A stretch of 64,000 nucleotides of DNA from Pseudomonadota bacterium (GTDB lineage Bacteria > Pseudomonadota > Gammaproteobacteria > Acidiferrobacterales > UBA6901). Each line of letters begins with the position of its first letter. Position 1 is the stretch's first letter. Below, in pieces: positions 1 to 64,000 of the stretch. The DNA lies in assembly GCA_021785515.1 (NCBI GenBank), contig JAJYEX010000001.1, positions 434,001 through 498,000 on the forward strand, written 5' to 3'. Below the pieces are notes generated by a model, which saw only the letters and a program-made list of their open reading frames with translations, was not told the DNA's origin and searched no databases. Both the position numbers and the translations under genes were made by a program.

Positions 1-518
1 ACGGGCTTTCAAACGAAAGTTCATGGGGCGTCTGCCAGTTTTTGGCGCTGGCCCGCCAGCATGGCCTGCCGCCACCGGTGTCCATACAGAACGTCTACAG
101 CCTGGTCAGCAGGCAGTTCGATCTCGATCTTGCAGAGGTGAGCTATCGCGAGAACGTGCCGCTGCTTGCCTACAGTCCACTCGCGGGCGGCGTGCTGTCC
201 GGCAAATACCTACACGGTACATCCCCGGCGGGCGCCCGGTTTACACTGTTTCCGGACTTCCAGCCGCGCAATAGCCGCCCGTCGGTAGCCCTGGCGACCG
301 CCGAGTACCTTGAGCTCGCCAAAAGCCGCGGGCTGGCGCTTGACCAGATGGCACTGAGTTTCGTGCGTCAACGTTGGTTCGTGCGCGCCACGATAATCGG
401 GGCTACGAGCATGGAACAACTTAGCCGCAATATCGACAGCGTCGATGTCGAGCTGGACACCGCGACACTGACCGCCATTGACACGATCCATGCCCGGTAC
501 TCGACCCCTGCACCGTAA
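1..518 (+). CDS. tas: Tas-type aldo/keto reductase, C-terminal part (cut by window edge)
   Basis: The reading frame is open from the window edge (first full codon at position 3), so the true start lies upstream. The visible ~171 residues begin with the GLSNE-S-WGV strand and continue with IQN-YSL, LAYSPL..G.L.GKY and the PAGAR loop. They end IIGATSMEQL..NI and YSTPAP, which closely follows E. coli Tas. The family are NADPH-dependent (alpha/beta)8-barrel oxidoreductases acting in the cytoplasm; the substrate cannot be told from this fragment. The catalytic Asp/Tyr/Lys/His residues would lie in the missing N-terminal half. It is convergent with the next gene, 38 nt away. Confidence 0.85.
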   Translation, partial: GLSNESSWGVCQFLALARQHGLPPPVSIQNVYSLVSRQFDLDLAEVSYRENVPLLAYSPLAGGVLSGKYLHGTSPAGARFTLFPDFQPRNSRPSVALATAEYLELAKSRGLALDQMALSFVRQRWFVRATIIGATSMEQLSRNIDSVDVELDTATLTAIDTIHARYSTPAP

Positions 519-556
519 GGCGGTACAAACAGGGGTGCCGTGAGCAACTGCTGCAA

Positions 557-1279
557 TCAGAAGAACTCATACTCCACGCGCAGCAACCAGGCTGCGTCCG
601 GTGCATCTCGGTTAATGCCCAGAACGACTCCGGTGCTGTATTCAAGTTCGCTGCCGCTTGCCGTCAAAAGCTCTCCGTAGACGACTGGACCTGCTTGATA
701 CGCATGATCATCGGGGCGGATATAGGTCTCGAATCCCGGCTGCAGCGCGGGTCTCCACTGGTAGCGCAGACTGTATGCAGTCCGGAACTCGTAGTTGCTG
801 CTGGCCGGAGCGATCTGCTTTTCCCAAATTAGGTTCAGCACGTTGACTACGCGCCCATCCCTGCGCTCCAACAGAGGGCCGAATTCGATGTCATCGGGCT
901 GCCCGGCAACCTGGTGATGGTAGGACGCAAGAAACCCGACGTCCGCCCAGTATTTTCCCGCCCGCGTCAACTGAAAGACGTTCTCGAATTCATAGCCCTG
1001 CGTTTGCGCACCGGCGCCTGGGGTATTCCGGTACTCTGCCAAATACAGTTCGGGGCGCCACCAACCGGTGAAGGCGTGGGCGACAGACACCTGGTAGCTG
1101 CTCGTACCGCTCACGGCGGCCGAACGGTCGTGAAGCATATCTCCCCGGAACTCGATTTCCGATTGTCGCTGAACAACGTAGGGTGAGTAGACCACCAGAT
1201 CATCTGCGCGGGCTGCTCCACCGCCAAGCACCAGACCCAAGCACAACGCAGTGACCACAGAACTGGGTTTTGGAGACAT
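557..1279 (-). CDS. Secreted protein, probable outer-membrane beta-barrel linked to iron locus
   Basis: A 240-residue protein starting MSPKPSSVV. It has a clear signal peptide (hydrophobic ALCLGLVLGG, cleavage after ARA) and then alternating polar/aromatic strands, ending in VEYEFF. A terminal aromatic residue after beta-strand-like repeats is typical of outer-membrane barrels, so I infer an outer-membrane protein; I recognise no named family. The start at 1279 is supported by a GAAGG Shine-Dalgarno about 7 nt upstream. Without a stop codon the frame runs on upstream into the FTR1 remnant, so a fused 371-residue product starting near 1672 is formally possible. It is the last gene of the Fur-box-preceded cupredoxin/FTR1 operon, which suggests a role in metal uptake. 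Confidence 0.55.
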   Translation of the reverse strand: MSPKPSSVVTALCLGLVLGGGAARADDLVVYSPYVVQRQSEIEFRGDMLHDRSAAVSGTSSYQVSVAHAFTGWWRPELYLAEYRNTPGAGAQTQGYEFENVFQLTRAGKYWADVGFLASYHHQVAGQPDDIEFGPLLERRDGRVVNVLNLIWEKQIAPASSNYEFRTAYSLRYQWRPALQPGFETYIRPDDHAYQAGPVVYGELLTASGSELEYSTGVVLGINRDAPDAAWLLRVEYEFF

Positions 1280-1621
1280 ACGATACCTTCGGGAAACGGA
1301 GGCTTCTTTGTGGCCGAGCATCTTCACTTTGGTGGCCGGAGACCGCCCATGCGCCGCCATCCATATGGCGTGCCATGACAGCGTCAGAACTGCCACCAAC
1401 AGGATGCCGGCATTAAGCAGCGGCTGGCCGACATAGGAAAACAGCCTCGCGACTGCGCTGGCAGAAACGGCGATGATGCCGGCGCCGGTGACGCCGGCGA
1501 CGACACCCGCGGCAACCCAGAGGCCGCGTCTCGCGACGCCGCGGCTTGCCCCGAGCACGATGGACATAATCAGGACTGCTTCAAGCACTTCCCGGAAAAC
1601 GATGATTGCAGCGGCAAGCAT
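1280..1621 (-). pseudogene. FTR1-family iron permease, 5' remnant in frame with the next gene
   Basis: From the ATG at 1621 the protein reads MLAAAIIVFREVLEAVLIM, the first helix of FTR1 high-affinity iron permeases with an REVLE iron-binding motif. Two more membrane helices follow, the last being LLNAGILL..LTLSWHAIWM. Family members are about 270-280 residues with seven helices and a second R-E-x-x-E motif. Here similarity stops after about 100 residues at the AAHGR position, and the frame reads on through about 15 unrelated residues into the signal-peptide protein. The second half, including the second motif, is missing, so I call it a truncated gene, probably by internal deletion. An upstream in-frame start at 1672 would overlap the cupredoxin gene. 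Confidence 0.6.
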
Positions 1622-1635
1622 GAATGCTGCCCACC

Positions 1636-1992
1636 CTATCGGCTCTTTGGATCCGGCACGCTGACCACCCATCCGCTGGCTGCGTGGTTAAAGTCGTTAA
1701 AGAAGCGGTAACGCCCAGCGGGCAGAGGACCAACATAGACGCTCACCGCGCTCAAACCCGGCACCACGATTTCCCGCGACAGGTCGTAGCTTTCGAATTC
1801 TGCCGGCATCCGGTCTTCATTTCGTACGACAATCTCGATCTTGGTCTGTGCCGGAATATTCACAACGGGGGGAATGAACTGCTGATTTCGGATCACGAGA
1901 GATGTTTTTGGCCCGTCCGCCCGCGCGCTACCGCACACTACCGCAGCTGCAACCGCCACCGCAGGGAGGAGCAGCCGGAGCCGAATTTTCAT
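1636..1992 (-). CDS. Periplasmic cupredoxin-like protein of an iron/copper uptake operon
   Basis: A 118-residue protein with a signal peptide (MKIRLRLLLPAVAVAAAVV, cleavage near ARA-DG) and one cupredoxin fold. The pattern FESYDLSREIVVPG followed by GRYRFFNDF matches the cupredoxins encoded beside FTR1 permeases (FtrB-like). In known systems such proteins work in the periplasm with the permease and a P19 protein in ferrous iron uptake; I see no P19 gene here. It is the first gene of a minus-strand operon with the FTR1 remnant and the barrel protein, starting about 40 nt downstream of a promoter overlapped by two Fur-box-like sequences. The loss of the permease makes its present role uncertain. 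Confidence 0.75.
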   Translation of the reverse strand: MKIRLRLLLPAVAVAAAVVCGSARADGPKTSLVIRNQQFIPPVVNIPAQTKIEIVVRNEDRMPAEFESYDLSREIVVPGLSAVSVYVGPLPAGRYRFFNDFNHAASGWVVSVPDPKSR

Positions 1993-2004
1993 AGAATCTA
2001 TCCT

Positions 2005-2077
2005 GAATGAGAATGAGTGTTATTAATGATAATAAGCTGGCCTTATCGTTGTTGTCAATCATTCTTATTCGCATTTA
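2005..2077 (-). promoter_or_regulatory. Sigma-70 promoter overlapped by two Fur-box-like sites (iron operon)
   Basis: Read on the minus strand, TTGACA (2053-2058) and TATTAT (2029-2034) are separated by 18 nt and point at the cupredoxin gene. The sequence over and upstream of the -35 (2056-2075) is GCGAATAAGAATGATTG-like. The sequence around the -10 (2005-2036) contains repeated GAATGAGAATGAG and TTAATGATAATAAG hexamers. Both fit the GATAAT-repeat pattern of Fur operators. Iron-dependent repression is the expected outcome. Confidence 0.7.
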
Positions 2078-2233
2078 GTCATCTACCATGACCAGGGCCG
2101 ATACGGCGCCAAACACCTGTTTCAGTCAGGGTCTTTCAGAGATTGATGGGCGCCATCGGTTCGGTGATCTGGCCACCCCTTGGCCCACGGACCCCATCAT
2201 GATTTACTGACCCACTTCAGCCCGGAACAGGCC

Positions 2234-3718
2234 ATGCCATCTGCCACCCATACAAGCGCGTCGCATACGCGCCACAGACTCAGCTCTGCGCTACGGGAGT
2301 TGCTGCCACCAGCGGCGTTGCTCTGCGACGCGGAAGAAATGCGGCCGTATGAATGTGATGGTCTGTCGGCATATCGTGAGCTGCCATTGCTGGTCGCGCT
2401 CCCCGATACCATCGACCAGATACGCGCGGTCCTCGCCGTCTGCCGGGAATACGGCGTTCCGGTGGTGGCACGCGGCGCCGGCACGGGGCTTTCCGGAGGC
2501 GCCCTGCCGAACGCGGACGGCGTGCTGCTGTCGCTCGCCCGCTTCAACCGCATCCTCGAAATCGACGAACACAACCGGACAGCGCGCGTCCAGCCCGGGG
2601 TGCGCAACCTGGCGATTTCCCAGGCAGCCGCACCGCTGGGCCTCTACTACGCTCCCGATCCTTCATCTCAGATCGCTTGCAGCATTGGGGGTAACGTCGC
2701 CGAAAATGCCGGGGGCGTGCACTGCCTCAAGTACGGACTGACGGTTCACAACATCCAGGCACTGACATTTCTCACCATCGAAGGAGACCTGATATCGGTC
2801 GGCGGCGCCGCCTTGGATGCACCGGGTTACGACTTGCTGGCGCTGATGACCGGGTCGGAAGGAATGCTGGGAATCATCGTTGAGATCGTCGTAAAGCTGC
2901 TGCCGCGGCCGGAACGGGCACAGGTGGTGCTGGCGGCCTTCAATGACATAGCGAAAGCAGGCGCCGCCGTGGCCGCCATCATCGGCGCCGGCATAGTGCC
3001 GGCAGGACTTGAAATGATGGACGGGCTTGCTCTGCGCGCTGCCGAAGAATTTGTGCATGCCGGCTACCCAACGGACGCAGCGGCAATCCTGCTGTGCGAG
3101 CTGGATGGAATAAACGAAGAGGTTTCGGAGCGGATACTGCAGGTTCGGGATGTTCTAAACCGCTGTGGCGCAACGGCAATTCGCACTGCCCGCGATGAAA
3201 ACGAGCATGCGCTTCTGTGGGCCGGCCGAAAGGCGGCGTTCCCGGCGGTGGGCAGACTTGCGCCCGACTACTACTGCATGGACGGAACGATTCCGCGCGG
3301 GCGCCTGCCGGAGGTGCTCGAGAAAATCGAAAAAATGTCGGGCAGATTTGGCCTGGCGGTTGCCAACGTCTTTCATGCCGGCGACGGGAATCTCCATCCA
3401 CTGATTCTCTATGACGCGAACAGGCCAGAAGAACTTGAACTGGCTGAGCGGTTCGGTGGTGAAATACTTGAACTGTGCGTCGCAGTGGGCGGCACCATTA
3501 CTGGTGAACATGGCGTCGGCATCGAAAAGATTGACCAGATGTGCGTGCAGTTTCCGGCACCTGCCCTCGAGCAGTTCCATGCGTTGAAGCGGGCCTTCGA
3601 TCCCTGTGGTCTGCTTAATCCCGGCAAGGCCGTGCCCACGCTGCATCGTTGCGCGGAATTCGGGGCCATGCACGTCCATGGCGGCAGGCTTCCATTTCCC
3701 GAACTGGAGCGTTTCTGA
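2234..3718 (+). CDS. glcD: Glycolate oxidase FAD-binding subunit GlcD
   Basis: 494 residues, nearly colinear with E. coli GlcD (499 residues) from PYECDGLSAYR onward. The PCMH-type FAD-binding domain (about residues 45-225) carries RGAGTGLSGGALP and PDPSSQIACSIGGNVAENAG. The C-terminal FAD-oxidase domain has the metal-ligand region VFHAGDGNLHP and the end SGEHG/TGEHG-LLNPGK-PFPELERF. With GlcE and GlcF it oxidises glycolate to glyoxylate, passing electrons to the respiratory chain at the membrane. I chose the ATG at 2234, preceded by GGAACAGG; the frame is open to a TTG at 2180, which would add 18 unconserved residues. It is the first gene of glcDEF, 4 nt before glcE. Confidence 0.95.
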   Translation: MPSATHTSASHTRHRLSSALRELLPPAALLCDAEEMRPYECDGLSAYRELPLLVALPDTIDQIRAVLAVCREYGVPVVARGAGTGLSGGALPNADGVLLSLARFNRILEIDEHNRTARVQPGVRNLAISQAAAPLGLYYAPDPSSQIACSIGGNVAENAGGVHCLKYGLTVHNIQALTFLTIEGDLISVGGAALDAPGYDLLALMTGSEGMLGIIVEIVVKLLPRPERAQVVLAAFNDIAKAGAAVAAIIGAGIVPAGLEMMDGLALRAAEEFVHAGYPTDAAAILLCELDGINEEVSERILQVRDVLNRCGATAIRTARDENEHALLWAGRKAAFPAVGRLAPDYYCMDGTIPRGRLPEVLEKIEKMSGRFGLAVANVFHAGDGNLHPLILYDANRPEELELAERFGGEILELCVAVGGTITGEHGVGIEKIDQMCVQFPAPALEQFHALKRAFDPCGLLNPGKAVPTLHRCAEFGAMHVHGGRLPFPELERF

Positions 3719-3722
3719 GGCA

Positions 3723-4820
3723 ATGAGCAGCATACCGCACGACACGCCGGCGCCGGGCGGAGCGCATGACAACAGTGGCGAGCTTCAGGAGTTGGTGCGC
3801 GTGGCAATGCATTCCGGAGCTCCGCTGTGGATCACTGGCGGAGGCAGCAAGGGATTCTATGGCCGACCCGTCTCCGGCACACCCCTTACAACAAGCACAC
3901 ACCGCGGCATTGTCGCCTACGACCCCAGCGAACTGGTGCTCACGGTCCGCGCTGGCACTCCCCTGCGGGAAGTCGAGGCCGTACTGGCAGACCAGGACCA
4001 GATGCTGGCATTCGAACCACCCCATTTTGGCGAATCGGCAACCATCGGCGGAGCCATTGCGACTGGACTGTCCGGCCCCCGCCGGCCGTATGCTGGTGCG
4101 GCACGCGATTTTGTATTGGGCGTAAAACTGATAACCGGTCAGGCTGAGATCGTGGCTTTCGGGGGACGGGTTATGAAAAACGTTGCCGGCTATGATGTGT
4201 CGCGGCTTGTCACCGGTGCCCTGGGCACGCTTGGCGTACTGCTCGAGGTTTCTTTAAAGGTTCTGCCCCGTCCGCCCGTGGACCTGACGCTCGTGCAGCA
4301 CCGCCGCACCGCCGAGGCGATTGAAGTCATGAATATCTGGGCACGCCGGTCGCTGCCTCTGTCTGGATGCTGGTACGATGGCGACCGCCTGTACGTACGG
4401 CTGAGCGGTGCCGAATCGGCCGTACGTGCCGCCCACGACAAAATCGGCGGCGAGATCCCGGCCAACGCACAGGAAATCTGGCTGGCCTTGCGTGAGCAGC
4501 GTCTCTCTTTCTTTTCAGGACCGCTGCCGCTTTGGCGCGTGGCTGTGGCACCGGCGTCGGCCGCTCTCGAGGTCCCGGGCAAGTGGCTCATCGACTGGGG
4601 CGGCGCGCAGCGCTGGCTGAAGACTGACGCCGATGCGGAAACCGTACGCCGCTCTGCGGCCGAACACGGCGGCCACGCCACGCTCTTCCGGGGCTCGGAC
4701 CTCAGCGGAGCGGTTTTTCACCCGCTCGCACCGGCACTATTCGCGCTGCACAGGCGGGTCAAAAATGCGATGGATCCACGGAATATTTTCAATCCTGGCC
4801 GAATGTATCCGGATTTGTGA
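3723..4820 (+). CDS. glcE: Glycolate oxidase FAD-binding subunit GlcE
   Basis: A 365-residue protein with one PCMH-type FAD-binding domain: ITGGGSKGFYG near residue 37, then FEPPHFGESATIGGAIATGLSGPRRPY, then GRVMKNVAGYDVSRLVTGALGTLG. These are the hallmark GlcE segments. It ends MDPRNIFNPGRMYPDL, the usual GlcE C-terminus. It is a required second flavin subunit of the glycolate oxidase complex. The ATG at 3723 lies 4 nt after the glcD stop, with a GAGG just upstream overlapping that stop, so translational coupling is likely. The open frame upstream of 3723 lies inside glcD and is not coding. Confidence 0.95.
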   Translation: MSSIPHDTPAPGGAHDNSGELQELVRVAMHSGAPLWITGGGSKGFYGRPVSGTPLTTSTHRGIVAYDPSELVLTVRAGTPLREVEAVLADQDQMLAFEPPHFGESATIGGAIATGLSGPRRPYAGAARDFVLGVKLITGQAEIVAFGGRVMKNVAGYDVSRLVTGALGTLGVLLEVSLKVLPRPPVDLTLVQHRRTAEAIEVMNIWARRSLPLSGCWYDGDRLYVRLSGAESAVRAAHDKIGGEIPANAQEIWLALREQRLSFFSGPLPLWRVAVAPASAALEVPGKWLIDWGGAQRWLKTDADAETVRRSAAEHGGHATLFRGSDLSGAVFHPLAPALFALHRRVKNAMDPRNIFNPGRMYPDL

Positions 4821-4880
4821 CCTCTGCGGGTGCCGAACCATTAATGCCGGCACGAAACCTCCAATGATCCGATATCGCCG

Positions 4881-6110
4881 ATGCAAACCAATCTGACCGA
4901 GAGTCTGCGCTGCACGCCTGCCGGCCGTGAGGCTGAGTCAATTCTACGCACCTGCGTCCATTGCGGATTTTGTACTGCTACCTGTCCAACTTATTTACTT
5001 ATGGGAGACGAGCTGGACGGACCACGCGGACGTATTTATCTGATCAAACAGGTTATGGAGGGCGCGAGCGTTACCCGCCACACGCAACTGCACCTAGACC
5101 GTTGCCTCAGCTGTCTTGCCTGTGAAACAACCTGCCCTTCCGGGGTAAGGTACGGGCGATTGCTTGATATCGGTCGCGTCGCTGTCGAACAGCAGGTGCG
5201 GCGTTCGCTGGCCGAGCGGATGAAGCGGCGCCTGCTGTGCGCAGTATTGCCGCATGGGAAACGGTTTGCACCGCTGCTTGGACTGGCCCGGGGATTACGT
5301 CCGATTCTGCCGCCATCATGGCGCAAGATGATTCCGCCGGGACAGGAATCCGGCTTTTGGCCACCTGCCAGGCACGGTCGCAGGATGCTGGCACTGGGCG
5401 GCTGTGTGCAAACACCAATCGCCCCGAATATCGACGCCGCCACCGCGCGGGTACTCGATCGTCTGGGCATCAGTCTGGAACGCCCTGCAGGTAGCGGCTG
5501 CTGCGGCGCGCTGAGCTACCACCTGTCGCAACAACACGACGGACTGGATTTTGCGCGACAAAACATTGATGCGTGGTGGCCTCATGTCGAGGCGGGAGCC
5601 GAGGCCATCGTGCTGAACGCCAGCGGATGCGGGGTCATGGTGAAGGAATACAAGCATCTGCTGCGCAACGATCCCGCCTATGCGGAACGCGCTGCCCGGA
5701 TTTCAGGCCTGGCCGTAGATATCGGCGAGGTGCTGGCGAAAGAAGATTGTTCCGGACTGGTCCAAGCACGTGGTTCCACCACACGCATCGCGTTCCATGC
5801 TCCCTGCACCCTGCAGCATGGTCAGCAGATTTCCGGTACGGTAGAAGCAATCCTCAAAGCTGCCGGGTTTGATCTCGCGCCGGTGCCGGATGCACACCTG
5901 TGCTGCGGTTCGGCCGGCACCTACTCGATTCTTCAGCCCCGGCTTTCGCATCGGCTGCTGCATCAGAAAATTGCGGCGCTGGAGTCGGGGCAGCCGACAG
6001 CCATCGGCACGGCCAACATCGGCTGTTTGGTACATCTGCAGTCTCGCGCCTCGGTTCCTGTAAAACACTGGATAGAACTGCTGGATTGCAGCATGTCCGC
6101 AACCGGCTGA
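4881..6110 (+). CDS. glcF: Glycolate oxidase iron-sulfur subunit GlcF
   Basis: 409 residues, the usual GlcF length. Two 4Fe-4S ferredoxin motifs lie in the first 90 residues (CVHCGFCTATCP and CLSCLACETTCP). Two cysteine-rich CCG domains follow: LGGCVQT...GSGCCGALSYH near residue 205 and APCTLQH...CCGSAGTYS near residue 345. The clusters relay electrons from the GlcD/GlcE flavins towards the quinone pool. The gene follows glcE by 60 nt and completes the glcDEF operon. No glcC-type regulator or glycolate permease is adjacent, so the glycolate is more likely made internally than imported. Confidence 0.95.
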   Translation: MQTNLTESLRCTPAGREAESILRTCVHCGFCTATCPTYLLMGDELDGPRGRIYLIKQVMEGASVTRHTQLHLDRCLSCLACETTCPSGVRYGRLLDIGRVAVEQQVRRSLAERMKRRLLCAVLPHGKRFAPLLGLARGLRPILPPSWRKMIPPGQESGFWPPARHGRRMLALGGCVQTPIAPNIDAATARVLDRLGISLERPAGSGCCGALSYHLSQQHDGLDFARQNIDAWWPHVEAGAEAIVLNASGCGVMVKEYKHLLRNDPAYAERAARISGLAVDIGEVLAKEDCSGLVQARGSTTRIAFHAPCTLQHGQQISGTVEAILKAAGFDLAPVPDAHLCCGSAGTYSILQPRLSHRLLHQKIAALESGQPTAIGTANIGCLVHLQSRASVPVKHWIELLDCSMSATG

Positions 6111-6130
6111 CAGGGCCGCAGCTTCGTCAG

Positions 6131-6160
6131 TTGAACGTCGGCAGTGCACCTAGTTATAAT
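6131..6160 (+). promoter_or_regulatory. Strong sigma-70 promoter for the glyoxylate aminotransferase
   Basis: TTGAAC at 6131-6136 and a perfect TATAAT at 6155-6160 are 18 nt apart, about 50 nt before the aminotransferase ATG. The -35 TTGAAC is mirrored by GTTCAA at 6163-6168 just after the -10, a short inverted repeat that could be an operator. The aminotransferase can therefore be expressed separately from glcDEF. Confidence 0.6.
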
Positions 6161-6216
6161 AAGTTCAATTCGCATTAAACTCCCGAAACTCACCGTTAAC
6201 CGAGAAGACCACATCC

Positions 6217-7383
6217 ATGCAATCGTTTAATCCGCCGCTGCGCACCTTGATGGGACCCGGCCCCTCGGATGTACACCCGCGCGTTCTGGCAGCCATGGCA
6301 CGCCCGACGATCGGCCACCTTGATCCGGCATTCGTGGGCATGATGGATGAGGTCAAGGCCCTGCTGCAGTATGTCTTCCAGACACGCAACACTCTGACAA
6401 TGCCGGTTTCCGCTCCGGGCTCCGCCGGCATGGAAACGTGTTTCGTCAATCTGACCGAACCCGGCGACAAGGTCGTGGTATGCGTGAATGGCGTCTTCGG
6501 GGGACGGATGAAAGAGAACGTCCTGCGTGTGGGCGGCATACCGGTTGTAGTGGAAAACGCCTGGGGCGAACCGGTCGATCCGAATCGCCTCGAGGACACG
6601 CTTAAGAGCCACGCCGACGCCAAAATTGTCGCTTTCGTGCACGCGGAAACCTCCACCGGCGCACGCTCGGACGCCAAGACACTCGTGGAAATCGCCCACC
6701 GCCATGACTGCCTTGCGATCGTTGATGCCGTGACCTCGCTCGGCGGAATTCCGGTAAAGGTCGACGAATGGGGTATCGATGCGATCTATTCGGGTTCGCA
6801 GAAATGTCTTTCTTGCGCGCCGGGGCTGTCGCCCGTGAGCTTCAACGAGCGCGCAATAGACAAGATCAAGCGGCGCAGCTCGCCGGTTCCAAGCTGGTTC
6901 CTGGATCTCACACTGGTAATGGGTTATTGGGGCGGATCCGGCAAGCGGACCTACCATCACACTGCTCCAGTCAATGCGCTATACGGCTTGCACGAAGCAC
7001 TCATAATGCTGAAGGAAGAAGGCCTCGAAAACGCCTGGACCCGGCATCAGCAGAATTATCTCGCTCTGCGCGCTGGAGTGGAGTCTCTGGGCCTGGAATT
7101 CTTTGTGCGCGAAGAATCCCGTCTGCCGCAGCTCAACACCATCACGGTACCATCTGACGTGGACGAAGCCCGCGTACGGCAACTGCTGTTGGCGGACTAC
7201 AATCTCGAGATCGGGGCCGGTCTTGGATCTCTCGCCGGACGCATTTTCCGGGTCGGACTCATGGGGCAGACCAGCAACATGAAGAACGTCCTGCTTTTCG
7301 TGGGCGCTTTCCGGGAATCGATTATGCGTTCCACCTTGGCACCCGCACGCAACGGCACGACGGTGGCAAAACCGCGGGCCTGA
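6217..7383 (+). CDS. Serine/alanine-glyoxylate aminotransferase (class V, PLP)
   Basis: A 388-residue class V aminotransferase. It opens with MGPGPSDVHPRVL, carries the SAPGSAGMETCFVNL substrate loop, the HAETSTG segment, the cofactor aspartate in VDAVTSLGG and the PLP lysine in YSGSQKCLS, about residue 195. This is the alanine/serine-glyoxylate aminotransferase family, which makes glycine from the glyoxylate produced by GlcDEF, using serine or alanine as amino donor. Its position directly after glcDEF supports that assignment and suggests glycolate salvage in an organism that makes 2-phosphoglycolate with Rubisco. Which amino donor is preferred cannot be read from the sequence. Confidence 0.88.
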   Translation: MQSFNPPLRTLMGPGPSDVHPRVLAAMARPTIGHLDPAFVGMMDEVKALLQYVFQTRNTLTMPVSAPGSAGMETCFVNLTEPGDKVVVCVNGVFGGRMKENVLRVGGIPVVVENAWGEPVDPNRLEDTLKSHADAKIVAFVHAETSTGARSDAKTLVEIAHRHDCLAIVDAVTSLGGIPVKVDEWGIDAIYSGSQKCLSCAPGLSPVSFNERAIDKIKRRSSPVPSWFLDLTLVMGYWGGSGKRTYHHTAPVNALYGLHEALIMLKEEGLENAWTRHQQNYLALRAGVESLGLEFFVREESRLPQLNTITVPSDVDEARVRQLLLADYNLEIGAGLGSLAGRIFRVGLMGQTSNMKNVLLFVGAFRESIMRSTLAPARNGTTVAKPRA

Positions 7384-7528
7384 TCCGGACGACAGCCGCA
7401 CCCGGGTGGTGGCACCGGAACACTCCCAGACTGGCGCTGATCAGGACAAGAAAACGGAGCTGTTTCTCTGCGCGGGGACTACAGAAGACCTGTGCCCGAC
7501 GTCGCGTCACGGACGTCCGGCACAGCCA

Positions 7529-8176
7529 TCATCCACCCAGCCTGGCCAGCGCCAGAAATACGGGATAGTCGTGCGCCCGACCGTCAGCGCCGGTTTTGTG
7601 CACGACATGGGCACGACGGATATCGATGTCCGTAAAACCCGCATCCCGGAGCCACCCCGAGAACGTCTGCAGATCGAAACCGTGATGCATGACCCCGGCG
7701 ACCTCTCCATGAAAGGTGCCATCCTCGCTCTCGAGATCTGCGAGCGCCACACGTCCACCAGGTGAAAGAGATGCGGCCAAACGCGCTAGAAGCGCCGGAA
7801 TGTCTTCGATGTGGTGAAGGGTCATGCTGCTAAAAATGAGGTCGAAAGGTCCGCCCGGCACCGCCTTGGAAAGGTCTGCCTCGCACGGTTCCACATTTGT
7901 AAGTCCCAGCTCGTCAGCCTTCAGCCGCAGAATCGCCAGCATGCCGGTTGCGTTATCGGCAGCGACGACAGAACGGAGACTTGGCGAAAGCAGCGCGGTC
8001 ACCAGGCCGGTACCAGCACCAAACTCAAGCGCACGCTCACGGCCTGTCGGTGCGATACGTTCCAATATCGCACCAGCCACGCCGCGCGCAATCCCCGATC
8101 GCACCGGATTATCATCCCAGGATGCGGCGATAGAATTGAACCGCTCGCTGTTAGCCTGCGTCACAAAGTCAGTCAT
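7529..8176 (-). CDS. Class I SAM-dependent methyltransferase, substrate unknown
   Basis: 215 residues with a Rossmann methyltransferase core. Motif I is ALEFGAGTGLVTALL (about residue 50), an acidic residue ends the second strand (VVAADNATGML), motif II is around FDLIFSSMTLHHIEDI, and LSPGGRVALADLESEDG follows. This resembles the UbiE/Bin3-like Methyltransf_11 group, but nothing fixes the substrate. It is convergent with the aminotransferase and stands alone; the nearest gene on its 5' side is rpfG, on the same strand 326 nt away. A general small-molecule or lipid methyltransferase is the safest call. Confidence 0.75.
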   Translation of the reverse strand: MTDFVTQANSERFNSIAASWDDNPVRSGIARGVAGAILERIAPTGRERALEFGAGTGLVTALLSPSLRSVVAADNATGMLAILRLKADELGLTNVEPCEADLSKAVPGGPFDLIFSSMTLHHIEDIPALLARLAASLSPGGRVALADLESEDGTFHGEVAGVMHHGFDLQTFSGWLRDAGFTDIDIRRAHVVHKTGADGRAHDYPVFLALARLGG

Positions 8177-8502
8177 GCTGGCACCATTTTTGACGACCCC
8201 TATGCCTCAATTGTGCGGGAGCCGCGCGAGACATTCAACTGACCGCCCTCATGCCGAGACTTGGGAACGGGCTGGCCGCAGATAGGCCCCGTGTCCCCCG
8301 GCAGCAAATCAGGCCGCCAACATCCCCGGCGTCGGTTTCCCGAAAAGCGCGCCCGTTATAGCACCTCACAAGACCATACACCAATGGCCCATTCACTCAG
8401 CAACACAGGCAACGGCGATCAGGAACAGCGCCCGATGTATCGAGCGGACAGAGCCACTGCGGAAATATGAAGTCATGCGAGAAATTACCTGCGTCACAAT
8501 AA
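8177..8502. other. Intergenic, 326 nt, no gene recognised
   Basis: Short open frames on both strands show no recognisable protein motif or convincing ribosome-binding site. I see no RNA gene or clear terminator hairpin followed by a T-run. Confidence 0.5.
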
Positions 8503-9582
8503 TTACTGGCCGGAAATCGGCGGAGTAGAACTGTCCCCGGGTACGAGCGGCGGATCCTGAAGCGTCTTGCGGACATAGGTCATTTGATCAATCTGCTGGC
8601 TGAAGACTTCAATGCATTGCGGATCGAAATGTCGGCCGCTCTGCGACAGGATGAACCTATAGGCTTCGTCGATCGACCACGCATGCTTGTAGGGCCGCTC
8701 TGAAGTCAGGGCGTCGAACACGTCTGCAACTGCCACAATGCGCGCAGATAATGGGATCTTATCACCGGCAAGTCCTCTCGGGTACCCAGACCCGTCATAC
8801 TTCTCGTGATGTCCTAACGCGATCACAGCCCCCGTCTGGAGATATGCCGAAGGACTGTCCTTGAGTATCTCATAGCCGATCGTGGTATGGGTCTTCATGA
8901 TCGCAAACTCCGGTGGGTCGAGTTTTCCCGGTTTGCGCAGGATCTGGTCAGGAATACCGATCTTCCCTATGTCATGCATCGGTGCCGCGATTTCAATTAG
9001 ACCCGCTTCACTCTCTGATAACCCGAGATGCCGTCCGATAATACCCGAATACTTGGCCATGCGTTCGACGTGATTGCCCGTTTCCTCGTCCCGGTATTCA
9101 CCCGCTTTCGCCAGCCGCATCAGGGTCTCATGTTCACGCCGGCTGATTTCACGAGTCGCTTCCGCGACCTTGTCTTCGAGCCAGCGGGACCGGCCCTTAT
9201 GGCTCTCGGTGAGTCGGCGCATGGTAAGAAGATTGCGACACCGCGCAAGACACTCCGCGTGATCGACAGGCTTGGACAGGAAGTCATTGGCGCCAGCATC
9301 CAGTGCTTGATAGAGCACATGCCGGTCCTGGGCGCCCGTGATCATGACCAGCGGAATGTCTGTATACAGCCGACGGAAACGGCGCGTGAATTCGACTCCA
9401 TTCATCCCAGGCATCCGATAGTCCGCCAACACCAGATCCGGTTCATGCCCCTGGGCATGATCAAGCGCCGACAGCGGTTCGGCAAACGCATCCACCCGGA
9501 CATTGCTTTCCAGCAGCGACATCAATTGTGCCAGCACGACGCGCGTCGTGGAGACATCGTCAACAACCATGATGGATGACAT
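8503..9582 (-). CDS. rpfG: RpfG-like response regulator with HD-GYP cyclic-di-GMP phosphodiesterase
   Basis: 359 residues. The N-terminal receiver domain (residues 1-120) starts MSSIMVVDDVSTTR and has the phospho-accepting Asp in LVLADYRMPGMNG and the conserved Lys in LSKPVD. A short helix leads to an HD-GYP domain (about 150-345) with intact MHDIGKIGIP and HHEKYDGSGYPRGLAG. The family hydrolyses cyclic di-GMP when phosphorylated by RpfC after DSF binding. The ATG at 9582 gives a start immediately before the receiver; an upstream start at 9615 would add 11 residues. It is divergent from rpfF and lies in one locus with rpfF and rpfC, which is what makes RpfG more likely than a generic HD-GYP regulator. 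Confidence 0.85.
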   Translation of the reverse strand: MSSIMVVDDVSTTRVVLAQLMSLLESNVRVDAFAEPLSALDHAQGHEPDLVLADYRMPGMNGVEFTRRFRRLYTDIPLVMITGAQDRHVLYQALDAGANDFLSKPVDHAECLARCRNLLTMRRLTESHKGRSRWLEDKVAEATREISRREHETLMRLAKAGEYRDEETGNHVERMAKYSGIIGRHLGLSESEAGLIEIAAPMHDIGKIGIPDQILRKPGKLDPPEFAIMKTHTTIGYEILKDSPSAYLQTGAVIALGHHEKYDGSGYPRGLAGDKIPLSARIVAVADVFDALTSERPYKHAWSIDEAYRFILSQSGRHFDPQCIEVFSQQIDQMTYVRKTLQDPPLVPGDSSTPPISGQ

Positions 9583-10598
9583 GCTTATCTGCCCCGGTGA
9601 CTCAAAGAGGTACATTGTTGCCTTGTCGGGCGATTTGCTCCTTATCGGGTTCTTTATCTTGCTGTCCTTGTAAATCTAGCCGAATATCGAGGCCTCGAAC
9701 AACTACTACGAAGTTAGTAAACCTATGTTTTTGAATTGATTTTATTTTCTGCTCAAGGGTTACGCCCACGCCGCAAGTCTTGCCAGCCAAGTGGGTCGCC
9801 GGCCGGGCGGGTGGAAGCCGGTTCAGTATCGTGACACCGCCGTAGCCCCTCCCAAAGGGCAAAGACTGGACCCTGGCTCCACAATGGGAATTCCTGATAA
9901 ATCCTTCGATTTTCAGATGGCGGTAAACCTGCCTGGACCACCCTGTCGCGCACGAAGGACTTTATTTGGACCTGGCGCAACCAATGCGCCGTCGAACACA
10001 AAGTTACCGATAAAGTGCCGCGATATCTCTCCGCATGACACGGCCCGACGTACCGGGACGCAGAATGCGGCTGTTCGCCGACACGCGGCCGATTCATGAA
10101 ATAAACCGCTGCACATTCCGTATCACGAGAAACAGATTTTCACTATTGACACTGATTGACCGTTGTGGCCAATATGCCTCTAAGTTCCACTTCTCATCAA
10201 AAAAGAATCGGGCAGCATCATGCAGTGTTTGGGAGCACGTTTCCGACCGGACCGGTACGATGCCATCTTGGTTGCAGGATGCCAGAGCGGTTCCGGAGCA
10301 TGCCGTTATGGCGTTGCTGCTAGAAGTGGAATACATAAAGCTTGGAACTGCGGATTTCCTGGATCCGCCAAAAAGAAAAAAATAAGCGGTGCTGCTATCC
10401 CTGCAGCAGAATCAAGTCAAACCGGAATCGGCCGACAAGCCGATTTACACGACTCGCGGATTGCAGGCCTGAAAGAATGCGCAAGACTTTCCGCGAGTAC
10501 AGAGCCAAACGCGATGGGGTCTGAATCAGGGACTTCACAACTAGAGAGATAGTTGCTCGAAAGATAATTACTGTACGCAAGGGTAGGGGAGGCATGGC
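9583..10598. other. Long divergent intergenic region between rpfG and rpfF
   Basis: About 1 kb that looks more AT-rich than its surroundings and holds only short, overlapping frames on both strands with no recognisable domain. The rpfF end has a clear Shine-Dalgarno, GGGGAGG at 10586-10592, 6 nt before the ATG. TTGACA at 10146-10151 and TTGACC at 10156-10161 are possible -35 boxes but have no good partner. The region is long enough to hold regulatory sites for both transcripts, an unrecognised RNA, or the decayed remains of a gene. Confidence 0.5.
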
Positions 10599-11546
10599 AT
10601 GGAAGTTACTCCGCTAGTTTCAACCCGGACTCTGTTCCCGGTCTACGATCAATTGCGTGTGGAATACGACGCCGCGTCATTAGCAGTATGGTGTTTTCTG
10701 AACGCCTATCCCAGACCCTGCATGACATTACAGGTTCTCAAAGGTCTGAAGGACTTTCAGGCGCGCCTGAGGACAGTACTCCGCGATCCGCTGCTATCCA
10801 GGGAATATCCGATCAAGTATATGGTGGTCGCATCCAGCCACCCACAGTTCTTCAGCCTCGGGGGTGACCTAGCCCTGTTCCGTCGGCTGATCCAACAGGA
10901 CGACAAGGAATCCTTGCGGGCTTATGCTCATGACTGCGTCAACCTGATTTTCGCCAACGCCACAAACCTGGACGCGCCGCTTACGACCGTGGCCGTGGTC
11001 CAAGGAGATGCGCTTGGCGGTGGGTTTGAAGCGGCGCTCTCGTGCAATGTGATTATTGCCGAACACAGTGCACGTATGGGATTCCCGGAGATTCTTTTCA
11101 ATCTTGTTCCCGGTATGGGAGCCTATGAGCTGCTTCCCCGACGCACGCATCCAAACCGCGCGGAAGAGCTGATGACGAGCGGACACAACTACAGCGCCGA
11201 GGACCTCAGGCAGTTCGGTGTGGTGGACATGGTGGTACCCGACGGCGAGGGCCAACAGGCAGCGCGCGCCTTTATGCGCCGAAGTCAGCGGCAACAGAAC
11301 GCGCGGCAGCTTCTTCAAAATTTCAGGGCGCGAAGTTACCCCATTTCACGCCAGGTGATGATTGACCACACCAACCTCTGGGTGGACGCGGCAATGAATC
11401 TGACTGGGACTGAATTGGCCAACATGGAGCGTCTGATTGCGCACCAGGACAGCGCGAACACGCTCTCCGGAAAATCTGCCCATGTGGTCACATTGGACAC
11501 TGATGGGCGCTTACGCCAACAGACCGAATTGTCCGAACGAGGCTAA
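10599..11546 (+). CDS. rpfF: RpfF-like DSF synthase (crotonase-family enoyl-CoA hydratase)
   Basis: 315 residues, crotonase fold. The active-site block reads [17 protein letters not shown] and [19 protein letters not shown], which is the RpfF signature. The two glutamates needed for dehydratase and thioesterase activity in Xanthomonas RpfF (Glu141, Glu161) are present as Glu144 and Glu164. The oxyanion-hole loop is [14 protein letters not shown] (about residues 81-94). RpfF turns 3-hydroxyacyl-ACP into a free cis-2-unsaturated fatty acid, the diffusible signal factor. Neighbouring rpfG and rpfC homologues make the assignment strong. Its 3' end overlaps the convergent rpfC gene by 4 nt. The chain length made here cannot be read from sequence. 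Confidence 0.92.
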
Positions 11547-14098
11547 CCCTGCTTGTTCTGGTGTGGCACCTGAACGAAATTCCTAAGCGCCGTCACGCTG
11601 AGCACCAGATCTTCCCTGATTTTCTGAGACAACTCACGGCAGGTATCAATTTCCAATCGGCGCCCGGCGCGTGATGCCGCGCCGCATCGGTGCATCAAGG
11701 CAAATGCCCCCACATCACCTGCTATACCCTTGAGCGCATGTGCATGTTCGTCAAAAGCCAAAAAGTTTTTGGATACCAGACTTTTTTCCATGGAATCAAT
11801 CAGGCGAGCACTGTCGCGCTCAAATGTCTGCAAAACCTCCTGCAGAAACAGGTCGTTCCTTCCCCGATGGGCAATTTCTCCCAGAATATTAGGATCAAAG
11901 AGAACATTTTCCGCTATGCGTTGATCGCCTGACGACGACTGAACGTCATCCTTGCGGCGTAATGGATGTCGGGGCGTCGCTTTAGCATCGGCTTGTCGAC
12001 ACAGCTCGTTGATTTTTTCGAGAAGACGCAGGGTCTCGATTGGCTTTGTAAAACAAGCGTCGACTCGTGCTGCCGCGCAACGCTTTAGGGCTTCTGGGGT
12101 CGCGTCGCCCGTCAAGACAATAAAATATGGCCGTTCTGCCGGTGTATGGGTAAACCGATATAGATTCATTGCTTCCAGGCCACCCATGACCGGCATCTGA
12201 AGATCGAGGATCGCAACATCGTAATGCACCGAATCGAGCCGCGACAGCGCGTCCTGACCGTTCGATACCATGTCAACCCGGTGTCCCGCGTTCTCCAGTA
12301 TCTTGCGGATCACCAGTTGATTGGTTTCATTATCCTCCGCTACCAAAATATTGATATGCGCACCCTGTTCACGCAACCTCTGAAAATGTTCAGCAAAGTA
12401 TATGACCTCACTATTGCGCGCCTCGTACACCAGCCCGACGTGTAGCGCATTAAAAAGCAAATGTGTCTGAATCGGCGCTTTCAGAACACAATAGTCATTC
12501 CGCAGGCTATCATCCAACGCTTGTGCCTTGTCTTGAATAATATAAATCAGTTCGATCGGCACATCTTTTAAGTCACGTCTGGCCGATGCCGCGAAGCGCG
12601 GCAAATCGATCTCGAGCAGCGGAATATCTACGACGACCGCCTGAAATGGTACGTCATCGCGTTGCGCACGTTCCAGTGCGTTTATTGCGACGGATGCGTT
12701 GCCGACGACAGTGGCGCGTATATTCCAACGCGCCAGATGCGCCAAAAGATCATGACGATTCCGATCCTCACGTGTCAGCACCAACAGACGCAGTTGATCG
12801 AGGCTTCCGGAATACTGCGATTCCGCCGCCACGGCAAAGGGAATCTCGAACCAGAATGTACTACCGACATCTGAAACGCTTTGGACGGCCATAGTGCCGC
12901 CCATCATCTCGACTAGGTGCTTGGAGATTGTCGTGCCGAGTCCGGTGCCCCCGTATCGGCGCGTAGTCGATTCATCAGCCTGCGTAAAACTCTCGAATAT
13001 TCGAGGCAGTACCTCCGGCGTCATGCCTATGCCGGTGTCGATGATATCGAACCGCAACAGAGCATCCCGCTCTGACGACAGACGTGAAATGCGGATGTCG
13101 ACGCCCCCATGCTCCGTGAACTTGATAGCGTTGCTGATCAGATTGAGTAGTACTTGACGCAGATGATGGGGATCACCGATTAGACCAAATGGCACCTCCG
13201 GCGCAAAATGTACACGGAGCCACAAGGATTTTTTCTGCGCTTGGTGAATCACCATCTGAACGGTCCCATTCACCAGTTCATGTATATCAAATGGTGTTTT
13301 TTCCATCACCATCCGCCCAGATTCGATTTTTGATATGTCGAGAATCTTCTCGATCAGGGCCAGCATGAGATGCACCGAACGGCTAACCACATTGGCCATT
13401 TCATGCTGCTCGTCGCTCAGGGATGTTGTAAGCAGAAGGTCGCTCATGCCCAGTACTCCATTAAGTGGCGTACGGAGCTCGTGACTCATGTTCGCCAGGA
13501 AATGGCTTTTTGCAACATTTGCTGCTTCCGCCTGTTCGCGGGCAGCATGCAGTCTTCGAAGCAGCGCTGAGACGTATAGCGGGACGAGGACCAAACCGAG
13601 CATTAAACCAATCGACAGATCCCTGTTGTGCGACCAGTACCCGCTGGAACTTAGAACAACGCCAAAACCAACCACAACTAATGCGGTGCAGAGATAAAGA
13701 TACCGCACGCCGTACCGGAAGCCGTAGCCAACCTCGATCCAGAGGTACAGTGAATAGAGCATTGCGCCAGACAGCCCAGCAAACCATATTCCATAAGAAA
13801 TGGCTGCTGTATCCGCAATCATACTGAGAATTCTTCGACTAATGACGGCTCTTGGTCGAACCAAAATGTCCGTCAAAATCAGGACTGCAATTGAAACAAT
13901 TGCGCAGGAGGCCGCGACCCATGCAACGCAAGCGGACGCAGAAAGGTGTACAGCATAGCGCAGATATATAGCTATAGTGCCGACGACGCTAACAATCAGC
14001 CGGAGTGTTGCCTGCTCGTATTCCTTACCTGGCAGATGCGCGAGTGCCGCTCGTCTTGCCCGCAGTGACTGCGATAGTGACATGATTCCGCTATCCAT
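11543..14098 (-). CDS. rpfC: RpfC-like hybrid sensor histidine kinase for DSF
   Basis: About 851 residues. A short cytosolic N-terminus precedes five to six membrane helices (residues 30-185) containing [13 protein letters not shown] and [13 protein letters not shown], very similar to Xanthomonas RpfC. Then come HisKA ([10 protein letters not shown], His206), HATPase_c ([32 protein letters not shown]), a degenerate receiver-like segment (about 436-560), a complete receiver ([17 protein letters not shown] with Asp632, TKP) and a C-terminal HPt domain ([11 protein letters not shown], His787). RpfC phosphorylates RpfG and restrains RpfF when DSF is low. I chose the ATG at 14098; 14083 and a TTG at 14110 are alternatives. 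The second receiver-like segment is unusual for RpfC. Confidence 0.88.
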
Positions 14099-14214
14099 CC
14101 CGCAATACAAGTTTTAAGAGGGTGTTTCTGTTTAAGTCTAGTCTGCTGAAATGTATCTGCTGGATTTAAAGCGATTTTTCGATATTCCAAATATATGTTA
14201 TAGAAAACAAATAC
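14099..14214 (-). promoter_or_regulatory. AT-rich spacer with a possible rpfC promoter
   Basis: This 116-nt gap between the ketosynthase stop and rpfC is markedly AT-rich. On the minus strand it contains TTGTTT and, 17 nt on, GAATAT, a weak sigma-70 match. rpfC may therefore be transcribed on its own as well as by read-through from the ACP/ketosynthase pair. There is no T-run hairpin in the gap that would block read-through. Confidence 0.3.
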
Positions 14215-15441
14215 CTATACCCTATCTGAAATGTCTGAGGGCCAGCGCCGAAGCAGAAGTACACTGTTCAGGCCGCCGAAGGCAAAGGAATTTGACAGGG
14301 CTAGACGAATCTCGCCGGAGCGCGATGCGTTGCAGACGTAATCCAAATCACATTCCGGATCGGCGCCTACATAGTTAATCGTCGGAGGAACAAACTGGCG
14401 GGACATAGCCAGTACCGTGGCCACAAGTTCCATGCCACCTGCAGCGCCCAAGGCATGCCCGTGAATGGATTTCGTTGAAGACACCGCCAGATGGTTCGCA
14501 TGTCCGCCAAAAACGTCCCTAATCGCTCGCGTCTCCGTAACGTCGTTGATTACAGTGCCAGTCCCGTGGGCATTAATGTAATCGACATCTTCGGGACGTA
14601 CCCCTCCGTCTTGCATCGCCCGTCGCATGGCCATAACAGCGCCGGACACGGATGGTTGCGTGATATGGTTTGCATCCGAACTCGCGCCGACGCCTAGAAC
14701 TTCAGCATAGATCGAGGCATTCCGAGCCAGGGCATGATTCAGCGCTTCCAGAACGACAACACCTGCCCCTTCCCCCAAAACAAGTCCGCGCCGCCCAACG
14801 CTGAACGGACGACAGGTATCCGAGGCAAGAATACGCATCGCCTCCCAGGATTTAAACACGAAATAGGCGAAGGGCGCATCCGTTCCGCCGGCGATTGCCC
14901 ACGGCACAGAACCGTCCCGAATCAGCCTGACCGCCTGACCAACCGCATGGTTGGCCGATGCGCAAGCACTCGTTACGCAGAATGCTGGCCCTGAAATACC
15001 GAGATCCATCGTTACATGGCTGGCTGAAGAACTCGCCATAACGCGAACAATGGTCAGCGGATGCACGCGGCCATCACCGCGATAAAGCCTTTCCTCCGCG
15101 ATATCGTCGCTGATTTTTCCACCAATCGCGGTACCCAATATGACAGCGCCGTCAGGGCTGGGTACTACGGTCCCACCAAAGGCGTGAACCACCGCCTCAC
15201 GTGCGGCAACGACTGCAAATTGCGCATTGCGATCAAGTAATGCCAGGCGTTTATCATCGAAATGTGCGGCCGGATCAAAATTTTTTACCTCAGCTCCTAT
15301 CCCATGCGCAAAATCCCGCGCGGGCAGCGTCGTAAGCGGCGCAATGCCACTTCGGCCCTCAATGAGCGATTGTAAAAACTCCGGGACGTTGTTTCCCGAT
15401 CCGCAGATACAGCCAAGCCCCGTGACAACTACCCGATTCAC
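14215..15441 (-). CDS. Beta-ketoacyl-ACP synthase (FabF/NodE-like), DSF-locus copy
   Basis: 408 residues, thiolase fold. The active-site triad is complete: Cys in TSACASANHAVG (about residue 160), His in NAHGTGTVIND, and His in KSIHGHALGAAGGME. The N-terminus MNRVVVTGLGCICGSG and total length fit KAS II. It condenses malonyl-ACP with acyl-ACP in fatty-acid elongation. The GTG start at 15441 overlaps the TGA of the upstream acyl carrier protein gene (GTGA), so the two are translationally coupled. A lone ketosynthase with its own carrier protein, outside any fab cluster and beside rpfC/rpfF, suggests a special acyl chain rather than housekeeping lipid synthesis; that is inference. FabF is the alternative. 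Confidence 0.85.
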   Translation of the reverse strand: MNRVVVTGLGCICGSGNNVPEFLQSLIEGRSGIAPLTTLPARDFAHGIGAEVKNFDPAAHFDDKRLALLDRNAQFAVVAAREAVVHAFGGTVVPSPDGAVILGTAIGGKISDDIAEERLYRGDGRVHPLTIVRVMASSSASHVTMDLGISGPAFCVTSACASANHAVGQAVRLIRDGSVPWAIAGGTDAPFAYFVFKSWEAMRILASDTCRPFSVGRRGLVLGEGAGVVVLEALNHALARNASIYAEVLGVGASSDANHITQPSVSGAVMAMRRAMQDGGVRPEDVDYINAHGTGTVINDVTETRAIRDVFGGHANHLAVSSTKSIHGHALGAAGGMELVATVLAMSRQFVPPTINYVGADPECDLDYVCNASRSGEIRLALSNSFAFGGLNSVLLLRRWPSDISDRV

Positions 15442-15710
15442 TGACTTTGCGCTCCCTTCTGCTCTTCCAGCAACCGCCTGACTCCCGCATACACGTCGCC
15501 AACAGTCCGCAGCTTCAAAATCTCGCTGTCCGGAACAGAAATCCCGAATTCAGCCTCGATGTCGAACGCCAGCGCAAGGGCCTCCAGTGAAGATATGCCA
15601 ATCGCATCGAGTTTTGTGTCGGCAGTCACCGTTTTTCGATCGATGTTGCGCGATCCAATGATAATGTCGAGTACCCGCTTTTCGAATACGTCCATCCCCT
15701 GTTGAGCCAT
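15438..15710 (-). CDS. Acyl carrier protein, dedicated to the adjacent ketosynthase
   Basis: A 90-residue acidic four-helix protein of ACP length. The phosphopantetheine site is AIGISSLEALALAF; Ser41 is the attachment residue. The aspartate that normally precedes it in the DSL motif is replaced by Ser40, which departs from housekeeping AcpP. The start at 15710 has a good Shine-Dalgarno, AAAGGAAG, about 11 nt upstream. It is the first gene of a minus-strand unit running ACP, ketosynthase and, after 116 nt, rpfC. A NodF-like role as private carrier for the NodE-like synthase is a fair analogy. Confidence 0.85.
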   Translation of the reverse strand: MAQQGMDVFEKRVLDIIIGSRNIDRKTVTADTKLDAIGISSLEALALAFDIEAEFGISVPDSEILKLRTVGDVYAGVRRLLEEQKGAQSQ

Positions 15711-16224
15711 GGCTTATAGTCTTCCTTTGAACAAAATACGTGACGCACCTCAAACGACAAATTTCTCGGCAAGAGGTCCGACCGCTGCCCAAACCTGGAT
15801 CAGGCATCAATGTTAGACGGAATTTGGGACCGTGCAGACTCCTGCAACAGCAAATGTGTTCGTGGGACAGTAAAAATACGAAAACGTTGTGGTATCTGGC
15901 AGCTGAAATACCGTGACGGTCGAATCAAATCGCGGTCTGTCCAGATGAAATTAGCCGTTCGAGGGAGATATTATGATCATGCGCGGCATTATGAATCAAG
16001 CATAGCTTCGCATTTTGGAAAATGCTCAACACTAAAACTGGCGGAGCGTGGCAATGGATTTTAGGCGTCCGGGAGAATGAGGTTACGGATAAGGCAACCA
16101 AAACTCCGACAACGCAAGCCCTGACTACACAGTTGAATTATTTGAGCACCAACAGTTGCGAACGTATGTTTTTTTGCGATCACTCACGCATTTGCAATGA
16201 CTCTTACCGCCGAAATTTTTGTCA
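15711..16224. other. Intergenic between ACP gene and IS21 left end
   Basis: Apart from the candidate ACP promoter I see no gene. An 84-codon frame at 15810-16064 has no recognisable domain and no ribosome-binding site. The stretch may be flanking DNA altered by the adjacent insertion sequence. Confidence 0.45.
15733..15760 (-). promoter_or_regulatory. Candidate promoter for the ACP/ketosynthase(/rpfC) unit
   Basis: On the minus strand TTGTCG (15755-15760) and TATTTT (15733-15738) are 16 nt apart, about 20 nt before the ACP start codon. It is a moderate sigma-70 match, so this is a plausible guess only. Confidence 0.35.
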
Positions 16225-16304
16225 TGCTGCGCATTCCAGCCAAGGCGGTCAGGCATTCCGGTGATGGCGGTCACCCTCGGAGTGCAGCGACGCAAGCCGG
16301 TCAA

Positions 16305-17069
16305 TTATTTACCAGACTGACCGCCATGGGGCAAGGAGGCGGCCGTCTTTCGCATCGACTCGCGTGCGCTGAGCTCGATGCGGTGTGCATTGTGGATGAG
16401 CCTATCCAAGATGGCATCGGCAATCCGCCCGCCGCCCAGGTATTCATGCCAGTGTGAGACGGGTAATTGTGACGTCGTGATCGTTGAACCCGTGCCGTAG
16501 CGCTCCTCGAGCGTTTCGAGCAGATCCTGGGTCTGCGCCTCGGTGATACTGCTCAATCCGATGTCATCGATCAGAAGGAGCGAGAGCTTTCCAAGACGCT
16601 TCAAGAGCTGCGCGTAGGTGCCCTGGGCACGTGCTTGCATGAACTGCTGCAGGAGCGAGGGCAAGCGGAGGTAGTGCACCGTGTAGCCGCCGCGGCAGGC
16701 CTGCTGTCCCAACGCCTGCGCCAGAAACGACTTCCCGCTGCCGGCAGGTCCCGTGATCACGAGATTCTGGTGCGCCTCGATCCAGCGCGCTTGCGCCAGT
16801 TCCAGCACCTGGTCTTTGCGCAGCCCGCGCGCGCAAGTGTAATCGATGTTCTCGATGCATGCGGTGCGTTCCTTGAACTTGGCGACCTTCAGGCGCGCCG
16901 TGAGCTTGCGGTTCTCGCGATAGAGATACTCGTCATCAACGATGAAGCCAAGAAGTTCGCTCACGCTTAAGCTCTGGTGATCGACCCGGTTGAGCCGTTC
17001 CTTCATGGACGCCGCCATGCCGAAGAGCTTCATCTCAATCAGTTTCTCGTGGGTGTGTTCGTTCAACAT
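16305..17069 (-). CDS. istB: IS21 helper ATPase IstB
   Basis: 254 residues from MLNEHTHEKL. An AAA+ ATPase with Walker A GPAGSGKSFLAQAL near residue 105, Walker B LLLIDDIGL near 165 and the sensor region TTSQLPVSHWHEYL. IstB acts with IstA in target capture during transposition. The ATG at 17069 follows GGGGAACC; the frame is open to 17132 but the extra residues are not conserved. It lies downstream of istA on the same strand, 107 nt from the istA stop, and looks intact. Confidence 0.93.
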   Translation of the reverse strand: MLNEHTHEKLIEMKLFGMAASMKERLNRVDHQSLSVSELLGFIVDDEYLYRENRKLTARLKVAKFKERTACIENIDYTCARGLRKDQVLELAQARWIEAHQNLVITGPAGSGKSFLAQALGQQACRGGYTVHYLRLPSLLQQFMQARAQGTYAQLLKRLGKLSLLLIDDIGLSSITEAQTQDLLETLEERYGTGSTITTSQLPVSHWHEYLGGGRIADAILDRLIHNAHRIELSARESMRKTAASLPHGGQSGK

Positions 17070-17176
17070 GTTGTGGTTCCCCTGGTTAAGTAACAAACGA
17101 AATAAAGACAGCACGTGTGTTGCGGGCAACAATTCCTGGGATCAGGTCATCGGCGTTCTCCTTGTCATGTCCACCG

Positions 17177-18712
17177 CTAGTGGTAGTAACCGCGCCCGCG
17201 GACGTTGGCGGCACCGAGGCTCTGAGTGTCCTCATTGCGCGGTGTGATGGGGGAGTCTTCCATCTTGCGCTCAAGCATCGTCTTCACCGTCTTGTAGGAA
17301 GGCGACTGGATCGCGATGGCCTTTTCGGCAGCGCGCTCGAGGCGCTCCCGCCCGAACCTTTTCGACAGCCGCAGGATCCCAAGGGAAGAGCGGTAGCCCT
17401 GTTCGGGATGGGGTTTGTGGGCGAGGACGTGGCCGATGAGCGCACCGGTTGACGGCCCGATCGATTTGCCCCAGTCGATCAACCGCGAAGGCGTCCAGTC
17501 GAGGCAGGCCTGGTGGCAGGCCGGGCGGTGGGAAGGCGTGGTGGTGTAGGCGTATTTCACGGCGCTGCGCGGATGAGCGGCCACGCGTTTGCCCCGGTAA
17601 AAAAGCTCAATCGTGCAATGCGTAGCACGACACCACAGCGTTTCTTTGACGAGCGTATAGGGGGCGCTGTAGTAGTGATCGTCGAACACGATGTGGTAGT
17701 CGATATTGAGCCTGACCTGCTTCCATTGCGCGTACTCATACGGGGTCGACGGCAACGGTTTCAGCGCTGGCCGGTCGAGCCGCTCGTAGAGCTCGCGTCG
17801 CGATTGCTTTACGTGACGCATGGGCCGATCGTTGAGGCTGGCGAGCAGCGGCACGATCGCCTCGTTCAGCTCGTTCAAGTGATGGAACGTGCGGTGTCGC
17901 AATGCCGCCAGGATCCAGCGCTGCGCCACGAGGCAGGCCGCCTCGACCTTGGCCTTGTCCCGGGGCTTTCTGACACGCGCCGGGATGAGGCAGGTACCGA
18001 AGTGCCGTGCGAGCTCCTGGTAACTCTCCGTCGCTTCCGCTTCGTAGCGATCGGCGCGCTTGACCCCGGCGGCAAGATTATCGGGAACCGTGATGGCGCT
18101 TACGCCCTGGAAGAATTCGTACATACGCACGTGGGCATCGAGCCACACCGGCAGCGTCTGGGACAAGGTGGCGAGCGCGAAGGTGTAGGAGCTTGCGCCC
18201 AAGGCACCCACAAAGAGCTCGGTCGGCACTTTCTCGCCGGTCAGGGGGTCGGTAAGCGGGATCCCGTCGCAGAAGTCGACGAACACCTTCTCCCCACCCC
18301 GGTGGCGTTGGCGCATCACGACCGAGAGCGTGCTCTCGAAGTGCTGGTAGCGGGCGGCGAACTGGGAGTACTGCAAGCCATCCGGATGCTCGGTCTTGTA
18401 CTCCGTCCACAGCAGCATCAGCGTTACGTGGTGGTCGCGCCGGGAGAGTTCTTCGCGGATGCGGTGCCAGTCGGGCAGCGGCCGGTCTTTGCGGACCCTG
18501 GGCGCACTTCGGGCTACGGGATAAAGCCGTGCCTCAAGCTCCTCCTCGCCCAGGGGATCGATCATGGCCCAGTCGGTGAGTCCGCAGGCCTTCGCGCGCC
18601 TCAGGCACTCCTGCACCGCCGTGCGCCCGCAGCCCACGGCGCGGGCGATCTGGCGCGAGCGCGTCACACTGCCCAGGAAATACAGCCGTAAAATCGTTTT
18701 GGATTTCGACAT
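17177..18712 (-). CDS. istA: IS21 transposase IstA (DDE)
   Basis: 511 residues from MSKSKTILRL. An N-terminal helix-turn-helix (SRQIARAVGCGRTAVQECL) precedes an RNase-H-fold integrase core. The catalytic triad is visible as Asp146 (VFVDFCDG), Asp211 (TVPDNLAAG) and Glu257 (KAKVEAACL). The ATG at 18712 has a strong AGAGG about 8 nt upstream; the longer frame from a TTG at 18766 is less likely. It cuts and joins the element ends and appears undamaged, so the element could be active. Confidence 0.93.
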   Translation of the reverse strand: MSKSKTILRLYFLGSVTRSRQIARAVGCGRTAVQECLRRAKACGLTDWAMIDPLGEEELEARLYPVARSAPRVRKDRPLPDWHRIREELSRRDHHVTLMLLWTEYKTEHPDGLQYSQFAARYQHFESTLSVVMRQRHRGGEKVFVDFCDGIPLTDPLTGEKVPTELFVGALGASSYTFALATLSQTLPVWLDAHVRMYEFFQGVSAITVPDNLAAGVKRADRYEAEATESYQELARHFGTCLIPARVRKPRDKAKVEAACLVAQRWILAALRHRTFHHLNELNEAIVPLLASLNDRPMRHVKQSRRELYERLDRPALKPLPSTPYEYAQWKQVRLNIDYHIVFDDHYYSAPYTLVKETLWCRATHCTIELFYRGKRVAAHPRSAVKYAYTTTPSHRPACHQACLDWTPSRLIDWGKSIGPSTGALIGHVLAHKPHPEQGYRSSLGILRLSKRFGRERLERAAEKAIAIQSPSYKTVKTMLERKMEDSPITPRNEDTQSLGAANVRGRGYYH

Positions 18713-18970
18713 CGCAAGCCTCTTCTGTGCCACCGTTTTGTTCTCCTCTTCCCAGATGGGATCCAAAGAGGCGAAGGGTGGCGGTTCGTGAAGCTTGCGT
18801 CGAGGGTGCCGAGGGGCGAACTACGGGGAAATTCCGGGAGCATGGCGGTCAGCGTTCCGGCAGGCAGCGAAAGTGACCGCCATCACACCGGAATGCTGAC
18901 CGCCATGCTCCCGGAATACTGACCGCCATCAAATCGGAAGGGTGGCCGCCTTGGGCCGGAACGCGCATCA

Positions 18971-19410
18971 TGCCCAATACTGTCGACGGTTTCAGTCGTA
19001 GAAGAGCTCTTTCGTTGCTTGTCAAAAAAACGGCTCTTCCGACGTAACCATTCAAACCACGCCGTCCTTTATTTAATGTCCCCCGAAGTCGCATATTCTC
19101 GTGGCGCACTGAATCAGCTACGAGGAGACACCACGATGACGACTGCAGTATCGACACCCAACCCCGGTAACACACAAGGCTGGCGCAGCGCGAGCGCCTG
19201 GCGTACCCAGGCCTCGGCAAGCGTTTTGATGGAAAATATCCATGTTTGCTGTAAAGAGCCTTCCGGTGAATAAGCGCCTGCCAGTCCCGCCTGCCGTCTC
19301 GACACTGCCGCGAAACGACTGTCGCCACGCGCCCCTCCTGCGTTCTGGTTGTCGCAGGATTGTCGCAAATCAGGGGGTCTGGCGATTGACTCTGATAACT
19401 TATTGATTCT
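18971..19410. other. Region between IS21 and tRNA-Met, mostly unassigned
   Basis: 440 nt next to a tRNA 3' end, a common integration site. I see no integrase gene and no repeat of the tRNA 3' end. The only candidate gene is the small frame at 19136-19273. Confidence 0.45.
19136..19273 (+). CDS. Possible small protein of 45 residues, unknown
   Basis: An ATG at 19136 is preceded by GAGGAG at good spacing (ACGAGGAGACACCACG-ATG), far better than most chance frames here. The product begins MTTAVSTPNPGNTQG and contains a VCC pair near its end. It has no membrane helix and no domain I know. It could be a real small gene or the stub of a gene interrupted near the insertion sequence. Confidence 0.25.
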   Translation: MTTAVSTPNPGNTQGWRSASAWRTQASASVLMENIHVCCKEPSGE

Positions 19411-19487
19411 TGGTGGCTATGGGTGGACTCGAACCACCGACCTCAGCATTATGAGTGCCGCGCTCTAACCAGCTGAGCTACATAGCC
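19411..19487 (-). tRNA. tRNA-Met (CAT), elongator type
   Basis: Read on the minus strand from 19487: GGCTATG acceptor, TAGCTCAGCTGGTTAGAGC D-arm, anticodon loop CTCATAA with CAT, GGTTCGAGTCC T-arm and an encoded CCA at the 3' end; 77 nt. The body resembles elongator tRNA-Met more than the lysidine-type tRNA-Ile, whose acceptor is G-C rich (GGCCCCT). Confidence 0.93.
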
Positions 19488-19572
19488 ATGAGGGGCCGCA
19501 TAAGATACAAGATTCGAGGCAATCGGTATAGGGGGGAAAGCGCCGTTGCCTTTTTGAAGGATAACGTTGCCG

Positions 19573-20664
19573 TCAGACGTTAAACCGGAAATGCATGACA
19601 TCGCCGTCCTGCACGATGTACTCCTTGCCCTCAAGACGGGAACGACCGGCCTCCTTGGCACCCTGTTCCCCGCGGTAACGGATATAGTCGTCGTACGCAA
19701 TCACTTCTGCTCGGATGAATCCCCGCTCGAAATCCGTGTGTATGGCGCCCGCTGCTTGGGGTGCGGTCGCCCCTACACGTACCGTCCAGGCACGCGCTTC
19801 CTTCGGGCCGGCCGTAAAGTAGGTCTGTAGCCCCAACAGAGAGTACGCCCCGCGTATCACGCGGTTGAGGCCAGGCTCCTCGAGCCCCATTTCCCGGAGA
19901 AATTCGGTTCTGTCGTCGGCACTCATTGCGGCAAGTTCCGCCTCGATTGCGGCGCATATGGGCACAGCTACCGACCCTTCATCCCGCGCCCGCCGTTCTA
20001 CTGCATCAAGCATCGGGTTGTTCGAAAATCCGTCCTCCGCGACGTTGGCAATGTACATCACCGGCTTCTGGGTCAGCAGACAGAGCGGCTTCAGCAGTTT
20101 CTGCTCCGCGTCACCGAGATCCAGTGATCGCACCGGTGCCCCGTTGTCCAGATGCGCGCGTACGGCGATAAGAACGTCACGAAGGCGGATCTCCTCTTTG
20201 CTTCCACTCTTGGCGCCCTTCTCGGCCCGCTGCTGTGCCTTCTCCACGGTCTCGAGATCCGCGAGCGCCAACTCGGTGTTAATGACGTCCACATCCTCAA
20301 GAGGATCAATATGACCACGCACGTGCACGATGTTTTCGTTCTCAAAACACCGCACCACGTGCGCCACTGCATCCACCTCGCGGATATGCGCAAGAAACTT
20401 GTTGCCGAGACCCTCTCCTTTCGATGCTCCCGCCACGAGTCCTGCAATGTCCACGAATTCCACCGTTGCGGGCACGATCCGTTCGGGGCTGACGATCGCC
20501 GCAAGCTGCTGCAGTCGAGCATCCGGCACCTCTACGATACCGACATTCGGATCGATCGTGCAGAACGGATAATTCTCGGCCTGTATGCCAGCCTGGGTCA
20601 GTGCATTAAAAAGTGTCGATTTGCCGACGTTCGGCAGCCCGACGATGCCGCATTTTATTCCCAT
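19573..20664 (-). CDS. ychF: YchF/OLA1-family redox-regulated ATPase
   Basis: 363 residues, full length. The P-loop [15 protein letters not shown] is at residue 8. [19 protein letters not shown] holds the G3 motif, the altered G4 (YIANVAEDG) explains ATP rather than GTP preference, and a C-terminal TGS domain runs [15 protein letters not shown]...[11 protein letters not shown]. The family binds ribosomes and affects stress responses. It sits just downstream of pth on the same strand (12 nt), the standard gammaproteobacterial order. Confidence 0.96.
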
Positions 20665-20676
20665 GCTCGACCCTAT

Positions 20677-21279
20677 CTAGCGTATTTGCGCATGCAACGC
20701 GTTCATCGCCTTCTGTGTACGACCGCATACGATGTCGTCGACATGGTCCAACGCATTAAGTATGGCGGCGTCGACAAGCTCCTGCTCGGCCATGGGTGCG
20801 CGGTGAAGTACGTAGGAAACGACCTGGCTGCTGCTGGCCGGCCGGCCTATACCGATACGCAGGCGCAGAAATCCTTTTTCGCCCAGTTTATCGGCGACAT
20901 CGGCCACACCATTGTGGCCACCAGCGCCCCCGCCCTGCTTGAGCCGCACTGTTCCCGGAGCCAGATCGAGCTCGTCATGAACGACGAGTATCTCTTCCGC
21001 CGGAATCTTGTAGTAATGCGCCAACCGCGACACCGCGTCACCGCTCAGGTTCATGAAGGTGTCGGGCTCGAGCACCCAGAGCTCCCGCCCGGCAACGACG
21101 ATCCTGGCAGCACGGCCCGAAAACCGGGCTTCCGGGTGCAGCACTCCGCCGGTCCGGGCAAGCAACGCGTCGACAAACCGAAACCCGGCGTTGTGCCGAG
21201 TGCCGGCATATTCCGCGCCGGGATTGCCGAGACCGGCGATAAGGGATATCTCGCCCACCGTAGACGCACCGAACCACAC
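20677..21279 (-). CDS. pth: Peptidyl-tRNA hydrolase
   Basis: 200 residues. Conserved segments LIAGLGNPGAEYAGTRHNAGF (with the catalytic His in TRHNAGF), FMNLSGDAV, VVHDELDLAPG and GGGAGGHNGVADV are all present. It releases peptides from peptidyl-tRNA that drops off ribosomes. The frame opens about 10 residues before the usual start, so an internal start is possible. It lies between rplY and ychF in the conserved order. Confidence 0.95.
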   Translation of the reverse strand: MWFGASTVGEISLIAGLGNPGAEYAGTRHNAGFRFVDALLARTGGVLHPEARFSGRAARIVVAGRELWVLEPDTFMNLSGDAVSRLAHYYKIPAEEILVVHDELDLAPGTVRLKQGGGAGGHNGVADVADKLGEKGFLRLRIGIGRPASSSQVVSYVLHRAPMAEQELVDAAILNALDHVDDIVCGRTQKAMNALHAQIR

Positions 21280-21303
21280 CCAGTGCGTCGTCCTCCTGGC
21301 CGA

Positions 21304-21972
21304 TTACTTCTTTCCGGCTTCGGCGGCGGCTGGCGCTTCGGTTGCGCCCTCAGCCGGAGCAGCAGCAGGAGCGGCGACTGCCTCGGCCTCCACCGTGGCA
21401 CGGACCACCGTGATCGTGACCACGGCCAGGTTGGCACCGCCGTGTCCAAGACTGGTGATCGCTACCCCATCCGGCAATGAAAGGTCGGTCAGGTGAATGG
21501 ATTGGCCCAGATTCAGATTGGCCAGGTCCACCGTCAAATACTCCGGAAGCTGGTGTGGCAGACAGGTCACGTCCACCTCGGTCATCAGATGGGCGACAAT
21601 GCCGCCCTGCAGCTTGACGCCAGGAGCAACATCCTGATTGATAAAGTGCAGAGGAACGGGCATATGCAGTTTTTCAGTCGCGCTGATACGCTGCAGATCC
21701 AGGTGCTGGATGCGGGGCTTGAAGGGATGCATCTGTATGTCGCGCAGCACGGCCTGCTCTTTCTGGCCACCCATGTTCACCGTCAGTATCGACGTATAGA
21801 ACGATTCGTTCTGGGCTTGGTGGTAAAGCGAATTATGGTCAAGCGCAAGCATGGTCACATCCTTGCCTGCACCATACATTACTGCCGGGATCTTGCCAGC
21901 ACTGCGAAGGCGGCGGCTCGCACTCGTACCTTTCGCATCGCGCTTCTCGGCGTTCAGTTCAAATTTTGCCAT
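21304..21972 (-). CDS. rplY: 50S ribosomal protein L25, long (CTC) form
   Basis: 222 residues starting MAKFELNAEKRDAKGTSASRRLRSAGKIPAVMYG. The N-terminal L25 domain binds 5S rRNA; it is followed by the TL5/CTC beta domain (HFINQDVAPGVKLQGGIV) and an Ala/Glu-rich tail ending EAGKK. The ATG at 21972 follows a strong GGAGAAAG. The open frame further upstream to 22044 is not conserved. It lies between prs and pth. Confidence 0.95.
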   Translation of the reverse strand: MAKFELNAEKRDAKGTSASRRLRSAGKIPAVMYGAGKDVTMLALDHNSLYHQAQNESFYTSILTVNMGGQKEQAVLRDIQMHPFKPRIQHLDLQRISATEKLHMPVPLHFINQDVAPGVKLQGGIVAHLMTEVDVTCLPHQLPEYLTVDLANLNLGQSIHLTDLSLPDGVAITSLGHGGANLAVVTITVVRATVEAEAVAAPAAAPAEGATEAPAAAEAGKK

Positions 21973-22152
21973 TAGTCTTTCTCCAATATTTGTATCCCAA
22001 CCCGCCTTGCCCGCGACCAGGCTTGGCAGACCTAACTCGGGCACCCTGAATCAGGAGCCCGTACTTCATTGCCGTTATCGTTCGACTTCCCACCTGCCGT
22101 CCCTGCTACGACACAATCGGCGGGGAATTGGGGCAGCCCAAACGCCGCTCAG

Positions 22153-23103
22153 CTAGTCCATAAAAAGTGAACTGACCGAATCATCGTTGGAAATACGGCG
22201 TATGGTCTCGGCGAGCAACTCCGCAACCGACAGCTGGCGAATACGGCGGCAGGCCTTGGCGTCCGCCCGCAACGGTATCGTGTCCGTGACGACCAGCTCG
22301 TCGAGCGGGGACTTCTCGATGCGTTCGACAGCCGACCCCGACAGCACCGGATGCGTACAATATGCCACCACCTTTATCGCCCCGTGCTCCTTGAGCGCAG
22401 CCGCCGCCTCACACAGCGTGTTGGCCGTATCAACAAGGTCATCCATGAGCACGCAGGTGTGGCCATCGACCTCGCCGATTATGTTCATCACCTTGGCTTC
22501 ATTTGGCCTTGGCCGCCGCTTGTCTATGATGGCGAGCCCCGCTTCCAGGTGCTTGGCCAGGGCACGGGCACGCACCACCCCTCCTACATCCGGCGATACG
22601 ACCAGCAGATCCTGATATTTGTTGCGCCAGATATCCCCCAGCAGCACCGGTGCCGCATAGATATTGTCCGTGGGGATGTTGAAAAATCCCTGGATCTGAT
22701 CGGCATGCAGATCCATGATCAGCACACGGTTGGCGCCCGCGACGGTAATCATGTCGGCAACCACCTTGGCCGTGATCGCGACACGCGCCGTACGCGGCCG
22801 CCGGTCCTGGCGCGCATACCCGTAATATGGCATGACCGCAGTCACGCGCCGCGCCGACGCGCGCTTCATCGCGTCGATCATCACCAGCAACTCCATCAGG
22901 CTGTCGTTGCTCGGCGCACAGGTGGGCTGAAGCACGAAGACGTCGCGGCCGCGGACATTCTCCATGATTTCCACCAGCGTCTCGCCATCGCTGAATCGGC
23001 CAACATGTACCTTGCCGAGCGGGATTCCGAGATGATGGACCACCCGTTCTGCGAGTACCGGATTGGCATTTCCGGTAAATACAACCATGTTGTCTACCGA
23101 CAC
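22153..23103 (-). CDS. prs: Ribose-phosphate pyrophosphokinase (PRPP synthetase)
   Basis: 316 residues. The flexible loop and ATP site ([23 protein letters not shown]), the catalytic loop YGYARQDR and the ribose-5-phosphate loop [17 protein letters not shown] are intact. It makes PRPP for nucleotide, histidine and tryptophan synthesis. Start choice: GGAGAG is 4 nt before a GTG at 23103, giving [15 protein letters not shown]; the ATG at 23088 would be 19 nt from that site and has none of its own. I therefore use GTG. It lies between tRNA-Gln and rplY. Confidence 0.95.
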
Positions 23104-23271
23104 GTGTCTCTCCGCTAGTGCATCACCACCCCCGATCCGGGCGGCGATACTGCCGTATAACACCTTTGCAGACCAGCTTGAACCGGAGACACCGGATTGT
23201 CCTGGGCACCGTGGCCGAGGACCGCCAGGCCGCGCTGGGCCAAACCGACTTCCTCCGACTCCTTCGAAATT

Positions 23272-23346
23272 TGGCTGGGGTGCCAGGATTCGAACCTGGG
23301 AATGCCGGAATCAAAATCCGGTGCCTTACCGCTTGGCGACACCCCA
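23272..23346 (-). tRNA. tRNA-Gln (TTG)
   Basis: Minus strand from 23346: TGGGGTG acceptor, TCGCCAAGCGGTAAGGC D-arm, anticodon loop TTTTGAT with TTG, GGTTCGAATCC T-arm, encoded CCA; 75 nt. The first base is T, pairing at the acceptor end as in gammaproteobacterial tRNA-Gln. It sits 2 nt after the ispE stop, in the conserved ispE-tRNA(Gln)-prs order. Confidence 0.95.
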
Positions 23347-23348
23347 AA

Positions 23349-24221
23349 TCAAACGTCGCCGCTCAACCGGCGAAGCGGGTGCTCATTGATTCCACGTGCA
23401 ACAAAGCCCTCGGCACATTCCGGCGGGCAGCGGCTGGCGATATCCATGGCGAGATCCGGGCCGCCTGTCGCCATATAGATGCAGGAACCGGAACCCGTCA
23501 TCCGCGCGTCCCCAAATTTCCCAAGCCATATCAGCGCCTTATCGACATGCGGGTAGAGCCGACGCACCACCGCCTCAAGGTCGTTATGCGCACCGCCAGC
23601 GTGAAAATCGCGTATTGTGATAGGCGGACTGAAACGTGTCAATTGCGCCCCGACCGCGCGGTCAAATTCCGCAAATACCGCATGGGTCGACACCTGTACC
23701 GGCGGAACGAGGATGACGTACCACGATTCGGGCGGCTCCATCGGCGTCAGCAGCTCTCCAACGCCCTCCCCCCAGGCAGCGTTCCCGTGGACGAACACGG
23801 GCACATCGGCCCCCAGCTGAAGCCCCATCGCCGCAAGATCCGTACGGGACAACCCGATCTCCCACAGGCGATTGAGCACAAGCAGGGTGGTTGCGGCGTC
23901 GGAACTGCCACCTCCAAGACCACCTCCCTGGGGGATGCGCTTGATGGCGTGAATGACGACGCCGCACCTGACCCCCGCGGCGTTCTGCAGAATGCGGGCT
24001 GCGCGCACGCTCAGATCGGCGTCCTCCGCCACGCCCGCAATTGCCACGCTCCGCGTCACGCGCCGATCCGCAGTCACCTCGAACGCAAGTTCATCGCCGT
24101 AGTCGAGAAACTGAAATGCAGTCTGCAGTGTATGGTAGCCGTCAGCACGGCGGCCAGTGACATGCAGAAACAGATTGATCTTGGCCGGAGCCATCCAGTA
24201 TTCGGGGGAAGGTCTGACCAT
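23349..24221 (-). CDS. ispE: 4-diphosphocytidyl-2-C-methyl-D-erythritol kinase
   Basis: 290 residues from MVRPSPEYWMAPAKINLFLHV. A GHMP kinase: the N-terminal PAKINL..V..RRADGYH motif, the ATP loop IPQGGGLGGGSSDAATTLL near residue 100 and the C-terminal MTGSGSCIY. It phosphorylates CDP-methylerythritol in the MEP isoprenoid pathway. A GTG at 24236 is an alternative start. It follows lolB by 16 nt, so the two are probably co-transcribed with the TPR lipoprotein gene. Confidence 0.95.
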   Translation of the reverse strand: MVRPSPEYWMAPAKINLFLHVTGRRADGYHTLQTAFQFLDYGDELAFEVTADRRVTRSVAIAGVAEDADLSVRAARILQNAAGVRCGVVIHAIKRIPQGGGLGGGSSDAATTLLVLNRLWEIGLSRTDLAAMGLQLGADVPVFVHGNAAWGEGVGELLTPMEPPESWYVILVPPVQVSTHAVFAEFDRAVGAQLTRFSPPITIRDFHAGGAHNDLEAVVRRLYPHVDKALIWLGKFGDARMTGSGSCIYMATGGPDLAMDIASRCPPECAEGFVARGINEHPLRRLSGDV

Positions 24222-24237
24222 ACCACCGTCCGGCACG

Positions 24238-24894
24238 TTATCTAAGATATGCCCAGCGCTCGATCACCAGCCGGGCATCGACCTGTCGGAATTTCCGGCC
24301 AGATGATGGCGTACGGAACCCGCGGCCCTGTGGCGCCGGCATCATCCGTGTCAGTTCCATGGCGCTGGGCAGCACATAAGATCCGAAACGCCGGTAGGCA
24401 AGAAACCGGATGCGCCAACCCGACTGGCGAAGCTGCCGCAGCAGTCCGGCATCGTCGAGAGTCTGCACGTGTGGTACACCCGGCACCGGCAACCCGCGCA
24501 CCCAGTAATCTAGCCCACTGAGCGGCACGCGCCATCCGGTCGTCTTGAACAACAGCTCCTCGGCGCTTGCGGCACGGTATACATGCTGGTGCTCATCCTC
24601 AAGCTGTGCGCCACCGGCGCCACGTTCCAGCCGGACGAGCCCGTGTCCGAGCGGTCCGCTGAGTGTAATGGTGTAGTCTGGCCAGCTCTGCACCCAAAGC
24701 AAAGACACCTCGCCCCCGTGACGGGCCGTGTGAACCGCCATCCGCCCCTGCATGTCCCAGGTCCTGAGTGGTGAAAGCTTCGCCACCCGCTCACGCCACG
24801 CACGCGCCGGATTGCCCACCGCCGGAGGGGGCGGCAACACCGTGGCGCAGCCACCGAGCAACAGCGCGAGGATGGCAAGAGACCAGACCCTCAC
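24238..24894 (-). CDS. lolB: Outer-membrane lipoprotein receptor LolB
   Basis: 218 residues. A lipoprotein signal (SLAILALLLGGC) comes first, then the LolB beta fold with LRTWDMQGRMAVH, VSLLWVQ, GPLGHGLVRLE and DYWVRGLPVPG. It receives lipoproteins from LolA and inserts them in the outer membrane. The GTG start at 24894 overlaps the TGA of the upstream TPR gene (GTGA), so the genes are coupled; a longer frame to 24999 would put the signal peptide inside the protein and is rejected. Confidence 0.92.
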   Translation of the reverse strand: MRVWSLAILALLLGGCATVLPPPPAVGNPARAWRERVAKLSPLRTWDMQGRMAVHTARHGGEVSLLWVQSWPDYTITLSGPLGHGLVRLERGAGGAQLEDEHQHVYRAASAEELLFKTTGWRVPLSGLDYWVRGLPVPGVPHVQTLDDAGLLRQLRQSGWRIRFLAYRRFGSYVLPSAMELTRMMPAPQGRGFRTPSSGRKFRQVDARLVIERWAYLR

Positions 24895-26624
24895 GGCTTG
24901 AATTTCTTGATGACTTCCAGGAGCTTGTGATTGTCGGGCGCTACCTTCAGCGCACGGTTCCACACGGCTTCCGCTTCGGTTTTCCTGCCCATGGTCCACA
25001 GAACTTCGCCGAGATGGGCCGAGATTTCCGGATCCTGACGGACCTTGAGCGCACCGCGGAGATATCTGACAGCCGCAGCATCGTGGCCAAGCCGGTATTG
25101 CACCCAGCCCATGCTATCCATGATATAGGGATCATCTGGACGCAGCGTCAGAGCCTTCTGCACAAGCGTCAGCGCCTCCTGGTAGCGATGGGTCCTGTTG
25201 GCAAGCGTATACCCAAGCGCGTTCAGGGCATCGGCATTGTTCGGGTCTTCCTTGAGAATCTTGTGCAGATCTGCCACGTGCAGGTCCAGCCTGTTCAGTT
25301 TGAGCTCCACAAGTGCCCGTGCGTAGAGAAGATCGATGTTGTCAGGCTGCGTGTCGAGCGCCGCGGAAAGAACCTTGTCCGCCTGCTCATAGCGGCGCGC
25401 GCGGCGCAGTATCTGTCCCTCGATAAGAGCGAGCTGCGCCTGCTGCCGGACCGAGTCCGGATGCAGCTGCCGCAGGTGCGTCATCGCCTCGTCGACCTTG
25501 CCCTGATCGGCCATCACCACGCCCAGGCGCAACTGTGCCTCGAAATAGTTGTTCCCCGCGGGAACCTGGCGGTACCAGCGGGCTGCCTCCGAATAGCGCT
25601 TCTGCTGTTCAGCTATTTCCCCGAGATAGACACGCGCCTGATTGTTACCGGGCTGGAGCTTAAGGTCGCGCTTCAAATATTTGCGCGCCAAATCACTGTT
25701 GTTGGTCTGTAACGCCAACAAGCCCGTCGCATAGACGGCATCCGGATCATTCGGATTTTGGGTGGCAACACGCCGGAACTGCGTCAGCGCAAGATTCCAC
25801 TTGCGAATCTGAACCAGATATCGCGCATAATTTATCCGGTAATGCGCCGCCTTCGGATTTGCGTGCAGGAACGCCTGGCTAAAAGCCAGCACGCGTTGCG
25901 GCTGGTTTTCCAGGGCAAGAATACGCATCTTGAACAGTGCAGCCTCTTCCCAGTTGGGCCGCAGTTTCAACGCGCGGTTGATGGCCTGTACCGCGACTTC
26001 GACTTCCTGGTTTCTGGCCGCCAGAGTTGCAACAGCGAACTGGGCCTCCGGCAATTTGGCATGCAGCTTCGCAAGCGACTGCATCACGTGCAGTGCAACC
26101 GAATGGTCCGGAACCTGGTCCAGCACAGCAGCGATACGCAGATAAGCCTCACCGAGATCGCTGCCGGGGGACAGCTCCAGGATCTTCTTGAGCTGCACCT
26201 GCGCCTCATGCATACGGCCGGTGTCAATCATGACTGTTGCAAGGGCTTCGTGCGCTTCAATGCTGTCCGGTCGCAGCTTCACCCACAGCTTGCCGACCTT
26301 TTCTGCCTGTTCCGGGCGGTGCGCATAAAGACTGACTAGGGTGGCACGTTCGGCGACACGCGGATCTTGCGTTTTCAGGGCCGCACGCGTGAACTCCCTC
26401 ACTGCGACGTTGAGATGACCGCGCTGGCCGGCAATCTCTCCCAACAGCAATTCATAGAGCACGTCCGGAGTCAGCGGCTCCCTGGGCAAGGCGGCGGGGG
26501 CCGGTACCGGTGCCGGCTTCACGGCTATGGTCGCCTCGGCAACAGGTTGCGGAGCCATGGTCGCGCACCCTGTCAGGGCCAGGCACGCCGCGCCCAGCAG
26601 CCAAAGATACGGGGATTTGTTCAT
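24891..26624 (-). CDS. Large TPR-repeat lipoprotein
   Basis: 577 residues from MNKSPYLWLLGAACLALTGC, a clear lipoprotein signal with the lipid-attached Cys at about residue 20. A Pro/Ala-rich linker is followed by at least ten tetratricopeptide repeats through to the C-terminus (for example DALNALGYTLANRTHRYQEAL and YIMDSMGWVQYRLGHDAAAV). The start has GGAGACC upstream. It is translationally coupled to lolB, which points to a role in the cell envelope, perhaps as a scaffold for outer-membrane assembly; that is inference from context. Confidence 0.8.
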   Translation of the reverse strand: MNKSPYLWLLGAACLALTGCATMAPQPVAEATIAVKPAPVPAPAALPREPLTPDVLYELLLGEIAGQRGHLNVAVREFTRAALKTQDPRVAERATLVSLYAHRPEQAEKVGKLWVKLRPDSIEAHEALATVMIDTGRMHEAQVQLKKILELSPGSDLGEAYLRIAAVLDQVPDHSVALHVMQSLAKLHAKLPEAQFAVATLAARNQEVEVAVQAINRALKLRPNWEEAALFKMRILALENQPQRVLAFSQAFLHANPKAAHYRINYARYLVQIRKWNLALTQFRRVATQNPNDPDAVYATGLLALQTNNSDLARKYLKRDLKLQPGNNQARVYLGEIAEQQKRYSEAARWYRQVPAGNNYFEAQLRLGVVMADQGKVDEAMTHLRQLHPDSVRQQAQLALIEGQILRRARRYEQADKVLSAALDTQPDNIDLLYARALVELKLNRLDLHVADLHKILKEDPNNADALNALGYTLANRTHRYQEALTLVQKALTLRPDDPYIMDSMGWVQYRLGHDAAAVRYLRGALKVRQDPEISAHLGEVLWTMGRKTEAEAVWNRALKVAPDNHKLLEVIKKFKP

Positions 26625-26737
26625 CAATGGTCTCCGGCGATTCTCGCCTTGCCAAGTCGTTAATAGAAAATACGACCACACCGATCAACGCGGCACAGAT
26701 CCACGCTCACGGTGCCTGATCCTGACGGCGGGCGGAT

Positions 26738-26766
26738 TTGCGTATGCGGTCTGCGTATTATATAAA
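26738..26766 (+). promoter_or_regulatory. Promoter of the CstA-like gene
   Basis: TTGCGT at 26738-26743 and TATAAA at 26761-26766 with 17 nt spacing, about 40 nt before the start codon and divergent from the TPR gene. Confidence 0.5.
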
Positions 26767-26804
26767 TAAGAAGGTTTCGCGCCAGAAACCAACGCCAACA
26801 CGCC

Positions 26805-28499
26805 ATGACCAACACGGTATTCGTACTCTTTTCCGCATTCGTCGTATTTGCGTTCGGCTACCGCTTTTTCTCTAAGTTCCTGGTCGCATGGGTTTTCCGG
26901 TCGAATGTTGATTATAGTACACCCGCCCCACAGGTAGCGGACAGCAGTGACCGGCTGTCATCTGCCCGCTACATGCCGCTGATACAGCGGATAAGCTCCC
27001 TGGCCGCAGCTGTGCCGATCATTGGCGTAACGATGGCTATGGCATGGGGCTGGATCCCCATCTTTCTGTGGGCCATTTGCGGCAGCGTCGTGGCCGCGGG
27101 AACCTACGCCATGGGAAGCCTCTGGCTGGCGCAGCAGTGTCGCCGAGCGACAGCTGCTGGCCAGACCCACAACGTCACCGGCAACCGCGGTACGATACCG
27201 ATCCTGGCTCTGGTCGCGGCACTGTCGGTGCTGGTCAACGCGCTCATGCTGCTCGTCATGACGAAGACGCTGACGGCCTATCCGGCGAGCACGATTCCTT
27301 TTCTATTGTTTGGCGGGATTGCGCTGGCCCTTGGCGTTCTTGTGCACCGGTACACCAACCTCGGAATTCCACCCGCGGCGCTGATCGCCCTGGCTACAGG
27401 CCTGCTGGCACTGTGGGCATGTCGCGATACTCCGCTGCAGTTCATTGGACAGCTCCAGCTCCAGATTACCGCCACCAGGACCCTCACCCTGGACGCCCGT
27501 GTCGCGTGGATCGTCATCGCATCCGCCTTGGCCTGGTACATTACCCGGCAACCCAGATGGCGGTTCGCACTGCCCTACGGGCTCCTGAGCACAGCGCTCC
27601 TGGGGACACTTTTGCTGATATTGTTTGCCGCTATCGTGGTCGCGCATCCCGTGCTGACCGCACCCGCCTTTCACAGACCCCACGGAGGCCAGGCGGTGCT
27701 TCCTTGGTTGTTCGTTACCGTTACGTCCGGAGCCATCGGGGGCTGGCAAGCGCTGGTTGCCGTGGACTACACGCCACGCCGGCCTGGCGCCGAGGCCGGA
27801 ATTCAGCGTCTCGGTTACGGCGGCGCGATCGCCGATGCACTGATCGCCTTGGGCGCAATACTGGCAAGTTCGGCCGCCTTCTCCGGACACAAGGCGTGGC
27901 TTGGGACCTACGCCCAGTGGAATAACGTGACGCAACTGGGGCAAATTTTGCAGATTTACATCCGCGGGATCACCGTCCTGGGCCGTGATCTGGGTCTTAA
28001 CCCTGCATTTGCCAGCACCTTGGGCACTGTCACGCTAGCGTGCCTGAGCATGGCTACCCTGGTCGGTGCACTCGGTATGCAGCGACAAGCCCTCGAGGAA
28101 CTGGAGCACAGCGGCGCACTACCCGGCAAAGTGAAGAACCGGATCGTCGCTGCCGGGCTGGTTCTGGCCGCGGGACTGGCGACGCAGGCCAGCTGGGGGC
28201 ATGCGTTGGCATATTGGCCCCTGTTCGGATCCGCCGGCATCTCTACGGCCGCGGCCTTGCTTGCAGTGATGGTGTTGGCTTTGGCGCGACGGCGCCTTCC
28301 CTTACTCCCCGTCCTGACGGTCCTGGTGTTTGTGCTCGCAACGGGCGTTTGGGCAATAATTCTAGAATTAGCCGAATTCTGGGCACACCACCAGTGGACC
28401 GCTCTGGGTGTCTGCCTGGTCCTGGCGTTCACCTTGGCCGTAGCCCTGTGGCGGACCGCCGCAGCCGTGTCCCAATCGCTGAGAGAACGGCATAGCTGA
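26805..28499 (+). CDS. Divergent CstA-family (carbon starvation) membrane transporter
   Basis: 564 residues, strongly hydrophobic, about 14-16 membrane helices. The N-terminus (FAFGYRFFSKFL, then STPA) and the segment AAAVPIIGVTMAMAWGWIPIFLW resemble CstA/BtsT, which import pyruvate or peptides. CstA itself is about 700 residues, and its conserved GPxxAxxWGWxPxxLW and DFxSL signatures are only partly kept here. So this is a shortened, divergent relative whose substrate is unknown. No btsSR- or cstA-type regulator is adjacent. It lies between the lolB unit (divergent) and hemA, a position not usual for cstA. Confidence 0.6.
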   Translation: MTNTVFVLFSAFVVFAFGYRFFSKFLVAWVFRSNVDYSTPAPQVADSSDRLSSARYMPLIQRISSLAAAVPIIGVTMAMAWGWIPIFLWAICGSVVAAGTYAMGSLWLAQQCRRATAAGQTHNVTGNRGTIPILALVAALSVLVNALMLLVMTKTLTAYPASTIPFLLFGGIALALGVLVHRYTNLGIPPAALIALATGLLALWACRDTPLQFIGQLQLQITATRTLTLDARVAWIVIASALAWYITRQPRWRFALPYGLLSTALLGTLLLILFAAIVVAHPVLTAPAFHRPHGGQAVLPWLFVTVTSGAIGGWQALVAVDYTPRRPGAEAGIQRLGYGGAIADALIALGAILASSAAFSGHKAWLGTYAQWNNVTQLGQILQIYIRGITVLGRDLGLNPAFASTLGTVTLACLSMATLVGALGMQRQALEELEHSGALPGKVKNRIVAAGLVLAAGLATQASWGHALAYWPLFGSAGISTAAALLAVMVLALARRRLPLLPVLTVLVFVLATGVWAIILELAEFWAHHQWTALGVCLVLAFTLAVALWRTAAAVSQSLRERHS

Positions 28500-28721
28500 C
28501 CGCCACAGGAGCTTGTCTGACAGCGGGCCGGAGATCCGTCCCGCGGCAATTTCATGGACTTTTACGCTGGGAAGCTGGAAAATGCAGGTTTCCTTGGTCC
28601 CTTCCACCCGAGATCTGCATGGCCGAAATACACAGGCTGGCGCGGAACCACGGTCGCCGGGCGCCTATATTTGGGTATAGGGTATTCTTTGCCTAGTCGA
28701 ATCCGGAATTGTGGCTGAACC

Positions 28722-29984
28722 ATGCATCGCCTCGTCGCGTTCGGACTTAACCACAGGACCGCGCCACTGTCGGTCCGAGAAGAAGCAGCTTTCGCGCCTG
28801 AGCATCTGCCCGAGGCATTACACGATTTGGCCCGGCATGGTGGGGTCAACGAGGCGGCAATTCTTTCAACCTGCAATCGCACGGAGCTTTACTGCCAGAT
28901 CGCCAGCAACGACAGCAAACGCGCGCTGAACTGGTTTTGCGATTACCACAAACTCCCCGCATCCACGATTCGTTCGCATCTCTACGTGCACCCAGGCAGC
29001 GCCGCAGTCAAACATGCATTCCGTGTCGCTTCCGGACTCGATTCGATGGTTCTCGGGGAACCGCAAATCCTCGGCCAGATGAAGGAGGCCTTCGCCCAGG
29101 CACACCGGGTGGGCGCCACCGGCAAGATTCTCAACCGGATGTTTCAGCAGACATTTTCGGTCGCAAAGCAGGTTCGCACGGATACCGCCATCGGCGTAAG
29201 CGCCGTATCCGTGGCATACGCTGCCGTCAGCTTGGCACGCCGTATTTTCGATCGCCTCTCCGAACAGACGGTACTGCTGATCGGAGCGGGGGAAACCATA
29301 GAGCTGGCGGCAAGACATCTACGCGAGCAGGGCGTCAAACACATGATCGTCGCAAACCGCACGCTCGAACGGGCCCAGCTGGTGGCGAATATCGGGAACG
29401 GTGAGGCGATTACGCTTGTTGAGATGCCCGATCGCCTGAGCGAGGCAGACATCGTTATATCGTCTACTGCCAGCCAGCTCCCGATTCTCGGCAAGGGTGC
29501 AGTGGAACGCGCCCTGCGCATACGCAAGCACCGCCCGATTTTCATGGTGGACATCGCCGTGCCACGCGACATCGAGCCGGAGGTGAGCAGGCTCGATGAC
29601 GTGTATCTTTACACCGTGGACGATCTACAGCAGGTGGTGCAGGAAAACATGCAGTCGCGCCAGGAGGCCGCCAAGGAGGCCGAGAAGATCATCGATCTCC
29701 AGGTGACCAACTTCATGCGCTGGGTCCAGTCCCTCGATTCGGTACCGACCATTCTGGCTTTGCGTGAGAACGCCGAGCTGGTGCGGGAGGCAGAACTGCA
29801 GCGCGCCCAGCAGCGCCTGTCCCAGGGTGATGACCCGGTTGCGGTCATGGGGCAACTCGCCCGTTCACTAACAAACAAGTTTACCCACGCGCCGACGGCA
29901 GCCCTCAGGCAGGCCGATCATGACGGCAATGCCGACCTGTTGCGCGCAGCACGCAGGCTGTTCAACCTGGGCGATGATGACTGA
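28722..29984 (+). CDS. hemA: Glutamyl-tRNA reductase
   Basis: 420 residues. The catalytic domain has STCNRTELYC with the nucleophilic Cys near residue 50, then GLDSMVLGEPQILGQMKEA. The NADPH-binding domain carries LLIGAGETIELAARHL, and a dimerisation helix follows. It reduces glutamyl-tRNA to glutamate-1-semialdehyde, the first step of C5 heme synthesis. It heads hemA-prfA-prmC-moeB; prfA begins 27 nt later. Confidence 0.97.
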   Translation: MHRLVAFGLNHRTAPLSVREEAAFAPEHLPEALHDLARHGGVNEAAILSTCNRTELYCQIASNDSKRALNWFCDYHKLPASTIRSHLYVHPGSAAVKHAFRVASGLDSMVLGEPQILGQMKEAFAQAHRVGATGKILNRMFQQTFSVAKQVRTDTAIGVSAVSVAYAAVSLARRIFDRLSEQTVLLIGAGETIELAARHLREQGVKHMIVANRTLERAQLVANIGNGEAITLVEMPDRLSEADIVISSTASQLPILGKGAVERALRIRKHRPIFMVDIAVPRDIEPEVSRLDDVYLYTVDDLQQVVQENMQSRQEAAKEAEKIIDLQVTNFMRWVQSLDSVPTILALRENAELVREAELQRAQQRLSQGDDPVAVMGQLARSLTNKFTHAPTAALRQADHDGNADLLRAARRLFNLGDDD

Positions 29985-30011
29985 CGGTCGCCCGGCGTAT
30001 TCTGATTCCCG

Positions 30012-31094
30012 ATGAACCCGTCGATCCAATCAAAGCTGGAGAATCTTGATCTGCGGCTCGATGAAATCAACGCGCTGCTGTCCGATCCCGAGGTGACAAC
30101 CAGCCAGAATCGCTATCGCGCCCTTACCGTGGAACACTCGGAAATCCTGCCGGTCGTCAGACTTTACCGCGAGTACCGCACCGCCCAGGCGGAGCTGGAA
30201 GCGGCACAGGCGTTGCGACAGGACCGGGATAGCAGCATGCGGGCCATGGCCGAAGAGGAAAGCGCGCGGCTGTCAGCAAAACTTGCGGATTTTGATCAAC
30301 AGCTGCAGAAACTCCTTCTGCCCAAGGATCCGAATGACAACCGCAACATTTTTCTGGAAATCCGCGCCGGTACCGGCGGTGACGAGGCGGCACTGTTTGC
30401 CGGCGACCTGTTCCGCATGTACGGTGCCTACGCGACACGGCGCGGCTGGGGCGTCGAAATCGTAAGCTCCAGCCCCGGGGAACACGGAGGCTACAAGGAG
30501 GTCATCGCGCGCATTACAGGTCACGGAGCCTATTCGCGCCTGAAGTTCGAGTCTGGCGGCCACCGCGTACAGAGAGTGCCAGTTACTGAAGCACAGGGCC
30601 GCATCCATACTTCCGCGTGTACGGTGGCGGTTCTTCCGGAACCCGATGAAGTCGAGAGTGTGAGGCTCAACCCGGCCGACCTCAAGGTGGACACCTACCG
30701 CTCCTCTGGCGCGGGCGGGCAGCACGTAAACAAAACCGATTCAGCCATACGCATTACCCACCTGCCGAGCGGCATGGTTGTGGAATGCCAGGACGAGCGC
30801 TCACAGCACAAGAATCGCGCGCGCGCGATGGCCATACTGAGTGCGCGCCTGCTGGATGCCGAACGGCGCAAGCAACGAGAACAGGAGGCTGCTACCCGCC
30901 GCAGCCTGATAGGGAGCGGCGATCGCTCAGAACGCATCCGCACGTACAATTTTGCGCAGGGCCGGGTGACCGATCACCGCATCAACCTGAGTCTCTACAA
31001 ACTCGACCAGGTCCTCAATGGGGACCTCGACGATCTGGTCGATCCGCTTATTGCCGAAGACCAGGCCGAGTCGCTGGCGGCGCTCAGCAGCTGA
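30012..31094 (+). CDS. prfA: Peptide chain release factor 1
   Basis: 360 residues, exactly the usual size. The codon-recognition tripeptide PxT is PVT ([15 protein letters not shown]), and the peptidyl-transferase motif GGQ is in [14 protein letters not shown] near residue 233. It recognises UAA and UAG. The downstream prmC product methylates the glutamine of this GGQ motif, so the pair is functionally linked. Confidence 0.97.
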
Positions 31095-31100
31095 ATCGAC

Positions 31101-31982
31101 GTGACCATATCGCTGGACAAATACCTGGCAGGCGCCCGCCGGCAACTGGCATCGGCGTCGGCCCGAACTGACGCCGAGGTGCTTGCGATGCACGTTTGCG
31201 GGCTGGACCGTGCCGGGCTGATCACCCACGGCGACAAGGAGCTCGGCGTCGAGCTGGCCAGACAGCTCGATATCCTGATCGGACGGCGCACGGCCGGGGA
31301 ACCAATTGCGTATCTCACGGGCAGACGCGAGTTCTGGTCACTGGACCTGAAGGTCACACCCGATACCCTGATTCCCCGCCCAGAGACCGAGCTGCTGGTG
31401 TCGGTGGCGCTGTCCCAAATCCCGGTCGATGCCCAATGGGCCATTGCCGACCTCGGTACGGGCAGCGGGGCGATCACGCTGGCCCTCGCCCGTGAGCGCC
31501 CCGGCTGTCGGCTGCTCGGAACGGACATATCACCGGCGGCGATCGCCGTTGCGCGCGAAAATGCCGGTCGCCATGGCCTCGGCCGGGTGAGTTTCCGGGA
31601 AGGTCCCTGGCTCGCGACACTAGCCGATGAACGCTTTGGGCTCATTGTTTCCAACCCCCCCTACGTGCGCGACGATGACCCTCATCTGGATACCGGCGAT
31701 GTCCGCTTTGAACCACGCGTTGCGCTGCTGGGTGGACATGATGGCCTCGTTGCCATTCGCGAGATCGCCGACGGTGCGCGTCAATATTTGGAACCCGGGG
31801 CCTGGCTGATGCTCGAACACGGCTACGATCAGGCCCATTCAGTCAGGGAAATCCTCATTCGCAACGGGTATCGTGACTGCACCTCTTTCAAAGACCTCTC
31901 CGGACACTTTCGCGTCAGCGCCGGCCGTTATAGGCACCGCCAGATCGACCACCACCCCCGGCCTGCGGACCGCCAAGGGTAG
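31101..31982 (+). CDS. prmC: Release factor glutamine N5-methyltransferase
   Basis: 293 residues. The N-terminal helical domain (ISLDKYLAGARRQLA) has the PIAYLTGRREFWSL link. Motif I is IADLGTGSGAITLALA and the catalytic NPPY is in LIVSNPPYVRDDD, the signature of N5-glutamine methyltransferases. GTG start at 31101, 6 nt after prfA. The C-terminus after HFRVSAGR is slightly longer than usual. Confidence 0.95.
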   Translation: MTISLDKYLAGARRQLASASARTDAEVLAMHVCGLDRAGLITHGDKELGVELARQLDILIGRRTAGEPIAYLTGRREFWSLDLKVTPDTLIPRPETELLVSVALSQIPVDAQWAIADLGTGSGAITLALARERPGCRLLGTDISPAAIAVARENAGRHGLGRVSFREGPWLATLADERFGLIVSNPPYVRDDDPHLDTGDVRFEPRVALLGGHDGLVAIREIADGARQYLEPGAWLMLEHGYDQAHSVREILIRNGYRDCTSFKDLSGHFRVSAGRYRHRQIDHHPRPADRQG

Positions 31983-32047
31983 CGACCATAGCTGGGACAT
32001 ACACCGCCGGCACGTTACCCGCGGCCGGGTCTGGTAGAATTCCGGGC

Positions 32048-32788
32048 ATGGACGACAACCAATTGCTGCGTTACAGCCGTCACATCTTGCTGCCCCAGGT
32101 TGGTTTTGAAGGACAGCAGAAGCTGCTGGGCTCCAGAGTCCTGATCGTCGGCATGGGCGGTCTGGGTTCCCCGGTCGCGATGTATTTGGCTGCTAGCGGA
32201 ATCGGGGAGCTAGTCATCGCCGACTACGACCGGGTGGAACTTTCCAATCTGCAGCGACAGATCGTGCACACAACGGCAAGCATAGGTCGTCAAAAAGTCA
32301 GGTCTGCCCGCCAGACGCTTGCCGCCCTCAACCCCGACGTGGAGATCACCACGATCGACGCCCAACTGGATCCCGACGCGCTTGACCGGGAAGTCCGCAC
32401 CGTCGACGTGTGCGTCGATGCCAGCGACAACTTCGCCACCCGCTTCGCACTCAACCACGCTTGTGTGAGACATCGCAAGCCGTTGATTTCCGGGGCAGTA
32501 ATCCGTGCAGAAGGACAGGTCGCAGTATTCCGTGCGGACCATCCGGACAGCCCCTGCTACCGCTGCCTGTACAAGGATGAGGATGCGCCGGAGGAGACCT
32601 GCTCGGAAAACGGGGTACTGGCACCCGTACCCGGAATTGTCGGAAGCATCCAGGCGACCGAAACCCTCAAGATCCTGCTCGACATCGGCGAGCCGCTTTC
32701 CGGACGCCTGCTGCTGCTCGATGCCTGGACCATGGAATGGCGGAGTGTACGCCTGCACAAGGACCCGGAGTGCCCGGTCTGCGGCTAA
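32048..32788 (+). CDS. moeB: MoeB/ThiF-family adenylyltransferase (E1-like)
   Basis: 246 residues. It starts NQLLRYSRHILLPQVGFEGQQKLL; the nucleotide loop GMGGLGSPVAMYLAASG, the DYDRVELSNLQRQI segment and two zinc-binding CxxC pairs (CYRCLY and CPVCG) are present. It adenylates the C-terminal Gly of a small sulfur-carrier protein (MoaD or ThiS). MoeB follows prmC in many gammaproteobacteria, so I prefer MoeB, but ThiF activity is possible; no rhodanese domain is fused. Confidence 0.88.
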   Translation: MDDNQLLRYSRHILLPQVGFEGQQKLLGSRVLIVGMGGLGSPVAMYLAASGIGELVIADYDRVELSNLQRQIVHTTASIGRQKVRSARQTLAALNPDVEITTIDAQLDPDALDREVRTVDVCVDASDNFATRFALNHACVRHRKPLISGAVIRAEGQVAVFRADHPDSPCYRCLYKDEDAPEETCSENGVLAPVPGIVGSIQATETLKILLDIGEPLSGRLLLLDAWTMEWRSVRLHKDPECPVCG

Positions 32789-32874
32789 TTTGGACGGGAC
32801 GGGTCCCTGACCGTTGCCGGGACCATGGCGTCTGACCGGGACAGGGAATGCATCGGGAGATCGGCCGAAGAGCG

Positions 32875-33480
32875 CTAGTCTGCGATTCCGGGTTCCGAGC
32901 AAAACCCGCCCCGCCACAGCAGCTGCCAGCGTTGCTCCCAACCCTCCATGGGGGACATCCGGAAACCGCTACGTACGAACTGCGCGATATGTCCCTCTAC
33001 GACAGCCAGCAGCAAGCGTGCGCCATCAGCTGGTGCCGCCACCATGCCACCGGCAGAATTGCCGTCACGCAGGATCTGGCGCAGCTGGGTCTCCAGGCGA
33101 TCGTAGATCTGTGACATGCGCTGGCGCAGGCGGGCGGTCTCGCCGACCAGCACGTCTCCGTACATCAGCCGTGCCAACCCCGGATTGCGATCGGCAAAAC
33201 CCAGCACCAGCAGTGCAACCTTCTGCACGCGCATTTCGGTTTGCTGCTCTTCAGCGAGTATCCGGCTGACACGGCTGAACAGCGACTCCTCGATGAATTC
33301 GATAAGCGCCTCGAACATCTTGGCCTTGCTCGGAAAATGGCGGTAAAGCGCCGCCTCCGAAACCCCGACGCTGCGGGCCAGAGCGGCGGTGGTAATATGT
33401 TCGCCCTGCATTTCCACCAACATATGCGCCAGCGCCTGCAGGATATCCTGACGCCGTTCGCCGCTTCGGGTTCTTGCCAT
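32875..33480 (-). CDS. slmA: Nucleoid occlusion factor SlmA (TetR family)
   Basis: 201 residues. The N-terminal TetR helix-turn-helix reads RRQDILQALAHMLVE...ITTAALARSVGVSEAALYRHFPSKAKMFEALIEFIEE. The C-terminal domain DRNPGLARLMYGDVLVGE...LRQR is characteristic of SlmA rather than a metabolite-sensing TetR. SlmA binds chromosomal sites and inhibits FtsZ rings over the nucleoid. Location close to argB matches other gammaproteobacteria. Confidence 0.9.
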   Translation of the reverse strand: MARTRSGERRQDILQALAHMLVEMQGEHITTAALARSVGVSEAALYRHFPSKAKMFEALIEFIEESLFSRVSRILAEEQQTEMRVQKVALLVLGFADRNPGLARLMYGDVLVGETARLRQRMSQIYDRLETQLRQILRDGNSAGGMVAAPADGARLLLAVVEGHIAQFVRSGFRMSPMEGWEQRWQLLWRGGFCSEPGIAD

Positions 33481-33567
33481 TTCGGGGTTCCCTCGGTCGC
33501 TGCTCAGCAGGCCGCCCGGCGCATCCCGCCGGGCCCTGAATCCGCGCCGGAGCGCTGAGCCGGCAGA

Positions 33568-33843
33568 TTACGTCCGGGTACCGGCCACCGCTTCCGCCCG
33601 GGCAACATTCCCGGAACCATCGAGCTCGATCCGGTATTTGCCCCAGCAGCCGACGCGAGCGGCACAACAACCCGAACCTTCCATGATGACCTCATCAAAC
33701 GCCACTGCACACAGCAGCTCGCCCAGCCGACGATCCAACACCTCGACACGCAGCGATTCCGGATCAGGCCAGCCATTCTGGGTGCAGATTGCCGTCAGAT
33801 CAGCAGAATAGGTGAAGTAATTTAGTAGCGATTCATTGTCCAT
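33568..33843 (-). CDS. Small conserved-looking protein downstream of argB, unknown
   Basis: 91 residues with an excellent ribosome-binding site, GGGAGGAGG, 3-4 nt from the ATG at 33843 and only 10 nt after the argB stop, so it is surely translated with argB. Composition is acidic, with a central GSGCCAARVGCWGKYRIEL segment carrying three cysteines. I recognise no family. It could be a small redox or metal-binding protein; that is speculation. Confidence 0.65.
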   Translation of the reverse strand: MDNESLLNYFTYSADLTAICTQNGWPDPESLRVEVLDRRLGELLCAVAFDEVIMEGSGCCAARVGCWGKYRIELDGSGNVARAEAVAGTRT

Positions 33844-33853
33844 CGCCTCCTCC

Positions 33854-35233
<1,380 letters not shown>

Positions 35234-35262
35234 AAAAAGGAGCCGCAATGCGGCTCCTTTTC
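35234..35262 (-). terminator. Rho-independent terminator after hsp20
   Basis: AAGGAGCCGC-ATT-GCGGCTCCTT on the minus strand forms a 10-bp stem with a 3-4-nt loop, followed by a T-run. It lies 13 nt past the hsp20 stop. The other strand also ends in TTTT, so it may work both ways. Confidence 0.85.
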
Positions 35263-35275
35263 AGGCGAACATCGT

Positions 35276-35731
35276 TTAACTCACGTTGACGTTGATCTTC
35301 TTCGGCTTGACTTCCTCGGCCTTGGGAAGCTTGAGTTCCAATATGCCATCCCTGTAGTTAGCCTTCACGTTCCGTTCATCGACCTCCTTGCCGAGCCGCA
35401 TGGTCCTGATGTACTTGCCGTAGCGCCGCTCCTGGCGCACAACGCGGCTGCCTTCCCTTTCCTCGGACTCGCTCTTCGATTCCGCGTCAAGCGTCAACAC
35501 CCCGTCCTCCAGGGTGATGTGGATATCCTCTTTCTTCACCCCGGGAATTTCTGCATGAACGATGAACTCGTCATCGTTCTCGACCACGTCCATACGCGGT
35601 ACCAAACCTTCATTCACAGGCTCTTCGGCCCACTGCATCGGCCTGAAAAAACCTTCGAAAAGATTATCAAAATCATCTCCGAAGCGCCGCGCCAACCGCT
35701 CCCGCCCCGGGTTACGAATCAACATGTTCAT
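35276..35731 (-). CDS. Hsp20/alpha-crystallin small heat-shock protein
   Basis: 151 residues. The alpha-crystallin domain (about 40-140) reads VPRMDVVENDDEFIVHAEIPGVKKEDIHITLEDGVLTL and ends with the A-x-x-x-x-G-x-L motif AN-YRDGILELKLPK. The C-terminal KKINVNVS carries the I-x-V-type tail used for oligomer assembly. It is an ATP-independent holdase. The gene stands alone with a sigma-32-type promoter upstream and a terminator downstream. Confidence 0.93.
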   Translation of the reverse strand: MNMLIRNPGRERLARRFGDDFDNLFEGFFRPMQWAEEPVNEGLVPRMDVVENDDEFIVHAEIPGVKKEDIHITLEDGVLTLDAESKSESEEREGSRVVRQERRYGKYIRTMRLGKEVDERNVKANYRDGILELKLPKAEEVKPKKINVNVS

Positions 35732-35807
35732 GACCTCACCTCCGACTCAATTTCGACAACCGGATTTCCGGCATGCCACCGGCGCATCGCGCCGACCCAC
35801 CGTTAAG

Positions 35808-35833
35808 ATGGGGATCGAGCCGGCTATTTCAAG
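35808..35833 (-). promoter_or_regulatory. Heat-shock (sigma-32) promoter of hsp20
   Basis: On the minus strand CTTGAAA (35827-35833) and CCCCAT (35808-35813) are 13 nt apart, a near-perfect RpoH promoter about 75 nt before the hsp20 ATG. Confidence 0.8.
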
Positions 35834-35866
35834 CGCTGCGGAGCATGATCCCGGACGTGGCGGAGA

Positions 35867-37210
35867 TCAGAGAATGTAGCGTGCGAGGTCTTCGTTACGG
35901 GCCAGATCCGCCAGGTGTTCATCGACGTAGGAACCATCGATCGATATGGTCTGTCCGTAACGGTCAGATGCTTCGAATGAAATCGTCTCCAGCAACCGCT
36001 CCATCATGGTGTGCAGGCGGCGGGCACCAATATTCTCGGTCCTTTCATTGACCTGCCAGGCAGCCTCGGCAATACGACGGACGCCGTCCTCGGTAAACCG
36101 GAGCGTGACCCCTTCGGTGGCCATCAGTGCCGCGTACTGCTGCGTCAGCGAGGCATCGGTCTCGGTGAGTATGCGCACGAAATCGTCTACCGTCAGCGCA
36201 CTCAACTCCACCCGGATCGGCAACCTTCCCTGCAGCTCCGGAATCAGGTCCGATGGCCTAGCAAGGTGAAAGGCGCCCGAGGCGATGAACAGGATATGGT
36301 CTGTTTTTACCATACCGTATTTGGTGGTGACGGTAGACCCTTCCACAAGCGGAAGCAGGTCGCGCTGCACCCCTTCGCGCGACACGTCCGGTCCCCGGTC
36401 CGACTTTCCCGCTATCTTGTCGAGCTCATCCAGAAACACGATGCCGTGCTGTTCGGCGCGCTCGAGGGCGCGCGCCTTGAGATCCTCGTCATTGATCATG
36501 CGCGCCGCCTCCTCCTCGGTCAGCAGCTTGATCGCGTCTCTGATCCTGACCTTGCGCGAATGCGTCCGCCTGCCACCCATGCCCTGAAACATGCCCTGCA
36601 GCTGATTGGTCAGATCTTCCATGCCTGGAGGAGCCATGATCTCGACGCCCATCGACTGCGCGCTCAGTTCGATCTCGATCTCCTGGTCATCGAGCTCACC
36701 CTCACGCAGCTTCTTGCGAAACGCCTGGCGCGCTGCGCCCTCGGTGGTCGTGCGCGGTGCGGCGCCGGTAGCGGCGAACCCCATATCGCGCGCCGGAGGC
36801 AGCAGGATGTCGAGCACACGCTCTTCGGCTGCATCCTCGGCCCGGTTACGGACCTTGTCCATTTCCTCCCCGCGGGTCATCTTGAGCGCAACATCGACAA
36901 GATCTCGGATCATGGAATCGACGTCACGCCCCACGTAGCCGACCTCAGTAAATTTTGTGGCCTCGACTTTCACAAACGGGGCATGGGCAAGCTTCGCGAG
37001 ACGCCGGGCGATCTCGGTCTTGCCAACCCCGGTCGGCCCTATCATGAGGATATTCTTGGGAGTAATCTCGTTGCGCATCTCGGTGTCCGCCACCTGCGCG
37101 CGCCGCCACCGATTACGCAGGGCAATAGCTACCGACCGCTTGGCCGCAGCCTGCCCTATTATGTGTTTGTCCAGTTCCTGGACGATTTCCCGCGGCGTCA
37201 TCTGCGACAT
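35867..37210 (-). CDS. hslU: HslU ATPase subunit of the HslUV protease
   Basis: 447 residues. It opens [34 protein letters not shown]. Walker A is [14 protein letters not shown] near residue 57; the pore loop [14 protein letters not shown] follows, Walker B is [12 protein letters not shown], and the C-terminus DLARYIL docks on HslV. It unfolds substrates for HslV. It follows hslV by 6 nt on the same strand. Confidence 0.97.
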
Positions 37211-37216
37211 GGCGAT

Positions 37217-37756
37217 TCAGGACTCTAGTTCCTCGATGGTTATATTGTGGTTGGTGTATATGCAGATATCTGCAGCGATATTAAGCGCCCGCTCGACAAT
37301 AGCGCGTGCGGCAAGATCGGAATTTTCCAGCAGCGCACGGGCTGCGGCCTGAGCGTACGGTCCGCCCGACCCGATCGCCATGAGTCCACCCTCCGGTTCC
37401 ACCACGTCACCGTTGCCGGTTATGATCAGCGATGCAGTACGATCAGCGACAGCGAGCAGCGCCTCCAGTCTCCTCAGGACACGGTCGGTACGCCAGTCCT
37501 TCGCCAATTCCACGGCCGAACGGGTCAGGTTCCCCTGGTGCTTTTCCAGTTTTGCTTCAAAGCGCTCAAACAGCGTGAACGCATCCGCCGTTCCGCCGGC
37601 GAACCCTGCAATCACCTGGTCCTTGTACAGACGCCGCACTTTGCGGGCATTACCTTTCAGAACTGTATTACCCAGCGATACCTGCCCGTCGCCACCGATG
37701 ACGACTTGATTGCCCCGCCGCACGGAAAGGACCGTAGTTCCGTGAAATTGTTCCAT
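37217..37756 (-). CDS. hslV: HslV peptidase subunit
   Basis: 179 residues. MEQFHG is a short propeptide before the catalytic threonine, Thr7, in [23 protein letters not shown]. The proteasome beta-type fold continues with [17 protein letters not shown] and GNGDVVEP. The ATG at 37756 is used; the frame upstream to 37840 is unconserved. Upstream I do not find a clear sigma-32 promoter, unlike hsp20. Confidence 0.96.
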
Positions 37757-37910
37757 GTGCACTCCGCTTCGAGCCGTATCCGAATTGTACCCGCCCGGCA
37801 GCATCGTGGAAACGCGGTGCTGCCCACCGCCGTCCCTCAAAGGCAGGCCGCTCAGCGCCCGATATGATTGATAGAATCCGGGTGCTCCGGCCCAGGCTGT
37901 GCGACATTTC

Positions 37911-38543
37911 TCACTTCAGGTGCGGGCCGATGATCGCCAACAGGCCATCGATCATGAACTGTACGGCAAGTGCCGCCAGTATAATGCCCGAGGTGCGCGT
38001 AAAGGTGTTGGCGCCAGTTTCTCCCATGATCCGCATGATGCGCGTGGTCAGCAGCAGAGCCCCCAGCGCCAGCAGCAACACTGCAAATAGCACCACCAGC
38101 CTGACGATAACCCCCATCGGACCCTGTTCCGCGCTACCCGACATCAGAAGCACTGTAGTGATTGCCCCCGGCCCGGCAATCAGCGGAATTGCAAGCGGAA
38201 AGACCGAAATATCGTTGCGCTGTCCGGCCTCTTCCTGTTCGCGCTCCGTGGTCGAACGCAACCCCGACTGCCGCGCGAAAACCATGTCGATGGCAAGAAG
38301 AAACAACAGCGCGCCACCGGCTATCCGGAACGCCGGCAATCCTATTCCCAGGATACGCAGCAGTGCCTGGCCGGCAAACATGAAAATAACAAGAATCAGC
38401 GCCGCGATCGCCGTCCCGCGCACCGCCATGCGCCGGCAATAGCTGGGCGAACCCCCGTAGGTGAGCGCAGCGAATAACGGCGCCAACCCTATGGGATCGA
38501 CTACCACAAGCAGGGTGACTAGCGCTTTTAAAATCCCGTCCAT
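37911..38543 (-). CDS. MarC-family membrane protein
   Basis: 210 residues with six predicted membrane helices. The N-terminal [20 protein letters not shown] and the repeated [16 protein letters not shown] are the MarC/NAAT signature. E. coli MarC has no proven role; archaeal relatives transport neutral amino acids. It stands alone downstream of hslVU on the same strand of genes, with no sign of a shared operon. Confidence 0.88.
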
Positions 38544-38670
38544 AACCCGATCTGCTTTGCGCTCTCATGTCCAGCGCGTCAGCGGCGCGCGACCAGTTCG
38601 CGTGGAAATCGCTGCGGGCCGCCGGTACACACAATGCCGTGCCCAAACTCCGCGACCGAGGCAGTCCCGG

Positions 38671-38973
38671 CTAGAATGGAACACCGCAGCACCAGCAGAT
38701 CTCGAAAGCCCCGGGACTGTCCTCGCCACACGACCGGCAGCGGCGACTCGGCAGTTCAGCCGGCCGTTCGTAGCTGGCTATGATGCGTCGTGCGCGCGAT
38801 GCATCGCGCTCGTCTTCGAGCCATATCTCCGGATACACCTCCGGGAATGGCAACTCGCCGAGACCTCCCTGGAGATGCTCATTGAAAATGCGCGTTTCGA
38901 TGCCGGCCGCCGACAGCATGCCTTTGATGAGATGAGCCTCGGCCAGGTTGGCCGTACTATAAAGCCTCTGCAT
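38671..38973 (-). CDS. DUF2007-type protein with C-terminal zinc ribbon
   Basis: 100 residues. The N-terminal part (LYSTANLAEAHLIKGMLSAAGIETRIFNEHL...PEIWLEDERDASRARRII) is the DUF2007 fold, proposed to be a signal-transducing domain. The C-terminus has CRSCG and CWCCG, a likely zinc site. ATG at 38973 is used; a GTG two codons earlier is possible. Function unknown. Confidence 0.78.
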   Translation of the reverse strand: MQRLYSTANLAEAHLIKGMLSAAGIETRIFNEHLQGGLGELPFPEVYPEIWLEDERDASRARRIIASYERPAELPSRRCRSCGEDSPGAFEICWCCGVPF

Positions 38974-39012
38974 AGACACCCATCCACACGCACCACCGGA
39001 AATCCAGGCCGC

Positions 39013-39324
39013 TCAGTCGTAGTGCTTGTGCTCGGAGCGGCGCCGGCCAGCCCGCTGTATGACGACCCCGCGAACGTGATAGGGCCGAACGAGATCCCTG
39101 GCCGGATACGACCCGTTCAAAGGCCGCAGATAGTGGCGGCCGGATTCGATCCGCAGCTGGCTGAAAATGTGCTCACCCTCGTATTCGACGATAACATAGG
39201 CACCGTCCCGCGCCGGGGATCCGGGATCGATGATGATGATGCAACCGTCCCAGAACTCGGGCGCCATACTGTCACCGACAACACGCAGCGCGTAGGGCTC
39301 AAGCTCGCTACAGTCACCGCTCAT
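39013..39324 (-). CDS. S24/LexA-like protein lacking the catalytic lysine
   Basis: 103 residues from MSGDCSELEPYALRVVGDSM, with a strong AAGGGAG ribosome-binding site. It is only the C-terminal peptidase domain of the LexA/S24 family, without a DNA-binding domain. The nucleophile Ser19 (VVGDSM) and the WDGCIIIIDP strand are kept. The general-base lysine, in LexA within VTVKRL, is replaced by Ser55 (HIFSQL). It is therefore probably not a self-cleaving protease. I infer a sensory or protein-binding role. Confidence 0.72.
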   Translation of the reverse strand: MSGDCSELEPYALRVVGDSMAPEFWDGCIIIIDPGSPARDGAYVIVEYEGEHIFSQLRIESGRHYLRPLNGSYPARDLVRPYHVRGVVIQRAGRRRSEHKHYD

Positions 39325-39428
39325 GGTACTCCCTTGCCTTCCTGCAGGCGTCGAATCCGTTACACGGTCTGACGTTAACACAGGGTCGGACCACGCTGCC
39401 AGTGCCGGCGGCACCCCGCGCGCGGGAT

Positions 39429-40397
39429 TCAGCGATCAGCTTTCGGGCGCCGCGGTGTGCTGCGTGCCGCAGAACGGCCGGCGCCACCACCACGCCGCTG
39501 CGCACGCGGATGAGCTCCATCATACACGCGCGCGAGGTGCTGGAAATCGAGATGGGTGTAGATCTGGGTTGTCGAGATATGGGCATGGCCCAACAGTTCC
39601 TGAACCGCGCGCAGATCACCGCTCGACTCCAGCAGATGGCTTGCAAATGAATGGCGCAGCATATGGGGATGCACGGGTATCCCGGCCCCCTGCCGGCGCG
39701 CCCAGTACCTCAGACGCAACTGCACGGCGCGGGGCCCCAGACGTTGCCCGTTGCGACCGACGAATAAGGCCTGTTCGCCGGGGCGGACGGCCACGCTCCG
39801 CGTCGACAGCCAGCGCCGGATCGCATCCCGGGCAAACCGCCCGACTGGAACAAGCCGAACCTTGCTTCCCTTGCCGGTCACCCGCACCACCTCTTCAGCC
39901 AGGTCCACGTCCGCCAAATCCAGCGACACCAGTTCGGCCAGCCGCAGGCCAGACGAATAGAGCAGCTCCAGGATGGCCCGGTCTCGCGCCACGAACCAGT
40001 CGCCATCGCCAAGATCCACCAGGCGCGCCGCCTGGTCCACACTCAGCGACTCCGGCAGCCGCTTGCGCGATTTCGGAGCGACGACCCCGGTAAATGGATT
40101 GGCAGACACGATCGCCGATCGCAACATGTGGCGATAAAAGGAGCGCGCCGCCGACAGGCTGCGCTGAATGCTCTTGCCGCCGAGGCCCGCCCGGTGCAGG
40201 TGGGCAACGTAGGCCAAGGCAAGACGGCCATCGACCGCAGACCAGTCCTCGACCCCGGCGCTGTGGCAGAAGACGCGCAGACGCTCCAGATCACGGGAAT
40301 AGGCAGCGGCGGTATGCGGCGAGAACCGGCGCTCGTTTTTCAGGTGCCTGATAAAATCCGCGATCAGCATCGAATCCGGCAAGCGCGCGACGGTCAT
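39429..40397 (-). CDS. xerC: Tyrosine recombinase XerC
   Basis: 322 residues from MTVARLPDS. The SAM-like N-terminal domain is FIRHLKNERRFSPHTAAAYSRDL. The catalytic domain has the first Arg in YSSGLRLAELVSL, HMLRHSFASHLLESSG (His-x-x-Arg) and the nucleophile Tyr in TTQIYTHLDFQHLARVYD. With XerD it resolves chromosome dimers at dif. It lies at the end of dapF-DUF484-xerC, the usual order. The C-terminal Arg/Gly-rich tail is somewhat long. Confidence 0.94.
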   Translation of the reverse strand: MTVARLPDSMLIADFIRHLKNERRFSPHTAAAYSRDLERLRVFCHSAGVEDWSAVDGRLALAYVAHLHRAGLGGKSIQRSLSAARSFYRHMLRSAIVSANPFTGVVAPKSRKRLPESLSVDQAARLVDLGDGDWFVARDRAILELLYSSGLRLAELVSLDLADVDLAEEVVRVTGKGSKVRLVPVGRFARDAIRRWLSTRSVAVRPGEQALFVGRNGQRLGPRAVQLRLRYWARRQGAGIPVHPHMLRHSFASHLLESSGDLRAVQELLGHAHISTTQIYTHLDFQHLARVYDGAHPRAQRRGGGAGRSAARSTPRRPKADR

Positions 40398-40416
40398 GCC
40401 ACCAGCCCGGTCGCCG

Positions 40417-41148
40417 CTAAAGTAGACGCTCGAGTCGCGATGCCAGGATTTCACCGAGTCGCGCCAGATAAACCGTACCCATCTGCGGATTGAAACGCAG
40501 CGGGTCGGAACTTCCCAGACACATGATCCCGCGCATCTTGGCACCCGACAGCACCATCATCGCCGTTGAACGGATTGCCTGTGCCTGACTGGCAAACAGG
40601 TAGTCCATGACATCGGCGCCATGCGTTGCTCCGCATACCGGCTTCGGGGTCCCCGACGTAGACCCACTCTCGCCGCCGGCACTGAGCTGGCGCAACAGCT
40701 GTTCGAAGCGCTGATCGACGGCGTCGACAAATTCCGGACGTCCTCCCAGGTGTTCGCCGTCATCCCTGAGCAGAATCACGACCGCATCCAGCTTGAACTG
40801 CTGGCGCAGAATATCCCGTGCCGTACCCAAGACCTCATCAAGCGAGTTGCTTTCAATCATCGCCAGCGCGAACCGGTGCAAGCGTTCAGCGAGAATATCG
40901 TTCTCGCGTGCGATGCCGAGAAGCTGCCGCAACTGCTGTGACAGGTCCTGACTGCGATTGCGCAGCAACTGTACCTGGCGCTCGACCAGGGATACGGCAG
41001 TCCCCGCCTCATGGTGCGGCACGCTCAATCCCTCGAGCAGTTCGGGATAACGCAGGAAATAATCCGGATTGCTCTCCAGGTACCGGGCCACCGCATCCTC
41101 CCAGGACAGCTCCTTGTTCTGGTCCCCGCTCGACGGCATGTTGTTCAC
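40417..41148 (-). CDS. DUF484 (GAF-like) family protein
   Basis: 243 residues. It contains [30 protein letters not shown], the start of the DUF484 family, then a coiled-coil-like stretch and a GAF-like domain ([25 protein letters not shown]). It regularly lies between dapF and xerC in gammaproteobacteria, with no proven function. The GTG at 41148 overlaps the dapF stop (GTGA) and has GGTGGAG upstream. Confidence 0.9.
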
Positions 41149-42008
41149 GTTGTCTCCACCTCCAGCGCATCCAGGTCGACACGCCCGTCGAAAACCCGGG
41201 CGACAGGACCGGTAAGCCAGACCGGTTCCCCCTCACCCTGCCAAACCACCTGCAGCGTCCCTCCGGGCACCATCACATCGACCGAGTCGTCGAGCAGCCC
41301 GCGCAACCTTCCGGCAACAACCGCGGCACAGGCACCAGTACCGCACGCAAGCGTCTCACCGGCACCACGCTCATAGACGCGCAACCGTAGCCGTCCGCGA
41401 TCAATGACCTGCATGTACCCGACGTTGGTTCGTTGCGGAAAGCGCGGGTGCGACTCAATCATGGGTCCTTCACTGAGAACCGGAGCCCGCCCGACGTCCT
41501 CAACCAGCTGCACCACGTGCGGATTGCCCATCGACAAGACGCTCACAGGCACGGTCACACTGCCGATATCCAAATCATAGACAAAACCGCGCCGCGGGAC
41601 GCCGTCGGCGACAAACGGTACTTCCGGGGGCTGCCACCGAGGCACCCCCATGTTGACCCTGACCTGACCATCTGGCTCGAGTCGCGGATATATCATGCCT
41701 CCGAGGGTCTCCACTGCAATCTCGTCTTTGTCTGTCAGTCCCTGATCACGCACAAAGCGCACAAAGCAGCGGGCGCCATTGCCACACTGTTCGACCTCAC
41801 CGCCATCGGCGTTGAGAATCCGGTAGCGAAAATCAGCGTCCGGCCGCGTCGGACGCTCCACGATCAGGATCTGATCGCACCCGATCCCCGTGCGCCGGTG
41901 CGCAAGCGCGCGCGCCTGCCCGGGAGCAAGATGGACGTTCTGGGTAATGCCGTCGAAGACAATAAAATCATTGCCCAAGCCGTGCATCTTGGTGAAATCA
42001 AGGCGCAT
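41145..42008 (-). CDS. dapF: Diaminopimelate epimerase
   Basis: 287 residues. The two active-site cysteines lie in [13 protein letters not shown] (about residue 75) and [11 protein letters not shown] (about residue 220); [13 protein letters not shown] forms the N-terminus. It converts LL- to meso-diaminopimelate for lysine and peptidoglycan. Co-located with lysA, which uses its product. It is coupled to DUF484 downstream. Confidence 0.97.
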
Positions 42009-42083
42009 AGTGACCTAGATTACCCTTCTGCGGTCGCCAAGAAAACTGCGCATCCGTGACTACCGTTCATACCTTTACGATTT

Positions 42084-43343
42084 TCAGCGGTCTGGCAGCA
42101 CGGTTTCCAGGGACAGCAATTCATCCAACGTCTCCCGACGGCGCGTGATATGGAATCGCGCACCGTCCACCACCACCTCCGGACAGCGCGGCCTGGTGTT
42201 GTATCCCGAGCTCATGCTCGAGCCATAGGCTCCGGCCGAACGCAACGCGATCAGGTCACCTGCCTCCAGGCGCAGCGCGCGTTCGCGTGCCAGAAAATCC
42301 CCGGTCTCACAGACCGGGCCGACCACATCGTAAATCCTGGCCTCGGTGGTACGCGGCGATACAGGTACGACCTCGTGCCAGGCGCTGTAGAGCGCAGGCC
42401 GGATCAGGTCGTTCATGGCAGCGTCCACGACGGCAAAGTTCCGCGATTCACCGTGCTTTAGATATTGGACCCGACTCAGCAGCACTCCTGCGTTGCCGAC
42501 AATCGCCCGTCCCGGCTCGACAAGGATGCGCAACCGGCCCCCGCCGGCGTCATCCACAGCACGCATGAGCGCGGAAACGTACTCCGCCCGCGACGGAGGC
42601 GCCTCGTCGCGGTAGCGGATTCCGAGGCCACCGCCGAGGTCAATATGCCGCAATTCGATTCCGTTGGAGGCGAGGTTCCCAACCAGCCCCATAATCCGTT
42701 TCGCGGCATCCACAAATGGCGCTGTTTCCGTTAGCTGCGAACCGATATGGCAATCCACGCCAACAACCCGCAAGTGGCTGCTGGCCGCAGCCACGCGATA
42801 GGCCTCCAGTGCTTCGGACATGGCAACCCCGAACTTGCTCTCCTTCAGTCCGGTAGCGATGTACGGGTGGGTCCGGGCATCAACATCGGGATTGACACGC
42901 ACGGACACAGGCGCCCTTATGCCGACCGCCCCCGCCACCCGGTCCAGTTGTTCCAGCTCGGGCAGGGATTCGACATTGAAGCAATGAATCCCGAGCTGCA
43001 AGGCACGGCGCATTTCATCTGCCGTCTTGCCAACCCCCGAAAAAACCACCCGCCCCGGATCCCCACCGGCACGCAGCACGCGCTCAAGCTCGCCTCCCGA
43101 CACAATGTCGAACCCGGACCCAAGCCGGGCGAGCATACCGAGCACCGCGAGATTCGAATTGGCCTTGACCGCGAAACACACGAGATGGTCGCGCGCGCCG
43201 AAAGCCGCATCCACATCCCGCCAGGCGGCTTCTATCGCTGCCCGTGAATAGACATAACAGGGGGTCCCGACGCAGCGGGCGATTTCCGACAGTGCAACGC
43301 CCTCGGCATGCAGCTGGCCGTTCCAGTATTCGAATGGCTCCAT
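42084..43343 (-). CDS. lysA: Diaminopimelate decarboxylase
   Basis: 419 residues from MEPFEYWNGQLHAEGV. A fold-type III PLP enzyme: the PLP lysine is in CFAVKANSNLAVL (about residue 60), GSGFDIVSGGEL follows, HIGSQL is near residue 200, and the dimer-interface cysteine segment is VCETGDFLARER. It makes lysine from meso-diaminopimelate. It follows lptM by 11 nt; dapF starts 75 nt later. Confidence 0.96.
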   Translation of the reverse strand: MEPFEYWNGQLHAEGVALSEIARCVGTPCYVYSRAAIEAAWRDVDAAFGARDHLVCFAVKANSNLAVLGMLARLGSGFDIVSGGELERVLRAGGDPGRVVFSGVGKTADEMRRALQLGIHCFNVESLPELEQLDRVAGAVGIRAPVSVRVNPDVDARTHPYIATGLKESKFGVAMSEALEAYRVAAASSHLRVVGVDCHIGSQLTETAPFVDAAKRIMGLVGNLASNGIELRHIDLGGGLGIRYRDEAPPSRAEYVSALMRAVDDAGGGRLRILVEPGRAIVGNAGVLLSRVQYLKHGESRNFAVVDAAMNDLIRPALYSAWHEVVPVSPRTTEARIYDVVGPVCETGDFLARERALRLEAGDLIALRSAGAYGSSMSSGYNTRPRCPEVVVDGARFHITRRRETLDELLSLETVLPDR

Positions 43344-43354
43344 AAAATAAAACC

Positions 43355-43501
43355 TCAGCGGGCCGGGGCAGAAACGGGGGGTGCCCGGTGCGGCGTCGGC
43401 GGAAGATAGAGCGGACCCTTGAGTCCGCAACCTGAAAGACCCAGCGTCCCGAGGAGAACAGCCAGAGGCAACAGGCGTAATACCAGCCAGCGAAAATTCA
43501 T
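43355..43501 (-). CDS. lptM: LptM (YifL) lipoprotein
   Basis: 48 residues: a signal sequence MNFRWLVLRLLPLAVLLG, the lipobox LSGC and the invariant GLKGPLYLP motif after the lipidated Cys. LptM helps the outer-membrane LPS translocon LptDE mature. It is directly upstream of lysA and divergent from cyaY, the conserved arrangement. Confidence 0.9.
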   Translation of the reverse strand: MNFRWLVLRLLPLAVLLGTLGLSGCGLKGPLYLPPTPHRAPPVSAPAR

Positions 43502-43656
43502 CCGAGCACCCGAGATCGAACGGTCTGGTAGTTTAGCCCGAGGCCGCACATCGATAAACAGCATCCTGCGCCCTTGTGCCTGTTACCGGGGGCATAGCGC
43601 GCCACGGGCGCCTCCGGTACCATCGGATTCACGCAAATCAGCTGGGCACGTTGGGC

Positions 43657-43977
43657 ATGAACGAGGCGGAATTCAATCAGAAGGTCGAGAGAACCCTGCG
43701 ACAAATCGAGCAGGCAGTGGAAGACAGCGGCGCGGATATCGAGTTCGAGAACGCCGGAGATATCCTGACGCTGGAATTCGCCGACGGCAGCAAGATCATC
43801 ATCAATAAACAGGGGGCGGCGACCCAGATCTGGGTCGCCGCACGCTCTGGTGGCTACCACTACGGCTACCAGGCTGCGGCCGGTCGCTGGGCAAATGACC
43901 AGAACGGTGCAGATCTGTTCGACGAGTTGTCGCGCATCATCAGCCAGCAGGCGGGCACACCAGTCCGGATCGGCTGA
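43657..43977 (+). CDS. cyaY: Frataxin homologue CyaY
   Basis: 106 residues from MNEAEFNQKVERTLRQIEQAVED. The acidic first helix, ILTLEFADGSKIIINKQ, QIWVAARSGGYHY and WANDQNGADLFDELSRII match CyaY throughout. It binds iron and modulates iron-sulfur cluster assembly at IscS. The open frame upstream of 43657 is not conserved. Confidence 0.95.
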   Translation: MNEAEFNQKVERTLRQIEQAVEDSGADIEFENAGDILTLEFADGSKIIINKQGAATQIWVAARSGGYHYGYQAAAGRWANDQNGADLFDELSRIISQQAGTPVRIG

Positions 43978-43979
43978 GC

Positions 43980-44258
43980 TTACTCCCACTCACCCTCGCC
44001 ACGACTGAATGTGGCTGGTTCGCCGCACTTGGGGCAGCTGATGCGCCGCACGTCCTCCTTCAAGAGCGTGACCTGCTCGTGATAACAGACGCCGCAGCGG
44101 GGGGGCTGATCCTGCTGAACCCATGTACTTCCAACCGATTTGCAGTTGTCACAGCAGAACAACGCAAGGTACGGGAACGACCGCCTGCCGCGACCCACTC
44201 CAATACCGGTTTCCTCATAGTTGCAGTACGGACACCGGAAATCCACATACCAACCCAT
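43980..44258 (-). CDS. Small multi-zinc-ribbon protein
   Basis: 92 residues with eight cysteines in four CxxC pairs: CPYC, CDNC, CGVC and CPKC, likely binding two zinc ions. It ends acidic (RGEGEWE). Unknown function; such proteins often bind nucleic acids or chaperone proteins. Convergent with cyaY, 2 nt apart. Confidence 0.7.
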   Translation of the reverse strand: MGWYVDFRCPYCNYEETGIGVGRGRRSFPYLALFCCDNCKSVGSTWVQQDQPPRCGVCYHEQVTLLKEDVRRISCPKCGEPATFSRGEGEWE

Positions 44259-44445
44259 TTGTCAGGCCTTTGTGACGACAGTGGCACGCCTTTGGTGCAT
44301 TTCCCTCCGCCATTGTAGCCACGGACTGTGGGATTCGTCACCGTTATCGTGTTGCGCCGACCGGATGCGGCGTCCGCCGGGCACCGCCACGGCCATCAAT
44401 CGACATGCTACCTTGAACCATCATGACAGAGTATCGTAATAACCC

Positions 44446-44970
44446 GTGATGCGGGTCCATCCAATTTTCGTTCTCATGCTGGCTTTGACAGTAGCCGGCT
44501 GCGCCACAACTGTGCCGCGCTCAATCCGGGAAGCAGCACCCGGCAACATCACGGTTTCTCAAGCACAGGCCGCAGGCGCGCGGCTTGTGGGCGCCCAGGT
44601 GCGCTGGGGCGGCACGATCGCGGACACCAAGAACCATGCAAGGGATACGTGGATCGACGTCGTGGAGCGCCCCCTGGACAGTGATGGCAGGCCGCAGCAG
44701 ACCGACCGCACAGGGGGACGTTTCCTCGTGCAGGTGACCGGTTTTCTGGATCCTTCGATCTACGCCCGCGGTCGGGACATCACTGTGAGCGGCACATTGC
44801 TGGCGCCCAAGACCGGCACTATTGGCGAGTTTCCTTATACATTCCCCGTCGTCAAGACGCAGCAGCTGCATCTGTGGCCACGGCCGGTGCCCGTACGACA
44901 GTACAACAGCCCATTCTGGCCAGGCCCTTGGTATCCCTGGGGCTATCCATTCCCTTATGACCCCTATTGA
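44446..44970 (+). CDS. Slp-family outer-membrane lipoprotein (copy 1)
   Basis: 174 residues with a lipoprotein signal (LMLALTVAGC) and the Slp fold: GARLVGAQVRWGGTIADTKN, WIDVVERPLDSDGRP, GRFLVQVTGFLDPSIYARGRDITVSGTL and KTQQLHLWP. Slp is a starvation- and acid-induced outer-membrane lipoprotein in E. coli. The C-terminus is rich in Pro, Trp and Tyr. It overlaps the next Slp gene by 14 nt. Confidence 0.88.
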   Translation: MMRVHPIFVLMLALTVAGCATTVPRSIREAAPGNITVSQAQAAGARLVGAQVRWGGTIADTKNHARDTWIDVVERPLDSDGRPQQTDRTGGRFLVQVTGFLDPSIYARGRDITVSGTLLAPKTGTIGEFPYTFPVVKTQQLHLWPRPVPVRQYNSPFWPGPWYPWGYPFPYDPY

Positions 44971-45481
44971 GGAATGGCGGGCAAAGCGGCGCCTGGCGGC
45001 AATCCTGGCGCTGTGTCTCGGCGGCGGAGTCCTCCTCGCAGCCTGTGCGTCACCGCCTTTCAATCTCGCAGGTGTGGACACCACCATGACGCCGGTGCAG
45101 GCTGCCCTTCCTGGTGCCACACTGGGGCAGCGGGTCGAGTGGGGAGGGGTCATCGTCACCGCCAGGAATCTGGCAGACCGGACCGACCTGCAGGTCCTGG
45201 CTTATCCCCTGGACAGTTCGGCCAGACCCGAAGACTGGAAAAGCCCGCTCGGCCGCTTTATTCTGCAACAACGCGGCTATCTGGAAACCATCGACTACGC
45301 ACCGGGGCGACTGGTCACGGCCGTCGGGACCGTCGTGACCGTGCAGGCAGGGCTCGTGGGAAAGGCGCCCTACCGCTTCGCGGTACTCGGTGCCGAACAG
45401 CTGCATCTGTGGCGCAAGCGTATTCACGTCTCTACCAAACCGAGCATCCGGTTCGGGTTCGGCGTCGGCTATTTCCGCTGA
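44957..45481 (+). CDS. Slp-family outer-membrane lipoprotein (copy 2)
   Basis: 174 residues from MTPIEEWRAKRRLAA with lipobox LLAAC. It shares with copy 1 the GQRVEWGGVIVTARNLADRTDLQVLAYPLDSS core and the AEQLHLW ending, so the two are a tandem duplication. The sequences have diverged considerably. The start lies inside the copy 1 reading frame, with a 14-nt overlap that implies translational coupling. Confidence 0.88.
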   Translation: MTPIEEWRAKRRLAAILALCLGGGVLLAACASPPFNLAGVDTTMTPVQAALPGATLGQRVEWGGVIVTARNLADRTDLQVLAYPLDSSARPEDWKSPLGRFILQQRGYLETIDYAPGRLVTAVGTVVTVQAGLVGKAPYRFAVLGAEQLHLWRKRIHVSTKPSIRFGFGVGYFR

Positions 45482-45490
45482 ACGTACCGG

Positions 45491-46693
45491 CTACAAGATC
45501 CGCGGCCGCACCTTCGCGGCGCAGTCCTTGGCGCGCCTGCGCGCTACATCAACGTTGTCAGCGGCGGCCAGGGCCACCCCCATGCGACGGCGCTCGTAAG
45601 CCATCGGCTTTCCAAACAACCGCAGATTCGTTTCGGGAATGCGCAGCGCCTCATCGACACCGTCGAAGACAATACCTTCACCGGACACTTCCCCATAGAT
45701 CACGGCGCTGGCGCCCGCACGCCTCATGCGCGTCCCTACCGGAAGCCCGAGAATGGCGCGCACATGCAGCGCAAACTCGTTCTGCGCCTGCGTCACCATC
45801 GTCACCATACCGGTATCGTGCGGCCTCGGACTGACCTCCGAGAACCACACCTCGTCACCCTTAATAAACAGTTCCACCCCGAACACGCCGCGACCACCGA
45901 GGGCGCCGGTCACACGTCCGGCAATATCCTTGGACTTTGCCAGGGCCCGTTCGCTCAAAGGATGCGGCTGCCAGCTCTCCACATAGTCTCCGTGAACCTG
46001 CACATGACCAATCGGGTCGCAGTAATACGTTTCGATCCGACCATCACCGTTTACGGCGCGCACGGTCAGCAGCGTGATCTCATGCTCGAATTCCACCAGG
46101 GATTCTACAATGACCCGGGTGTTGTGAACGCGCGCGCCACTGCCGGCATAAGCCCAGGCCGCAGCCACCTGGCCCGCGTCGTCCACCCGGGATTGGCCTT
46201 TTCCGGAAGATGACATTACGGGCTTCACGATACACGGATAACCGATACCCCGGCCGATCTCCGCTTCCAGTTCCTCCAGGTTTGACGCGAACGCATACCG
46301 CGAGGTCGGCAACCCCAGCTCCTCACTCGCCAGGCGGCGTATCCCCTCGCGGTTCATGGTCAGATGGGCGGCGCGCGCCGTGGGAATAACCTCGGCGAGC
46401 CCGCTTGCCTCGATCTCAAGCAGGGCGTCGGTCGCAATCGCCTCGATTTCCGGCACGATCAACTGCGGTCGCTCCTGTTCCACCAGCCGGCGCAGGGCGG
46501 CTCCATCGGTCATGTCGATCACGTGCGCGCGCTGGGCGACCTGATGGGCCGGTGCATTGGGGTAACGATCAACCGCCACCACTTCGACACCCAGACGCTG
46601 GGCCGCAATGGCGATTTCCTTGCCGAGCTCGCCGCTACCGAGCAACAGTATGCGGGTGGCGCTGCGGGAAAGGGGCGTTCCGATGGAAACCAT
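45491..46693 (-). CDS. purT: Formate-dependent phosphoribosylglycinamide formyltransferase
   Basis: 400 residues from [38 protein letters not shown]-grasp fold with [18 protein letters not shown] near residue 150 and [29 protein letters not shown] at the C-terminal side. It makes formyl-GAR in purine synthesis directly from formate. The stop-free run upstream to 47134 gives 147 unconserved residues and is not used. Confidence 0.95.
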
Positions 46694-47225
46694 GTAGTTG
46701 TTCCGGTTCTCGATGATTGATGTGCCTGTCAAAACCCAGGGACAATCCCGACCACGCCGGGCTGTCGCTATCGCCCTGACCGGCGAAACGGCAGAGCCGC
46801 GGCCCTTCTTCTTATACAGGCATGTCCGTCGGCCCCCAACCGCGCGAACCCAGGCGCTAAGCAATACGTCTACCGGCACTACTGCATACATCGGCCCTGC
46901 CGGTTCCGCCTGCTTCGATGACACCGCCGAGGTCTTCGCAACATCATACCGGTCCGCCACCCCATCACAAAGCCCGGCGGCGCACTTCCCGTTCCCAGAA
47001 ACCGTGTCAACGCCCCGGCCGGCGCGACCCGCGGTCGGTCGACTCACGGCACGCGCCGGAATCCGGATTCTCTGCCCTGCCACGACGATCGAACGCCGGC
47101 ATGACAGCGCTCGAATTTCGGTTCGGCCGAACATCGGGGATGGAGTCTGCGCGGTGTTCTATACTTTTAAACAGTAGAGTCAACCGACGCCGCTCTCGCC
47201 ATGCCATAAGGCAGGAGGTTTGAAC
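46694..47225. other. Spacer between purT and the next gene, no gene seen
   Basis: 532 nt. Frames are open on the minus strand (an upstream extension of purT) but with no conserved motif or ribosome-binding site. Close to the right end a TATACT (47160-47165) precedes the downstream gene by about 60 nt and may be its -10. Confidence 0.45.
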
Positions 47226-47762
47226 ATGCTCGTCCCGGGCCTATATCAATTTTTCCACCGTCACGTTCAGCAGGGCTTCGGGGCACACGGCGTTCGCGAA
47301 CCGGCAGCGGTGGACTACGTGAGCGAGATGCTTGCCCGCTTTAGCCAGACGCGAACACTTGATACAGTACGAACCACAGACGGAGAACCAGTCACCACAA
47401 TCACCGGTCTGGTTGCAGAATGGCGTCACAGTCAGGGCTGGGACGGCGCACCCACCGACAGGCCGCGCGAAGCCCTGATCGTCCGGCACATCGGGGAGTA
47501 TTCGCTGTTCATGAGTGGCCTCTTCCGCGAACGCCTGACCGCACGCGGTCAACTTCGTTACTACCTGGAGCAGGGCCGTAGCGCATTCTGGCACTGCGCC
47601 TATTACGAATCCGATCCCGCACGCATACGGTTGTTTCGGTACCTGTACGGAGCCTTCGACCGGGTTTCCGGCGCGCTCCACGAGATCCGCCGGGTCCAGT
47701 TTCCGCTACCGGCAGGCGCCAGTCCTGTATCTCCCCTCGCCGCCCTGTGGCGTGCACCCTAA
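47226..47762 (+). CDS. Unknown protein, conserved-looking
   Basis: 178 residues with an excellent ribosome-binding site, AGGAGG, 7 nt before the ATG at 47226. It is rich in Arg, Tyr and Phe, with segments HIGEYSLFMSGLFRERL and RGQLRYYLEQGRSAFWHCAYYESDP that suggest an alpha-helical cytoplasmic domain. No signal peptide or membrane helix. I do not recognise the family. It precedes the YkgJ-type gene on the same strand by 66 nt, so a shared function is possible. Confidence 0.65.
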   Translation: MLVPGLYQFFHRHVQQGFGAHGVREPAAVDYVSEMLARFSQTRTLDTVRTTDGEPVTTITGLVAEWRHSQGWDGAPTDRPREALIVRHIGEYSLFMSGLFRERLTARGQLRYYLEQGRSAFWHCAYYESDPARIRLFRYLYGAFDRVSGALHEIRRVQFPLPAGASPVSPLAALWRAP

Positions 47763-47828
47763 GTCCGGTGCCACATCCGCAACCTGCCGGATGCGCACCC
47801 ACGCAACTTGCGGCGGGATCCTGACGGC

Positions 47829-48287
47829 GTGACTGCAGATCCGCAAAGAGCATTTGCCGGATTGCGCTTCCGGTGCACCGGCTGCGGCAACTGCTGTACG
47901 GGCGGACCCGACCACTATGTCGAGGTCCAACAAACGGAACGGGAAATGATTCGAAGCTATCTCGGCCTGTCCGAGCGCTGGTTCCGGCGGCGATATATAG
48001 TGCGCGTGGATAGCGGGACCGAAGGCATAAACCTTGGCGCCAGTGGCCGCTGCCCATTCCTCCTGGACAACCGCCGCTGCCGCATCTATCCGGTGCGCCC
48101 ATTGCAGTGCCGAACCTACCCTTGGTGGCCTGAATTCGCGCGACCCATGGCATGGCGGACAGAAGCGCGCCGCTGTGAAGGCATCGGGCAGGGACCCGAA
48201 CCCGCCCCCTCAACGGTCAAGCGCAGACTCGTGCTATTGCGTCACCCGCAGCCCAAGCCGCTCATCCCCGCGCCCCGGAAAGGATGA
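47829..48287 (+). CDS. YkgJ/CxxCxxCC-family cysteine-cluster protein
   Basis: 152 residues. The pattern FRCTGCGNCC near the N-terminus, GRCPFLLDNRRCRIYPVRPLQCRTYPWWPE in the middle and RRCEG near the end is the putative zinc- or iron-chelating CxxCxxCC domain. No enzyme function is established for the family. The start is uncertain: I use GTG 47829, a TTG at 47808 adds seven residues. Confidence 0.85.
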   Translation: MTADPQRAFAGLRFRCTGCGNCCTGGPDHYVEVQQTEREMIRSYLGLSERWFRRRYIVRVDSGTEGINLGASGRCPFLLDNRRCRIYPVRPLQCRTYPWWPEFARPMAWRTEARRCEGIGQGPEPAPSTVKRRLVLLRHPQPKPLIPAPRKG

Positions 48288-48477
48288 GCCGGCAGATCCG
48301 CAGGACTAGAAGCTCGTTGCATTACATCCCCGAGAAGGATCTGTTGCGAGCCCAGCACTTGGGTTGCCATTGGCATCCACCCCAGCCTGCCCTGCGGGAG
48401 ACATCTGCCGGCCCTCTCGCTGGCTGCCAGCGAGTAAACTACATTACACTCTTCCGGCCTTGCGGCATTGACGAAAA

Positions 48478-49347
48478 TCAAAACCGGACGCCGCGCGGCC
48501 GAGACGCACGGACGTCAGGACCGGACAGCGCGATAAACCGAACCTGCGGCGCACCCCCGGCACCGGCCAGGCGCTGCGCCAGGGGCGGCAGGTTGACGCG
48601 CAAAACGTCCAGGAGCTGCCATGGCGGATTAATCAGGATCAGTCCGCTTCCGTTCAGACGACGGTCCATGTCGAGCGGAAGGGTAATGAATTCCACGGCA
48701 TGCGCCGACGCCTTCAGACCAGCCACAGCACGGTGAAAGGACTCGATCCGTCTGCGCAACTTGATCGGATACCAAGCGACATACAGCCCATTGCGCCAGT
48801 GGCGCATTCCATAGCGCAATGCAGCGATGACATCTGCAAACTCGTCCGGCTGTTCGTAAGGGGGGTCAATCAGTAGCAGTCCGCGGTTTTCCTTGGGCGG
48901 AACAAACGCCCGGATCCCGTTCCATGCGTTGATGTGGTGCACGGCTACACCAGGCGCATGGTACATGCACTCCCGCAGCGAGCCATATTCCTGCGGGTGC
49001 AATTCCATCAAGACCGCCCTGTCCCCAGGTCTCAGAAATTCTCGAATTACCATCGGCGAACCCGGGTAGAACCTCAGCCTGCCGCCGGGATTAAAGCGTC
49101 CGACAAGCTCCAGATAGGATGCCAGCATCGGCCAGGCGCTGCGTTCCGGCCACAGCTGGCCTATCCCCTGCTCGTGCTCTCCGCCGCGCTCGAGCTCGTA
49201 GAGTCCCGCACCGGCATGGCTGTCTACCACACAGAATGGCGTGTCTTTGCGCTGCAGAGCCTCCAGCACCAGCGTCAGAACGTAGTGCTTAAAGACGTCG
49301 GCGATATTGCCTGCATGGTAACTGTGCCGGTAATTCAAGGACGCCAT
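48478..49347 (-). CDS. rlmJ: 23S rRNA (adenine-2030-N6)-methyltransferase RlmJ
   Basis: 289 residues from MASLNYRHSYHAGNIADVFKHYVLTLVL, the invariant RlmJ start. VVDSHAGAGLYEL is motif I, and the catalytic DPPY lies in LLLIDPPYEQPDEF near residue 165. It methylates A2030 of 23S rRNA. An ATG at 49347 matches the conserved start exactly. Confidence 0.94.
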   Translation of the reverse strand: MASLNYRHSYHAGNIADVFKHYVLTLVLEALQRKDTPFCVVDSHAGAGLYELERGGEHEQGIGQLWPERSAWPMLASYLELVGRFNPGGRLRFYPGSPMVIREFLRPGDRAVLMELHPQEYGSLRECMYHAPGVAVHHINAWNGIRAFVPPKENRGLLLIDPPYEQPDEFADVIAALRYGMRHWRNGLYVAWYPIKLRRRIESFHRAVAGLKASAHAVEFITLPLDMDRRLNGSGLILINPPWQLLDVLRVNLPPLAQRLAGAGGAPQVRFIALSGPDVRASRPRGVRF

Positions 49348-49406
49348 ACCCTCAGGTTGCGGCAAGTGGCCGCGCCCCGCCCGGACAACTACGGCGGGCG
49401 GACCCC

Positions 49407-49787
49407 TCAGGTATCACGAGGCCTGTCCGCCCGGCCACGCACCTTGTCCGCAGGATACCGACGCTCATTGATCTCGATCTTGCGCCACGCGGCGTCTACC
49501 AGGCCCACACCCAGCCGGTCCGAGATCCGGATGAGATAGATGAATATGTCGGCGAGTTCCTGTTCTACTGCGGCAAGCTTGTCGGCGGGCAGCTGCATAC
49601 TCTGCTCCTGCGTGAGCCACTGGAAGTGCTCCACCAGCTCCGCCGCCTCGACGATCAGCGCCATCGCCAGATTCTTGGGAGAATGGAACTGCTCCCAGTC
49701 GCGCGCGCGTGCGAAATCGCGAAGCCGCCGCACCAGAGGCTCGAGCGCGCCGTCTGCAATTCCGGGATCTGGGCGTTCCGCGCTCAT
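49407..49787 (-). CDS. MazG-like nucleotide pyrophosphohydrolase
   Basis: 126 residues. All-alpha NTP pyrophosphatase of the RS21-C6/DCTPP1 type: [24 protein letters not shown] carries the EExxE-like metal site, with [18 protein letters not shown] completing it. It probably hydrolyses dCTP or damaged nucleotides. Its start overlaps the argH stop (ATGA), so it is coupled to argH. Confidence 0.88.
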
Positions 49788-51196
49788 GCCTGATCCGGAA
49801 ACCTGTTCCCCGGCAACCCGCCCAGACGGGCACGGGCGCGCCCGATAGCCTGGCGGACCTGTTCGGGCGCGGTGGCGCCCAGATGTCTTCTGGCGGCTAC
49901 CGATCCCGTCACAGTCAGCACGTCGAACACATCCTGACCGATGGCTGGACTAAACTGCTGCAGCTCATTGAGGGTTAGTTCCTCCAGATCTTTGCCCCCA
50001 TCGATGCCGTAACGGACCACCCGGCCGACAACCTCGTGCGCATCGCGGAATGCGACACCATTGCGCACCAGATAGTCCGCGAGGTCGGTGGCCGTAGAAA
50101 AACCGCGCTTGGCGGCCAGCAGCATAGTCTGGCGCTTGACCCGGATGTTCGGTATCAGATCCCCGTAGGCCCTGAGACAGCCCTGGATGGTGTCCAGGGC
50201 GTCGAACAGCGGCTCCTTGTCCTCCTGATTGTCCTTATTGTAAGCAAGGGGTTGGCCCTTGATCAGCGTCAGCAGGGCGACCAGATCTCCGATCACGCGC
50301 CCGCTCTTTCCGCGGACCAATTCGGGAACATCCGGGTTCTTTTTCTGGGGCATGATCGACGAACCCGTACAGAACGCGTCAGGCAGTTCCACGAAATCGA
50401 ACTGGCTGGACGACCACAGGACGAGTTCCTCCGAAATACGGGACAGATGAACCATCAGCAAGGCTGCATCAGCCGCGAATTCCACCGCAAAGTCACGGTC
50501 GGAAACTGCGTCCAGGGAGTTCTCGGCAGCTGCCGCAAATCCGAGAGCCTGTGCCGTGAACACCCGGTCGATCGGATAGCTCGTGCCGGCCAGCGCAGCG
50601 GATCCGAGCGGCATGACATTGATGCGCTTGCGGCAGTCAGCAAACCGCTCACGATCACGCTGGAGCATCTCGAACCATGCCAGCATGTGGTGCCCGAAAG
50701 TTACCGGCTGAGCCACCTGCATGTGGGTGAAGCCTGGCATGATCGCATCGGCCTCGCGCTCCGCAACCGAAATCAACGCCTGCTGCACCCGCCGGATCGA
50801 GCCGTCGATCGCGTCCACACTGTCCCTCAGATACAAGCGCAGGTCGGTCGCAACCTGGTCGTTGCGGGAGCGTCCGGTATGCAGCTTCTTGCCGGCTTCT
50901 CCGATGCGCGCAATCAGGCACGACTCGATATTCATATGCACATCTTCCAGCGCCACACTCCAGGTAAAGGTTCCGGCATCGATTTCGGCCTGGATCTCCA
51001 GCAGACCTTTGACGATCGCATCCCGCTCGGCCTCGGTAAGCACGCCTACATGCGCAAGCATCTTGGCATGGGCAACCGAGCCCGCGATGTCCTGACGGTA
51101 GAGGCGCTTGTCGAAAGACACGGAAGCAGTAAATGCCTCTACGAAGGCATCCGTCGGCTCGGTAAACCGGCCATCCCAGGGCTTGTCTATACTCAT
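49784..51196 (-). CDS. argH: Argininosuccinate lyase
   Basis: 470 residues. The [19 protein letters not shown] signature with the catalytic serine loop is near residue 285; [17 protein letters not shown] and TPGFTHMQ-type motifs ([18 protein letters not shown]) are also present. It makes arginine and fumarate. It is divergent from algZ, as in Pseudomonas. Confidence 0.97.
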
Positions 51197-51365
51197 TTAC
51201 GTTCTATGCTCATGCTACGTGACATCATCACGGATGGTCGCCCTTTGGCCCGGAACTGCACCACAGTCTATCTTGGTGCATGCGCGATCGGGCAGCGTCC
51301 CGCTCGTCCGTGTACCCCATCCGGCCGTCGGTAGAACATTGTTGCGGACAAGCGTTCTGGGCTAG

Positions 51366-51374
51366 TGTTAAAAT
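51366..51374 (+). promoter_or_regulatory. Extended -10 promoter for the small RNA candidate
   Basis: TGTTAAAAT: the TG of an extended -10 at 51366-51367, one base, then TAAAAT at 51369-51374. A clear -35 is missing at 17 nt (TTGCGG lies 21 nt upstream), as is tolerated for extended -10 promoters. Transcription would start near 51381. Confidence 0.4.
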
Positions 51375-51380
51375 CATAAG

Positions 51381-51505
51381 CTACTAGTTGAACGAGTCAC
51401 GGATTTAGTCGGTGTTTTCCCTGGTTCGGACTCTCCTTTGTGCACCCCCACCCCGAATGCCGAACCAGGTCTTCCAGCCCCCGTCCCAGACGGGGGCTTT
51501 TTTTT
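51381..51505 (+). ncRNA. Candidate trans-acting small RNA upstream of algZ
   Basis: About 125 nt. Hairpin 1 is a perfect 10-bp stem (51420-51429 with 51460-51469). Its 30-nt single-stranded loop contains CTCTCCTTT, complementary to a Shine-Dalgarno, and two C-runs (CCCCC, CCCC). Hairpin 2 is the terminator (51477-51484 with 51490-51497, loop CCCAG) followed by eight Ts. The architecture resembles Hfq-type regulators with a C-rich pairing loop. A long algZ leader ending early (attenuator) is the alternative. I know no named family that matches. Confidence 0.5.
51477..51505 (+). terminator. Rho-independent terminator of the small RNA candidate
   Basis: GCCCCCGT / ACGGGGGC, an 8-bp G-C-rich stem with a 5-nt loop, then TTTTTTTT at 51498-51505. 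Confidence 0.9.
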
Positions 51506-51745
51506 CCGCACCGGCGGCAATCCGGCTGCCTCAGGATCCACCCCGGGAACCGCAGGACGAATATACTTATTTTCTATGCACAAAAACAGGACAAGTTGGG
51601 GTAGTATTCCTGCAGCACAGACGGCTGCGCGGCCGACTCGGGCCCGCGGAGTGCGCCGCACCACCGGTTCCGGCACCGTTTCCGGCGGCCTGAAGTTGCC
51701 GTTTGTGCCCTGAGACCATACCGCTCACCCCACGGTAACCCGGAC

Positions 51746-52798
51746 ATGAACAAGCCCAAATCCCCCGGCCAGGATTTCCTGCCCGATTTCGCGTCGTTGA
51801 GCAACGCGCTGCGGATTATCTTTTTGGCGTTGATCATCGCTGCGATTATCACGATCGGACGCAATGCAACCTTCGACGAGCGTGCCTGGCAGGACCTGAA
51901 CCTGCTCACGGCATTTGCCCTGATGATCTCGTTTGTGAGCATCATCGTGCTGAAGCTGGCGCATCCGTTCATACGACGGCTGTCTCTGGTCAAAGGCTCC
52001 ATCGTCGTCTTCCTGCTGCTTCTGGGCGCCATCGCGCTCGGCACGGAACTGGTCATATTCGGACTGTACGATCTTGGCCTGATCAGCAGCCGCTGGCCCT
52101 CATGGCACGTCGCACTGCTCGCCCGCAGCCTGCTGATTGGCGCCATCATCAGTGCACTGGGGCTGCGCTACCTTATCGTGTCGCACCGTGCGGAAGCGGA
52201 CTCCCGGTCCGAACAGGAGGCGCGCTTGCAGGCACTGCAGTCGCGCATACGTCCGCACTTTCTCTTCAACAGCATGAACAGCATCGCCAGCCTCACGCGC
52301 AGCGACCCGGCCCGTGCCGAAATCGCGTTGCAGGACCTCGCTGACCTGTTCCGCGTTTTGCTGGCCGACGCCCGCAACCTGGTCCCGATCTCGGCCGAAC
52401 GCGAAATCTCGCGCCAATACCTGGAAATCGAAAAACTGCGTCTCGGTGACCGCCTGAAGGTCTCGTGGAACGTGAGCAACGTACCGCGCAGCGCACTCAT
52501 CCCGGCGCTCACCCTGCAACCTTTGCTCGAAAACGCCATCTACCACGGCATCGAACCGCGGTTCAACGGAGGCACCCTGAAAATTGAGCTCTGGGCGGAA
52601 GGCGACTACCTCAGTGTGCTGATTAGCAATCCCCTGCCAGAAGCGGCGAACCATCGCTCGTCCAAAGGCAACAAGATCGCCCAGGAAAACATACGTCAGC
52701 GTCTGAACACGCACTTCGGGAGCGCAGCCACCATGCAGACCTTTGAGGAAGGCAAACAGTACCATGTCAAACTCAAGATGCCGATCGTGCGGGGCTAG
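51746..52798 (+). CDS. algZ: AlgZ/FimS-like sensor histidine kinase (LytS type)
   Basis: 350 residues. Four membrane helices (residues 20-150) precede the His_kinase domain, with the phosphorylated His in LQSRIRPHFLFNSMNSIASL near residue 170. The ATP-binding part has ALTLQPLLENAIYHGI. The kinase lacks the classic HisKA domain, as in AlgZ and LytS. It probably signals to AlgR, which follows. Gene order argH | algZ-algR | hemC is that of Pseudomonas. Confidence 0.88.
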   Translation: MNKPKSPGQDFLPDFASLSNALRIIFLALIIAAIITIGRNATFDERAWQDLNLLTAFALMISFVSIIVLKLAHPFIRRLSLVKGSIVVFLLLLGAIALGTELVIFGLYDLGLISSRWPSWHVALLARSLLIGAIISALGLRYLIVSHRAEADSRSEQEARLQALQSRIRPHFLFNSMNSIASLTRSDPARAEIALQDLADLFRVLLADARNLVPISAEREISRQYLEIEKLRLGDRLKVSWNVSNVPRSALIPALTLQPLLENAIYHGIEPRFNGGTLKIELWAEGDYLSVLISNPLPEAANHRSSKGNKIAQENIRQRLNTHFGSAATMQTFEEGKQYHVKLKMPIVRG

Positions 52799-53054
52799 TG
52801 CGGCGATGCGTGTCCCACAGAATACCCGGCAGGCGAAGCGCGTTTCACGAGACTGCGGCGGCCTGCTGGTGTCCGGGGCACGGGCACTGAACGTCTTGAA
52901 AATGCAGCCCGGAACATGCCGAGAGGCACTGCAGTTCAGGAAACGGCCGGCGGTCCGTTTCGGTTGTCAGGAATACCGTTGCCTAGCAAAGCTGGCCGTA
53001 GGTTTAGTTCGTGAGATACCGCGGCGCTGCCCTGCCGACATGCGGAGGTAATCT

Positions 53055-53789
53055 ATGAAGGTTTTGATTGTTGACGACGAAAAACTTGCACGCGACCGAT
53101 TGCGTGAGCTGCTGACCGAAATCGGGGGCCATGTCATCGTCGGCGAAGCCATGAACGGCAACGAAGCAGTGGAGCGAGCAGCCCAACTGAAACCGGACGT
53201 GCTGCTCATGGACATCCGCATGCCGGGCATGGACGGACTGGAGGCAGCGATGCACCTGATGGGGCTGGACAATCCGCCGAGCGTCATTTTCACGACTGCC
53301 TACGACCAGCATGCGCTGCATGCCTTCGAGGTAAACGCCGTGGATTACCTGCTCAAACCCATCCGTAAGGAGCGCCTGTCCCTGGCGCTTGCAAAGGCCC
53401 ACCAGCTCACCCTGAAGCAGCTGCAACAGATCAACCAGGCCCAGGAACAGCCCAGCGCCCGCACGCACATCAGTGTCCACCTGCGCGGCAATATCCGGCT
53501 GGTTCCTGTACAGGACATCCTTTTTTTCATGGCGGACAGCAAGTACGTCACGGTGCGCACCCCCTCGGAAGAGCACCTGATCGAGGATTCCCTCGTCAAT
53601 CTGGAAAAGGAATTCGGTGAGAAGGCGTTTCTGCGAATCCACCGCAACGCGCTGGTTGCAACCAGCTACATCAAGGGGATTGAAAAGAGCTCCGCCGGCA
53701 CCTGGCAGGTAAGCCTCAAGGGCCTTGACCGAAAGCTAGACGTCAGCCGACGTCATGCCGCTTCGGTGCGCCGCTGGGCACGCCACTAG
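53055..53789 (+). CDS. algR: AlgR-like LytTR-family response regulator
   Basis: 244 residues. Receiver domain residues 1-115 (MKVLIVDDEKLARD; phospho-accepting Asp53 in LLMDIRMPGMDG; LLKPI). A LytTR DNA-binding domain spans about 140-244: VHLRGNIRLVPVQDILFFMADSKYVTVRT and FLRIHRNALVATSYI. AlgR controls alginate, pili and motility in Pseudomonas; its targets here are unknown. It is 256 nt after algZ, a larger gap than in a tight operon. Confidence 0.9.
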   Translation: MKVLIVDDEKLARDRLRELLTEIGGHVIVGEAMNGNEAVERAAQLKPDVLLMDIRMPGMDGLEAAMHLMGLDNPPSVIFTTAYDQHALHAFEVNAVDYLLKPIRKERLSLALAKAHQLTLKQLQQINQAQEQPSARTHISVHLRGNIRLVPVQDILFFMADSKYVTVRTPSEEHLIEDSLVNLEKEFGEKAFLRIHRNALVATSYIKGIEKSSAGTWQVSLKGLDRKLDVSRRHAASVRRWARH

Positions 53790-53803
53790 CTACCGGCAGC
53801 CGA

Positions 53804-54415
53804 TCACCGTACGGCTGCGCCCACAAGGTAGGCGGTCGAGCCGAGTTCGCGGTGTTCCGCCATTTTCCGTCCAGCCGCAGCCACGGCGGCATCCAGATAG
53901 CCACCGTAGAAGTCCGCATTGCCCACACCGACCAGCGGCGACACTAGCCGGTGACCACCGGCACCGAAGAACTCGATGGTCGGGGTCAGGGATACGTGAT
54001 ACCGGTGCGCAAACGCCGCTTCGCTGATCATCCTGCCCGAAAAATCGCGCAACATGCGATCACTGTCGACATTGACCTCGCGGATGATGACCTTGCTGCG
54101 ATACGCTGCGTCGGCATACCTCGGCTTGAGATACAGCTCATCCACTTCCTTGCAGTAGGCACAGGAATTGCGGTAGAAAAATACCAGCATGGGCAGCCGC
54201 TCGCGTGCGGACCGGTGGGCGAGCGCCTGAAGGTTGCCGGCCTGGGGAAGACCGGCGGCGACGGAAGTCAGCGGAACCAGAACCAACGCGAACGTCAGGA
54301 GGCCGATAATCAGGCGCTGCCCGCGGCCGGCCAGGACTCGGCCGCGGGGATGATTCCCGCTCCGATTTGTTTTAGCATTACCATCCCGCTCGATTTCCGG
54401 CCTATCCAATCGCAT
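53804..54415 (-). CDS. Periplasmic thioredoxin-fold protein
   Basis: 203 residues. An N-terminal membrane segment/signal ([22 protein letters not shown]) precedes a thioredoxin domain with the CxxC motif [16 protein letters not shown] and the cis-Pro region VSLTPTIEF. It resembles SoxW/DsbD-gamma-type periplasmic disulfide reductases. I use the ATG at 54415, which overlaps the hemC ATG on the other strand by two bases; a longer form from 54448 would cover more of hemC. The N-terminal residues before the membrane helix are poorly supported. Confidence 0.72.
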
Positions 54416-55358
54416 GCCTCCTACCTCCACTCCGAACACCATCCGCATCGGTACGCGCAGAAGCCAGCTTGCCCTGTGGCAGGCGGGTCACGTCCGCGCA
54501 CATCTCCTCGCACACTGGCCCGCACTCGAGATAGAACTCGTCGAGATGACTACCCAGGGGGACAAGATACTCGACAGCCCTCTCGCCAAAGTTGGCGGGA
54601 AAGGACTATTCATCAAGGAACTTGAGCAGGGCCTCATGGATAGACGCATCGACCTGGCGGTTCATTCCCTAAAGGACGTGCCAGCGATCCTGCCCGCAGG
54701 GTTGCACATTCCGGTAATCTGCGAGCGCGAAGATCCGCGGGATGCCTATGTTTCCGACCGCTACCCGGGAGTTGCCGCACTGCCCGCCGGCGCGCGCGTG
54801 GGCACATCTAGCCTGCGCCGCCAGTGCCAGTTGCGTGCGGCCTATCCCGGGGTGCAGATCGTGGATCTCCGGGGAAACGTCAATTCGCGCCTCGCAAAGC
54901 TCGATGGCGGCAGTTACGATGCAATCATTCTTGCCGCTGCCGGCCTCAAGCGTCTCAATTTGCGCGCGCGGATCCGTGCGTTTCTGGATCCGGACGAAAG
55001 TCTTCCGGCCGTAGGCCAGGGCGCCATTTGCATCGAATGCCGGGCCGACGACGAAGTATCGAATCAGCTGATTGCCCCCCTCCATCATCGGCCAACGGCA
55101 CTGCGGGTGCGGGCCGAGCGCGCAATGAACGCACGCCTGGGGGGCGGGTGTCAGGTTCCCATCGGCGGCTATGCCGAACTAGCGGACGGTGAACTGCATC
55201 TGCGCGGACTGGTAGGCGCCGCGGACGGCAGCCGCATCATCCGCGGCGAGACCCGCGGACCAGCCGACGACGCCGAAAATCTGGGTGTCGCGCTGGCAGA
55301 TGACCTGATTGCTCGTGGCGCACGCGCGCTGCTCGACCCCGTGTATGGACGCACCTGA
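54414..55358 (+). CDS. hemC: Porphobilinogen deaminase
   Basis: 314 residues. [20 protein letters not shown] starts the fold, [11 protein letters not shown] follows, [16 protein letters not shown] is near residue 130, and the dipyrromethane cofactor cysteine is in [13 protein letters not shown] near 245. It polymerises four porphobilinogen units into hydroxymethylbilane. Starts hemC-hemD-hemX-hemY. Confidence 0.97.
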
Positions 55359-56142
55359 AGGCCCATCTCTCCGACACACGACCGTCCTGGTCACTCGCCC
55401 CGCGGCGCAGGCGGAGGCGCTCGCCACAATTATCGAAAGCTGTGGTGGAGAGGCTGTGCGCTTCCCGGTACTCGAAATACTGGATCCGTCCGACCTTGGG
55501 CCACTGCTGCGCATTGTGGACCGCCTGGAAGAATATGACATCGCGGTTTTCATCAGCCCCAACGCGGTCAACAAAGCGATGAACCTCATTCACTCGCGCC
55601 GGAGCCTGCCTGCTCACCTGCGACTAGCCTGCGTCGGACGCGGATCAGCGCGCGAACTGGCGCGCTTCGGCTGCAAGGATCTGATCGCCCCGACGGGCAG
55701 GTTTGACAGCGAGGCCTTGCTGGAGCTGCCGCCTCTTGCCGAAGTTGGCGGCCGGCGCATCGTGATATTCCGCGGGGACGGCGGGCGGGAGATGCTGGGC
55801 GAGACCCTGCGGCAACGGGGCGCGCAGGTCGAATACGCGGAGTGCTATCGCCGCGGAAAGCCGCTGGCAGACACCACGCCGCTATTGCGCCGGTGGGCCC
55901 GCGGAGAGATTCATATTGTATCCGTCACCAGCGTTCAGGCACTGCGGAATCTCTACGATCTGGTAGGCAGGCTGGGTCAGCAGTGGCTGGTGAAGACACC
56001 GATCGTGGTCGTGAGCGAGCGGATGGCCGCCGCCTGTCACGAACTTGGGTTCAAAACCGAACCGATGATTGCGCGCCAGGCTAGCGACGAGGCCATCGTG
56101 GACACCATCAAGGCGTGGCGGGCGGCGCAAAAATCCCTATAA
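55345..56142 (+). CDS. hemD: Uroporphyrinogen-III synthase
   Basis: 265 residues. [31 protein letters not shown] opens the HemD fold; [14 protein letters not shown] and [14 protein letters not shown] are further typical segments, with [15 protein letters not shown] at the C-terminal half. HemD is poorly conserved, but position and length fit. It overlaps the hemC end by 14 nt. Confidence 0.93.
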
Positions 56143-56223
56143 TCCGAATCAACCGCCGGGCGTGCGTCGCCTGGGACAATTCCTGGATCCGCCCTTGGCG
56201 ATCCATAGGGTAACCACTGAACG

Positions 56224-57249
56224 ATGACAGACAAAGACCCTGATACCAAGACACCGGCTGCCGATGCTGGCACGTCCAAACTGCCGCCCCACAAGCGCCG
56301 CCGCACGGGGGTAGCTGGGGGCCTTGCCCTCATTCTCGCCGTCGTGGCGCTGCTGTCCAGCGCCTACCTGGGATACACACTGATTACCAGGCGCGGTCTG
56401 TACAACGCCGGCGTCTCGAGCCAGCTGCAACAGCTCGCGGCACAGAACGCAAAGTCACAGAACGAGCTCGCGGCCATGGGCCGGGAACTGGACACGCTTA
56501 AACGCAACCAGAAGACACTGCAGGGGGCGTTTACGAAAATCAGCGGCGAATTCGGCAGGGGGCGCCGGCAATGGCTGTTGTCAGAATCCGCGCAACTGAT
56601 GATTATCGCCGATCACCGACTGCAACTCGCACACAACGTCGGACTGGCGCTTGCTGCATTGCGCGCCGCAGACCAGGATCTCAGACAGCTCGATGACCCG
56701 CGCTATCTTCCGGTGCGGCGCACACTGGCAGACGAAATTGGAAAACTGGAATATATAGGCCACATCGACATCTCCGGCATGGCGCTGCGGCTGGGCGACA
56801 TAGCGGGACATCTCGACAGCCTTCCCCTTGCCTCCGGATCACGCCCCCAGACATCGGTCGCGCCCGCAAAAGTGCAGACACAGCGGTCACAGCTGGGGTC
56901 GATGCTGCACGATCTCCTCAGTCTGGTGCGCATCCAGCGCACCAACAAGCTGGCGCCGCCGCCGCTGCTGCGGCCGAATGAAGCGTACTTCCTGCGCCAG
57001 AACCTGCGCCTCATGCTCTACGGGGCCCAGACGGCATTGCTGCGCGGCAATGCCGCAGTGTTTGTGCAGGACGTGACGGCGGCGCGGCGCTGGATTGGCA
57101 CCTATTACGATGGGTCTGCGACGCCAGTCCAGTCAGTGGAGGCTGAGCTCGGCCGTATGCTGAAGTCGCCGTTCCGCAACAAGCTTCCGGATATCTCCGG
57201 GTCCCTGGAGCAACTGCGCCGGATCCAACAGAACGGTGCAATACCATGA
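56224..57249 (+). CDS. hemX: HemX, membrane-anchored heme-operon protein
   Basis: 341 residues: an N-terminal Pro/Lys-rich segment, one membrane helix (GGLALILAVVALLSSAYLGYTLI), a coiled coil (LQQLAAQNAKSQNELAAMGRELDTLKRNQKTLQGAF) and a soluble domain with RRQWLLSESAQLMIIADHRLQL. Often annotated as a uroporphyrinogen-III methyltransferase, but it lacks a SAM site, and its role is unclear. Stop overlaps the hemY start (ATGA). Confidence 0.88.
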   Translation: MTDKDPDTKTPAADAGTSKLPPHKRRRTGVAGGLALILAVVALLSSAYLGYTLITRRGLYNAGVSSQLQQLAAQNAKSQNELAAMGRELDTLKRNQKTLQGAFTKISGEFGRGRRQWLLSESAQLMIIADHRLQLAHNVGLALAALRAADQDLRQLDDPRYLPVRRTLADEIGKLEYIGHIDISGMALRLGDIAGHLDSLPLASGSRPQTSVAPAKVQTQRSQLGSMLHDLLSLVRIQRTNKLAPPPLLRPNEAYFLRQNLRLMLYGAQTALLRGNAAVFVQDVTAARRWIGTYYDGSATPVQSVEAELGRMLKSPFRNKLPDISGSLEQLRRIQQNGAIP

Positions 57250-58514
57250 AGCTGCTGATTTACGTGGTGATAGTCCTGTTCGCGTCAGTGACCCTGGCGC
57301 TCGCGGTAATCCATGATCCGGGTTATGTGCTGCTCGCGCGCCCGCCGTGGAGCATGGAAATGCCGCTCACGGTGTTTATCATCTCCGCAGTGCTTGGGTT
57401 TGGCGCGCTCTATGCGCTGGTCCGTGCATCAATCAGGCTGTGGAATACCCCCCGTGATGTAGCTGAGTGGCGTAAGCGGCAACGCGCGCGGCGCGCGCGT
57501 GACGCCCTGGCGGAGGGGCTGGTGAGCCTGGGGGAGGGAGACTGGGATAAGGCGGAAAAACAGCTGCTTGCCAATGTCGGGCAGAGTGAAACCGCCGTGG
57601 TCAGCCACCTCGCAGCAGCATTCGTGGCACAGGCACAGGGCAACACGGAGAAACGCGACGAGTACCTTGCGGCCGCTCACCGCAGCGCGCCGGAGCGCGC
57701 GCGGGCAATCAGCCTGGCCCAGGCACAGCTACAGCTGCTCGCCCGCCAGAACGAGCGCGCACTCGCCACGCTTTCCCAGCTTCGGACCATGGAAACCCGG
57801 CACCCTCGAGTGGTCGGCCTGCTAGCGCAAACCTATCGCGAACTGCACGACTGGGAGAGTCTGGCCAATCTGATCCCGGAACTGCACAAGCTCAAGGCAT
57901 TGCCGACGGCCGACATAGACGCACTGGAACTCGATGCACGGCGCGAGCTGCTTAGGCTCGCCCTGCCGAGCGGGGCAACGAGCGTGCTCAAGCAGGCCTG
58001 GAACGCCATACCGCACCGCCTGCGCCAACATCCCGATCTGGTCGCCATCTACGCCCGCCACCTCGTGGCGCAGGGCGCGATGAACGAGGCGGAGCGCCTT
58101 CTGGGGACCGCCATCGGTAACAGCTGGAACAACAACCTGGCGCGGCTGTACGGGCTTGTGCAGGCAACCGACCCGGCAGCACAGCTGGAGACTGCCGAAG
58201 GCTGGCTAACGGGCCATAGCGACAACCCTGTCCTGCTGCTGACCCTTGGCCGCTTGGCGGCCCGCAACCGGCATATGGGCCAGGCGCGCGAATATCTGGA
58301 GAAATCCATCCTGCTGCGGGGTCCCGCGGAGGCCTACCAGGAGCTGGCCAGTCTCATGGAACAGGCCGGCGAGCACCAGAAAGCGCTGGAATACTACCGG
58401 CAGGCGCTGGACCTGTGCGTCGGCGACCATCGGGACACTATCCACGATCCGGCCGACCGACCAAACAGTCCGCGACGCGGGAACGGCGCGGGAATCGGCC
58501 AGTACCGGCACTGA
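57246..58514 (+). CDS. hemY: HemY-like TPR membrane protein
   Basis: 422 residues. Two N-terminal helices (IYVVIVLFASVTLALAV and MPLTVFIISAVLGFGALYALV) with the conserved HDPGYVLLARPPWSMEM loop, then TPR-like repeats. This is the gammaproteobacterial HemY, unrelated to Bacillus HemY oxidase. Proposed to scaffold the heme pathway. It overlaps hemX by 4 nt and ends the operon. Confidence 0.9.
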   Translation: MKLLIYVVIVLFASVTLALAVIHDPGYVLLARPPWSMEMPLTVFIISAVLGFGALYALVRASIRLWNTPRDVAEWRKRQRARRARDALAEGLVSLGEGDWDKAEKQLLANVGQSETAVVSHLAAAFVAQAQGNTEKRDEYLAAAHRSAPERARAISLAQAQLQLLARQNERALATLSQLRTMETRHPRVVGLLAQTYRELHDWESLANLIPELHKLKALPTADIDALELDARRELLRLALPSGATSVLKQAWNAIPHRLRQHPDLVAIYARHLVAQGAMNEAERLLGTAIGNSWNNNLARLYGLVQATDPAAQLETAEGWLTGHSDNPVLLLTLGRLAARNRHMGQAREYLEKSILLRGPAEAYQELASLMEQAGEHQKALEYYRQALDLCVGDHRDTIHDPADRPNSPRRGNGAGIGQYRH

Positions 58515-58587
58515 CCATACTCAGCGACGGGTTGGACACTGCTGACTTCCGGGATGCTCGCCAGACGAACAGGCGGCCTGGCACGCC

Positions 58588-60459
58588 TTAGATCTGTTGG
58601 GTGGCACACCAGGTACGCCACATTTCACGGTAAGCCTGCTCTACGGTACGTGCGAAGCTTGGGCCGTCACACAGAGCCGAATTGGCCACCTGCCGACGAA
58701 GACCGGCGCGCAACCTGGCCAGCGCATCCAGGTCACCCGCAAGCCCGGTGGCAAGCGCACGGTAGCCGTCGCGGCTGGCGGCCACAAGGCGCTGCAGACC
58801 CACAGCATGCAGCAGGCTGACGCCGACACGTGCACGGTGCGCAGCGCCCTCCAAGGCGATCACCGGCACACCCATCCACAAGGCCTCGCAGGTGGTAGTC
58901 GTACCGTTGTAGGGGAAGGGGTCGAGTGCGATATCCACGCGCCCGTACTCGTGCAGCAAACCGGCGTGCGACGCAACGAGGCCGTGCAGCTCCACGCATT
59001 CTGGCCGCACACCGTGCTCGACGAAGGCCTCCTGCAGACGCGCTCGGGTCTGGGCATCTTCCAGCACCGCATGACGCAGCAGCAGGTGGGAGCCGGGCAC
59101 CGCCTGCACTAACTCGGACCACAGCGCAACCACCTCGGCATTGATCTTGGCGGGGTGGTTAAAGGAACCAAATGTGATGCGTCCTGCGTGTCGTGCCGGA
59201 AGCGCGCTCACGTCCGGGCCGTCGGCTGGCGGCGCATAGCACAAAAAGCAACCCGCGAGGCGCACCAAGTGTTCGCTGTGGAACGCCTCCTGCCCGGCAG
59301 GGTCTGCCTCGGCGTCAGTCAGCCGATAGTCCATGGCGCGCAGTCCGGTAGTGTTTGGATAACCCAGATAGGAAACCTGCACCGGGGCAAGCCGGCGCGC
59401 GAAAGCACGCAGTCGATTGCGGGACGTATGACCCGCCAGATCAACCAGGATATCGATGCCGTCGCCGCGCACAATCGCCGAGAACTGATCCCAGCTGTCA
59501 CGATGAGTATCGCGCCACCGGTGAGCCAGAGCGACAAACTCGGCAGTAACCGCGTCGGGCTGCACCGCGTCAGAGTAGCACGTGACGTCCACCGCTTCCG
59601 GGTCGTGATGCTGCAGCAGCGGGCGTATGAAATGGCTGACGGAATGTGTGCGCAAATCGGGCGATACATAGCCGATGCGCAGGCGCCGTTGCGGATCCGC
59701 CACGGTTACGGGCGGGGCAGCATCCACAGCAGCGTATGCCGTATCCCAGGCCCGATGTGCCGCGAACACCTGCTGTGGATCCTGGTCCGGCAGGTAGTTC
59801 ACGATCAACAGTGCATTCGAACGCGCGCCGTACATGTCGGGACGCAGTCGCAAGGCTTCGTCAAAGGCCGCCCGCGCTTCATCTAACCGGGCCTGCAACA
59901 GCAGCGCATTGCCCAGACTGAAGTATGTTTCCGCATGGCCTGGGCGCATCGCCAACGCGCGACGCAGGCTCGCTTCCGCCCCCGCCTGGTCAAGCTCTGA
60001 CAGCGTGCTTCCTAGGTTAAAGTGACCCTCCCAGAGATCCGGAAGCAGCCGCACCACGTTCTCGTAGCAGGCCGCGGCCTGCGGCAGGCGACCCAGCTCG
60101 CGCAGCATCTGGCCCAACGTGAGATACACAAGTGGATAGCGCGGTTGCAGTTCCAGTGCCCGCCGGAAGCAAACCTCTGCCTGCTCGGTGTCACGCGCCG
60201 CATAATACACGTTACCCAACAGATAGTGTCCTGGGGGATAGTCAGGCTGGCGGGCCAGGACCTTGCGGGCACAGGATTCCGCGGCCGGTGCGTCACCCAG
60301 CTGGCCGCACACCGTGGCCAGCATGCACAGACTCTGCAGGTCAGCAGGGTCATCACGGCACAGCAGCTCGTACATGCGCCGAGCTTCCACCAGGCGGTTG
60401 GCAGCCAGCAGCGCTTGGGCCTTCTGCCGCCGTTGATTCTGTTCATTCACCTGGGCCAT
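58588..60459 (-). CDS. SPINDLY-type O-GlcNAc transferase with TPR domain
   Basis: 623 residues. An N-terminal superhelix of about seven tetratricopeptide repeats (residues 10-230) leads to the glycosyltransferase-41 domain. Key segments are LRIGYVSPDLRTHSV, ILVDLAGHTSRNRL, VSYLGYPNTTGL and GSFNHPAKINAEVV, then DPFPYNGTTTTCEALWMGVPVI. It transfers GlcNAc or another sugar to Ser/Thr of proteins; substrates unknown. It stands alone, convergent with hemY. The start at 60459 is weakly supported; a TTG at 60498 is possible. Confidence 0.88.
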   Translation of the reverse strand: MAQVNEQNQRRQKAQALLAANRLVEARRMYELLCRDDPADLQSLCMLATVCGQLGDAPAAESCARKVLARQPDYPPGHYLLGNVYYAARDTEQAEVCFRRALELQPRYPLVYLTLGQMLRELGRLPQAAACYENVVRLLPDLWEGHFNLGSTLSELDQAGAEASLRRALAMRPGHAETYFSLGNALLLQARLDEARAAFDEALRLRPDMYGARSNALLIVNYLPDQDPQQVFAAHRAWDTAYAAVDAAPPVTVADPQRRLRIGYVSPDLRTHSVSHFIRPLLQHHDPEAVDVTCYSDAVQPDAVTAEFVALAHRWRDTHRDSWDQFSAIVRGDGIDILVDLAGHTSRNRLRAFARRLAPVQVSYLGYPNTTGLRAMDYRLTDAEADPAGQEAFHSEHLVRLAGCFLCYAPPADGPDVSALPARHAGRITFGSFNHPAKINAEVVALWSELVQAVPGSHLLLRHAVLEDAQTRARLQEAFVEHGVRPECVELHGLVASHAGLLHEYGRVDIALDPFPYNGTTTTCEALWMGVPVIALEGAAHRARVGVSLLHAVGLQRLVAASRDGYRALATGLAGDLDALARLRAGLRRQVANSALCDGPSFARTVEQAYREMWRTWCATQQI

Positions 60460-60794
60460 ACGATGCTCTGTTGGAATGCCCGGCACACGGGACGCCAAAT
60501 TGGGGGCAGCCTAGTCACCCCGCTTTGCTCCGGCCAAAGGCCATTCACCACTGCCAGATGGGATTCCCCCTGCAACAGCGGCACAATCTCTGCGACATGG
60601 CGCAATGTTGTAAAGACATGTAGCCGGAGTCCACGATCCCCCCGTACGTTCCATAAACCGCAAAGACGCAGTCCAGCGGGCTCTTTAGAAATCTTTAACT
60701 TGGGTCGCGCGACAGGGGCAAATTATCGGGTTTCCCCGCTTCCCGCATATTCGGGCATGCGAAGACCGTGTTGGCATAATGATCATAACACGCT
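60460..60794. other. Intergenic, 335 nt, no gene recognised
   Basis: No protein frame with motif or ribosome-binding site, no RNA gene. It separates two minus-strand genes and presumably carries the transferase promoter. Confidence 0.45.
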
Positions 60795-61847
60795 CTAAGG
60801 CGCCACGCTGTCGTGTGCTCGCTCGAACGAATCATAGAACAGGCAGTCCTCGGGCAAACCACGCGCCACAAAGGTCGTCTTGCCCGCTTCGATCATGGGT
60901 GGTGGCCCGCTGGCATAGACTTCATAACGGCTCAGATCCGGGTAATCTTGGTTCACCGCCTCGTGCACCCATCCGCGGCGACCCGCCCAGTGATCGTCCG
61001 GACCCGGGTCCGATAGCACGGGCGTGTAGCGAAAGTTCTCATGGGCCTGCAACCAGGTCTGGATCTGCTCATGCAGATAGAGGTCACGCCGGGCCCGCGC
61101 GCCCCAGTACAGATGGATTGGTCGACGCAGACCGATGTGGAAAGCGTGTTCCAGAATCGCTTTCATCGGGGCAAAACCGGTGCCGCCGGCCATCAGAATG
61201 ACCGGACGCCCGGCGCCGGAAGCCTCCGGCTCCGTGACACCCTCTTCACGCAGGAAGAAGGTCCCAAGGGGGCCCTGGAAACGCAACAGGTCCTTCTCCT
61301 TCATGCGGGTGAAAACGTGCTCCGAGAAATGGCCTCCAGGCAAATGTCGGACATGCAGCTGCAGCGCTTCATCGTCATGCGGGGCATTGGCCAAGGAAAA
61401 GCTGCGACGGCGCCCATCGCGAAGCAGTATGTCCACATACTGGCCCGCAAGGTACTGGAGCCGCTCGTTCTGTGGCAGTTTCAAATAGAGCGCCATCACA
61501 TCGGGCGCGAGTTTCTCCATGCGGATCACCCGGCAAGGAAGCGTCTTGATGACAATTCCACGGACGGCGCCGATCTCACGCGCCATTACGGTCACATCCG
61601 AGAGCGGCCGGGCGCGACAAAAGAGCGCCATACCGGCTTCCCGTTCCGATTCGCTCAACGCCTTGCTCTCGTAGCTGCCATAGTCGACCGAACCAGAAAT
61701 CACCCGCCCCTTGCAGGTGGCACAGGCCCCGTTGCGGCAGCTGTAGGGCAGATTGAACCCGTGGCGCAATGCGGCCTCGAGAACCGTCTCGTTGCCTTCC
61801 GCAGTGAACTCGTGACCGCTCGGCTCGATGCGCACAGTAAAGCCCAT
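60795..61847 (-). CDS. 2Fe-2S ferredoxin/NAD(P)H-flavin reductase fusion protein
   Basis: 350 residues. The N-terminal plant-type ferredoxin domain has the cluster Cys at 37, 42, 45 and 77 (CRNGACATC...ALFC). A FAD-binding barrel follows with RRRSFSLANAPHD, then the NAD(P) domain with LMAGGTGFAPMKAILEH and VYASGPPPMIEA. The domain order is that of AscD/E3 (CDP-6-deoxyglucoseen reductase) and related electron donors. No deoxysugar genes are nearby, so it is probably a general electron-transfer partner for an unknown oxygenase or reductase. Confidence 0.87.
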   Translation of the reverse strand: MGFTVRIEPSGHEFTAEGNETVLEAALRHGFNLPYSCRNGACATCKGRVISGSVDYGSYESKALSESEREAGMALFCRARPLSDVTVMAREIGAVRGIVIKTLPCRVIRMEKLAPDVMALYLKLPQNERLQYLAGQYVDILLRDGRRRSFSLANAPHDDEALQLHVRHLPGGHFSEHVFTRMKEKDLLRFQGPLGTFFLREEGVTEPEASGAGRPVILMAGGTGFAPMKAILEHAFHIGLRRPIHLYWGARARRDLYLHEQIQTWLQAHENFRYTPVLSDPGPDDHWAGRRGWVHEAVNQDYPDLSRYEVYASGPPPMIEAGKTTFVARGLPEDCLFYDSFERAHDSVAP

Positions 61848-62178
61848 GCTGTGATCCGCTCTTGATCGTGGTAACGTCCGGCATTGTCCCTAAAAACCGG
61901 CGCCAGTCCAAGCCGGCGACGGTCCCTCCCGGGGGCCGCTGGCTGTCTGGATGGGCAGCGTGCGCGTGCCCCGGAACCAATTGCGACCTAGACCCGTCAA
62001 AAGGGGACAAAACAGGCATGCCGGTGCCCAAACCACCGAACCTAGAACGATGATGAATCACCGTGACCCCACACCACATCGACGGCCATGCATTGACAAG
62101 CCTCCCGCACCTACAATTTAATTGCGCCCCATGTCACAACGGCTGCCGGATAACAGCTCGTACAGGGAGGCTACGGTC
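61848..62178. other. Divergent intergenic region before the ABC operon
   Basis: 331 nt, no gene. It holds the ABC operon promoter at its right end; otherwise I see nothing. Confidence 0.5.
62093..62122 (+). promoter_or_regulatory. Promoter of the Gld-type ABC operon
   Basis: TTGACA at 62093-62098 and TTTAAT at 62117-62122, spacing 18 nt, about 57 nt before the ATP-binding gene's ATG. A strong sigma-70 match. Confidence 0.65.
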
Positions 62179-63132
62179 ATGAACGATGCGGCGCTGGTGG
62201 AAGTCGACGACCTGTCACGCTCCTATGGGAGCATCATGGCGGTGAATCACATCAGTTTCAGCATCCGCCGCGGGCAGGTTCTGGGGTTCCTTGGCCCGAA
62301 CGGCGCTGGCAAAACCACCACGATGCAGATCCTTAGCGGCAATCTGGCGCCCAGCACCGGCCGTATACGCATTGCTGGCCATGATCTGCTGGAGGCGCCG
62401 CACAGCGCGAAGCAGGCGATCGGCTACCTGCCGGAGCAGCCTCCGGTATACCGCGAACTCACAGTTGACGAATATCTGGATTACTGCGCCGGACTGAACC
62501 GCATCGCACGCGCAAAGCGGCGGGCGGCACGCGAAGCGGCCAAGATGAAATGCGGCCTGAGCGATGTCGGCAGGCGGCTCATCGGCAACCTGTCCAAGGG
62601 TTACCAGCAACGCGTTGGCCTAGCACAGGCAATCATCCATATGCCACCGGTCATCATCCTAGACGAGCCCACCGTGGGTCTGGATCCCATCCAGATCCGG
62701 GAGATCCGGCACCTGGTGCGGGAGCTCGGCAAGGAACACGGAGTGATTCTGTCCACGCACATTCTCCCGGAGGTTCAGGCAACCTGCGACTGGGTACAGA
62801 TCATCAACAAGGGCAGCCTGGTGCTCAATGACAGCATCGAGGGCCTGTCGCGACACATGCAGTCCTCGGCACTGTCAGTGGCGCTGCGCCAACCCCCCGA
62901 TCTCGGCCTGATAGAGAGCCTGCCAGGCATAAAATCGGTGCAGGATGAAGGCAACGGTCATCTGCGCCTGTTCTACGACCCTGAAACAGATCCGACCGAC
63001 GCTCTGGTGGATCTCGCAGTGCAGAAGCGCTGGGGCCTGTACGAGCTGCAACCCGAGCGCGCGTCGCTTGAGGACATTTTTGTACATATCACAACCGAGG
63101 AACGGGACAGCCCAAAAGGGAACGCCGCATGA
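62179..63132 (+). CDS. ABC transporter ATP-binding protein (GldA/NatA-like)
   Basis: 317 residues from MNDAALVEVDDLSRSYG; GGGAGG-like ribosome site upstream (ATG at 62179). Walker A is GFLGPNGAGKTTTMQIL near residue 36, the signature is NLSKGYQQRVGLAQAI, Walker B is VIILDEPTVGLDP, the H-loop is STHI, and a C-terminal extension covers ALSVALRQPPD. It powers the permease encoded next (4-nt ATGA overlap). The following GldG-like gene makes this the three-gene Gld-type set found in many proteobacteria; its substrate is unknown. Confidence 0.9.
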   Translation: MNDAALVEVDDLSRSYGSIMAVNHISFSIRRGQVLGFLGPNGAGKTTTMQILSGNLAPSTGRIRIAGHDLLEAPHSAKQAIGYLPEQPPVYRELTVDEYLDYCAGLNRIARAKRRAAREAAKMKCGLSDVGRRLIGNLSKGYQQRVGLAQAIIHMPPVIILDEPTVGLDPIQIREIRHLVRELGKEHGVILSTHILPEVQATCDWVQIINKGSLVLNDSIEGLSRHMQSSALSVALRQPPDLGLIESLPGIKSVQDEGNGHLRLFYDPETDPTDALVDLAVQKRWGLYELQPERASLEDIFVHITTEERDSPKGNAA

Positions 63133-63878
63133 TTTTCACGATCGCACGCAATGAGTTGCGGCGCATGTTTCTGTCGCCGCTCGCTTGGGTCATCCTGGCG
63201 GTAGTCATGGCGATCCTCGCATTCATGTTCCTCAGCAGCGTCCAGTATTTCGTCATGATCCAGTCGCGCCTGCTCAGCATGGGCAGCGAAGATGGCGTCA
63301 CCGCGGTGGTCGTGGCGCCACTGCTCGGAAATGCGGCGGTCGTGCTGCTGCTGGTGGCTCCGCTGGTCAGCATGCGTCTAGTCGCCGACGAGCGCCGCAA
63401 CAAGACGCTGAGCCTGCTGTTCAGTGCGCCGGTGTCAATGACCGAAATCGTACTCGGCAAATACCTGAGCCTGGTGGCCTTCCTGTGGCTGATCCTGGCC
63501 ATGGTGGCACTGATGCCCCTTTCGTTGCTTGCGGGGGGAACGCTCGATTTCGGGCTTTTCGGTGCCGGACTCCTGGGGCTGGCCCTGCTGCTTGCCGCCT
63601 TTGCGGCTGTCGGGCTTTTCATGTCCACCCTTACCCAGAACCAGTCGGTTGCCGCCGTCGGCACGTTCGGCCTGCTGCTGCTATTCTGGATCCTGGACTG
63701 GGCCGGACGGGGTTCGGGGGCCTCTGGTATCCTTGGATATCTGTCGATCCTGAATCACTACGAACCGTTTTTGCAGGGCATATTTGACACCAGCGATGCC
63801 GCCTATCTGGTACTGTTCATCCTTACGTTCCTGATGCTGAGCATACGGCGGCTCGACATGGATCGGCTGGGAGGCTGA
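63129..63878 (+). CDS. ABC-2 type permease (GldF-like)
   Basis: 249 residues with six membrane helices. MIFTIARNELRRMFLSPLAWVIL at the N-terminus and DERRNKTLSLLFSAPVSMTEIVLGKYLS are typical of ABC-2/GldF permeases. It overlaps the ATP-binding gene by 4 nt and is followed after 5 nt by the GldG-like gene. Probably exports or organises an envelope component. Confidence 0.88.
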   Translation: MIFTIARNELRRMFLSPLAWVILAVVMAILAFMFLSSVQYFVMIQSRLLSMGSEDGVTAVVVAPLLGNAAVVLLLVAPLVSMRLVADERRNKTLSLLFSAPVSMTEIVLGKYLSLVAFLWLILAMVALMPLSLLAGGTLDFGLFGAGLLGLALLLAAFAAVGLFMSTLTQNQSVAAVGTFGLLLLFWILDWAGRGSGASGILGYLSILNHYEPFLQGIFDTSDAAYLVLFILTFLMLSIRRLDMDRLGG

Positions 63879-63883
63879 GGCCT

Positions 63884-64000
63884 ATGCGCACGTCTCGCCA
63901 ATCGCGCACTCGGATGCGGCTTGCCAGCAGCAGCTTCGTCATATTGTTCCTGGTGGTTGTGGCCCTGCTGCTGGCGCTGAGCCGGCAATACCACCGGCAG
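63884..64000 (+). CDS. GldG-like ABC auxiliary protein, 5' end only
   Basis: The first 39 codons to the window edge: MRTSRQSRTRMRL, then a hydrophobic helix SSFVILFLVVVALLLALS and RQYHRQ. A basic start, one membrane helix and a large extracytoplasmic domain would be expected for GldG. The GAGGC just upstream and 5-nt spacing place it in the ABC operon. Too short for a firm call. Confidence 0.6.
   Translation, partial: MRTSRQSRTRMRLASSSFVILFLVVVALLLALSRQYHRQ

Follow-up and report, generated by a model that had tools for sequence, protein, structure and literature searches.

A DSF-type rpf locus with a NodFE-like carrier protein and ketosynthase as a candidate precursor module

Introduction

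In Xanthomonas, the Rpf/DSF locus places rpfB-rpfF convergent with rpfG-rpfH-rpfC, and general fatty-acid synthesis supplies the DSF precursors (PMC5941067, PMC4504480). The substrate of RpfF is a 3-hydroxyacyl-ACP (PMC5941067, PMC4504480), and exchanges of RpfF homologues within the Burkholderia cepacia complex showed that the signal pattern tracks substrate supply and not RpfF specificity; differences in DSF between species have so far been ascribed mainly to acyl-ACPs from general metabolism (PMC4504480). An extra fatty-acid-synthesis enzyme has been implicated in DSF precursor supply in Xanthomonas campestris, namely FabG2 (PMC5941067), although this is a single reductase gene distant from rpf and without a dedicated carrier. 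Outside the xanthomonads, an rpfF-rpfC-rpfG cluster is known from Leptospirillum, an acid mine bacterium, in which the flanks are unlike those of other rpf loci and the text of the paper mentions neither an ACP nor a ketosynthase (PMC8357829). In the open-access papers searched, we found no description of rpf genes with ketosynthase or ACP neighbours.

A dedicated pair of this kind is known from another signalling system, the NodF/NodE (hsnA/hsnB) proteins of rhizobia, which tailor the acyl chain of a secreted lipochitooligosaccharide. A nodE mutant produces signal lacking polyunsaturated and longer-than-C18 chains (PMC5080398, a paper in which ACP and synthase carry each other's names). Here we describe an rpf locus carrying an ACP-ketosynthase pair which may play a role comparable to that of NodF/NodE, and its distribution across bacterial genomes.

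Results

The rpf locus and its coupled ACP-ketosynthase pair

The window, by which we mean the whole 64,000-nucleotide stretch of DNA analysed, contains three grouped rpf genes. The rpfG-like gene (8503..9615, minus strand) encodes a response regulator with REC and HD-GYP domains (Pfam Response_reg and HD_5, with the motif HHEKYDGSGYP in its translation), for which a cyclic-di-GMP phosphodiesterase output is predicted. The rpfF-like gene (10599..11546, plus strand), a DSF synthase of the crotonase fold (Pfam ECH_1), is convergent with the rpfC-like gene (11543..14110, minus strand) and overlaps it by 4 nt; the latter encodes a hybrid sensor kinase (Pfam HisKA, HATPase_c, Response_reg and Hpt), and inspection of the sequence favours an ATG start at ~14097 over the TTG at 14110. 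The names rpfC and rpfG are based on domains and synteny. Upstream of rpfC on the same strand are a NodE-like beta-ketoacyl-ACP synthase (KS; 14215..15441, matched by Pfam ketoacyl-synt N and C and by NCBIfam) and an acyl carrier protein (ACP; 15438..15710, Pfam PP-binding, 40.3 bits), which overlap by 4 nt, the GTG start of the KS overlapping the ACP stop. The gap between KS and rpfC is 104 nt (~118 nt if rpfC begins at its first ATG), and a scan of this gap found no terminator-like site. Given the shared strand and the short gap without such a site, ACP-KS-rpfC is likely to be a single transcript; promoter matches at the locus did not rise above shuffled expectation. The initial annotation had described the grouping of rpfG, rpfF and rpfC with intact RpfF glutamates, and a coupled ACP/KS directly upstream of rpfC on the same strand; the former was borne out by the open-reading frame positions, the domain scans and the residues described below, the latter by the coordinates and the overlap.

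RpfF carries E144 (in GGGFEAAL) and E164 (in GFPEI), spaced 20 residues apart, the same spacing as E141/E161, which we take to be the catalytic pair of the Xanthomonas enzyme. RpfF entries were among its best solved-structure matches (PDB 3m6m, E 6e-50; 6dgn, E 1e-45), and it passed the broader model PRK08788 (327.7, cut-off 177). It scored 215.7 bits against the strict NCBIfam equivalog NF053515 and did not reach the cut-off of 550, for which reason we name it RpfF-like; that model seems to be geared to proteins from close relatives of Xanthomonas. We predict that it is an RpfF-like synthase producing a cis-2-enoic acid. The locus in the window shares with Xanthomonas the rpfF/rpfC convergence, the HisKA-HATPase-REC-Hpt architecture of RpfC, the REC-HD-GYP architecture of RpfG and both RpfF glutamates, but differs in having neither rpfB nor rpfH, and in the presence of the ACP and KS upstream of rpfC.

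The pair itself looks functional, judging from its predicted active-site residues. In alignment columns, the KS keeps C160, H292, K324 and H329, which are invariant across its clade, and the phosphopantetheine serine of the ACP (GISSLEA) is conserved in an alignment with other rpf-linked ACPs and NodF. The same genome holds a housekeeping fabG-acpP-fabF cluster on a separate contig (C18), and so the window pair is an extra one; the genome contains five KS matches, with further KS/ACP copies on contigs C1 and C5. The comparison with housekeeping fabF/acpP proposed in the initial annotation thus excludes the pair being the only one in the genome. The KS is likewise not a housekeeping FabF, as it scored 423.9 against TIGR03150 (fabF, cut-off 493.75) and is separated from FabF in the tree.

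The ketosynthase is related to NodE and falls in an rpf-linked clade

The window KS shares 47.5% identity with rhizobial NodE versus 41.7% with the FabF of its own genome, and its best plasmid matches were rhizobial, including NodE (hsnB) of S. meliloti. In that species hsnA (NodF) and hsnB (NodE) are adjacent, in the same gene order as in the window, the ACP gene being directly followed by the KS gene. In the KS tree a superfamily containing the window KS and NodE excludes FabF (support 99/98). The window KS is not NodE proper: NodE groups with L176 and L195 outside the rpf clade, and the window KS has rpf genes as neighbours and no nod genes. The predicted signal also differs, being a free cis-2 fatty acid in the window and a lipochitooligosaccharide in the rhizobia.

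Twenty ketosynthases including that of the window form one clade (support 96/96), and in 19 of these rpf genes lie on the same fragment. The twentieth, in genome G304, is encoded elsewhere in its genome, where rpfF is still flanked by an ACP of the matching type. Strict monophyly of the 19 linked sequences was rejected (p-AU 0.04 against), the unlinked G304 KS falling inside the group. Linkage of the KS clade with rpf genes was thus found by computation across several bacterial families.

Distribution of the pair across genomes

The closest relative of the pair is in a genome of the same genus (G055), which has the same ACP-KS-rpfC string and a convergent rpfF, with rpfG inverted. The window pair shares 71% (KS) and 54% (ACP) identity with that of this genome, and the window rpfG and rpfC products share 68% and 62%, respectively, with same-genus copies. 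Two genomes of the genus possess both rpfF and the KS, and three possess neither. Across the order, rpfF was present in 18 of 57 genomes, and the arrangements varied: in G041, G047 and G048 a radical-SAM gene, an ACP, a different KS (454 aa) and rpfF all lie in the same orientation, whilst in G023 ACP-KS is divergent from rpfF. In G040, ACP-KS-rpfC and rpfC-rpfF-rpfG are found on two contigs with ends that do not overlap, the two rpfC pieces covering different parts of the protein (window residues 16-445 and 576-842), and this is probably one locus split over two contigs; its KS (43% identity) groups weakly with the window KS family in the tree and was treated as a third KS type. A KS-crotonase pair in G033 (L052) and a KS without the active cysteine in G021 (L051) were left out of the support.

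The class is probably Gammaproteobacteria as defined by GTDB, since two of its members (G420 and G653) carry a KS type that also occurs in Rhodanobacteraceae and in Xanthomonas. In a sample of 369 genomes from the class, 62 encoded rpfF. ACP-KS adjoined rpf genes in five of these (G000, G041, G136, G393 and G413), with G136 and G413 carrying a KS of the window's type in which ACP-KS is divergent from rpfC, and a lone ACP adjoined rpfF in three more (G304, G156 and G071). Matching lone ACPs beside rpfF were found at loci L069, L078 and L111. In the fragments examined for the remaining 54 of the 62 genomes, neither a KS nor an ACP was detected beside rpf, noting that such neighbourhoods often come from fragmented metagenome assemblies in which contig ends can hide further cases. 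As most rpf loci are of this kind, the pair is not required for DSF signalling.

Co-occurrence was assessed with P values that ignore the relatedness of genomes: in the class sample all four KS carriers had rpfF, against the overall frequency given above (P about 7e-4), and in the order of G136 rpfF was present in 5/6 carriers versus 2/14 non-carriers (P 0.007), whilst in the order of G413 rpfF was common and its co-occurrence with the KS was not significant (P 0.19), both orders having been picked for holding a linked case, and hence non-random, with KS hits chosen regardless of rpf. Using the KS profile alone, 12 further carriers were recovered in these two orders, and in each of them the fragment that encodes the KS also holds one or more rpf genes; these 12 are among the 19 linked members of the clade. 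A phylum-wide sample yielded no new clade member, which implies that the cassette is rare.

From the KS side, an alignment of the KS was scanned against GTDB species genomes, giving 80 named loci in which the KS was almost always preceded by an ACP. Only two of these had rpfF alongside (L134 and L138), both in the window KS clade; the other 78, all outside the clade and from Acidobacteria, Rhodobacteraceae, Rhodanobacteraceae and others, had no rpfF or rpfC in their flanks (up to 10 kb, less on short contigs). The wider KS family is therefore used without rpf in most genomes and is not rpf-specific, so that an ACP-KS pair is not in itself peculiar to rpf loci. Neither of the two refuting conditions of the initial annotation that can be checked computationally was borne out: the pair is additional to fabF/acpP, and within its own KS clade it is nearly always linked to rpf genes, although the wider family is not.

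Ketosynthases joined rpf loci more than once

In the RpfF tree, loci of the KS clade fall in at least three lineages: the window with G055, L134 (with the ACP-only loci L069 and L078), and a group of L105, L109 and L138. The linkage is thus not only due to shared descent of one locus. As a single KS clade occurs in several RpfF lineages, always beside rpf, this disagreement between the trees suggests that the ACP-KS cassette moves between rpf loci. Coupling to rpfF is seen too for the unrelated KS type of 454 aa, which joined it independently and itself falls in two RpfF lineages. Taken with the three lineages of the first type, this implies that the association of a KS with rpf recurs.

Additional genes accompany many of these loci. 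A mycolic-acid-cyclopropane-synthase (CMAS)-type methyltransferase is present in eleven clade loci, usually between KS and rpfG, and near rpfF in two rpf loci that have no KS (L110 and L117); a radical-SAM protein is encoded in four rpf loci. The window locus has neither gene. These extra enzymes, the NodF/NodE kinship and the repeated linkage with different ketosynthases extend beyond the initial annotation.

Discussion

We consider it probable (roughly two chances in three) that the window carries a DSF-type quorum-sensing locus equipped with a precursor module of its own, in which elongation on a dedicated carrier would lead to the 3-hydroxyacyl-ACP of RpfF and so set the chain of the signal. 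Housekeeping fatty-acid synthesis would hand over an acyl chain, which the KS would condense with malonyl on the dedicated ACP in a last condensation, and housekeeping FabG would reduce the product to 3-hydroxyacyl-ACP. RpfF would then dehydrate this to cis-2-enoyl-ACP and free the acid, to be sensed by RpfC and RpfG, which would lower cyclic-di-GMP. The substrate of RpfF is one reduction beyond the KS product, and the pair would therefore decide the chain length handed to RpfF, whilst keeping the precursor apart from membrane-lipid synthesis; by analogy with NodFE it may perhaps also set unsaturation. As the signal pattern in the Burkholderia cepacia complex follows substrate supply, a dedicated supplier could set signal identity. 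Counted against this reading are the lack of a dedicated reductase in the window locus and of the methyltransferase that is common among its relatives, together with the use of the wider KS family without rpf, the many rpf loci that have no such pair and the non-significant co-occurrence in the order of G413.

An unlikely alternative is that the acyl chain built by the pair goes into some other product, an envelope lipid or a secondary metabolite, whose synthesis is under Rpf control, with the linkage reflecting co-regulation. Relatives of the KS outside the clade adjoin cell-envelope genes without rpf, as in Rhodobacteraceae where they lie beside L,D-transpeptidase and LpxD-like genes, and the pair could thus serve an envelope lipid; the CMAS-type methyltransferase and radical-SAM neighbours could equally fit another lipid. 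However, no acyltransferase, ligase or exporter is constant across the clade, in which the rpf genes are the constant element, and in four-gene loci like that of the window RpfF is the only obvious consumer of acyl-ACP. The lone matching ACPs beside rpfF similarly point to RpfF as the partner.

NodFE build poly-unsaturated chains by elongating unreduced enoyl-ACPs, and it is conceivable, but improbable, that the window pair acts after or against RpfF in a similar manner, recapturing or elongating cis-2-enoyl-ACP to give a poly-unsaturated or damped signal. The nodE mutant phenotype (PMC5080398) provides a precedent for poly-unsaturated chains, RpfF is bifunctional, so that its enoyl-ACP product could be intercepted, and RpfB counteracts the RpfF thioesterase in Xanthomonas (PMC5941067, citing its reference 29). 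Against this, the RpfF thioesterase would compete for the same intermediate, and the locus encodes no acyl-ACP ligase to recharge the free acid. That an extra ACP-KS pair merely happens to adjoin the rpf locus is rejected by the clade-wide linkage, which spans several gene orders, several families and at least two unrelated KS types, even though genomes such as this one hold several KS genes and the KS family exists without rpf, and only a sampling artefact such as contamination could revive it.

As ketosynthases of this branch occur almost only beside rpf genes, it is probable that some bacteria have enzymes devoted to the choice of their signal molecule. If the KS and its carrier travel with rpf, the choice of signal would be encoded inside the signalling locus, as it is by NodFE for Nod factors, and signal specificity and its evolution by cassette swapping become directly testable. 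Such loci also point to signals that are likely to be new molecules.

The extra acyl-modifying enzymes would fit loci that both assemble a signal of their own and modify it further. We tentatively extend this to the mosaic Rpf loci as a whole, which might, with slightly less than even confidence on our part, be small biosynthetic clusters for chemically new DSF-type signals private to each lineage, in which RpfF would be fed by a dedicated NodFE-like ACP-KS or by another KS type, many with chain changes by CMAS-type or radical-SAM enzymes.

Genes accompanying the rpf and ACP-KS loci

Methyltransferase genes of the cyclopropane/mycolic-acid-cyclopropane-synthase type are present in 11 rpf loci of the ketosynthase (KS) clade (L105:13773-14843, L109:13758-14840, L211, L213, L214 and L226-L231, all neighbourhoods from other genomes), and the same type of gene also lies close to rpfF in two loci without the KS (L110:10272-11477 and L117:7791-8642), which together suggests that the signals of methyltransferase-bearing rpf loci are methylated or cyclopropanated. 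In the window, a small class I methyltransferase gene (7529-8176) follows rpfG on the same strand; no counterpart was seen in the available fragment of the same-genus locus, L034.

Acyl carrier protein (ACP)-KS pairs are adjoined by a radical-SAM protein in five loci (L043:13185-14711, L046:12824-14350, L047:12527-14122, L138:11197-12708 and L151:11086-12708), four with rpf genes and one without. Between rpfG and rpfC, L046 (6299-7444) and L047 (5991-7136) encode a 381-aa protein in which an RpfC-like membrane input region is fused to a GGDEF domain, possibly a signal-gated diguanylate cyclase. Immediately upstream of rpfF, L051 carries a ketosynthase-like gene (9056-10333) which lacks the catalytic cysteine and resembles a chain-length factor.

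The window's own genome possesses a second ACP/ketosynthase group of two ACPs and two KS (contig C1, ~105960-114042), and this group appears to form a pathway of its own, for fatty acids or polyenes. In Rhodobacteraceae loci (e.g. L175, L188), L,D-transpeptidase-like and LpxD-like genes lie upstream of a related ACP-KS pair, which may therefore feed an envelope lipid there.

Close upstream of the window's ACP gene, the istB- and istA-like genes of an IS21-type element (16305-18766) separate the rpf locus from a housekeeping block encoding a ychF-like GTPase and peptidyl-tRNA hydrolase.
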